A stretch of 32,435 nt of DNA from Deltaproteobacteria bacterium. GTDB lineage: Bacteria; Myxococcota_A; Polyangia; Polyangiales; Polyangiaceae. The DNA is taken from positions 1 through 32,435 of the forward strand of contig VGRJ01000046.1 of the NCBI GenBank assembly GCA_016875405.1, read 5' to 3'. The translations under genes and the position numbers were made by a program. Below the pieces are notes generated by a model. The model was not told the DNA's origin, did no database searches, and worked only from the letters and a program-made list of their open reading frames with translations. This document shows, one piece after another, positions 1 to 32,435 of the stretch. Positions within the stretch are counted from its first letter, which is position 1, and the number at the start of each line of letters is the position of its first letter.

Positions 1-319
1 CGCCGCCGAAGCCGCCACGGCCGCCGCCGCCGCCGCCGAAGCCACCACCGCCGCCGCCACCGCCGCGGTTCTGGCGCTCCTCCGCCTCGTTAACCTTGAG
101 CGGACGACCGTCGAGCGACGAGCCGTTCATGTCCTGGATGGCCTTCTGGGCCTCCGAGGCCGAGCCCATGGTGATGAAGGCGAAGCCGCGCGAACGACCG
201 GTCTCACGGTCGAGGACGACGTGGACATCGGTCACCTCGCCGCACGCCGAGAAGGCGTCGCGGAGACCGTCCGTGGTGGTGTGGAAGGAGAGGTTGCCGA
301 CGTAAAGACGAGTGCTCAT
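1..319 (-). CDS. Glycine-rich RRM RNA-binding protein (3' end outside window)
   Basis: Reading the minus strand from the ATG at 319 gives a single RNA-recognition motif of about 80 residues followed by a glycine-rich tail that runs off the window edge. The RNP2 motif LYVGNL lies at about residues 5-10 and the RNP1 motif RGFAFITM at about 48-55, with the aromatic residues that stack on RNA bases. The tail starts near residue 88 and is almost pure Gly with occasional Phe and Arg, encoded by GGC/GGT repeats. Small RRM-Gly proteins of this type occur in cyanobacteria and myxobacteria, where several are cold-regulated RNA-binding proteins; the cold link is family knowledge, not visible here. No strong Shine-Dalgarno precedes the ATG. 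The true C-terminus is unknown. Confidence 0.9.
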   Translation of the reverse strand, partial: MSTRLYVGNLSFHTTTDGLRDAFSACGEVTDVHVVLDRETGRSRGFAFITMGSASEAQKAIQDMNGSSLDGRPLKVNEAEERQNRGGGGGGGGFGGGGGGRGGFGG

Positions 320-572
320 GAATTCGATTCGATCTTGCCCACAGCTCTTCGGAGTCTCGGAGCGCTTCGCTCGGGCGAGCCGTGAGAGGCCGGGAGAAGC
401 GCTGCACGGAAGGTCCGTGCCTTGTCGCCACATCGCAGAGAGGTCCGCGGTCCCGAAACGAGAGAGCGTCGTCGTCGTACGTCGTGTAACGCCTCAGAGA
501 TAATCCTATTCGAGGCGAATGTCGAGAAGATTGGTGCAGCCCGCGCGAGGTGGCGCCGATGCTTGCGATGCG
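320..572. other. 253-bp leader region upstream of the RRM gene, with an AT-rich patch
   Basis: This stretch separates the end of the permease gene from the start of the RRM gene, both on the minus strand. I see no convincing gene. The only AT-rich patch, about 494-515, reads on the minus strand as a run with TTATCT and a TCGACA-like hexamer upstream, which could be a promoter for the RRM gene; the match is weak. If transcription starts there, the RRM message would carry an untranslated leader of roughly 170-180 nt, as cold-regulated RNA-binding protein mRNAs often do. That last point is inference. Confidence 0.3.
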
Positions 573-1979
573 TCAATCGCTGCGCGAGCCCAGCGCCTCG
601 GGTCCCTTGAAGACGCGGCGCACGCCGCCCCACCAGGCGAGGGCGAGGACAAGGAGCGTTGCGAGGAAGGTCGCGCCGGCGAGCCCATTCGGGGGCAGCG
701 ACATCAGCAGCACCATGAAGACGAGCCACGCCAAGGCGAGCGCGTTGACCGCGCCGCTCGCGCGACCGAGGGCGAACGGCCCGACGCGCGGCCACCCGCG
801 CCGCCGCCTCCACCATCCGAAAGCAACTGGGATCGCGTAGCTCGCATAGAGGGCGACGACGCTGAGCGCGACCATCACGGTGTAGACCTCGGCCCAGATC
901 GACACGACGAACGCCATCGCCGCCGAGACCCACACCGCGACGTGCGGGCTCCGGTACTTCGGCGAGACGCGTGCGATGGCACGTGAGAAGGGCAGGCCGC
1001 CATCACGCGCGAAGGCATAGAGCATTCGCGAGTTCGAGGTGATCGAGGCGAGGCCGCAGAACCACATCGCACCGACCGCAAGCCACACGAGCGCGGTGCC
1101 GAGACGTCCGAGGGCGTGCTCGAGCACGAAGATGAAGGGATTCGGAGCGCTCGTCGCGGCCTCGAGGTCGCCGATGGCGAGCGTTACCGCGAGTAGCATG
1201 GCGTAGCCGGCGACGGCGCTCGCGACCACCGAGGTGAGGATGCCGCGCGGCGCGTTCTCGGCGGCGTCGTGGGTCTCCTCCGAGGCGTGGGCAGACGCGT
1301 CGTAGCCGGTGAAGGTCCAGCCTGCCTGGAGGAGCGCGACGAAGAAGCCTGCGCCTACCCCGACTCCGAGCGGCGCGCGTCGCTCGAGGAGGAACGAGAG
1401 AGGTTGTCGCGGCGCAAACCCGAGCACGCCACCAAGCAGCGCGAGCACCCCGAGAAGATGGTACCATGCCGAGACGGTGTTGAGCCGCGCGACCCAGCGC
1501 AGGCCGACGTGATTGAGCGCCGCGTGACTTGCGAGGACGGCGCCGTAGAGCGGCAGCACGTGGGCGCGATCGGCAGGCCAGCCGAGGAGCGGCGCGAGGA
1601 ACTCGGCGAGGCCGTAGTCGATGCCCGCGGTGATCGCGAATTGCCCGAGGGTGTTTAGCCACGCCGTCGCCCAGCCCGCGCCCGGGCCGCCGAGGAGCGA
1701 GGCCCAGTGGTAAAGCGCGCCCGCGGTCGGGAAGGCCGAGGCCAGCTCGCCGAGGGACAGCGCGATCGCGATGGTGAAGAGCGCGACGAGCGGCCAGCCC
1801 GCGAGCATCACGAAGGGGCCGCCCCAGGTGAGACCATGGCCGTAGAGCGTTACGGCGCCCGTGAGCACGCTGATGATCGAGAACGAGAGCGCGAAGTTCT
1901 GGAAGGCCCCGAGCTCGCGCGAGAGCTCCTGCATGTACCCGAGCTCCGATAGGTCGCTTTCGTCGCGGTCACCGCTCAT
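573..1979 (-). CDS. APC-superfamily amino acid/amine permease
   Basis: A 468-residue polytopic membrane protein with about twelve hydrophobic segments, the usual size for amino acid-polyamine-organocation transporters. The N-terminal segment ELGYMQELSRELGAFQNFAL and the segment around residues 223-240 (TGYDASAHASEET) are typical of the amino acid/choline/GABA permease branch that includes fungal GABA and choline carriers. It should move an amino acid or amine across the inner membrane by coupling to an ion gradient; the substrate cannot be read from sequence. The frame stays open to 2135, but the ATG at 1979 is chosen because a perfect AAGGAGGT lies 7 nt upstream and the first membrane helix follows after a normal hydrophilic N-terminus. 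It is divergent from the Dlt-like operon. Confidence 0.92.
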   Translation of the reverse strand: MSGDRDESDLSELGYMQELSRELGAFQNFALSFSIISVLTGAVTLYGHGLTWGGPFVMLAGWPLVALFTIAIALSLGELASAFPTAGALYHWASLLGGPGAGWATAWLNTLGQFAITAGIDYGLAEFLAPLLGWPADRAHVLPLYGAVLASHAALNHVGLRWVARLNTVSAWYHLLGVLALLGGVLGFAPRQPLSFLLERRAPLGVGVGAGFFVALLQAGWTFTGYDASAHASEETHDAAENAPRGILTSVVASAVAGYAMLLAVTLAIGDLEAATSAPNPFIFVLEHALGRLGTALVWLAVGAMWFCGLASITSNSRMLYAFARDGGLPFSRAIARVSPKYRSPHVAVWVSAAMAFVVSIWAEVYTVMVALSVVALYASYAIPVAFGWWRRRRGWPRVGPFALGRASGAVNALALAWLVFMVLLMSLPPNGLAGATFLATLLVLALAWWGGVRRVFKGPEALGSRSD

Positions 1980-1986
1980 CGAGGAC

Positions 1987-1994
1987 ACCTCCTT
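1987..1994 (-). promoter_or_regulatory. Ribosome binding site fixing the permease start
   Basis: The minus strand reads AAGGAGGT, a full match to the anti-Shine-Dalgarno, 7 nt before the ATG at 1979. It rules against the 52-residue longer upstream start at 2135, whose extra residues are Arg-rich and unlike a permease N-terminus. Confidence 0.75.
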
Positions 1995-2126
1995 GCGCGC
2001 GCTGCGCGCTCTCGCGCGTTTCGGCGGGAGCCTACTCGGGATGCGCAGCGGGCGGTCCTCGAACGCTTGCTGCGCCTCGCGCAACGAGGTGCAGGGAGCG
2101 CGAGCGATGAGCTCACCCCCTACGCG

Positions 2127-2157
2127 TTGCCACACCGACGACCTCGTGGTCTATCAT
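2127..2157 (+). promoter_or_regulatory. Candidate sigma-70-type promoter of the Dlt-like operon
   Basis: TTGCCA (2127-2132) and TATCAT (2152-2157) each differ by one base from the -35 and -10 consensus hexamers. The 19-bp spacer is slightly long. Start of transcription would fall near 2164, about 50 nt before the ATG at 2216. Found by eye only. Confidence 0.3.
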
Positions 2158-2215
2158 GCGCCGCCCCTAATCGACCGACTCCTGCGCCTCGCCGCCTGTA
2201 CGTCTCAACCCGCAA

Positions 2216-3409
2216 ATGACCGCCTCATCGAAGCCTCAGCCAGCGTCGGAGCCCGCGTCCGAAGAGGCTCCCTCGGAGTCGGCCGTGGCACCGGCGGCGC
2301 GGGCCCTCACGTGGCCCAGGTTCGGCGCGCTCGCGGCGGCGACCCTCGCTGTCGTCGTGTTCCTTGGGTGGGCGAACCCGATCGCGGCGCTCGCGGGGGC
2401 GACGTTCAAGGCGGGCAACTCGACCGAGACTCAGGCCGTGAAGCGCGACCCTCGGCATCACGACCTCGAGAATCGCTCGCAGCTCCCGCGGCCCGAGGCG
2501 GGCAAGAAGCTCATCGTCTTCATCGGGACCTCGCAGCAGTTCAGCGCCTCGCTCCCCGAGGGCGCGCGCCCCGACTCGAGCCGCGAGGTCCCGGTGTCGA
2601 GCGATCTGTTTCTTCAGAAGCTCGAAGAGCGCGCCCCTGGCGTGTACACCGCCTACAACGTCGGAGCCCCCAACCAGACCTTCGTCGAGGCCCTGTGGCG
2701 CAGCCTCTACTGGTTCAAGCTCGGCCATCGCCCTCACGCGCTGATCCTCCAGGCCGCGTTCGATGGCTTCCGCAAGGTCGGGGTTCGCCCCGAGTTTCAA
2801 GAACTCCTCGCACAGCCTGCGTTCGCCGACATCGAGGCGGAGTTCGAGCGGACCTCGACCGGGTCGTACCGGATGCAGTTCGCGTCGGCCCGCCAGGAGT
2901 TCGAGCAGCGCCGCCTCGAGGTGTCCTCGGAGAACGGCGCGGAGGCGCTCCTGAGGCGCGGCCTCGGCCACCTGCCGCTCTACCAGACGCGCGAGACCAC
3001 GCGCGCCGATCTGCTCGGGCTTCTCTACTCGGCCCGCGTGAAATTCCTGGGGATCAAGCCCACGTCGAAGCGCCACATCGTCGGGGCGCCCGTCGCTTCG
3101 AACCTCGACGCGCTGCGCGACCTCCTGCGCCTCGCGCGCTCATACGGTACGCGCGTCTACGTCTATAACGGCCCGGTCAACCCGAAGCTCTCGATGTTCT
3201 ACGAGGACGAGTACCGCGCGACCGTCGACGCGGTGCGAGCGGCCGCCCTCGACGCCTCGGGCGAGTTCCTCGATCTCGGAGGCGCCGTCCCTGAGGGCGA
3301 GTGGGGCTATTGGATGGGCGGCCCCGATCCGATTCACTTCGCCGAGCAGGGGCACTTCACCGTCGCGCGGCGACTCGACGAGGCCTGGGGGACGAGCTTC
3401 GTCCCTTGA
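2216..3409 (+). CDS. Membrane-anchored SGNH-fold protein, DltD/AlgX-like acyltransfer partner
   Basis: A 397-residue protein with a Ser/Ala/Glu/Pro-rich cytoplasmic start, one hydrophobic anchor at about residues 36-62 and a long extracytoplasmic domain. The domain begins with the beta-strand KLIVFIGTSQQ, which places a serine (Ser106) in the nucleophile position of SGNH esterases. Near the C-terminus GPDPIHF gives the Asp371-x-x-His374 pair, completing a Ser/Asp/His set. Anchored SGNH proteins encoded beside MBOAT genes (DltD, AlgX/AlgJ, PatB-like) help transfer acyl groups to cell-surface polymers. The MBOAT gene starts 10 bp after its stop, so the two are very likely co-translated. No clear Shine-Dalgarno precedes the ATG. 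Overall similarity to true DltD cannot be judged by eye, so a distinct SGNH subfamily is possible. Confidence 0.8.
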   Translation: MTASSKPQPASEPASEEAPSESAVAPAARALTWPRFGALAAATLAVVVFLGWANPIAALAGATFKAGNSTETQAVKRDPRHHDLENRSQLPRPEAGKKLIVFIGTSQQFSASLPEGARPDSSREVPVSSDLFLQKLEERAPGVYTAYNVGAPNQTFVEALWRSLYWFKLGHRPHALILQAAFDGFRKVGVRPEFQELLAQPAFADIEAEFERTSTGSYRMQFASARQEFEQRRLEVSSENGAEALLRRGLGHLPLYQTRETTRADLLGLLYSARVKFLGIKPTSKRHIVGAPVASNLDALRDLLRLARSYGTRVYVYNGPVNPKLSMFYEDEYRATVDAVRAAALDASGEFLDLGGAVPEGEWGYWMGGPDPIHFAEQGHFTVARRLDEAWGTSFVP

Positions 3410-3418
3410 ACGTTTGCG

Positions 3419-4825
3419 ATGCCGTTTACCACTTACCGATACGTCGCGTTTCTCGGCCTGACGCTCCTGTTCACCCAGCTCGTCAGGGGTAAGGCTCGTG
3501 AATGGGGACTGTTGCTTCTCAGCTTCGTCTTCTACGCCGCGTGGGACCCGCGCTACGTGCCGCTGTTGCTCGGGCTCGGCGTGTTCACGTATGTCGCAGG
3601 TCACGCCTGCGCGAAGAAGGGCTCGCCGTCGTCGCGGCTGTGGCTGCCGATCGCCGCGATCCTCTTCGTCCTCGGCCTCTACAAATACAGCGGGATGGTC
3701 GTCGAGGCCGTGAACCTCGCGCTGCCGAAGGCGAGCGCGCTCGGCGTCCCCTCGTTCGTGCTGCCGCTCGGGATCTCGTTCTTCACCTTCGAGTGCGTGA
3801 GCTACCTGCTCGACGTCCGCAAGGGCTCGAAGGAGCTCGTTCCGCTCCACCGGTTCTTGCTGTTTCCGGCCTTCTTCCCGCACATGATCGCAGGGCCCAT
3901 CTTGCGCGTCCGCGAGTTTGGCCCGCAGCTCGAGAAGCCCCACACCGCGACCTCGGCCGAGGTGCTCGCCGGGGTCGACCGGATCGTGGTGGGCTTCCTC
4001 AAGAAGCTCGTCATCGCCGATACGCTCGGGGCCTTCGTCGACTCGGGGTTCGGCAGCTCGGTGGCGCCCGGGGCGCTCGACGGATGGGTCCTCTCGATCG
4101 CGTTCTCGTTCCAGATTTACTTCGATTTCTCGGCCTACTCCGACATCGCCATCGGCTCGGCGCGCGCGCTCGGCTTCACCTTCCCCGAGAATTTCAACCT
4201 GCCGTACCACGCCAAGAACCCGTCCGAGTTCTGGAACCGTTGGCACATGACGCTGTCGCGCTGGATCCGCGACTACCTGTTCCTCCCCGTGCTGATGAAG
4301 CAAGGTCGCCCAAAGTGGTTCCCGCTCGTCTACACGGTGATCGTGATGTCGCTGATGGGGCTCTGGCACGGCGCCGGACTCACCTTCGTGTGTTGGGGGG
4401 CGTGGCACGGACTCCTGATGGTCGGGCACCGGTTGGTGCAGGGTCCGGTCGCGAAGCGCTCGAAGTCTGCGCAGCGCTACCTCGACGCGCTCGGTCGCGC
4501 CGCGACGCTGCTGCTCATCTTCGCGGGCTCGACGTTCTTCCGCTCGCGCTCGATGGGACAGGCGCTCGGCATGCTCGGCTCGATGTTCACGCTGAAGGGC
4601 CTCCGTCCCGCGTATTCGCCCAACGACTACGGATTCTTGCTCGGCAGCATCCTCGTGTACCTGCTCCTCGAGCCACGGCTTCTCCGCTGGTTCGCGAAGA
4701 AGCCCGACGAGGCAGGCGTCGACGGTTGGCGCTTCTGGCTGCGGGCGCCGCTCTACGCGCTCGCGCTTCAGTTCGTCTTCATGTTCGAGCACACGAACGT
4801 GGGGTTCATCTACTTCCAGTTCTAG
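3419..4825 (+). CDS. MBOAT-family membrane O-acyltransferase (DltB/AlgI/PatA-like)
   Basis: A 468-residue multi-spanning inner-membrane protein. Hallmark MBOAT segments are present: a stretch around residues 260-290 with FNLPYHAKNPSEFWNRWHMT and SRWIRDYLF, then GLWHGAG containing His317 and GAWHG containing His330. Conserved histidines in this second region are the proposed catalytic residues of DltB and AlgI. The enzyme should accept an acyl group from a cytoplasmic carrier and pass it across the membrane to an external hydroxyl, helped by the SGNH protein encoded just upstream. The adenylating enzyme and carrier genes downstream suggest the donor is an acyl or aminoacyl thioester on the carrier, as in the Dlt system, rather than acetyl-CoA as for alginate. 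The acceptor polymer is unknown. Confidence 0.93.
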   Translation: MPFTTYRYVAFLGLTLLFTQLVRGKAREWGLLLLSFVFYAAWDPRYVPLLLGLGVFTYVAGHACAKKGSPSSRLWLPIAAILFVLGLYKYSGMVVEAVNLALPKASALGVPSFVLPLGISFFTFECVSYLLDVRKGSKELVPLHRFLLFPAFFPHMIAGPILRVREFGPQLEKPHTATSAEVLAGVDRIVVGFLKKLVIADTLGAFVDSGFGSSVAPGALDGWVLSIAFSFQIYFDFSAYSDIAIGSARALGFTFPENFNLPYHAKNPSEFWNRWHMTLSRWIRDYLFLPVLMKQGRPKWFPLVYTVIVMSLMGLWHGAGLTFVCWGAWHGLLMVGHRLVQGPVAKRSKSAQRYLDALGRAATLLLIFAGSTFFRSRSMGQALGMLGSMFTLKGLRPAYSPNDYGFLLGSILVYLLLEPRLLRWFAKKPDEAGVDGWRFWLRAPLYALALQFVFMFEHTNVGFIYFQF

Positions 4826-4828
4826 CCT

Positions 4829-4856
4829 GCGCGCCCGGGTCGACGCCCGGCGGCGC
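4829..4856 (+). other. GC-rich imperfect hairpin between the MBOAT and ligase genes
   Basis: CCGGG at 4835-4839 pairs with CCCGG at 4846-4850 around a 6-nt loop. GCGC at 4829-4832 pairs with GCGC at 4853-4856 outside a two-base mismatch. There is no T-tract, so it is not a classic terminator. It might tune expression or mRNA processing between the two halves of the operon. Confidence 0.3.
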
Positions 4857-4874
4857 CACTCGAGGAAATTCGCC

Positions 4875-6524
4875 GTGACTTCGAACCGACAGCCACCGTC
4901 CATCTCGCGAACCGCGGGGCCCTCGCTCGGCGCGCTCCTCATCGACAGCGCGCTCGCCTACGGCGAGCGGGTGGCCCTCGTCGTCGACGGTGCGTCGCAC
5001 ACCTATGCGGACTTCGTCGGGCGAGCGGCGCGCATCGGCGCCGTGCTCGCCGCCGCGCCGGTGAGCGCTCCGGCGCTCGGCGCCGTGTTCGCAGGGCACA
5101 CGCTCACGTCGTACCTCGGCGTGGTCGGAACGCTCCTCTCCGGGGCGGGCTACGTCCCCCTGAACCCTCGGTTTCCAGACGCCCGCAACGCCACCATGCT
5201 GCGTGCCTCCGGGGCGCGCTCGCTCGTGATCGGCTCCGAGCACCTCGGCCGCCTCGACGCGCTGCTCGCGGGGCTCACCGCGCCCGTCACCGTCGTCGTG
5301 CCCGATCTGGTCGACACCGAGGCGCTCGCGTCGCGCCTCGCGCCGCACGTCATCGTCGGTGCTGCCGCCCTCGACGCAGCGAGCCCCGCGCTCGAGCGAC
5401 CCGCGGTCGACCCGGGCTCGATCGGCTACCTGATGTTCACCTCGGGGAGCACCGGGACGCCGCGCGGCGTCGGCGTCACGCACCAGAACGCGCTCCACCA
5501 CCTCGCCGCGATGTGGGAGCGCTACGGGGTCACGGTCGAGGATCGCCTCTCGCAGACCTTTGACCTCACCTTCGACCTCTCGGTGTTCGACATGTTCGTC
5601 GCCTGGGGTCGCGGCGCGGCGCTCTACAGCGTCCCCGCGACCGACATGCTCGCGCCCGCGAAGTTCATCCAGCGCACGGGGCTCACGATCTGGTTCTCGG
5701 TGCCGTCGGCGGCCATCGTGATGAAGAACCTCCGGCTCCTCGCGTCCGGCGCGTTTCCCACCCTGCGGTTCAGCCTCTTCTGCGGTGAGCGCTTGCCGCA
5801 GTCGATCGCCGAGGCCTGGCAAGCCGCCGCGCCGGCCTCGATCGTCGAGAACCTCTACGGCCCCACCGAGGCGACCATCGCTTGCACGCTGTATCGCTGG
5901 GAGCCGCAGCGCTCGCCGGCGCAGTGCGTCGAGGGCGTGGTGCCGATCGGCCGTCCCTACCCGGGCATGACGGCGGCGATCGTCGACGAGCACCTCGCGC
6001 CGGTTCCCGCCGGGACGAAGGGAGAGCTCGCCGTCCGTGGACCACAGGTGACCGCCGGCTACTGGAACGATCCCGACAAGACCGCGGAGCGCTTCGTCGC
6101 GATGCCGTGGGACGCTGGGCCCGAGAACCGCTGGTACCGCACCGGCGATGTCGCCTTCGTCGGTCCGGAAGGCGAGCTCGCGTTCTGCGGGCGCGCCGAC
6201 GACCAGGTGAAGATCCGGGGCTTTCGCGTGGACCTCGCCGAGATCGAGCACGGCCTGAGGCAAGCCGCGGGGACGGAGGCCGTGGCGGTCATCCCCGATC
6301 CGAAGGATGGCGACACCGTGACGGGCGTGTTGGGCTTCGTCGCGGGCCGAGAGGGAACGCCTCCGGCTGCCATCCTGCTAGAGGTGAAGAAGCTCTTGCC
6401 GGACTACATGGTCCCGCGAGCGCTCGTGATGGTGAGCGAGCTGCCGCTCAACGCCAACGGTAAAGTGGATAAGCGTCAATTGCGACGACTTGCGGAAGAA
6501 GGACCCCATGGCCACCCAAAGTGA
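4875..6524 (+). CDS. DltA-like amino acid adenylating enzyme (D-alanine--carrier ligase family)
   Basis: A 549-residue ANL-superfamily adenylation enzyme that should use ATP to activate an amino acid and load it on the carrier encoded next. Core motifs occur in order: A3 MFTSGSTGTPRGV, A4 FDLTFDLSVFDM, A5 NLYGPTEATI, A7 YRTGD, A8 GRADDQVKIRGFRVDLAEIE and the A10 lysine in NANGKVDK. FDLSVFD keeps the Asp that binds a substrate alpha-amino group. SLFCGERLP and YGPTEATIACT resemble DltA; Cys303 in FCGE is at the position reported to set D-alanine preference in Bacillus DltA. This points to D-alanine or another small amino acid, but specificity is not proven. There is no fused carrier or condensation domain, so it is standalone. 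Start is GTG, preceded by a GAGGA-like site. The carrier gene overlaps its 3' end. Confidence 0.9.
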   Translation: MTSNRQPPSISRTAGPSLGALLIDSALAYGERVALVVDGASHTYADFVGRAARIGAVLAAAPVSAPALGAVFAGHTLTSYLGVVGTLLSGAGYVPLNPRFPDARNATMLRASGARSLVIGSEHLGRLDALLAGLTAPVTVVVPDLVDTEALASRLAPHVIVGAAALDAASPALERPAVDPGSIGYLMFTSGSTGTPRGVGVTHQNALHHLAAMWERYGVTVEDRLSQTFDLTFDLSVFDMFVAWGRGAALYSVPATDMLAPAKFIQRTGLTIWFSVPSAAIVMKNLRLLASGAFPTLRFSLFCGERLPQSIAEAWQAAAPASIVENLYGPTEATIACTLYRWEPQRSPAQCVEGVVPIGRPYPGMTAAIVDEHLAPVPAGTKGELAVRGPQVTAGYWNDPDKTAERFVAMPWDAGPENRWYRTGDVAFVGPEGELAFCGRADDQVKIRGFRVDLAEIEHGLRQAAGTEAVAVIPDPKDGDTVTGVLGFVAGREGTPPAAILLEVKKLLPDYMVPRALVMVSELPLNANGKVDKRQLRRLAEEGPHGHPK

Positions 6525-6759
6525 AGTGAAAGCCTTTTTGCTCGAGCATCTGCGCGAGCAGCTCGCCGCCGCCGGGGTCGCGGACCCAGCGGATGAGCTT
6601 CAGCTGATCGACACCGGCGTCATCGACTCGTTCGGGTTCCTCGCGCTCGTGACCGCGGCCGAGGCGACGTTCGGCATCCAGCTCGACGTCTCCCAGGTCG
6701 ACCTCGGGCGCCTCGCGACCATCGGCGGCTTCGCCGAGATCGTGTCCGAGGCTGGCTGA
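6508..6759 (+). CDS. Standalone acyl/aminoacyl carrier protein (DltC-like)
   Basis: An 83-residue acidic helical protein. The phosphopantetheine attachment site is Ser41 in VIDSFGFLALV. The size matches DltC and other freestanding carriers. It should receive the amino acid from the upstream adenylating enzyme as a thioester on the 4'-phosphopantetheine arm and present it to the MBOAT protein at the inner face of the membrane. The ATG at 6508 is preferred to the upstream in-frame TTG at 6490 because GGAAGAAGGA lies just before it and family members begin close to this point. It overlaps the ligase gene by 17 bp, which indicates translational coupling. No phosphopantetheinyl transferase is encoded nearby. 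Confidence 0.9.
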   Translation: MATQSEVKAFLLEHLREQLAAAGVADPADELQLIDTGVIDSFGFLALVTAAEATFGIQLDVSQVDLGRLATIGGFAEIVSEAG

Positions 6760-6800
6760 GGTCACGGCTCACGGCCGGCCTCGTCGCTCGCGAGTCCTCG

Positions 6801-7448
6801 ATGCAAGACGCACCCCCGGCCGCTGACGCCCCGTCTCTATCCGCGCCGCTCGAGCCGTTTCGCGACGGCGACGAGGCCGCGCTCCTCGAGCTCGAGGCGC
6901 TCGCGTCCGAGCCCTACCTCTCGTTCGTCTACGGCGAGCTCGAGCGCGCTCGTCGGGTCGACCGCGCGCTCCTCGAGCAGCGGGTCGCCGAGTTCGCGCC
7001 GCCTCACTGCGCCTTCCTTCGCGATTCGAAGGGCTCCGCGACGGGGCTCCTCGTCGCGCTCTCGAAGGCCGACCTGTCACGACGGCGCCTCGAGAGCGCG
7101 CTCGTGCTTTCGAGACTTAAGCTCGTGGACGCCGAGACGACCCGGCGACTCTCGCTCGCGGGGCGCGCGCTCCTTCGCCCCGCGGACGGGGACTATTACC
7201 TCAGCCGGATCGCGGTCCTCCCCGGGCGCGAGGGGAAGGGCGACGGGGCGACGCTGATGCGGCAGCTGTTCGAGCGGGCACGCGCGAGCGAGGCGAGGCG
7301 GATCGTGCTCGAGGTCTCGCCGAGGCACGAGCGCGCGATGGCGCTCTACCGACGCTTCGGGTTCGAGAGCGTGACGCTCGCGACGGTGGCCGATCCGCTG
7401 AGCGGCCGCGAGCTCGCCTACCATCACATGGTATGTTCATGCGCCTGA
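6801..7448 (+). CDS. GNAT-family N-acetyltransferase
   Basis: A 215-residue protein with a C-terminal GNAT fold. YYLSRIAVLPGREGKGDGATLM supplies the beta4 strand and the acetyl-CoA pyrophosphate-binding loop (R/Q-x-x-G-x-G/A type). RIVLEVSPRHERAMALYRRFGFE is the usual beta5/alpha4 segment. The first 110 residues are less typical and rich in Leu/Glu/Arg. It begins 41 bp after the carrier gene on the same strand and is probably the last gene of that operon, so it may modify an operon product, but nothing in its sequence names the substrate. It could equally be an unrelated acetyltransferase. The gene ends 28 bp from the convergent ureohydrolase gene. Confidence 0.85.
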   Translation: MQDAPPAADAPSLSAPLEPFRDGDEAALLELEALASEPYLSFVYGELERARRVDRALLEQRVAEFAPPHCAFLRDSKGSATGLLVALSKADLSRRRLESALVLSRLKLVDAETTRRLSLAGRALLRPADGDYYLSRIAVLPGREGKGDGATLMRQLFERARASEARRIVLEVSPRHERAMALYRRFGFESVTLATVADPLSGRELAYHHMVCSCA

Positions 7449-7476
7449 ACGGCGTGGCTTCGAGCGAGCGCGCCGC

Positions 7477-8508
7477 TCACGCGCGCGGAGGAGAGCTTGC
7501 GAGCAGGTACCCGAGCATCTTGTGGAGCAGCCGCGCCCCGACGTTCGCGTCCCACTCGTCGCCGTCGGGGCCGGGGGCGACCTCGACGAGATCGAAGCCC
7601 ACGATGCGGCGGCCGCTCGCGACCACCGCGGCGAGGACCGCGGTCGCCTGCGCGAACGAGAGGCCTCCGGGCACGGGCGTGCCGGTGTGCGGGCACAGCG
7701 TGGGGTCGAGCCCGTCGATGTCGAACGAGACGTAGACCTCGCGCGGCAGCGCGCGCGCGACCCGCGAGGCGAGCTCCGCGAAGCTCGCGCCCGACTGGAG
7801 GAGCCGCGCGACGGTGAGGTCCCAGAACGCCTCGATCCTGCCGCCCGACGAGGTCACGGCGTCGAACTCCTCTTTGCAGAAGTCGCGCACTCCGACGCTC
7901 ACGAGCTTCGAGACTTCGGGGATCGAGTCGACGACGCGGTGCATGATCGAGGCGTGCGACCCGACGAACCCCTGGTAGGCGACGCGCAGGTCCGCGTGCG
8001 CGTCGAAGTGCAGGACACCGAGGCCCGGGTGCCGCGCCGCGTGCGCGCGGATCGACCCGTAAGGGACGCTGTGATCGCCGCCGACGACGACCACGAGCTT
8101 CCCCGCCTCGAGCCACTTCGCGGTCTCGGCCTCGAGCCAGCGATCGAGCCACGCCGAGAGCTCGTTGACGCGCGCGAGCTCGGCTCGGATCGGACCGTCG
8201 TACTCGCCGGGCCGCGACTCATCGTAGGCGTCGATCACCTTGAGCGCGCGCTCGGCCGCTTCACGTCCGCGGGCCTCGACCTCGCGCTCGATCGGCAAGA
8301 GCGCGAGCCCTCGCCGGTAGGGCTCGGCGACCCCGAAGGCCGCGAGCTCGAGGTCGAACAGATCGACCTGGACGCTCGCGGCGGCGATCGCCTCCGGGCC
8401 GCGCGCGGTGCCTCGCCCGTACGAGGTCGTCGCCTCCCAGGGGACGGGGATCAACACCACGCGCGCGTCCTTCGGCGCCACACCCACTCCGTAGATCGAC
8501 TCGAGCAC
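7477..8508 (-). CDS. Agmatinase/arginase/formiminoglutamase-family ureohydrolase
   Basis: A 343-residue Mn-dependent ureohydrolase. The metal-binding motifs are all present in order: GGDHS, DAHADLR and SFDIDGLDP. Together they supply the His and Asp ligands of the binuclear manganese centre. The N-terminus VVLIPVPWEATTSYGRGTARGP is typical of the agmatinase side of the family. The enzyme hydrolyses a guanidino group to release urea, or formamide for formiminoglutamase; agmatine to putrescine is the likeliest reaction, but motifs alone do not separate agmatinase from guanidinobutyrase or arginase. An insertion around residues 95-125, between the N-terminal part and GGDHS, is somewhat long. It is a single gene, convergent with the GNAT gene and divergent from the helicase gene 112 bp away. 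Confidence 0.93.
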   Translation of the reverse strand: MLESIYGVGVAPKDARVVLIPVPWEATTSYGRGTARGPEAIAAASVQVDLFDLELAAFGVAEPYRRGLALLPIEREVEARGREAAERALKVIDAYDESRPGEYDGPIRAELARVNELSAWLDRWLEAETAKWLEAGKLVVVVGGDHSVPYGSIRAHAARHPGLGVLHFDAHADLRVAYQGFVGSHASIMHRVVDSIPEVSKLVSVGVRDFCKEEFDAVTSSGGRIEAFWDLTVARLLQSGASFAELASRVARALPREVYVSFDIDGLDPTLCPHTGTPVPGGLSFAQATAVLAAVVASGRRIVGFDLVEVAPGPDGDEWDANVGARLLHKMLGYLLASSPPRA

Positions 8509-8620
8509 GGCGAAGTCCTAGGCCGTCCGCGGCGTGCGCTCAAGGCGCCCGACGCGCGTGCCCCGCGACGTCGGCGCGCCCCTTCGTGCGAGACGCCCGT
8601 GCTAGTGTCCCGGCCCTTTC

Positions 8621-10165
8621 ATGACTTTGGCCTCCTCGACCCCCTCGTCATCCTCCTCCTCGGGTGCCGCGTTCGCGGCGCTCGGTCTCTCGGCGCCGCT
8701 CGTGCGAGCGCTATGCGACGAGGGCTACGCGACCCCCACGCCGATCCAGACCCGCGCCATCCCGCCGGCTCTCGCCGGGCGTGATATCCTCGGATGCGCC
8801 CAGACCGGCACGGGCAAGACCGCGGCGTTCGTGCTGCCGCTCTTGCATCACCTCGCGACCGGGAAGCGAACCGGTCTCGTGCGCGGGCTCGTGGTGACGC
8901 CCACCCGCGAGCTCGCGGCGCAAATCGGTGAGCGCGCGACAGCTTACGGCAAGCACCTCCAGGCCGCGGGCGGCACGCCGATCCGACACGCGGTGATCTT
9001 CGGCGGAGTCGGCCAGGGCAAACAGGAGACGGAGCTTTCGCGAAGACCGGATCTGCTGATCGCGACCCCCGGGCGGATGCTCGACCTTGTCGAGCAGCGG
9101 CTCCTGCGCCTCGACGGCGTCGTGCACTTCGTCCTCGACGAGGCCGATCGCATGCTCGACATGGGCTTCATCCACGACGTGCGGCGTATCCTCGCGAAGC
9201 TCCCGCGCGAGCGGCAGACGCTCTTCTTCTCGGCCACCATGGCGCCGCCGATCGTCGAGCTCGCGTCGGCCATGGTGCGCGACCCGGTGCGCGTCAGCGT
9301 GACGCCGCAGGCGACCACCGCCGAGACGGTCACCCACGGCGTGTACTTCGTGGAGCGCGCCCAGAAGCGCGGCCAGCTCGAGTCGATCCTGAAGGAGGAG
9401 GGCGACGGCCGCGTGATCGTGTTCACCCGCACGAAGCACGGCGCGAACCGGCTCGCCGAGCAGCTCGTTCGGTCGGGTTTCATGGCCGCGGCGATCCACG
9501 GCAACAAGTCCCAAGGGGCGCGCGAGCGGGCGCTCGGGGGCTTCCGCGAAGGGACGCTGCGGGTCCTGGTCGCGACCGATCTCGCGGCGCGCGGCATCGA
9601 CGTCGACGGGGTCGCGCTCGTCGTGAACTACGAGCTCCCCAACGTGCCGGAGAGCTACGTCCACCGCATCGGTCGTACCGGGCGCGCCGGCGCGACGGGT
9701 CGCGCGATTTCGCTTTGCGATCGAGAGGAGCGCGAGTTCTTGCGCGACATCGAGAGGCTCCTTCGGGAGCGCGTGCCGGTGCTCGGCGAGGTCCCCGCGT
9801 CGGCGTTCCCCGCCGAGGTCGAGCCCGCGCGAGGGCCACGCCCCCAAGGCCAGCACGGGCGCTCGGGCCCGAGGGGCGGGCAGGGTGGTCGAGGTCAGGG
9901 CGGCTCGAGCGGCGCTGGTCGTGATGCGGGCCGCGGCGGCGGGCGCCACGGCGGCGGGCGCGGAGGCTCCGGCGGCGGGCCCCGACCTCAGGGTGGCCAT
10001 CGGTCGGCAGAGCCACGCGCCTCGGGGGGCGCCTCGACGGGAGGCGCGGGCAGTGGAGGAGCTTCGTCGAGCAGCTCTGCCTCGAGCAGCTCTGCCTCGA
10101 GCAGCTCCTCCACGACGACCCAGGGCCAGCGCCGCGTTCGCAGCTTCCGGCCCCGCTCGCGGTGA
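8621..10165 (+). CDS. RhlE-like DEAD-box RNA helicase with low-complexity tail
   Basis: A 514-residue ATP-dependent RNA helicase. The Q motif ([14 protein letters not shown]), Walker A (AQTGTGKT), PTRELA, TPGR, DEAD ([13 protein letters not shown]) and SAT (FFSATM) form RecA domain 1 up to about residue 220. Domain 2 carries [19 protein letters not shown] and [10 protein letters not shown]. From about residue 395 the protein is disordered: a Gly/Arg/Gln-rich stretch, then a Ser/Ala/Thr stretch, ending in basic RSFRPRSR. Such tails bind RNA and can drive condensate formation in other DEAD-box proteins. RhlE-type helicases act in ribosome assembly and RNA turnover, often in the cold. The N-terminus is also Ser-rich. 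The tail length depends on tandem 15-bp repeats. Confidence 0.95.
10067..10111 (+). repeat. Three tandem 15-bp repeats coding for SSSSA in the helicase tail
   Basis: Two perfect copies of TCGAGCAGCTCTGCC (10067-10081 and 10082-10096) are followed by a third with its last bases changed (10097-10111). The unit is a whole number of codons, so gain or loss of a copy would change the length of the Ser/Ala tail without breaking the frame. Confidence 0.85.
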
Positions 10166-10216
10166 GGGGGCGCTCGCGAAGGCGCTAGATGAGCCCTGCG
10201 TGCTAGCGTCGCTCGG

Positions 10217-11617
10217 ATGAACGACGCGAACGGCTCGAGGCAGGCGCACGCCGACCCCGCGCTCCACGAGCTGACGGCGCTCGAGCAGGCACGACGGATC
10301 CGCGAGGGCGCGCTCCGCTCGGAGGAGCTCGTCGCCCACTACCTCGAGCGCATCGCGCGCCTCGACGGGGGCCTCTCGGCGTTCGTGGCGCACTGGCCCG
10401 AGCGCGCGCTGACGGAGGCGCGCAAGAAGGACCGCGAGCGCGGCCGACGTCCTCTGCCGCCGTTTCATGGAGTGCCGATCGCGGTGAAGGACACGCACGC
10501 GCTCCGAGGGGCGCGCATGGGGCTTGGCTCGCGCGCCTTCTCGTGGCTGTACAGCCCGATCGATGACGTGACGGTGCGGACGCTACGGCGCGCCGGGTTC
10601 GTCCTCGTGGGCAAGACGGCGACCTCGGAGCTCGCGCTCCTGCCGATCGTCGAGCCCGCGACCCATCCGCCGACGCGCAACCCTTGGGACGCGACGCGCT
10701 CGGCCGGCGGCTCGAGCGGCGGCGCAGGGGCGGCGGTCGCGGCGCGGCTCCTGCCCCTCGCACCGGGGAGCGACGGCGCAGGCTCGATCCGCATCCCCGC
10801 CTCGTTCGGTGGGCTCGTCGGTCACAAGCCGTCGCGCGGCCTCGTCCCCAACCCGCACGATCACACCGATCGCCTGCGCATGACCGTGATCGGCCCCATC
10901 GCGCGCGACGTCGACGACGCGGCCGCGCTGCTCGACGTCCTCGTGTCGCGCGGCGACGCACCGACGCACGGCTTTCTCGAGCTCGCCCGTCGTGGCGTGC
11001 CGCCGATGACGGTCGGCGTGATGACGCGCGCGCCGCTCGGCGAGACGGGCGCCGAGGAGGCTGCGGCGGTCGAGGAGGCGGCCCGTGAGGCCGAGGCGCT
11101 CGGGCATCGGCTCGTGCGGCTCGAGGCGCCGACCGCGACGCTCGACGAGTTCGTGCCGATCTACCAGCGCCTGCTCGCCGCGGTGCCGGTGCCACTGCCC
11201 CTCGAGTCGCGGCTCGAGCCGCTGACGCGTTGGTTTCGCGCCGAGGGCCGCAAGCTCGACGACGCCACCGTTCGACGGCTCTTCGATGCGCTCGTCGCCC
11301 GCGCGCTCCGCGCCTTCGAGGGTGTCGACGTCGCGCTCCTCCCGACGGTGCCCGTCGCACCGCCCAAGGTCGGGCTGCTGCGGGGACTGTCGCCGGAGGA
11401 GGGGTTCCGCGCCGTGTCGCCGCTCGGCGCTTGCACTGCGGCGTTCAATCTCTCGGGGGCGCCTGCGCTCACGTTGCCGTGGCGGCTCTCGGCGCTCGGG
11501 CTGCCGCTTGGGGTTCAGCTGGTCGGTCGCCTCGGCGAGGACGCGCGGGTCCTCGCCTTCGCTCGCGCGCTCGAGGCGCGTCGCGCCGCGCCTCCCGGGC
11601 AGCCGCCCGTGGGGTGA
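10217..11617 (+). CDS. Amidase-signature family amidase
   Basis: A 466-residue enzyme of the amidase signature family. The Ser-cisSer-Lys catalytic set is visible: Lys91 in IAVKDTHAL, the cis serine in the GGSSGGAG loop (residues 166-167) and the nucleophile Ser190 in GSDGAGSIRIPASFGG. These enzymes hydrolyse carboxamides. The family includes GatA, fatty-acid amide hydrolases and detoxifying amidases. It is unlikely to be GatA of the Gln-tRNA amidotransferase because no gatB or gatC lies beside it and the C-terminal half is divergent. It follows the helicase gene by 51 bp on the same strand but has no obvious functional tie to it. The substrate is unknown. No signal peptide is seen, so it is cytoplasmic. 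Confidence 0.92.
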   Translation: MNDANGSRQAHADPALHELTALEQARRIREGALRSEELVAHYLERIARLDGGLSAFVAHWPERALTEARKKDRERGRRPLPPFHGVPIAVKDTHALRGARMGLGSRAFSWLYSPIDDVTVRTLRRAGFVLVGKTATSELALLPIVEPATHPPTRNPWDATRSAGGSSGGAGAAVAARLLPLAPGSDGAGSIRIPASFGGLVGHKPSRGLVPNPHDHTDRLRMTVIGPIARDVDDAAALLDVLVSRGDAPTHGFLELARRGVPPMTVGVMTRAPLGETGAEEAAAVEEAAREAEALGHRLVRLEAPTATLDEFVPIYQRLLAAVPVPLPLESRLEPLTRWFRAEGRKLDDATVRRLFDALVARALRAFEGVDVALLPTVPVAPPKVGLLRGLSPEEGFRAVSPLGACTAAFNLSGAPALTLPWRLSALGLPLGVQLVGRLGEDARVLAFARALEARRAAPPGQPPVG

Positions 11618-11717
11618 CGTCGTCACGTCGAAGCGCGTCCGTCGGTGGTCGCGGCGCGGTGATTCCAGCGGTAACGTGAAGCCGTCTCGGTCTCAGTCCA
11701 GCTAAAATCGCGAGCGA

Positions 11718-12142
11718 GAACGATCACGGCCACCTCGTGATGCGCGTGAGTACCGATGGCTCGATGATGGGCGTCACGACGTCGGACAGCCGCGGGTTCC
11801 TCCTCTGGGACCCGAATCAAAAAGCCGACGCATTCGTTACAGAGCACGAGCGATCTCACCGAGTTCAGGAGCAACGGCGCGAAGACCGTCGGCGACACGG
11901 GCGAGGTCGGTTGCGGCTTCGAGTCGTAGCTCGAGGCGTGATGCCGCTTCGCCGTCGATCCAGACCCCTACAAGACCATCGTCGTTGCCAACCATGTTGC
12001 GGCCCTGATGGGGACCGACACCGAGTTGCTGCTGCAGCGCGCGGACTTCCTTCGCCTGGACGGCTCTTCGCGGTCACCACGCTGCCCGACGAAAACGACC
12101 GCTCGGTGCGAGACGGCGGCCTCGTCGCCGACGTGACGCCTA
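11718..12142 (+). pseudogene. Decayed gene, internal fragment resembling myxobacterial VWA-type surface proteins
   Basis: Protein-like sequence runs through two reading frames and two stops. Frame 1 reads SENDHGHLVMRV and then RGFLLWDPNQKADAFV. The frame then shifts to read SDLTEFRSNGAKTVGDTGEVGCGFES, meets TAG at 11927-11929 and TGA at 11939-11941, and continues CRFAVDPDPYKTI and LLLQRADFLRLDG. A 1-bp loss near 12060 restores frame 1 with LFAVTTLPDENDRSVRDGG. The pattern GCGFE...LE...RF..DP......LLLQRA.FLR.D.LFAV..L.DEND resembles, from memory, large secreted VWA-like proteins of myxobacteria. Both ends are missing. The convergent DUF1552 gene begins its stop codon at the distal edge, so the relic may once have belonged to that locus. 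The family name is tentative; the decay itself is clear. Confidence 0.7.
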
Positions 12143-13615
12143 TCAGCCGTCGAGACCCGGCAGGGGCTTGGTCCCGTCCTCGCCGAACAACGGACCGCCT
12201 CCCATCGGCGGGGCAAAGGTAACGCCGAGTCGCTGCGCCAACCCGAGGTGCAAGTCCGCGAACGTGTCGTTTTTCATCGCGCCGCCGTTGAACGCGAGAT
12301 GACGGTCGGTCGCGATCGTTCCGCCGCAGGAGCCGGCGAGAACGAGCGGGAGGTCATTCGCGAGATGGTGATCGGGCTCACCGAGCTCGCTGCCGAACAG
12401 CACCACGCTGTTGTCGAGCAGCGTGCCACCGGTTGGCTCGACGACGTCGTCGAGGCGGCGCAGCAAGTAGGCGAGCCGCTCGATCTCCCAGGTGTTGATC
12501 GCGGCGAGCTTGGCGAGATAGGCGGCCTTGCGCTCCTCGAGCGTGCCCACCTCGCTCGCGAGCGGGGCGTTCCAGTGGCTGTAGGTGTGCTTCTGTTCGG
12601 TGAGCGGCTTTCCGTCGTGCAGCACGAAGTCGTAGGCCTTCCCAAACGACGCCCCGCCCGAGTGACGCATGAACGAGATCACCCGCGTGAGATCGCACTT
12701 GAACGCGAGCGTCATGAGATCGGCCATCAAGTCGAGGCGCTCGGGGTATGAGACAGGCACGGCTCCGAGCGGGTCGACCTCGCAGGCAGCCGCGGCGCCC
12801 ATCGCCTGCGCCTTGACCTCCGCCTCGTCGACCGCGGTGAGGTACTGCTCGAGCTTGTAGCGATCGGCCTGCCCGAGCTTGCCATGAAGCGACTTGGCGT
12901 CGGCGTGCACCACGTCGAGTACCCGCAGCTTGCGTGCCTTGCGGCGCGCCAAGTCGGCAGGGCTCACGCCACCTGCGCTCGACGAGAACAGCGTCTCGAA
13001 CACCTCGCCCGGAGCGTTCAACTGGGCGAGCGGGGTCGTCGCGTCGGCCCAAGAAATGAAGCCGAGGTAGGCACAAGGCCAGCCCGCAGCGCAGGCGCCG
13101 TTCGCCGAGCCGTGCAGGCCGAGCTGCAACGAGCGATGCGGGGTGATGTACCCGAGAGAGGTCGCGATGGACTGGTCGATCGATTGGCCGGCCCCGAACG
13201 GTGTTCGGTCGACGTGTCGGCAGGAGAGGAAGCTCGCCGTTTGTTGAAAGTGCGCGCCATTGGCGTCGTCGTCGCTGGCGCGATAGTTCGCCGGTGCATT
13301 GTCGAGGCCGCTCACCACGAGGAGCTTCTCGCGCAGATCCTTCTTGCCGTCGCCGCCGGCGAGCGGCGCGAGAAACCCCGGGAGACCGGGCAGCGAGGAG
13401 AGCTTGCCCCCCGCCATCGTCGCGACCGCGTCGGCCCAGACGTTCATGTTGAAACCGTTGGGCACGTAGTAATAGAGCACCCGCCGAATCGGTGTCGGTG
13501 GCTCCGCGCGCGCGCCACGCGGCGTAAGGCTCTCGAGCAATGGCAGCGCGAGCCCAACGCCGAGCCCGCGCAGCAAGAGGCGCCGCCCAAACGCGCGACC
13601 GTCACCGACCGTCAT
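12143..13615 (-). CDS. Tat-exported DUF1552 protein
   Basis: A 490-residue protein with a twin-arginine leader (FGRRLLLRGLGVGLALPLLESL, about residues 9-30, cleavage probably after ARA) followed by RVLYYYVPNGFNMNVWADA, the usual opening of DUF1552 proteins of myxobacteria and planctomycetes. Later segments such as ISFMRHSGGASFG, YSHWNAPLASEV and the VVLFGSELGEPDHHLANDLPLV region are also typical. They recall the sulfatase/alkaline-phosphatase-like fold of DUF1501 proteins, but no function is established. It is encoded immediately downstream of the DUF1592 protein, with a 4-bp overlap at 13612-13615. That pairing is conserved in these phyla and suggests a shared periplasmic or surface role. 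Tat export suggests that it folds, possibly around a cofactor, before secretion. Confidence 0.9.
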   Translation of the reverse strand: MTVGDGRAFGRRLLLRGLGVGLALPLLESLTPRGARAEPPTPIRRVLYYYVPNGFNMNVWADAVATMAGGKLSSLPGLPGFLAPLAGGDGKKDLREKLLVVSGLDNAPANYRASDDDANGAHFQQTASFLSCRHVDRTPFGAGQSIDQSIATSLGYITPHRSLQLGLHGSANGACAAGWPCAYLGFISWADATTPLAQLNAPGEVFETLFSSSAGGVSPADLARRKARKLRVLDVVHADAKSLHGKLGQADRYKLEQYLTAVDEAEVKAQAMGAAAACEVDPLGAVPVSYPERLDLMADLMTLAFKCDLTRVISFMRHSGGASFGKAYDFVLHDGKPLTEQKHTYSHWNAPLASEVGTLEERKAAYLAKLAAINTWEIERLAYLLRRLDDVVEPTGGTLLDNSVVLFGSELGEPDHHLANDLPLVLAGSCGGTIATDRHLAFNGGAMKNDTFADLHLGLAQRLGVTFAPPMGGGPLFGEDGTKPLPGLDG

Positions 13616-16155
13616 GGTTGTCCTCCAAAGAGGTCGTCGTATTCACCTTGCTTTGCGGGGCGACGCGAACGGAAGGTCGGGCCCATCGCCACCGCACGGA
13701 CGAGCGCCTTCAACGTGTAGCCGCCGTCCGCGAAGCCCGAGGTCACGGCCTCGACGGCGCACGGGTCGAACCTGGTAGGGTCGGTCCCGAGCGCATACGT
13801 CAGCATTTTGCGGGCGGTGCACAGGGGAAATCCCGGGTCCGACTTGACGTATGCGACGACGTCACCGAGCCCGTTCAGCGTGACGCCATCTGGCAGCGAC
13901 GCGACGTCATCGACCGGCTCGCCGGTGGCGTAGGTGGTCCGCGCTTGGCCGATCGCGTCGAACCCTTCGAGCGCGAACCCGAGCGGGTCCATCTGCGCGT
14001 GGCATCCCGCACAGCTCGGTGAGGTGGTGTGCTGCTCGAGCATCTCTTTGGGCGAGAGGTTCGCGACGTCTTTCCCTTCGAAGGTCGCGTCGACGTTCGG
14101 AGGCGGCGCGCCGGGCGGCCGGCAGAGCAGTTGCTCGAGCAGCCACTTGCCGCGCTTGGTGGGCGACGTTCGCGAGGGGTGGGACGTCATCATGAGCACG
14201 CCCGCCGAAGCGAGCAGCCCGCCGCGCCCCGACGCGCCCGGGCTCACCGCGACGAACGCCTCGCCGAGGCCGGTCGCATCCAGCCCATAGTGCGCGGCGA
14301 GGCGCGCATCGACGAAGACGCGCGGTGAATCGATGAGCTCGAAGACCGTCCGCTCGTTCGCGAGGGCATCGACGAGGATCGCGTGAAGTTCACCCATGAA
14401 AGAGGCCTTCAACGCGTCCGAAAAGTTTGGGAACGCGCCCGCGCTGGGAGACGAGCTCTCGATCGACTCGAGTTGCAGCCACTGCGCGGCGAAGCGCTCG
14501 ACGATCGCGGAGGCGCGCGGATCCTGGAGCATCCGGTCGAGCTCGGCGCCGAGCACGTCGTCTTGGACGAGGTCACCCGCTGCCGCGTGCGCGAGCAGGT
14601 CGGCGTCCGGCGGCCCACCCCAAACGAAGTACGAGAGCCGCGTTGCCAGCTCGTAGCCGTCGAGCGGGCGGCTCGCTGGGACGTCGGGCTCAGGGTCGAG
14701 CTCCGGTCGGAAGAGAAAATTCGGCGACGCGAGCGCCGCCTCGAGCACGGCCTCGAGACCGTCCTTGAAGCTCTCGCCGGCCGCGGCTGCGTCGTCGACC
14801 AGGACGGCATACCGGGCGACTTCGTCGCTGGTGGCGGGTCGGCGCCACAGCACTGCGAGGGCGTTCGCGATGGCTTGGTCCCGGCATGCGAACGAATCGC
14901 ACAAGAGGAACCGTGCGATGCGAGCGGCATCGACCGGCGGGAGATCGGCGGGGAGCGGCCCAGTCCACCGGATCCGGTCGACGTCGAGCGTGACATCGCG
15001 TTCTTCACGCGCCCAGTACACGACGTTGTCGAGCCACACCCGCACCGAGTGAAAGCCGGGCTCGAGCGGCACCGAGACCGAATAGCTCGCGAACGGCCCG
15101 AGTTGCGAGGGCTCGGCCACACTCGCGACGTCGATCCCTTGGCCGACGAGCTGTCCGTCGACCATCACGACGAGCTTCGGCGCGACGTTGTTCTCGACGA
15201 GTAACCAGGGCCCGTCGTGCGCGGCTTGATGTTGGACGCACAGGTCGTACGCGTTCGGCTCCGGGCAGGTGTAGTGCGGCGCGCTCGTGCCGCGCGCCTT
15301 CACCTCGATGGTGTAGGTGCCTGCGTAGGGCGCGTGTTGAAGTCCGCCGTTCAGATAACTTCGGATTCTTTGGAAGTGGTAGTGCTCCCCTACGACGGAG
15401 CCTTGGCCGGGGCCCGGCTTCTGACCGTTGTAGATGTACGCGGAAAGCGACTCGGCCTCGAGGTTGGTCTCGACGGAGCTCGGGACCAACAGCGTCTCCC
15501 GGGCGAGGCGCGCTCCGACGTTGAGGTAGCGCTCGAGATGGCCGATCGACAGCGTCTGCGCGGACGCGACGTTGTCGAAGCCGTGGCCTGGCGTATCGGC
15601 TGCGAGGCCCGAGGAGGGCTCCGTCGCGTCCCCGAGCGACCGCGCTGCGGTGCGGTCGTACTCGTCGTTCGAGAGACGGCGAAGCAACACGTTGCCAGGG
15701 TCGGCGTCGCTGCAGCTCGCAGGCGGCAGATCGCTTGCCGCCATCCGACAGACGAGCCTCTCGACCGCGCTCCGCTCCGCTTCCGGCCAAGCCTGCCCCG
15801 CGAGCGGCATTCGAAGCCCGTCGCTCCGAGCGAGCATCGCGAGCAGCGTGCGCTCGCCCGTGGGGTCGAGCAGCCCTCGCACGCGCGACTGGCGAAAGGT
15901 CTCATCGGCATCGGGCCACACGACGAAGGGGCGCGACGAGTCCGGTGCGTGACAGGCGACGCAGCCGCCTTGGTCGACCGGGCGCAGGAGCAGCGGATGA
16001 ACCGAGGTCGCATACTCGGCCGCGAGCTCTGTCTCGGTCCCGGCCGGGCAGTCGACAGAGGTCTGCGGAGCCGGAGGTTCGGCACATGCCGCCGCCAGGC
16101 TAGCGAGAGCGCTACTTAGGACGAAGGCGGGACGAGAGAGTGTGCGACGGCGCAT
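13612..16155 (-). CDS. DUF1587/1592/1588/1585 lipoprotein with haem-binding-type motifs
   Basis: An 847-residue exported protein with a lipobox at LAAAC (Cys24). A cytochrome-like N-terminal segment contains CVACH (Cys65, Cys68, His69). DUF1587 follows (VLLRRLSNDEYDRTAARSL), then an inserted beta-rich region around residues 260-395 that looks like a ligand-binding sandwich (YTIEVKARG...GFHSVRVWLDN). After it come DUF1592 (LDGYELATRLSYFVWGGPPD), DUF1588 (RGGLLASAGVLMMTSHPSRTSPTKRGKWLL), CAGCHAQMDPLGF and DUF1585 at the C-terminus. Two CxxCH sites suggest covalent c-type haem and redox activity, but haem loading is not demonstrated. The family is abundant in planctomycetes and myxobacteria and may act on polymers outside the cell. 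It is the first gene of a two-gene operon with the DUF1552 protein. Confidence 0.92.
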   Translation of the reverse strand: MRRRTLSRPAFVLSSALASLAAACAEPPAPQTSVDCPAGTETELAAEYATSVHPLLLRPVDQGGCVACHAPDSSRPFVVWPDADETFRQSRVRGLLDPTGERTLLAMLARSDGLRMPLAGQAWPEAERSAVERLVCRMAASDLPPASCSDADPGNVLLRRLSNDEYDRTAARSLGDATEPSSGLAADTPGHGFDNVASAQTLSIGHLERYLNVGARLARETLLVPSSVETNLEAESLSAYIYNGQKPGPGQGSVVGEHYHFQRIRSYLNGGLQHAPYAGTYTIEVKARGTSAPHYTCPEPNAYDLCVQHQAAHDGPWLLVENNVAPKLVVMVDGQLVGQGIDVASVAEPSQLGPFASYSVSVPLEPGFHSVRVWLDNVVYWAREERDVTLDVDRIRWTGPLPADLPPVDAARIARFLLCDSFACRDQAIANALAVLWRRPATSDEVARYAVLVDDAAAAGESFKDGLEAVLEAALASPNFLFRPELDPEPDVPASRPLDGYELATRLSYFVWGGPPDADLLAHAAAGDLVQDDVLGAELDRMLQDPRASAIVERFAAQWLQLESIESSSPSAGAFPNFSDALKASFMGELHAILVDALANERTVFELIDSPRVFVDARLAAHYGLDATGLGEAFVAVSPGASGRGGLLASAGVLMMTSHPSRTSPTKRGKWLLEQLLCRPPGAPPPNVDATFEGKDVANLSPKEMLEQHTTSPSCAGCHAQMDPLGFALEGFDAIGQARTTYATGEPVDDVASLPDGVTLNGLGDVVAYVKSDPGFPLCTARKMLTYALGTDPTRFDPCAVEAVTSGFADGGYTLKALVRAVAMGPTFRSRRPAKQGEYDDLFGGQP

Positions 16156-16251
16156 CGGCTAGCGGTCCCCCTAACATACGCGCGATGGTCGAAGAATGTC
16201 ACGCCAAGGCGAGCCGAGGCTCCCCGTCAGGCGCTTGCCGGACATTGTCAC

Positions 16252-16279
16252 TCGACAGAGGGCCACCGCTGCGTAATTT
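16252..16279 (+). promoter_or_regulatory. Candidate promoter of the amylase gene
   Basis: TCGACA (16252-16257) and TAATTT (16274-16279), 16 bp apart, lie in the only AT-rich patch of the 158-bp divergent region between the DUF1592 and amylase genes. A transcript would begin near 16286, about 28 nt before the ATG at 16314. Found by eye only. Confidence 0.3.
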
Positions 16280-16313
16280 TCACGCGGCGCGTCCCTCGAC
16301 CTCGATCTTCGCC

Positions 16314-18611
16314 ATGCACCTCTCTTTCACCACCCTTCGCGCCACGCTCGCCACGCTCGCCACGCTCGCCTTCGTCCTCGCCGGCGCCTGCAGCGCCGAG
16401 CCCGCCAGCTCGAGCAGCGGGGCAGGGAGCGGCGGCGCGTCGAGCGGACAAGGGGGCGGCGTGACGGACGCGCTCTGCGAGACGACCATCACCTTCGAGC
16501 CTGGCTACACGGTCTCGAGCGTGCGCGTCGCGGGTGAGTGGCACGGCTTCGACCTCGCGACGGCCAGCGCGATGATCGGTCCGAGCGCGGGCGGGGCCTA
16601 CACCGCGACCCTGACGCTGCCGCCGGGCCTGCACGCCTACAAGGTCGTGTACGAGGACGCGAACGGCACGCAGTGGGTGCTGAACCCGAGCGAGGGGCGC
16701 CGCAAGTACGTCGGCGGCGTCGAGAACTCCGCGGTGAAGGTGAGGGATTGCGCGAAGCCGACGCTCGCGGTCGAGAAGACGGCGACCGCACGCCCCTCGC
16801 CTGGCAAGGGCAGCTTCACGGCGAGCTTGATGTACGTCAAGCCACGTGACGGGGCGGGTCCGGACGCCGCGGGCTTCGAGGGGGCCCTCGTCAAGGACGG
16901 CAGCGCGAAGCCGCTCACGGGCACGGAGCTCACGGTCGCCGCGGACGGCAAGGTGTCCGTCGCGCTCGCGGGCCTCGCCGACGGGAAGTACCGCGTCGTC
17001 TTGCGTCCGCGCGCCGCGAACGGCGCGTCGGGCGAGGACGTGCCGCTCGTCTTCTGGATCGAGGCCGAGCCGTTCACCTGGGACGGAGCGCTCGTCTACA
17101 TGGTGATGACCGATCGCTACCGGAACGGCGACGCCTCGAACGACCCCGGCAAGACCGCCGGCTCCGACCCGCGCGGCGACTGGATGGGGGGCGACCTCGA
17201 GGGCCTGCGGGAGTCGATCGCCGAGGGCAAGCTCGACCAGCTCGGCGTGCGCGCGATCTGGCTGACGCCGTTCCAGACCAACCCGACGAAGGCCTATCTC
17301 GCGTCCGACGGCGTACACCAGGTCACCGGCTACCACGGCTACTGGCCGACGAAGGGGCGCGAGGTCGACCCGCGGCTCGGCGGGGAGGCGGCCCTACGCG
17401 CGCTCGTCAAGGAGGCGCACGCGCACGGCATCCGCATCTTGCAAGACTACGTCGTGAACCACGTTCACGAGGACCACGAGTACTTCAAGCAGCACCCGGA
17501 GTGGTTCCGCACCGGCTGCGTTTGCGGCACCGCCGGCTGCGACTGGACCGAGAAGGCGCTCGAGTGCCTGTTCGCGAGCTACCTGCCCGACATCAACCAC
17601 AGCGTGCCCGAGGCGAACGCACGCTTCGTCGACGACGCGGTGTACTGGCTCGACGCGTTCGACCTCGATGGCCTCCGCGTCGACGCGGTGAAGCACGTCG
17701 AGGAGGTCGCGACGCGCAACCTCGCGGCCGAGGTGCGCGAGCGGTTCGAGCTCGGCGGTACGAAGTACTTTCTGATGGGCGAGACCGCGATGGGCTGGAG
17801 CGACTGCGCCGATCCGTGCAACGACGGCAATTACGGGACGATCGCGAAATACCTCGGGCCCTCGCAGCTCGACGGTCAGTTCGACTTCGTGCTCTACCAC
17901 GGCGTGTCGTACCGGACGTTCGCGCACGGCGACAACGGCATGCTCCACGCGGACTACTGGCTGAAGCACGGCCTCGCGAAGTGGCCGAAGGGCTCGGTGA
18001 TGACGCCGTACATCGGCAGCCACGACACGCCGCGCTTCGTCTCGATCGCGGACTACCGCGGCCAGGACCCGGCCCATGACCGCAGCGTGCCTGGCAACCA
18101 GTGGGACAACACCGCCGGCGCCCCGTCGGATGGCGACGCGATGCGGCGCATGCGGGTCGCGATGGCGTGGCTCCTCAACCTGCCGGGCGCGCCGCTCCTC
18201 TACTACGGCGATGAGTACGGCCAGTGGGGCGGCGCCGATCCGAACAACCGCGCGATGTGGCGGAGCGACGACGCGCTCTCGCAGGACGAGGCCACGACCC
18301 TCGCGCTCGTGCGCAAGCTCGGGCAGGCTCGGCGGGACATCCCGGCTCTGCGTACGGGTTCGTACATCACGCTCTACGCCGACGAGGACACGCTCGTCTT
18401 CGGTCGCAAGCGCGGCTTCGGCGACGCGGCCCTCGTCGCGCTCACGCGCGCGCAAACGCCCGTGCCGCTCGCGATCGAGGTGGCCGCCACGCTCGGGTGG
18501 AGCGACGGCAGCTCGCTAGTGAACGCGCTCGGCGGCGCCTCGTTGAAGGTTACCGGAGGCAAGGTCTCCTTCACGCTCCCCGGCTCGGGCGCCGCGGTGC
18601 TTCACCCCTGA
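16314..18611 (+). CDS. Secreted GH13 alpha-amylase-family lipoprotein
   Basis: A 765-residue surface lipoprotein. The signal peptide ends in LAGAC, followed by a Ser/Gly/Ala linker. A beta-sandwich of the CBM48/early-set type comes next (VRVAGEWHGFDLATA, YTATLTLPPGLHAYKVVYED) and then a second beta domain. The GH13 barrel begins at about residue 260 with LVYMVMTDRYRNGD. Catalytic regions are intact: DYVVNH (I), GLRVDAVKH with nucleophile Asp457 (II), LMGETAMG with acid/base Glu490 (III) and GSHDTPRF with Asp571 (IV). The enzyme should cleave alpha-1,4-glucans or maltodextrins outside the cell. The ATG at 16314 is chosen over the longer open frame from 16140 because it places the signal peptide at the very N-terminus. 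The next gene, also a glycosidase lipoprotein, starts 29 bp after its stop. Confidence 0.94.
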   Translation: MHLSFTTLRATLATLATLAFVLAGACSAEPASSSSGAGSGGASSGQGGGVTDALCETTITFEPGYTVSSVRVAGEWHGFDLATASAMIGPSAGGAYTATLTLPPGLHAYKVVYEDANGTQWVLNPSEGRRKYVGGVENSAVKVRDCAKPTLAVEKTATARPSPGKGSFTASLMYVKPRDGAGPDAAGFEGALVKDGSAKPLTGTELTVAADGKVSVALAGLADGKYRVVLRPRAANGASGEDVPLVFWIEAEPFTWDGALVYMVMTDRYRNGDASNDPGKTAGSDPRGDWMGGDLEGLRESIAEGKLDQLGVRAIWLTPFQTNPTKAYLASDGVHQVTGYHGYWPTKGREVDPRLGGEAALRALVKEAHAHGIRILQDYVVNHVHEDHEYFKQHPEWFRTGCVCGTAGCDWTEKALECLFASYLPDINHSVPEANARFVDDAVYWLDAFDLDGLRVDAVKHVEEVATRNLAAEVRERFELGGTKYFLMGETAMGWSDCADPCNDGNYGTIAKYLGPSQLDGQFDFVLYHGVSYRTFAHGDNGMLHADYWLKHGLAKWPKGSVMTPYIGSHDTPRFVSIADYRGQDPAHDRSVPGNQWDNTAGAPSDGDAMRRMRVAMAWLLNLPGAPLLYYGDEYGQWGGADPNNRAMWRSDDALSQDEATTLALVRKLGQARRDIPALRTGSYITLYADEDTLVFGRKRGFGDAALVALTRAQTPVPLAIEVAATLGWSDGSSLVNALGGASLKVTGGKVSFTLPGSGAAVLHP

Positions 18612-18640
18612 CGCGCGAACCAACGAACCGACAAGCGACC

Positions 18641-21256
18641 ATGTCTCACGTGACCACGAGCTGGATCTTGACGGCGAGCCTCGTCGCCCTCGGTGTCTTC
18701 GGCGGGGCGTGCTCCGCGAAGGGCGGGAGCGGCGCTGCGACGGCGAGCAGCGGGGCAGGCGGCGTACCGGCGGCGTCGTGCTTGCCCGCCGAAGGGACGG
18801 TGGGCGTCGGCTCGAACGAGTGGCTCGACGGCTCGCTCGCGGCGAACGTCCTCGTCGACGATCGAGACAGCTGCGTTCGTCGCTACACGCTGTCGACGAC
18901 CGCGCCGCTCCGAGACAACCTACCCGCAAACCCGCGCAGCGTGAGTGAGCTCGAGGGGCAGCCGGTGCTGCGCACCGGGCACGACCTGTTCGACGCGCTC
19001 TATGCGCTCGCCCATGAGGAGGCGCGCGAAGGGAGCGTCGACGCCATCACCAACTTCGCCTTCAACGATGGCCAGTCGATCCCGTGCGCGGAGGGCGGCT
19101 GCTTCGAGACCGGTCGGCTCTGGACGTACGTGTGGACGCGCGACACCGCGTACGCCGTGGCGCTCGGCCTCGGCCTCATCGATCCGACGCGCGCGAAGAA
19201 CTCGCTCGAGTTCAAGACGAGCCCGCGTCGCGACGGCACGAAGCGCGAGCTCGTGCAGGATACCGGCACCGGGGGCAGCTACCCGATCTCGTCCGATCGC
19301 GTGGTGTGGGCGCTCGGCGCGCGCTCGATCTTGCGGCTGCTCGACGGAGAGTCGCGCGCGGCGTTTGCGAAGCTCGCCCTCGAGGCGGTGTCGAACACCG
19401 TCGAGCGCGATCGCCGCGTGGTGTTCGACCCCACCGACGGGCTCTACCGCGGGGAGCAGTCGTTCCTCGACTGGCGCGAGCAGACCTACCCCGCGTGGAC
19501 CGCGACCGACCCCGTGCAGATCGGCATGAGCAAGGCGCTCGGCACCAACGTCGGGCACCTCGTCGCGCTCGAGCTCGCCGCCGAGCTGTCGACCGAGCAA
19601 GGCGATGCCGCGCGCGCGGCGACCTTCACCGGCTGGGCGAAGGACCTCCGAGCCGCGCTGCGCGCGAAGATGTGGCTGCCCGACGAGGGGCAGTACAGCT
19701 CGTTCGTTCCGGGGCCGCTCGATCCGGCCCCCGCGCGTCGCTACGATCTGCTCTCGAGCGCGCTCGCGATCCTCGAGGGCGTGGCGAGCGAAGCTGAGGC
19801 TCGGCGCATCGTCGACGGGTATCCGCACCTGCCGAAGGGTGCGCCCGTGATCTGGCCGCAGCAGCAGGACGTCCGCATCTACCACAACCGCGCGCTGTGG
19901 CCGTTCGTGACCGCCTTCTGGGCCAAAGCCGCCGCGAAGGTCGGCCATGCTGCGGCGGTAGAGCACGCGGTCCGCTCGCTCGTTCGCGGCGCGGCGCTGA
20001 ACCTCTCGAACATGGAGAACTTCGAGGCGGCGAGCGGCGCGGCCTTCGTCGACGACGGACCGATGAGCGGCCCGGTCGTCAACTCGCAGCGCCAGCTGTG
20101 GAGCGTCGCGGGCTACCTGTCGATGGTGCACGAGGTGCTGTTCGGCCTCGAGACGAGCACCGACGGGCTTCGCTTCTCCCCGCGATTCCCAGCCACTCTG
20201 AGGAGCGAGCTCTTTGGGTCAAGCGCCTCGCTCGCGCTCTCGAACCTGCGCTACCGCGGCAAGCGCGTGTCCGTCAGGCTAAGTCTGCCGAGCGAGGGCG
20301 TCGGCAACGGCTTGCTCGAGGTCAAGGCGGTCAAGCTAAACGGGAGCGACGTCGGCACCGGCTTCGTGGCCGCGTCGATGCTCGGTGACGACAACCTCTT
20401 CGAGGTCGACCTCGGTCCGGGTGGCGGTGATGCGGGCAAGCTCACGCTCCTCGACGACGCCGCCGTCGCGGCCTACCGCAACGTGTTCGGACCGCGGACG
20501 CCGAGCGTCGACGGGCTCGAGGTGGTGGGCGATCGCGTGACGCTCGACGTCTCGATCGCCGAGAGCCCCGACGACGTGACCTTCCGGGTCTACCGCGACG
20601 GCGTCGCGATCGCCGACGAGCTGCCGGGGACGACCTCCTCGTTCACCGATCCGGGGAGCGCCGCGCACGCGACGCGGACGTACTGCTACACGGTGGAGGC
20701 GCGCTTCAAGTCGAGCGGCAACGCGTCGCAGCGCGCGAAGCCCGCGTGCTGGTGGGGCCAAGGCTTCTCTGCGATTCAGACGCGCGACGCGAACCAGTTC
20801 GCGACCGAGGGCGGCACGCTCGTCCAGAACCATGGGCGCTGGCACTTCGAAGGTTGGGGAGACGCCGACCACACGCTGACCGTCGCGAACCTCGTGGCCT
20901 CGCGCACCGGGAAGCACTACGTGCAGGTCCTCGCGGGCAACGGCGCGGGCGGCGTCGACACCGGCATCACCTGCGCCGTGAAGCTCGTCGAGATCCGCGA
21001 CGGCGCGAAGGTCGTCGGCAGCGGACAGCTCGCGATGCCGCACCTCGGAACCTGGGACGACTGGCGCGACTCGAGCCTCGTGCCGGTCGACCTCGTGGCC
21101 GGCAAGAGCTACGCCGTCGTGATCCGCGAGGACGACGCGAGCGGGAACATGTCGGACCTCGACCACTTCGCGCTCTACGGTGGCGCGGGCGGCAAGGGTG
21201 GCCGCTTCAACCGGGTCAACATCGCCGAGGTGAAGCTGCTCGCCGTCGGTGAGTGA
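18641..21256 (+). CDS. Secreted six-hairpin glycosidase lipoprotein (glucoamylase/debranching-like)
   Basis: An 871-residue lipoprotein with a signal peptide ending in FGGAC and a Gly/Ala/Ser linker. The catalytic part, about residues 60-530, has the (alpha/alpha)6 pattern. TYVWTRDTAYAVALGLGL (Asp168 in WTRD) is shared with GH15/GH133-like and rhamnosidase-like six-hairpin enzymes. QQQDVRIYHNRALWPFVTAFW and SGPVVNSQRQLWSVAGYLSMV are further conserved-looking blocks. A fibronectin-III-like module follows at about 620-705, then a C-terminal beta-rich domain that may bind carbohydrate. Coupling to the GH13 amylase gene suggests it trims alpha-glucan branches or oligosaccharides, but the exact specificity and catalytic acids are not certain. 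The start at 18641 is chosen for the signal peptide; the frame is open far upstream inside the amylase gene. Confidence 0.85.
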   Translation: MSHVTTSWILTASLVALGVFGGACSAKGGSGAATASSGAGGVPAASCLPAEGTVGVGSNEWLDGSLAANVLVDDRDSCVRRYTLSTTAPLRDNLPANPRSVSELEGQPVLRTGHDLFDALYALAHEEAREGSVDAITNFAFNDGQSIPCAEGGCFETGRLWTYVWTRDTAYAVALGLGLIDPTRAKNSLEFKTSPRRDGTKRELVQDTGTGGSYPISSDRVVWALGARSILRLLDGESRAAFAKLALEAVSNTVERDRRVVFDPTDGLYRGEQSFLDWREQTYPAWTATDPVQIGMSKALGTNVGHLVALELAAELSTEQGDAARAATFTGWAKDLRAALRAKMWLPDEGQYSSFVPGPLDPAPARRYDLLSSALAILEGVASEAEARRIVDGYPHLPKGAPVIWPQQQDVRIYHNRALWPFVTAFWAKAAAKVGHAAAVEHAVRSLVRGAALNLSNMENFEAASGAAFVDDGPMSGPVVNSQRQLWSVAGYLSMVHEVLFGLETSTDGLRFSPRFPATLRSELFGSSASLALSNLRYRGKRVSVRLSLPSEGVGNGLLEVKAVKLNGSDVGTGFVAASMLGDDNLFEVDLGPGGGDAGKLTLLDDAAVAAYRNVFGPRTPSVDGLEVVGDRVTLDVSIAESPDDVTFRVYRDGVAIADELPGTTSSFTDPGSAAHATRTYCYTVEARFKSSGNASQRAKPACWWGQGFSAIQTRDANQFATEGGTLVQNHGRWHFEGWGDADHTLTVANLVASRTGKHYVQVLAGNGAGGVDTGITCAVKLVEIRDGAKVVGSGQLAMPHLGTWDDWRDSSLVPVDLVAGKSYAVVIREDDASGNMSDLDHFALYGGAGGKGGRFNRVNIAEVKLLAVGE

Positions 21257-21293
21257 GCGCGGTCACGGTCCTGCGCGGCGCGGCCCGACGGAG

Positions 21294-21884
21294 CTAGCGA
21301 CGCGACGGGAGGAGCGGGGAGCGGCCGCCTTTCCGGTTGAAGCGAAAGGTGTACGCCATGTTGACGAGCGCGCAGAGGACGTGGACTGTGAGCCAGAATT
21401 TCCACATGCCCTCGCTCGGGAAGAACGGGACCCAGCGCACCCCGAGGTAGACGAGCGTCGCGAGCCCTGCGGTCTTCCACGGCGCGACGTAGAGGAGCCC
21501 GAGCGGCCCGAAGAGCAGGCCGACGAGGGCCGCGATGCCGTATTTTCGCTGGACGAGCGCGTCCTGTTGGAGGACCACCTCGACGCGGGCGGTCGCGCCC
21601 TCGGCCAAGAGCCTGCCCGCGGCGTCGAGCATGCCATCGCGCACCGCGCGCTCGGCGTCGTCGAGTCGTGCGCCCACTCCGCGCCGCACGAGCCGCGGCT
21701 TTCCGTACGTGGTCGCGCCGGCGTCTTCGTATCGGTCGAGCGTCCCGTCGCGAACGAGCGCATCCAGCAGCGTCGTGACGCTTCGCACGGAGAGGTCGAC
21801 TCGCTCGCTGACCTCCGTCACGCTCACACGCTCGCCGCCGCTGACCATCGAAACGACGATCGCTTCGAACTCGCCACGATTCAC
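21294..21884 (-). CDS. Winged-helix protein fused to two membrane segments, unknown function
   Basis: A 196-residue protein with an unusual plan. Residues 3-68 look like a winged helix: EFEAIVVSMVSGGERVSVTEVSERVDLSVRSVTTLLDALVRDGTL is a helix-turn-helix followed by a wing ending at GKPRLV. Residues 72-112 form an amphipathic helical linker. Hydrophobic segments at about 116-135, 138-154 and 161-180 suggest at least two membrane passes. The C-terminus is basic (RFNRKGGRSP). I do not recognise a family. It could be a membrane-tethered regulator, or the N-terminal winged helix could mediate protein contacts. It is a single gene, convergent with the glycosidase gene 37 bp away and next to a zone of decayed genes. 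Confidence 0.8.
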   Translation of the reverse strand: MNRGEFEAIVVSMVSGGERVSVTEVSERVDLSVRSVTTLLDALVRDGTLDRYEDAGATTYGKPRLVRRGVGARLDDAERAVRDGMLDAAGRLLAEGATARVEVVLQQDALVQRKYGIAALVGLLFGPLGLLYVAPWKTAGLATLVYLGVRWVPFFPSEGMWKFWLTVHVLCALVNMAYTFRFNRKGGRSPLLPSRR

Positions 21885-22039
21885 GGCACCATCCTAGGGA
21901 CGAGGGGGGGTAGGGGCAACGTCGTCGACGACGAGGCCGCTCATCACCGATCGCGGTCATGAGCCTCTTTGCGACCGCCAAGTGGTCCGGCGAATGCACC
22001 TGTCTTCCTGCCGGCCTTCTCGCCGGCGTGAAGGTGACC

Positions 22040-22858
22040 ATGATTCGATGGCGGACGCGACTGTGGTTGGCGCTCCTGGCTCTGCTCCCAGGCGCGGCAA
22101 TTCGTATGGCAATTCGCCGGTGATCGGTGACCGCATCGATGACTCGTCGAGCGAGGTCGTGGTGCTCCAGGGGACGTCGTGCGTGAGCTTGCTCGCCGGG
22201 CAATCGATCGTCGCCGGGTCGATCTGCGCGGCGATTGACGAGGATGACCTCGTCTTGACGTACGCGACGACCGGCCGCTGGCGGCTGTACGAGGCGCAGC
22301 TCTGGGCGGGCTTGTCGATCCTCGACATGCCGCAGACGAACTTGGGCAATCCGAAGGTCGGCCTGTTCCCGTTCAAGTCGGAGTCGCTCGCGGGGGTGTC
22401 GAGCTACGCGTTTCGAGTGCCGCTCGCCACGTTCGAGCTCTCGAGCCGCTTGGAGGTGTGTGACCCGGTCACCGGCTACATCGTCGCTCACGCCCTCGTG
22501 AAGCGCCCGCTGCCTTGAGGTGGCGTGCCGTCGGAGACGGCGTACGGCGAAGGGACGCGCCTCGTCCAGAAGGGGAACCGGGCCACTGGGTTCAGCGTGC
22601 GGATGACGTACGAGGATCCTTCGTCCGACCTCGGGACGTGTGGTACCGCGTTCGCGTTCGGAAACGGCGCCGCGCAGTGCTTCATCGGCTCGGGCCACGT
22701 GCAGACGAGCCGCTGGGGCTGGACGAACGGCCCGCTCTCGCCGGGCAGCTATTCGTTCCCGCTCTACGCGGGCGCCGGCAAGTTCGACCTGACGAAGGTG
22801 ACCCTCGTGGGCACGCTGTCGGTCGTGCGCTCGACACCGTTCGTCGTGTCCTCACCCT
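22040..22858 (+). pseudogene. Broken secreted protein with two beta-rich repeats
   Basis: The ATG at 22040, preceded by AAGGTGA, opens a good signal peptide (MIRWRTRLWLALLALLPG), but that frame soon stops. The body lies in another frame: SICAAIDEDDLVLTYATTGRW, EAQLWAGLSILDMPQTNLGN and GLFPFKSES. That frame is cut by a single TGA at 22516-22518 and then continues as SETAYGEGTRLVQKGN, GTAFAFGNGAAQCF, RWGWTNGPLSPGSYSFPLYAGAG and VTLVGTLSV. These are recognisable halves of one secreted-domain protein known from diverse bacteria with no assigned function; the recognition is from memory. The C-terminus is lost where the P450 relic begins. One frameshift, one stop and a missing end indicate a pseudogene. 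Confidence 0.75.
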
Positions 22859-22859
22859 C

Positions 22860-23810
22860 ATGCCGTCGCTCGCCATCCCCACCGCGCTTCGCCGGACGGC
22901 GTCGGCCCTCTCGGCGCCCGTCCGCGGGGTGGCGACCTTCGCCGTGTTCGCGCGCGAACAGCTCGGGCACCTCCAGCGCCTCGGGGATGAGCAGGGTGAC
23001 GTCGCGCGCTTCGAGATGCTGGGCGCGATGTTCTAGATGCTCCGGCACCCTCGAGACGTCGAGGCGCGGCTCGTTCACCACGCGCGGAGCGTCGGCCGCG
23101 TCGACTACGTTTAGGCCCTCGTGCGCGCGCTCGGCTCCGGCTTCCGAGGTGGCTGCCGACGCCGCTCAATCGCCGCATGAACGCGGCCGTCGAGGCGATC
23201 GATGGCGTGGTGTTCCGCATCCTTCGCGAGCGACGGTCGAGCCCGCCACGCGATGATTTGCAAGGAACACTGCTCGCGGTAGAGGACGATGTCGGCGCGC
23301 TCATGTCGGAGGCGCAGCTCCGCGACGAGGCGTCACGCTGTTCCTCGCGGGACAGGAGACGACGGCGCTCGCACTCGCGCACTCCCTATACCTGCTGAGT
23401 TGGCACCCCGAGGTCGAGCGGCGACTGCACGCCGAGCTCGCGAGCGCCCTCGCCGGTCGCACGGTGCTCGAGCCCATCGAGCTCGGGGAGCACGTCCTCG
23501 GAAAGGGGGGAGCAGGTCCTCGTGAGCCAGTGGGTGCTGCATCGCGACGCGCGCTGGTTCCCAGAGCCGGAGCGGTTCGCACCCGACCGCGCGAAAGACC
23601 CGCCTCGCTACGCGTACCTCCCGTTCGGGGCTGGGCCTCAGGTGTGCATCGGGAGCCATTTCGCCATGATGGAAGCGACGCTCTTGCTTGCGACCATCGC
23701 GCAACGCTCGCGCGGTCTCGGCGGAGGTGCCGCGCGGCGTCTCGCTCGCGCCCTCGAAGGTCGATGGGACGGATTTTCTGAGCGGCGATGCGCGGCTGGA
23801 GTCGGTCACG
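22860..23810 (+). pseudogene. Decayed cytochrome P450
   Basis: Bacterial P450 sequence can be followed across several frames. The ATG at 22860 opens DEQGDVARFEMLG and stops at TAG 23034. The same frame resumes as LRHPRDVEARLVHHARSVGRVDYV and stops again just after 23122. About 30 codons later another frame reads WLPTPLNRRMNAAVEAIDGVVFRILRERR and MSEAQLRDE. A shift near 23330 gives the I-helix TLFLAGQETTALALAHSLYLL with the oxygen-binding AGxET motif. A further shift at the G6 run 23505-23510 gives VLVSQWVLHRDARWFPEPERFAPDR and the haem loop FGAGPQVCIG. All landmarks are there, but with at least two stops and three frame changes, and part of the substrate-recognition region is deleted. The enzyme cannot be functional. 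Confidence 0.88.
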
Positions 23811-23946
23811 CACGCTGGCGAGAACCTACGAGGTCTTCGCGAAGGTCACCGGATGCGACGGCGAGGGGGAGGGCGAGCTCCACGTCACGTCCGTCGGGGG
23901 CCCCGCGCGCGTCTTCTTCGCGGGGCGACGCGCCGCGACCCCTTGA
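23811..23946 (+). pseudogene. Possible short relic after the P450
   Basis: After the P450 remnant, a stretch with good codon bias reads TYEVFAKVTGCDGEGEGELHVTSV and ends at a TGA near 23944. The preceding residues (LSGDARLESVTHAGEN) lie in a different frame. It looks like the C-terminus of another broken gene, but I cannot assign a family, and it may be chance. Confidence 0.25.
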
Positions 23947-23961
23947 GTGAGCGGACCGCGC

Positions 23962-24555
23962 TCAGGGACGACGGGTGCCGCGCGAGACCGTCGCGTCGGG
24001 GACGACTTCGATCGCGTCGAGATCGAGGTCCCACTCCGAGGTGGCCGTCTGGATGTACGCGAGCGCGTCGTCGAGCGGCCTCGGCGGTTGCGCCGCGTGC
24101 TCTCGCTCGGCGGCGAGCGAGGCGAGGCGCTTCATGGCGGCGCGATGTTGTCGAATCCCGGCGATCGCGATGAGCTCCTGAAAGCGTAGCGCGAGCGGGC
24201 TCCGCGCGCGCAAGAGCGACTCGAAGGTGTCGCGCAAGAGCTCGAGGACCACGACCTCGGTCTTCGCGCGGAGCGTCGCGGAGCGAGGCCCGCGATCGAC
24301 GAGCGCGACTTGACCGACGAACGCGCCTGGCGCCATGGTCGTCAAGTGCTGCTCCGTCCCATGGACTTCTCGGAGGACGTCGAGCTGGCCCGCAACGAGG
24401 AGCATGCTCGACGTCCCGCGCGTTCCCTGCTTAACGACGATGCTGCCGCTCTCGAACACTCGGCGCTGCGCGGCCGAGACGAGGAGCGCGAGCTCCTCGA
24501 CGGTGAAGTCCTTCAAGCTCGCGAAGGAGCGCAGCTGGCTCACGTCGATGCTCAT
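23962..24555 (-). CDS. Cyclic-nucleotide-binding-domain protein with altered phosphate cassette
   Basis: A 197-residue protein with one CAP-type cyclic-nucleotide-binding domain at about residues 8-125 and no DNA-binding or enzyme domain. The phosphate-binding cassette reads GAFVGQVALVDRGPRSAT. The Arg that binds the cyclic phosphate is kept (RSAT), but the usual Glu of the GE-x-A/L motif is Gln. The C-terminal 70 residues form helices (ALRFQELIAIAGIRQHRAAM) and an acidic end. The ATG at 24555 is chosen because GGAGGAAAG precedes it and it overlaps the stop of the upstream gene (ATGA). It is the second gene of a two-gene operon of sister proteins. Whether it still binds cAMP or cGMP is uncertain. 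Confidence 0.88.
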   Translation of the reverse strand: MSIDVSQLRSFASLKDFTVEELALLVSAAQRRVFESGSIVVKQGTRGTSSMLLVAGQLDVLREVHGTEQHLTTMAPGAFVGQVALVDRGPRSATLRAKTEVVVLELLRDTFESLLRARSPLALRFQELIAIAGIRQHRAAMKRLASLAAEREHAAQPPRPLDDALAYIQTATSEWDLDLDAIEVVPDATVSRGTRRP

Positions 24556-25151
24556 CGCTCTTTCCTCCACCGGTCGAGGACGCCCCAAAAGCCGCCCCGC
24601 TCCGAGGCGGGCTCCGCGGTGGCGTGCGCAGGCTCCGCGGGCGACGCCTTGGGGTCGGACCCGAGGGCGTCGATCTTGGCGTCGACGTCGCGGAGGCGCC
24701 GGGTGACGTCACCGATCACCCCGGACAGGATCGTCGCGTAGACGTTGGGGGCGTGCTCGCGGAGCATCCTCAGCGCGTCGCGGGACAGCTCCCCGATGAG
24801 CGTCGTCTCGAGCGCCGCGAGGGTGGCAGAGCGAGGCGCAGGATCGATGCACGCCATTTCTCCGAGGATTTCGCCGGCGCCCGACTGGCCGAGCTCGAGC
24901 TCCGGACCCTCGCCGTCGCGGGTGTACACGCCGACGCGCCCGTAACAGACGACCACCATCGTGTCGCCGACGTCTCCCTGCGACCAAACGACCTCGGGCA
25001 CCTCGAGCTCGCGGAAGCGCAGGCTCGCGAGCAGCGCGTCGAGGTCCGCGTCGCCGAGGTCCTGGAACATCCGCACGAGCCGAAGAAGGCTGCGGTCGGG
25101 CTTTTGAGCGCTCAAGGTCTTTCTCTCTTCGTGCCTGAGCCGCGGTAGCAT
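24552..25151 (-). CDS. Cyclic-nucleotide-binding-domain protein
   Basis: A 199-residue protein built like its downstream neighbour. A short N-terminal helix (SLLRLVRMFQDLGDADLDALL) leads into a cyclic-nucleotide-binding domain with the canonical cassette GAGEILGEMACIDPAPRSAT, including both the Glu and the Arg contacts. A variable C-terminal part (RDVDAKIDALGSDPKASPAE...) ends in WGVLDRWRKER. There is no output domain, so it probably works through protein contacts. Start choice is unsure: the ATG at 25151 lacks a Shine-Dalgarno, and a TTG at 25115 preceded by a purine-rich AGAGAGAAAG stretch is a fair alternative. Its stop overlaps the start of the next gene, so the pair is translationally coupled. 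Both lie between decayed genes yet are fully open. Confidence 0.88.
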   Translation of the reverse strand: MLPRLRHEERKTLSAQKPDRSLLRLVRMFQDLGDADLDALLASLRFRELEVPEVVWSQGDVGDTMVVVCYGRVGVYTRDGEGPELELGQSGAGEILGEMACIDPAPRSATLAALETTLIGELSRDALRMLREHAPNVYATILSGVIGDVTRRLRDVDAKIDALGSDPKASPAEPAHATAEPASERGGFWGVLDRWRKER

Positions 25152-25323
25152 GGAGGAGCGCGCGCTGCACAGGACGAAGCCTCTCGCACGGACGGTTGCC
25201 AGGCCCTCCGCGTGCGGAAAGTCTCGGTCGACCTCGGCTGGACGGACTATCGAAGCCCTCGTGTGTCGGCTCGACCTCTCCGAGCCGCCGACCGTCTCCG
25301 CCTTCGATTCGAGGAGTCCCAGC

Positions 25324-26216
25324 ATGTCCCTTCGCCGCGCATCCCAACCGCTCGTCCTGGTCTCGGTGCTCGGCCTCTCGTTGCTGGCGGCGATGTCGGG
25401 CGCCTGCAGCGACGCGCCGGCTCCGCCGCCACCGGACCTGACGGCCGCGATTTCATCCACGGGACGAGGAACGAGCGCACCGCCTCGATCGGCGACTTTA
25501 TCGGGGATGACGGCAGCTACGGCGTGAACGATCTCCCGGGTGAGCTCGCGAAGTGCGAGGAGGAGTGGAAGTACGGCTTCGAGACCTGGGCGGTCGGCGT
25601 CTAGAACGAGGATGGCGGCTGGGTCTACGGGCAGGCGTTCGGTTCGAGCAGCGCCAAGCCCGGGGTTCCGCAGGTCGAGGGAGACGGCGCGCGCCAGCTC
25701 CTCCGCGGGCTCCCGTTTCCCGAGGCCATGCTCGTCACGAAATTCCTCGCGACGAACGCCCCGGTCGACTGCGTGCCTTACCTAAAGGGCTCGCCCGAGT
25801 GGCAGATCCATCGCCACGTCCGCAAGGCCGACGGGCGGTACTCGTTCGCGCGGTCGGTGCAGACGTCGCGGATCATCCAGGTCGATGTTGCGGTGGTCGA
25901 CGAGCGCTCCCCGACGCGTTGGGTCTACGGCACCTTCTCCTACGACGGCGGACGGCCGGGGGACACCGTGTGGGACCGCCTCGTCGCGGTCGGCGTCGAG
26001 TGGGGCGGCAACCCGAAGACCTACCCCGCCGTGAAAGACAAGAGTGCGCCGCTCACGGACAGCGCGATCAACCCCGACCTCATCACCTTCCGGCACCTCG
26101 GCTGCGAGGGCCGCATGAACGGGCCCGTCGGCGCTGACTCGAGCCCGTGCGGTATCTCGTGCTGCGCTGCGAGGTCGAGCCCTGGAAGCGACTCGTTCGA
26201 GTCGTGGACCGAGTAG
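25324..26216 (+). pseudogene. Broken exported lipoprotein
   Basis: The ATG at 25324 opens a convincing lipoprotein signal (LVLVSVLGLSLLAAMSGAC) and a Pro-rich linker. That frame then loses sense, and the next good sequence (GRDFIHGTRNERTASIGDFIGDDGSYG, CEEEWKYGFETWAVGV) is in a different frame, so a frameshift lies near 25430-25450. A TAG at 25602-25604 interrupts this second frame, after which it reads NEDGGWVYGQAF through RWVYGTFSYDGGRPGDTVWDRL to NPDLITFRHLGCEGRMNGPV. From about 26110 the frame runs antisense into the VgrG relic and ends at 26216, so the true C-terminus appears lost. I do not know the family. SPCGISC near the junction is not a complete CxxCH haem site. Confidence 0.72.
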
Positions 26217-26890
26217 CAGCGTCCGACGGGCTTGCGTCGCATCGAGAGCTTCTGGATGACGTGCGCGCCCGCCGCGGCCTCGTCGTGGCTGAACGTATCG
26301 ATGAGGAGGGGGCGAAGCCGTTGGCGCGATCGCTGAAGACCATGCGGGTCTCGGACCCGTGGTGTTCGAACGAGTAGCTCACGCCGACGTGCTCGAGCAG
26401 GCGAGAGACAAACGTCAGGTCGCTCCCCTGGTAGTGCGCCACGAAGTCGCGCGGGGCGTAGCGCTCGAGCAGACGAGACTCGCTCGTCGCGAGGCAGCCG
26501 ATGACGTCGAGCTTGCTCTGCACGATGTCGAAAATGCTCTGGTCGACGAACGTCTCGGAGGCCTCGACCGCCGCGAGCGCCAGCGCCCGGGGACCACACG
26601 CAGGGAGAGCCGCGCGAGGCCCGGCGGGGCCTCGAGATCCTCATCCCACGGAGTGATGTTGCCGTGGACGCGGTGAGGGACGCCGCCGAGCCCGAGCGGC
26701 GCGAACACGAGCGTGATCGAGCTCGTGACGAGCGCGTCGCGGTCGGGGCCGATGCCGTCGAGCGCTACGACCTCGGGTTCGAACTCGAACATCTTCGAGG
26801 TCGCCTCGCGGCCGACAAGGACCTGATGCGCAGGTCCTTGCAGGAAAACTCCTTGGATTCGAGGGTGATGGCGTGGGTGGCAGCGCTCAC
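26100..26890 (-). pseudogene. vgrG: Decayed type VI secretion spike protein VgrG (N-terminal part)
   Basis: Minus-strand sequence from a GTG at 26890 reads as the N-terminal half of VgrG/TssI in four successive frames: AITLESKEFSCKDLRIRSL, then VLVGREATSKMFEFEPEVVALD and GVPHRVHGNITPWDED, then FVDQSIFDI into CLATSESRLLERYAPRDFVAHYQGSDLTFVSRLLEHVGVSYSFEH, then VIQKLSMRRKPVGRCYSVHDSNESLPGLDL. The block YQGSDLTFVSRLLEHVGVSYSFEH is the hallmark of the gp27-like domain. The gp5-like OB fold and beta-helix needle are absent, so the gene is both frameshifted and truncated. No other type VI gene is present in the window. It starts 22 bp after the stop of the acyl-CoA dehydrogenase gene. Confidence 0.87.
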
Positions 26891-26912
26891 GGCGTGAGAG
26901 GTTTCCACGCCG

Positions 26913-28727
26913 TCAGAAGGCTTCGTCAGGCAAGCTCATCAGCTCGAGGCTCGACCCCTCGACGAGCTTCCGGGTGAGCGTCAGCGCGGGCAGGACGTTC
27001 TTCGACCAGAAGCGGCAGCTCGCGGCCTTTCCGTCATAGAAGGCCGCGTCTTCGGGGCGCTCGGCCTTGCCCTTCTGCGCCGCGATCGCGTGGCGGACGA
27101 GCAGCCAGCCGATGACGAGCTCGGCGAGCGCGAACAGGATCCGGTTGCCCTGGAGACCGACGTGGTAGAGCGACTCGCCGAGCTTGCCCATCATCGCACC
27201 AAGGATCCCCTTCACGTCGTTCAACGCGCGGAGGAGCGCGGCGCGGTCCTCGGCCAAGGTCTCCCCGCCGTCGCTGCTCGTCGCGACGGCCTCGATCTCA
27301 CCAAGGAGCTTCATCAGCGTCGCGCCGTTGTCGCGGGCGATCTTGCGGAAGAAGAGGTCGAGCGCCTGGATGTGCGTCGTGCCCTCGTAGAGCGTGTCGA
27401 TCTTCTGGTCGCGGACGTATTGCTCGATCGGGTAGTCCTGACAGTAACCGGAGCCGCCGTACGTCTGCAGGCTGAGCGACAGCTGCTCGTAGGCCTTCTC
27501 GGAGCCGTAGCCCTTCACGAGCGGCAGCAGCATGTCGTTCCGCCGGTCCATCCCGTCGGCCTCCTTGGCGCCATGGCCGCCGAGGATCTCGACCTGGTCT
27601 TGCACCCACGCGGTGTAGAGGTCGAGCGCGCGGAGACCCTCGGCGTGAGCCTTCTGGCTCATCAACATGCGGCGCACGTCGGGGTGCTTCAGGATCGTGA
27701 CGCGCGGGCTGTCCTTCTCGGTCGCGCGCAGGAGGTCAGGGCCTTGCACGCGGTCCTTCGCGTAGCCGAGCGCGTTGAGGTAGGCGGTCGACAGCGTCGC
27801 CATGCTCTTGACGCCGACGGCCATGCGGGCCTGCTCGATCACGTGGAACATCTGCCGGATCCCGTCGTGTACGTCACCGAGCAGGAGGCCGCGCGCGGGC
27901 ACGCCGTCGCCGAACACCATCTCGCAGGTGGCCGACCCCTTGATGCCCATCTTCTTCTCGACCTTGGTGACGAAGGCGCCGTTGCGCTCACCGAGGCCGC
28001 CGTCCTCGTTCACCCAGAACTTCGGCACGAGGAAGAGGCTCAGGCCCTTCGTGCCGACCGCGCCGCCCTCGGGGCGCGCGAGCACGAGGTGGATGAGGTT
28101 CTCGGGGACGTCGAAGTCTCCGTTCGTGATGAAGCGCTTCGTGCCCTCGAGCTCCCAGATGTCCCCTTCGACGTGGCGAGCCTTGGTGCGCCCCGCGCCG
28201 ACGTCGCTGCCCGCGTCCGGCTCGGTGAGCACCATCGTGCCGCCCCAGCGCTTCTCGAGGAGCCCAGGGAGCAGGCGCGCCTTCTGCGCGTCCGTCCCGT
28301 GGCGATCGATGGTGCGCGCCGCGAAGCTGCCGAAGAGATAGAAGGCGAGCGGGGCGTTGCCGCCGGCGACGTGCTCGAACGCGGCCCAGTTCACGCTGGG
28401 CGGGAGGCCCATCCCGCCGAGGTGCTCCGGCAGGGTCATCAGGTGGGCGCTCGCGTCGTAGAACGCGTGGTAAGCCTTGGCGAGGCCCTCCGGGACCTTG
28501 ACGTTGCCCTTGCCGTCGAACTCGAGCGGGACGCGATCGCTCTCGACGAAGCTCTGCTGGAGGTCGGCGAGCACGAGCTTCTCGGACTGCTTCAACGCCT
28601 CGCGCGCGGTCTCCTCGTCGACCGCGGCGAACGGCCCCTTCCCGAGGGTCGTCGTCTGGATCTCGAGGACCTCGAAGAGGTTGAAGAAGGTGTCGCGAAG
28701 GTGGCTCTTGTAATGTTCTTCGAGCAT
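26913..28727 (-). CDS. Acyl-CoA dehydrogenase, long form
   Basis: A 604-residue FAD-dependent acyl-CoA dehydrogenase of the larger bacterial type, with a short N-terminal extension (HYKSHLRDTFFNLFEVL) and a C-terminal helical domain of about 110 residues. The medial beta domain has TMVLTEPDAGSDVGAGRTKA and WELEGTKRFITNGD. The C-terminal helical domain has QMFHVIEQARMAVGVKSMA, LQTYGGSGYCQDYPIEQYVRD and YEGTTHIQALDL, in which Glu448 is the expected catalytic base. It should oxidise an acyl-CoA to the trans-2-enoyl-CoA in fatty-acid beta-oxidation, passing electrons to ETF. Chain-length preference is not visible. GGGAG lies 6 nt before the ATG. It is a single gene. No other beta-oxidation gene is nearby. 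Confidence 0.95.
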   Translation of the reverse strand: MLEEHYKSHLRDTFFNLFEVLEIQTTTLGKGPFAAVDEETAREALKQSEKLVLADLQQSFVESDRVPLEFDGKGNVKVPEGLAKAYHAFYDASAHLMTLPEHLGGMGLPPSVNWAAFEHVAGGNAPLAFYLFGSFAARTIDRHGTDAQKARLLPGLLEKRWGGTMVLTEPDAGSDVGAGRTKARHVEGDIWELEGTKRFITNGDFDVPENLIHLVLARPEGGAVGTKGLSLFLVPKFWVNEDGGLGERNGAFVTKVEKKMGIKGSATCEMVFGDGVPARGLLLGDVHDGIRQMFHVIEQARMAVGVKSMATLSTAYLNALGYAKDRVQGPDLLRATEKDSPRVTILKHPDVRRMLMSQKAHAEGLRALDLYTAWVQDQVEILGGHGAKEADGMDRRNDMLLPLVKGYGSEKAYEQLSLSLQTYGGSGYCQDYPIEQYVRDQKIDTLYEGTTHIQALDLFFRKIARDNGATLMKLLGEIEAVATSSDGGETLAEDRAALLRALNDVKGILGAMMGKLGESLYHVGLQGNRILFALAELVIGWLLVRHAIAAQKGKAERPEDAAFYDGKAASCRFWSKNVLPALTLTRKLVEGSSLELMSLPDEAF

Positions 28728-29076
28728 AGCTCCCTGTCTCTCGTGTCGATGAGGCCCTGAGTCCGAAGAGGCCCTGGATTCGAGAACTCCGAGTGGCGAT
28801 GAGGGGATGCGGACCGGGCCGCGCTTGAGGTGAGTAGCACGCCGCGCCGCGTCAGGGGAGGCGCGAACACGCCGCAGGTCGCGAGCGCCGTGGGGCCTAG
28901 GACTGGCGGCGGGGCGGTGGAGCCCTGAGCTCGCGTGCGACGACGACGAGCAGCGATACGTACCCGACGCTGGCCTCGATTCGTTCGGCGAGCACCGCCT
29001 GTGATCCGCCGAGGTCGTCTCTACGTCGTCTCACGGCGCCGCCGAAACGCCGTGCGAGCGCCTCGCGTGCCCCTGG
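28728..29076. other. 349-bp intergenic region
   Basis: This lies between the start of the acyl-CoA dehydrogenase gene and the end of the glycosyltransferase gene. It must hold the promoter of the former, but no clear -35/-10 pair stands out. A 25-codon open stretch on the plus strand ending near 29000 has coding-like codon use but no start and no recognisable product. Otherwise nothing is seen. Confidence 0.5.
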
Positions 29077-30135
29077 TCACGCGCTGCGCGTCAGCAGGCG
29101 CCGCCAAACCGCGACGCCGGCGTCGAGCGAGGCGCGGTCTCGGACCTCGAGGGACGTGCGCTGGAGCGCGGCGCGATGCTCGCCGTCCTCCTTGAGACGC
29201 CGCAGCGCATCCGCAAGGGCCGCCGCGTCTCCGACCGGGACGATGCGACCGTTCACGCCGTCCGTCACCCACTCGCCGATCGTGCCGACGTCCGTCACGA
29301 CCGGCACGAGGCCGGCCGACATCGCCTCGATCATCGCGAAGGGGACGCCCTCCCAGTCCGACACGAGCGCGAACACCCGCGCGCGGCGCAGCGCGTTCTC
29401 GACGTCGGTTCGGTAGCCCAGGAGCTCGACGCGATCGCCAACGCCACGCTCGCGGATCCGCGCTGCGAGCTCGTCGGCGAGCGGACCCTTGCCGAGGATC
29501 CCGGCGCGAAGCGACACCCCGCGGTCGCGGAGGAGCGCGACCGCGTCGATGAGGACATCCATGCGCTTGCGCGGGATGAGCTGCCCGACCGCGATCACGT
29601 CGAGGTCCGGCGTGCTCTCCCTCGAGGGGCTGAAGCGCGCCGTGTCCACGGCATGCGGCAGGGTGTGGATGCGCTCCGGTCGCACCCCGCCTTGCAAGAG
29701 GCGCCGCCGCATGCGCTCGCCCGTGACCGTGACCAGCTCGGCGGTGCGCGTGGGGAGCCAAAACGGCGTCCCCAGCGGGTGCTGCAGGTGCTTGAAGTCA
29801 AGGCCGATAAAGCTCAGCGAGACGGGGATTCGGTGCCGCTTCGCGAGCGTCCAGCCGACGGTCCCCCAAGGGATCGGGTTGAAGCCGAGGATCCAGTCGA
29901 TGCGCTCACGCTCGATGACGCGCTCGGCCGCGAGCCCCATGCGGACCAGGTTGCGGGCTGTCCCGCCATCGCCGAACGTGACGTTCTCGACCTTCGCGAG
30001 GCGCTCGGCCGCCGGCTCATGCCGCACGACGACGATGCGCTCTACGAGCTCGAGCGCATCGAGCGGCTCGAGGTAACGCTCGAGCAGGCTTGGGATCAGC
30101 TTGGCGGTGACGAGGAGACGCAGCCGCTGGCTCAT
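29077..30135 (-). CDS. GT4-type glycosyltransferase
   Basis: A 352-residue GT-B-fold glycosyltransferase. The C-terminal Rossmann domain carries VIAVGQLIPRKRMDVLIDAVALL, AGILGKGPLADEL, VELLGYRTDVENALRRARVFALVSDWEGVPFAMIEAMSAGLVPVVT and the sugar-nucleotide-binding E-x7-E (EGVPFAMIE). These place it in the retaining GT4-like group. The N-terminal acceptor domain is typical in size. The ATG at 30135 is chosen because it overlaps the galE stop (ATGA) and starts the first beta strand (RLRLLVTAKLIPSLL); the frame is open further into galE. With the two upstream sugar-nucleotide enzymes it probably builds a surface polysaccharide, glycolipid or glycosylated product. The donor may be a UDP-hexose or UDP-pentose made by those enzymes; that is inference. 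Confidence 0.92.
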   Translation of the reverse strand: MSQRLRLLVTAKLIPSLLERYLEPLDALELVERIVVVRHEPAAERLAKVENVTFGDGGTARNLVRMGLAAERVIERERIDWILGFNPIPWGTVGWTLAKRHRIPVSLSFIGLDFKHLQHPLGTPFWLPTRTAELVTVTGERMRRRLLQGGVRPERIHTLPHAVDTARFSPSRESTPDLDVIAVGQLIPRKRMDVLIDAVALLRDRGVSLRAGILGKGPLADELAARIRERGVGDRVELLGYRTDVENALRRARVFALVSDWEGVPFAMIEAMSAGLVPVVTDVGTIGEWVTDGVNGRIVPVGDAAALADALRRLKEDGEHRAALQRTSLEVRDRASLDAGVAVWRRLLTRSA

Positions 30136-31151
30136 GCGTCGCTCGCATGGCGTGCTCGAAACGGTGCGGCGTTCCACGCGCTCGCCACGATGCCATCGAG
30201 CGACTCGTGCCGCGGCGCCCAGCCGAGGGTCTCTCTTGCGCGCGTCGAGGTCGCGACGAGGCTCGGCGGATCGCCGGCCTTCGCGGGCGCGGCGCGGTAC
30301 CGAACGTCCTCGCCGGTGACGCGGCGCGCGGCGGCGATCACGTCGAGGACGGAGGCGGGGTTCGCGGTCCCCACGTTGTAAGCCTCGAAGCCCTGGGGCT
30401 TCGTGAGCAGGCGCTCGAGCGCGGCGAGGTGCGCCGCGCAGATGTCCTCGACGTGGACGAAGTCGCGCACGCACGAGCCGTCCGGGGTCGCGAGCGTGGT
30501 GCCGAAGACCTCGAGGCGCGTGTCGAGGGGTGCGCCGCCGTCGCGCACGCGCGCAGCCTCGCGGAGGACCAGCGGGATGAGGTGCGTCTCGGGCTCGTGC
30601 CGCTCGGACAGGCGGCCACGGGCATCGGCCCCGGCGGCGTTGAAGTAGCGGAGCGCTACCGCGTGAAACTCGTAGGCCGTGGCGTAGTCCGAGAGCGCGC
30701 GCTCGATGGCGAGCTTGGTGAAGCCGTACGGGTTCACGGGCGCTTGCGGGTGCTCCTCGGTGATGGGGACCTCGCGCGCCACGCCGTAGGTCGCGCACGA
30801 CGACGAGAAGACGAGCCGCCGGACGCCTGCGTCGAGCATCGCGTCGAGGAGGTTCAAGCAGCCCACCACGTTGTTGCGGTAGTACTTGCGCGGGTCTTCC
30901 ATCGACTCACGCACGTAGGCGCAGGCCGCGAAGTGCATCACGAGGTCGAAGCGCCGACGCGCAAACAGCCGACCGAGCGCGTCGCGGTCGGCGAGATCGC
31001 CGTGCACGAAGTCCCCGGCGAGCACCGCGTCGCGATGCCCGGTCGAGAGGTTGTCGAAGGTGGTGACGTCGAAGCCGGCCTCGTCGAGGGCGAGGACCAT
31101 GTGCGAGCCGATGTAGCCCGCGCCGCCAACCACCAAGACCGAGCGGCTCAT
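30132..31151 (-). CDS. galE: UDP-glucose 4-epimerase
   Basis: A 339-residue extended short-chain dehydrogenase. The NAD-binding motif GGAGYIGSH is at residues 9-17. VMHFAACAYVRESMEDPRKYYRNNV, FSSSCATYG, NPYGFTKLAIE with the catalytic Tyr-x-x-x-Lys, and LRYFNAAGAD are all diagnostic of GalE. It interconverts UDP-glucose and UDP-galactose. It might also act on N-acetylated sugars or UDP-pentoses; the residues that gate this cannot be judged confidently by eye. It is translationally coupled at both ends: its ATG overlaps the stop of the upstream decarboxylase-like gene, and its own stop overlaps the start of the glycosyltransferase. Confidence 0.94.
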   Translation of the reverse strand: MSRSVLVVGGAGYIGSHMVLALDEAGFDVTTFDNLSTGHRDAVLAGDFVHGDLADRDALGRLFARRRFDLVMHFAACAYVRESMEDPRKYYRNNVVGCLNLLDAMLDAGVRRLVFSSSCATYGVAREVPITEEHPQAPVNPYGFTKLAIERALSDYATAYEFHAVALRYFNAAGADARGRLSERHEPETHLIPLVLREAARVRDGGAPLDTRLEVFGTTLATPDGSCVRDFVHVEDICAAHLAALERLLTKPQGFEAYNVGTANPASVLDVIAAARRVTGEDVRYRAAPAKAGDPPSLVATSTRARETLGWAPRHESLDGIVASAWNAAPFRARHASDA

Positions 31152-32119
31152 GCCCCTCCGGCGACGACGTCCTCGCCGAGCCGCGCTCGGAAGTCCGCGA
31201 GCGTACGCGCGACCCCCTCGCGGAGCGGCACCTGCGGGTCGAAGCCGAGCAGCGAGCGGGCCCGCGTGATGTCGGGGCGCCGCTGCTTCGGATCGTCGGC
31301 CGGGAGCGGATGGCGCTCGAGCCCCACGCCACCGACGAGCTCACGCACCAGCTCGGCGAGCTCGGCGATCGTGAACTCGCCAGGGTTTCCGAGGTTCACC
31401 GGCGCGTCGAGCGGGCCGTGCCGCAGCATGCGAAAGAGCCCTTCTACGAGATCGTCGACGTAGCAGAACGAGCGCGTCTGCGAGCCATCGCCGTAGATGG
31501 TGAGGGGCTTTCCGACGAGGGCCTGGACCAGGAAATTCGAGACGACTCGCCCATCGCCGAAGGCCATCCGCGGGCCGTAGGTGTTGAAGATGCGTGCGAT
31601 TCGGACGTCGACTCCGAGGCGTCTCCTCGCGTCGTTCAGCGCGGTCTCGGCGCCGCGCTTGCCCTCGTCGTAACAGCTGCGCTCGCCGATCGGGTTCACG
31701 TTGCCCCAATAGGTCTCGGGCTGTGGGTGGACGAGCGGGTCGCCGTAGACCTCGGAGGTCGACGCGTGGAGGATCGTGCACGGACGGCCGCGCGCCATTT
31801 GGATCAGGTTGAGCGCGCCGAGGACCGAGGTCGTGAAGGTCGCGTACGGCTCGTGTTGGTAGTGCACGGGCGACGCGGGACACGCGAAATTCATGACGAT
31901 CTCGGCGTACACGTGCAGGGGTTCGCGCACGTCACCGCTCTGGAAGTGGAAGTGCACGTCGCGGCCCGCGGCCTCGAGGTTCGACAGGTCGCCGGTCATC
32001 AGGTTGTCGAGGCCGACGACCTCGAAGCCCTCGGCCAGCAGGCGGTCCACCATGTGGGAGCCGATGAACCCCGCCGCTCCCGTCACGAGGACGGTCCGCC
32101 TCTTCGCTCCTAGTCCCAT
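31148..32119 (-). CDS. UDP-glucuronic acid decarboxylase-like (UDP-xylose synthase) SDR
   Basis: A 323-residue extended short-chain dehydrogenase. VLVTGAAGFIGSHMVDRL binds NAD. The segments VMNFACPASPVHYQHEP, HASTSEVYGDPLVHPQPETYWGNVNPIGERSCYDEGKRGAET and IARIFNTYGPRM match the UXS group. SCYDEGKR supplies the Tyr-x-x-x-Lys pair. The family converts UDP-glucuronate to UDP-xylose. UDP-xylose could in turn be a substrate for a 4-epimerase giving UDP-arabinose, which fits the galE-like neighbour. The ATG at 32119 has GGAGG very close (3 nt); a GTG at 32143 that adds eight residues is an alternative start. It is the first gene of a three-gene coupled operon. Confidence 0.92.
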   Translation of the reverse strand: MGLGAKRRTVLVTGAAGFIGSHMVDRLLAEGFEVVGLDNLMTGDLSNLEAAGRDVHFHFQSGDVREPLHVYAEIVMNFACPASPVHYQHEPYATFTTSVLGALNLIQMARGRPCTILHASTSEVYGDPLVHPQPETYWGNVNPIGERSCYDEGKRGAETALNDARRRLGVDVRIARIFNTYGPRMAFGDGRVVSNFLVQALVGKPLTIYGDGSQTRSFCYVDDLVEGLFRMLRHGPLDAPVNLGNPGEFTIAELAELVRELVGGVGLERHPLPADDPKQRRPDITRARSLLGFDPQVPLREGVARTLADFRARLGEDVVAGGA

Positions 32120-32246
32120 GAGCCTCCGGTACTCGCGCGTCACGACGCGAGAGTCAACACGGTAGGCAGAGCGTGATCTCCGAGCGGCGGACCGGATTTC
32201 GCGGCTTGCGCGCGTCGCGGCTCGAGGGGAATGCTACGCGGCGACG

Positions 32247-32435
32247 ATGAAGCACGAGGCGGAGTGGGTGCCCACGAAATACGCGACGCGCGGAGGACAC
32301 CTCCACGCGGGGCCGGAGGCGCGGGGCGCGGTGTGGCTCATCGCCGAGCTCGTCGCCGAGGGGTATGAGCGGCTGCTCTCGGAGCACGCGCGCGGCAGGC
32401 TGGTCGACCTCGGCTGCGGGCGCGTTCCGCTCTAC
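32247..32435 (+). CDS. SAM-dependent methyltransferase, N-terminal part
   Basis: From the ATG at 32247 the frame stays open to the window edge (63 codons). It reads MKHEAEWVPTKYATRGGHL and then RLVDLGCGRVPLY, a glycine-rich motif I of Rossmann-fold methyltransferases. It is divergent from the sugar-nucleotide operon, 127 bp away, and may belong to the same surface-glycan locus. The substrate is not visible, and the rest of the gene lies outside. Confidence 0.8.
   Translation, partial: MKHEAEWVPTKYATRGGHLHAGPEARGAVWLIAELVAEGYERLLSEHARGRLVDLGCGRVPLY

Follow-up and report, generated by a model that had tools for sequence, protein, structure and literature searches.

Four decayed genes around an intact pair of cyclic-nucleotide-binding-domain genes in a Polyangiaceae genome

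Pseudogenes that carry several lesions are usually cleared fast. In Salmonella, most pseudogenes are young and have a single inactivating mutation (Kuo and Ochman 2010, PMC2916853). The locus described here resembles the Salmonella set (PMC2916853) in that accessory genes have been broken by stops, frameshifts and deletions in a gene-dense genome; unlike that set, it has several multi-lesion relics side by side, which is rarer. Between 22.0 and 26.9 kb it holds four relics, i.e. those of a two-domain secreted protein, a cytochrome P450, a lipoprotein and a vgrG, together with an intact pair of genes for proteins with cyclic-nucleotide-binding (cNMP) domains. We interpret it as a pseudogene cluster that arose by ordinary piecemeal deletional decay of dispensable genes around an intact conserved pair (probability about 0.85). 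As such, it is a fresh example of an already known kind of gene loss.

Genomic setting

The window, i.e. the whole stretch of 32,435 nucleotides that was analysed, is the entire contig C46 of a metagenome-assembled genome (G000; 5.02 Mb in 218 contigs, 99% complete) that is placed in the Polyangiaceae, Myxococcota. The four congeners searched (G001, G002, G003 and G004) have genomes of 4.1-5.2 Mb, while those of other family members searched reach up to 16 Mb; the names of related records suggest that the genus lives in fresh water. Using a codon-usage gene finder trained on G000, we called genes in a sample of 432 kb of this genome. The coding share of this sample is 92%, and thus G000 is not generally error-ridden. 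Positions 22001-27000 have the lowest share of strong genes among all 1330 overlapping 5-kb stretches of the sample (fraction 0.24 vs a median of 0.87).

The genes of the window scatter over different contigs of G004, G001, G002 and G003, and gene order is scrambled within the genus. Neither an intact nor an empty version of the locus was found in the congeners; the right flank shares only the acyl-CoA dehydrogenase, which is 85% identical to a gene on G004:C27 and has no neighbours in common with it.

Table 1. Features of the locus, with positions in the window
Feature	Positions	Strand	Basis
Left flank: intact-looking 196-aa protein	21294..21884	-	no family match
Two-domain secreted protein relic	22040..22850	+	alignment to G067 homologue
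Cytochrome P450 relic	22860..23713	+	Pfam and alignment to intact G026 protein
Sequence between P450 relic and intact pair	23714..23961	+	no gene called, no homologue found
cNMP-binding-domain protein 1, 197 aa, intact, downstream gene of the pair	23962..24555	-	PF00027, E=9.5e-18
cNMP-binding-domain protein 2, ~186 aa, intact, exact start uncertain	24552..25112	-	PF00027, E=7.4e-17
Lipoprotein relic	25324..26150	+	alignment to intact homologue G004:C13:2518-3957
Likely deletion junction	26140..26160	none	lipoprotein ends ~26150, vgrG ends 26144, oxidase absent from G000
vgrG relic, N-terminal ~245 residues only	26144..26888	-	PF05954 and alignments to intact paralogues
Right flank: intact acyl-CoA dehydrogenase	26913..28727	-	Pfam

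Lesions in the four relics

Lesions were located by frameshift-aware alignment of intact homologues to the window, covering one assembly and one genome of the species. The initial annotation had called for a comparison with intact homologues; these were found in other genomes for the lipoprotein (G004), the P450 (G026) and the secreted protein (G067), and for vgrG the homologue is a paralogue in G000 itself. Each relic has recognisable homology to an intact gene, and the alignments recovered all four relics and every lesion that had been named from the letters alone. In total, the four relics, each with lesions of several kinds, have 4 in-frame stops and ~7 frameshifts as well as large deletions, and the 3' end is missing from all four. 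Individual point lesions, read from one assembly, could be sequencing errors; the internal deletions and truncations are disabling lesions that such errors do not explain.

The secreted-protein relic aligns at 36% identity to residues 40-325 of the 386-aa homologue in G067, and both halves align, i.e. on either side of an in-frame TGA at 22516-22518. The last ~60 residues are absent and the signal peptide start is in a different frame from the body. Codon usage stays coding-like across the TGA, which is the single stop in ~740 coding-like bases. Searches of Pfam and NCBIfam with this relic, and likewise with the lipoprotein relic, returned no family.

The P450 relic was detected by Pfam in pieces (PF00067; E=3.7e-19 and 3.9e-8). 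Residues 13-84 of the G026 protein align at 22926-23141 and residues 181-413 at 23129-23713, with a loss of 96 residues between the two blocks (homologue residues 85-180); two further deletions removed 32 and 5 residues, and there are two stops (TAG at 23034-23036 and 23112-23114) and two frameshifts (~23331 and ~23500). No homology to the C-terminus was found beyond 23713. As in cytochromes P450 (PF00067), an I-helix AGxET-type segment and the heme-ligand cysteine loop FxxGxxxCxG are present, the latter as FGAGPQVCIG (23504-23713); unlike in a functional P450, the K-helix ExxR region, homologue residues 85-180 and the C-terminus are deleted. Because the ExxR motif lies within the 32-residue deletion, no active P450 is possible. 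The nearest relative of the relic is from another family of the order (66% identity). When the five congeneric genomes were searched for the P450 family, the two relic pieces in the window were the sole matches; in the family as a whole, 45 of 60 genomes have a match, the relic pieces counted in.

In G004, the intact lipoprotein gene heads an operon with a multicopper oxidase gene identified by Pfam. The middle of the lipoprotein relic is 68-75% identical to this same-genus protein (75% DNA identity over 709 bp, E=2.6e-132); unlike the G004 operon, the relic lacks the interior and the tail of the lipoprotein as well as the oxidase partner. The lipobox start lies at 25324, and a ~100-residue frame-shifting deletion at 25440 brings it up against the body; short repeats at this deletion were limited to 7-8 mers, i.e. 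to chance level. From 25443 to ~26150, the body aligns without indels and with one TAG at 25602-25604; near 26150 homology stops, and the last ~100 residues including a CxxCH motif are gone. The stop at 25602 had been the lesion noted in this gene, and it is present; since it lies inside the 709-bp indel-free stretch, the gravest damage to the lipoprotein is the internal deletion together with the lost 3' end.

A second gene of the same orientation comes after the lipoprotein gene in G004, a Lake Erken MAG, Granulicella, Candidatus Rhodobacter lobularis and L113; this second gene is a multicopper oxidase by Pfam in G004 and was placed by position and sequence start only in the other four. In G022, a different gene lies downstream of the lipoprotein gene. 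The CxxCH lipoprotein family, which has no Pfam or NCBIfam match, is found across Myxococcota, Acidobacteria, Proteobacteria and others (L021 2518-5703, L112 1270-4422, L114, L115).

The vgrG relic has the VgrG/phage baseplate hub domain (PF05954; E=1.3e-18), is homologous in this N-terminal part to the intact G000 paralogue and aligns to residues 7-247 of it. Unlike an intact VgrG, it has three frameshifts (near 26820, 26593 and 26258-26297) and its distal half is gone, with homology stopping at 26144; a functional VgrG has a complete hub and the distal part, while the relic covers only positions 70-213 of the 305 of the profile. Its identity to the two relatives used for comparison is 41-43%; one of them is the G000 paralogue. 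PF05954 matches number 9-22 per genome in G000-G004, with 21 in G000 and ~20 in each of the three most complete congeners. With this many hub-domain matches in the genome, losing one vgrG may be of little cost. One PF05954 match, in G000:C94, has a TAA in frame.

Near 26150, the lipoprotein and vgrG relics, both cut short at the 3' end, abut tail to tail. Moreover, a search of G000 with the G004 multicopper oxidase gave no match, and no remnant of such a gene was found in the window. Two stumps tail to tail and an absent oxidase make a deletion near 26150 likely; in the simplest reading, one or more deletions at ~26150 would have removed both tails and the oxidase.

The intact pair and selection on the relics

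The two cNMP genes in the middle of the cluster had been described as intact, and both frames proved to be whole; they overlap by 4 bases (ATGA), and their PF00027 scores are 64.4 and 61.5 bits with a cut-off of 27.5. Like Crp-like cNMP-binding proteins (PF00027), both proteins have the domain, here in two adjacent single-domain proteins; unlike Crp-like proteins, the pair has no match to a DNA-binding domain. Most likely, these are cyclic-nucleotide-sensing proteins without a DNA-binding domain. The family libraries searched contain no name for the paired arrangement. Order and adjacency of the two genes are kept in G038, G029 and G020 (44-47% identity), in surroundings that differ among the three (L106, L107, L108). 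A search of the four other congeners at E<=1e-15 did not find the pair, and it was thus either lost by them or gained by G000.

We scored residues at which one sequence differs from three others that agree. The pair in the window has 7 and 9 such changes, compared with 9-11 and 11-15 in the other genomes; the pair is thus not accelerated. At the stop and frameshift rate of the relics, ~3.8 lesions would be expected in the 1151 bp of the pair (P(none)=0.02), which is a rough figure, since lesions were the criterion by which the relics had been picked. The proposal that the pair is the part still under selection is supported by a rate no faster than that of intact homologues and by the conserved adjacency in three other genomes.

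Differences between the lipoprotein relic and the G004 gene are 0.18, 0.12 and 0.46 at the three codon positions (ratio 0.33), and the corresponding ratio for the acyl-CoA dehydrogenase, an intact gene, is 0.26 between G000 and G004; codon-position bias is still strong in the relic. When the Lake Erken sequence serves as outgroup, unique amino-acid changes number 23 in the relic and 9 in G004, and unique synonymous changes are balanced at 22 vs 28 (Fisher p=0.022); with other outgroups p ranges from 0.015 to 0.81, and in the relative-rate tests of this gene p spans 0.01 to 0.8. For the P450, the nearest outgroup gives 44 unique amino-acid changes in the relic vs 15 in its intact partner (p=0.0002), and another outgroup gives 32 vs 21 (p=0.17). 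These relative-rate results, which cover the lipoprotein and the P450, depend on the outgroup, and some outgroups give no significant difference. The relic branches have probably evolved under relaxed constraint, though briefly relative to the divergence. With the nearest outgroups, both relics are faster than their intact relatives, yet they have kept their coding signatures, which argues that the decay is recent. The recent loss of selection that had been suggested for the region as a whole is in this way supported, in outgroup-dependent fashion, for these two relics.

Explanations for the cluster and gene-poor stretches in the genus

In the mechanism that we propose, four unrelated accessory genes would have ceased to be of selective value, possibly not all at once, in a Polyangiaceae lineage whose genome is small for the family. 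Stops by point mutation, small indels and deletions, the last of these from 15 up to at least several hundred bases long, would then have accrued, and one or more deletions probably took the lipoprotein tail, the whole multicopper-oxidase partner and the distal part of vgrG. We infer this order of events from the state of the relics; the pair may have been kept since its product is still in use. The nearest relatives differ among the relics, and some relics may therefore have arrived by transfer before they decayed; because gene order is scrambled in the genus, the ancestral presence of the relic genes at this locus stays a presumption.

As an alternative, the initial annotation had offered a site where foreign DNA gathers and decays, i.e. 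an insertion hotspot in which the cNMP pair would be a recent arrival that has not yet decayed. The functions of the relics are unrelated, their nearest relatives differ and the lipoprotein family is patchy across phyla, all of which fits such a site, as do the failure to find the pair in the four other congeners and its different contexts in G038, G029 and G020. However, the G+C content of all pieces is <=1.1 s.d. from that of the genome, codon usage is typical in the secreted-protein, lipoprotein and vgrG pieces as well as in the cNMP pair, and the closest lipoprotein gene, at 75% DNA identity, is from the same genus. The codon usage of the P450 pieces, which ranges from below the 1st to the 38th percentile of intact genes, could reflect decay or foreign origin. 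Moreover, no tRNA, integrase or junction or flanking repeat was found at the locus, which thus has neither the integrase, the tRNA target or flanking repeats, nor, for most pieces, the foreign composition of an integrative element or genomic island. An insertion hotspot is quite unlikely on this evidence.

An assembly or sequencing artefact might be suspected in a metagenome-assembled genome of 218 contigs; base-calling errors, however, do not yield large coherent deletions, an absent operon partner or evolutionary acceleration, the genes next to the relics are intact and the 432-kb sample has a coding density of 92%, which makes an artefact very improbable; a join at 26150 or 22850 could by itself be chimeric. 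That the fragments are kept as functional remnants, e.g. as short proteins, as regulatory RNA or as donors in recombination with other vgrG genes, would agree with a secreted-protein gene that has one stop in all of its coding-like bases and with the ~20 other VgrG-domain matches in the genome. Nevertheless, at 41-43% identity to the two relatives compared the vgrG relic is too distant for gene conversion, the P450 has lost its ExxR region and Rfam gave no match at the locus; we regard such a role as most improbable. In an extended form of piecemeal decay, the locus would be a true deletion and decay hotspot with repeated accessory-gene loss in a small-genome genus, in which the cNMP pair is the conserved survivor and the last P450 of the genus was lost; this extension is unlikely.

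With piecemeal decay as the preferred explanation, four multi-lesion relics in a gene-dense genome give a view of gene loss in progress; the setting is a lineage with genomes of 4-5 Mb in a family whose genomes reach 16 Mb. The P450 relic is the sole trace of this enzyme family in the genus, and the loss of the family is thus directly traceable; beyond these two points, the cluster is ordinary.

Strong-gene fractions near or below 0.24 were found in one other stretch of G000 (L085, 0.33) and in two stretches of G004 (0.19 and 0.25). These stretches were identified as gene-poor by density, and not as relic clusters; being similarly low, they indicate that gene-poor stretches recur in the genus. 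A genome-wide pseudogene census based on coding-like segments with internal stops was unusable, as most matches elsewhere resemble gene ends overrunning into their neighbours. The second gene-poor stretch of G000 is L085 4044-7089 (G000:C39), in which an open frame at 5767-6408 seems to resume at 6425-6646 past a break and is possibly another broken gene. Finally, positions 13612-16155 of the window encode, on the minus strand, a large intact protein with PSD2-PSD5 and PSCyt3 domains (DUF1585, 1587, 1588, 1592, 1595).
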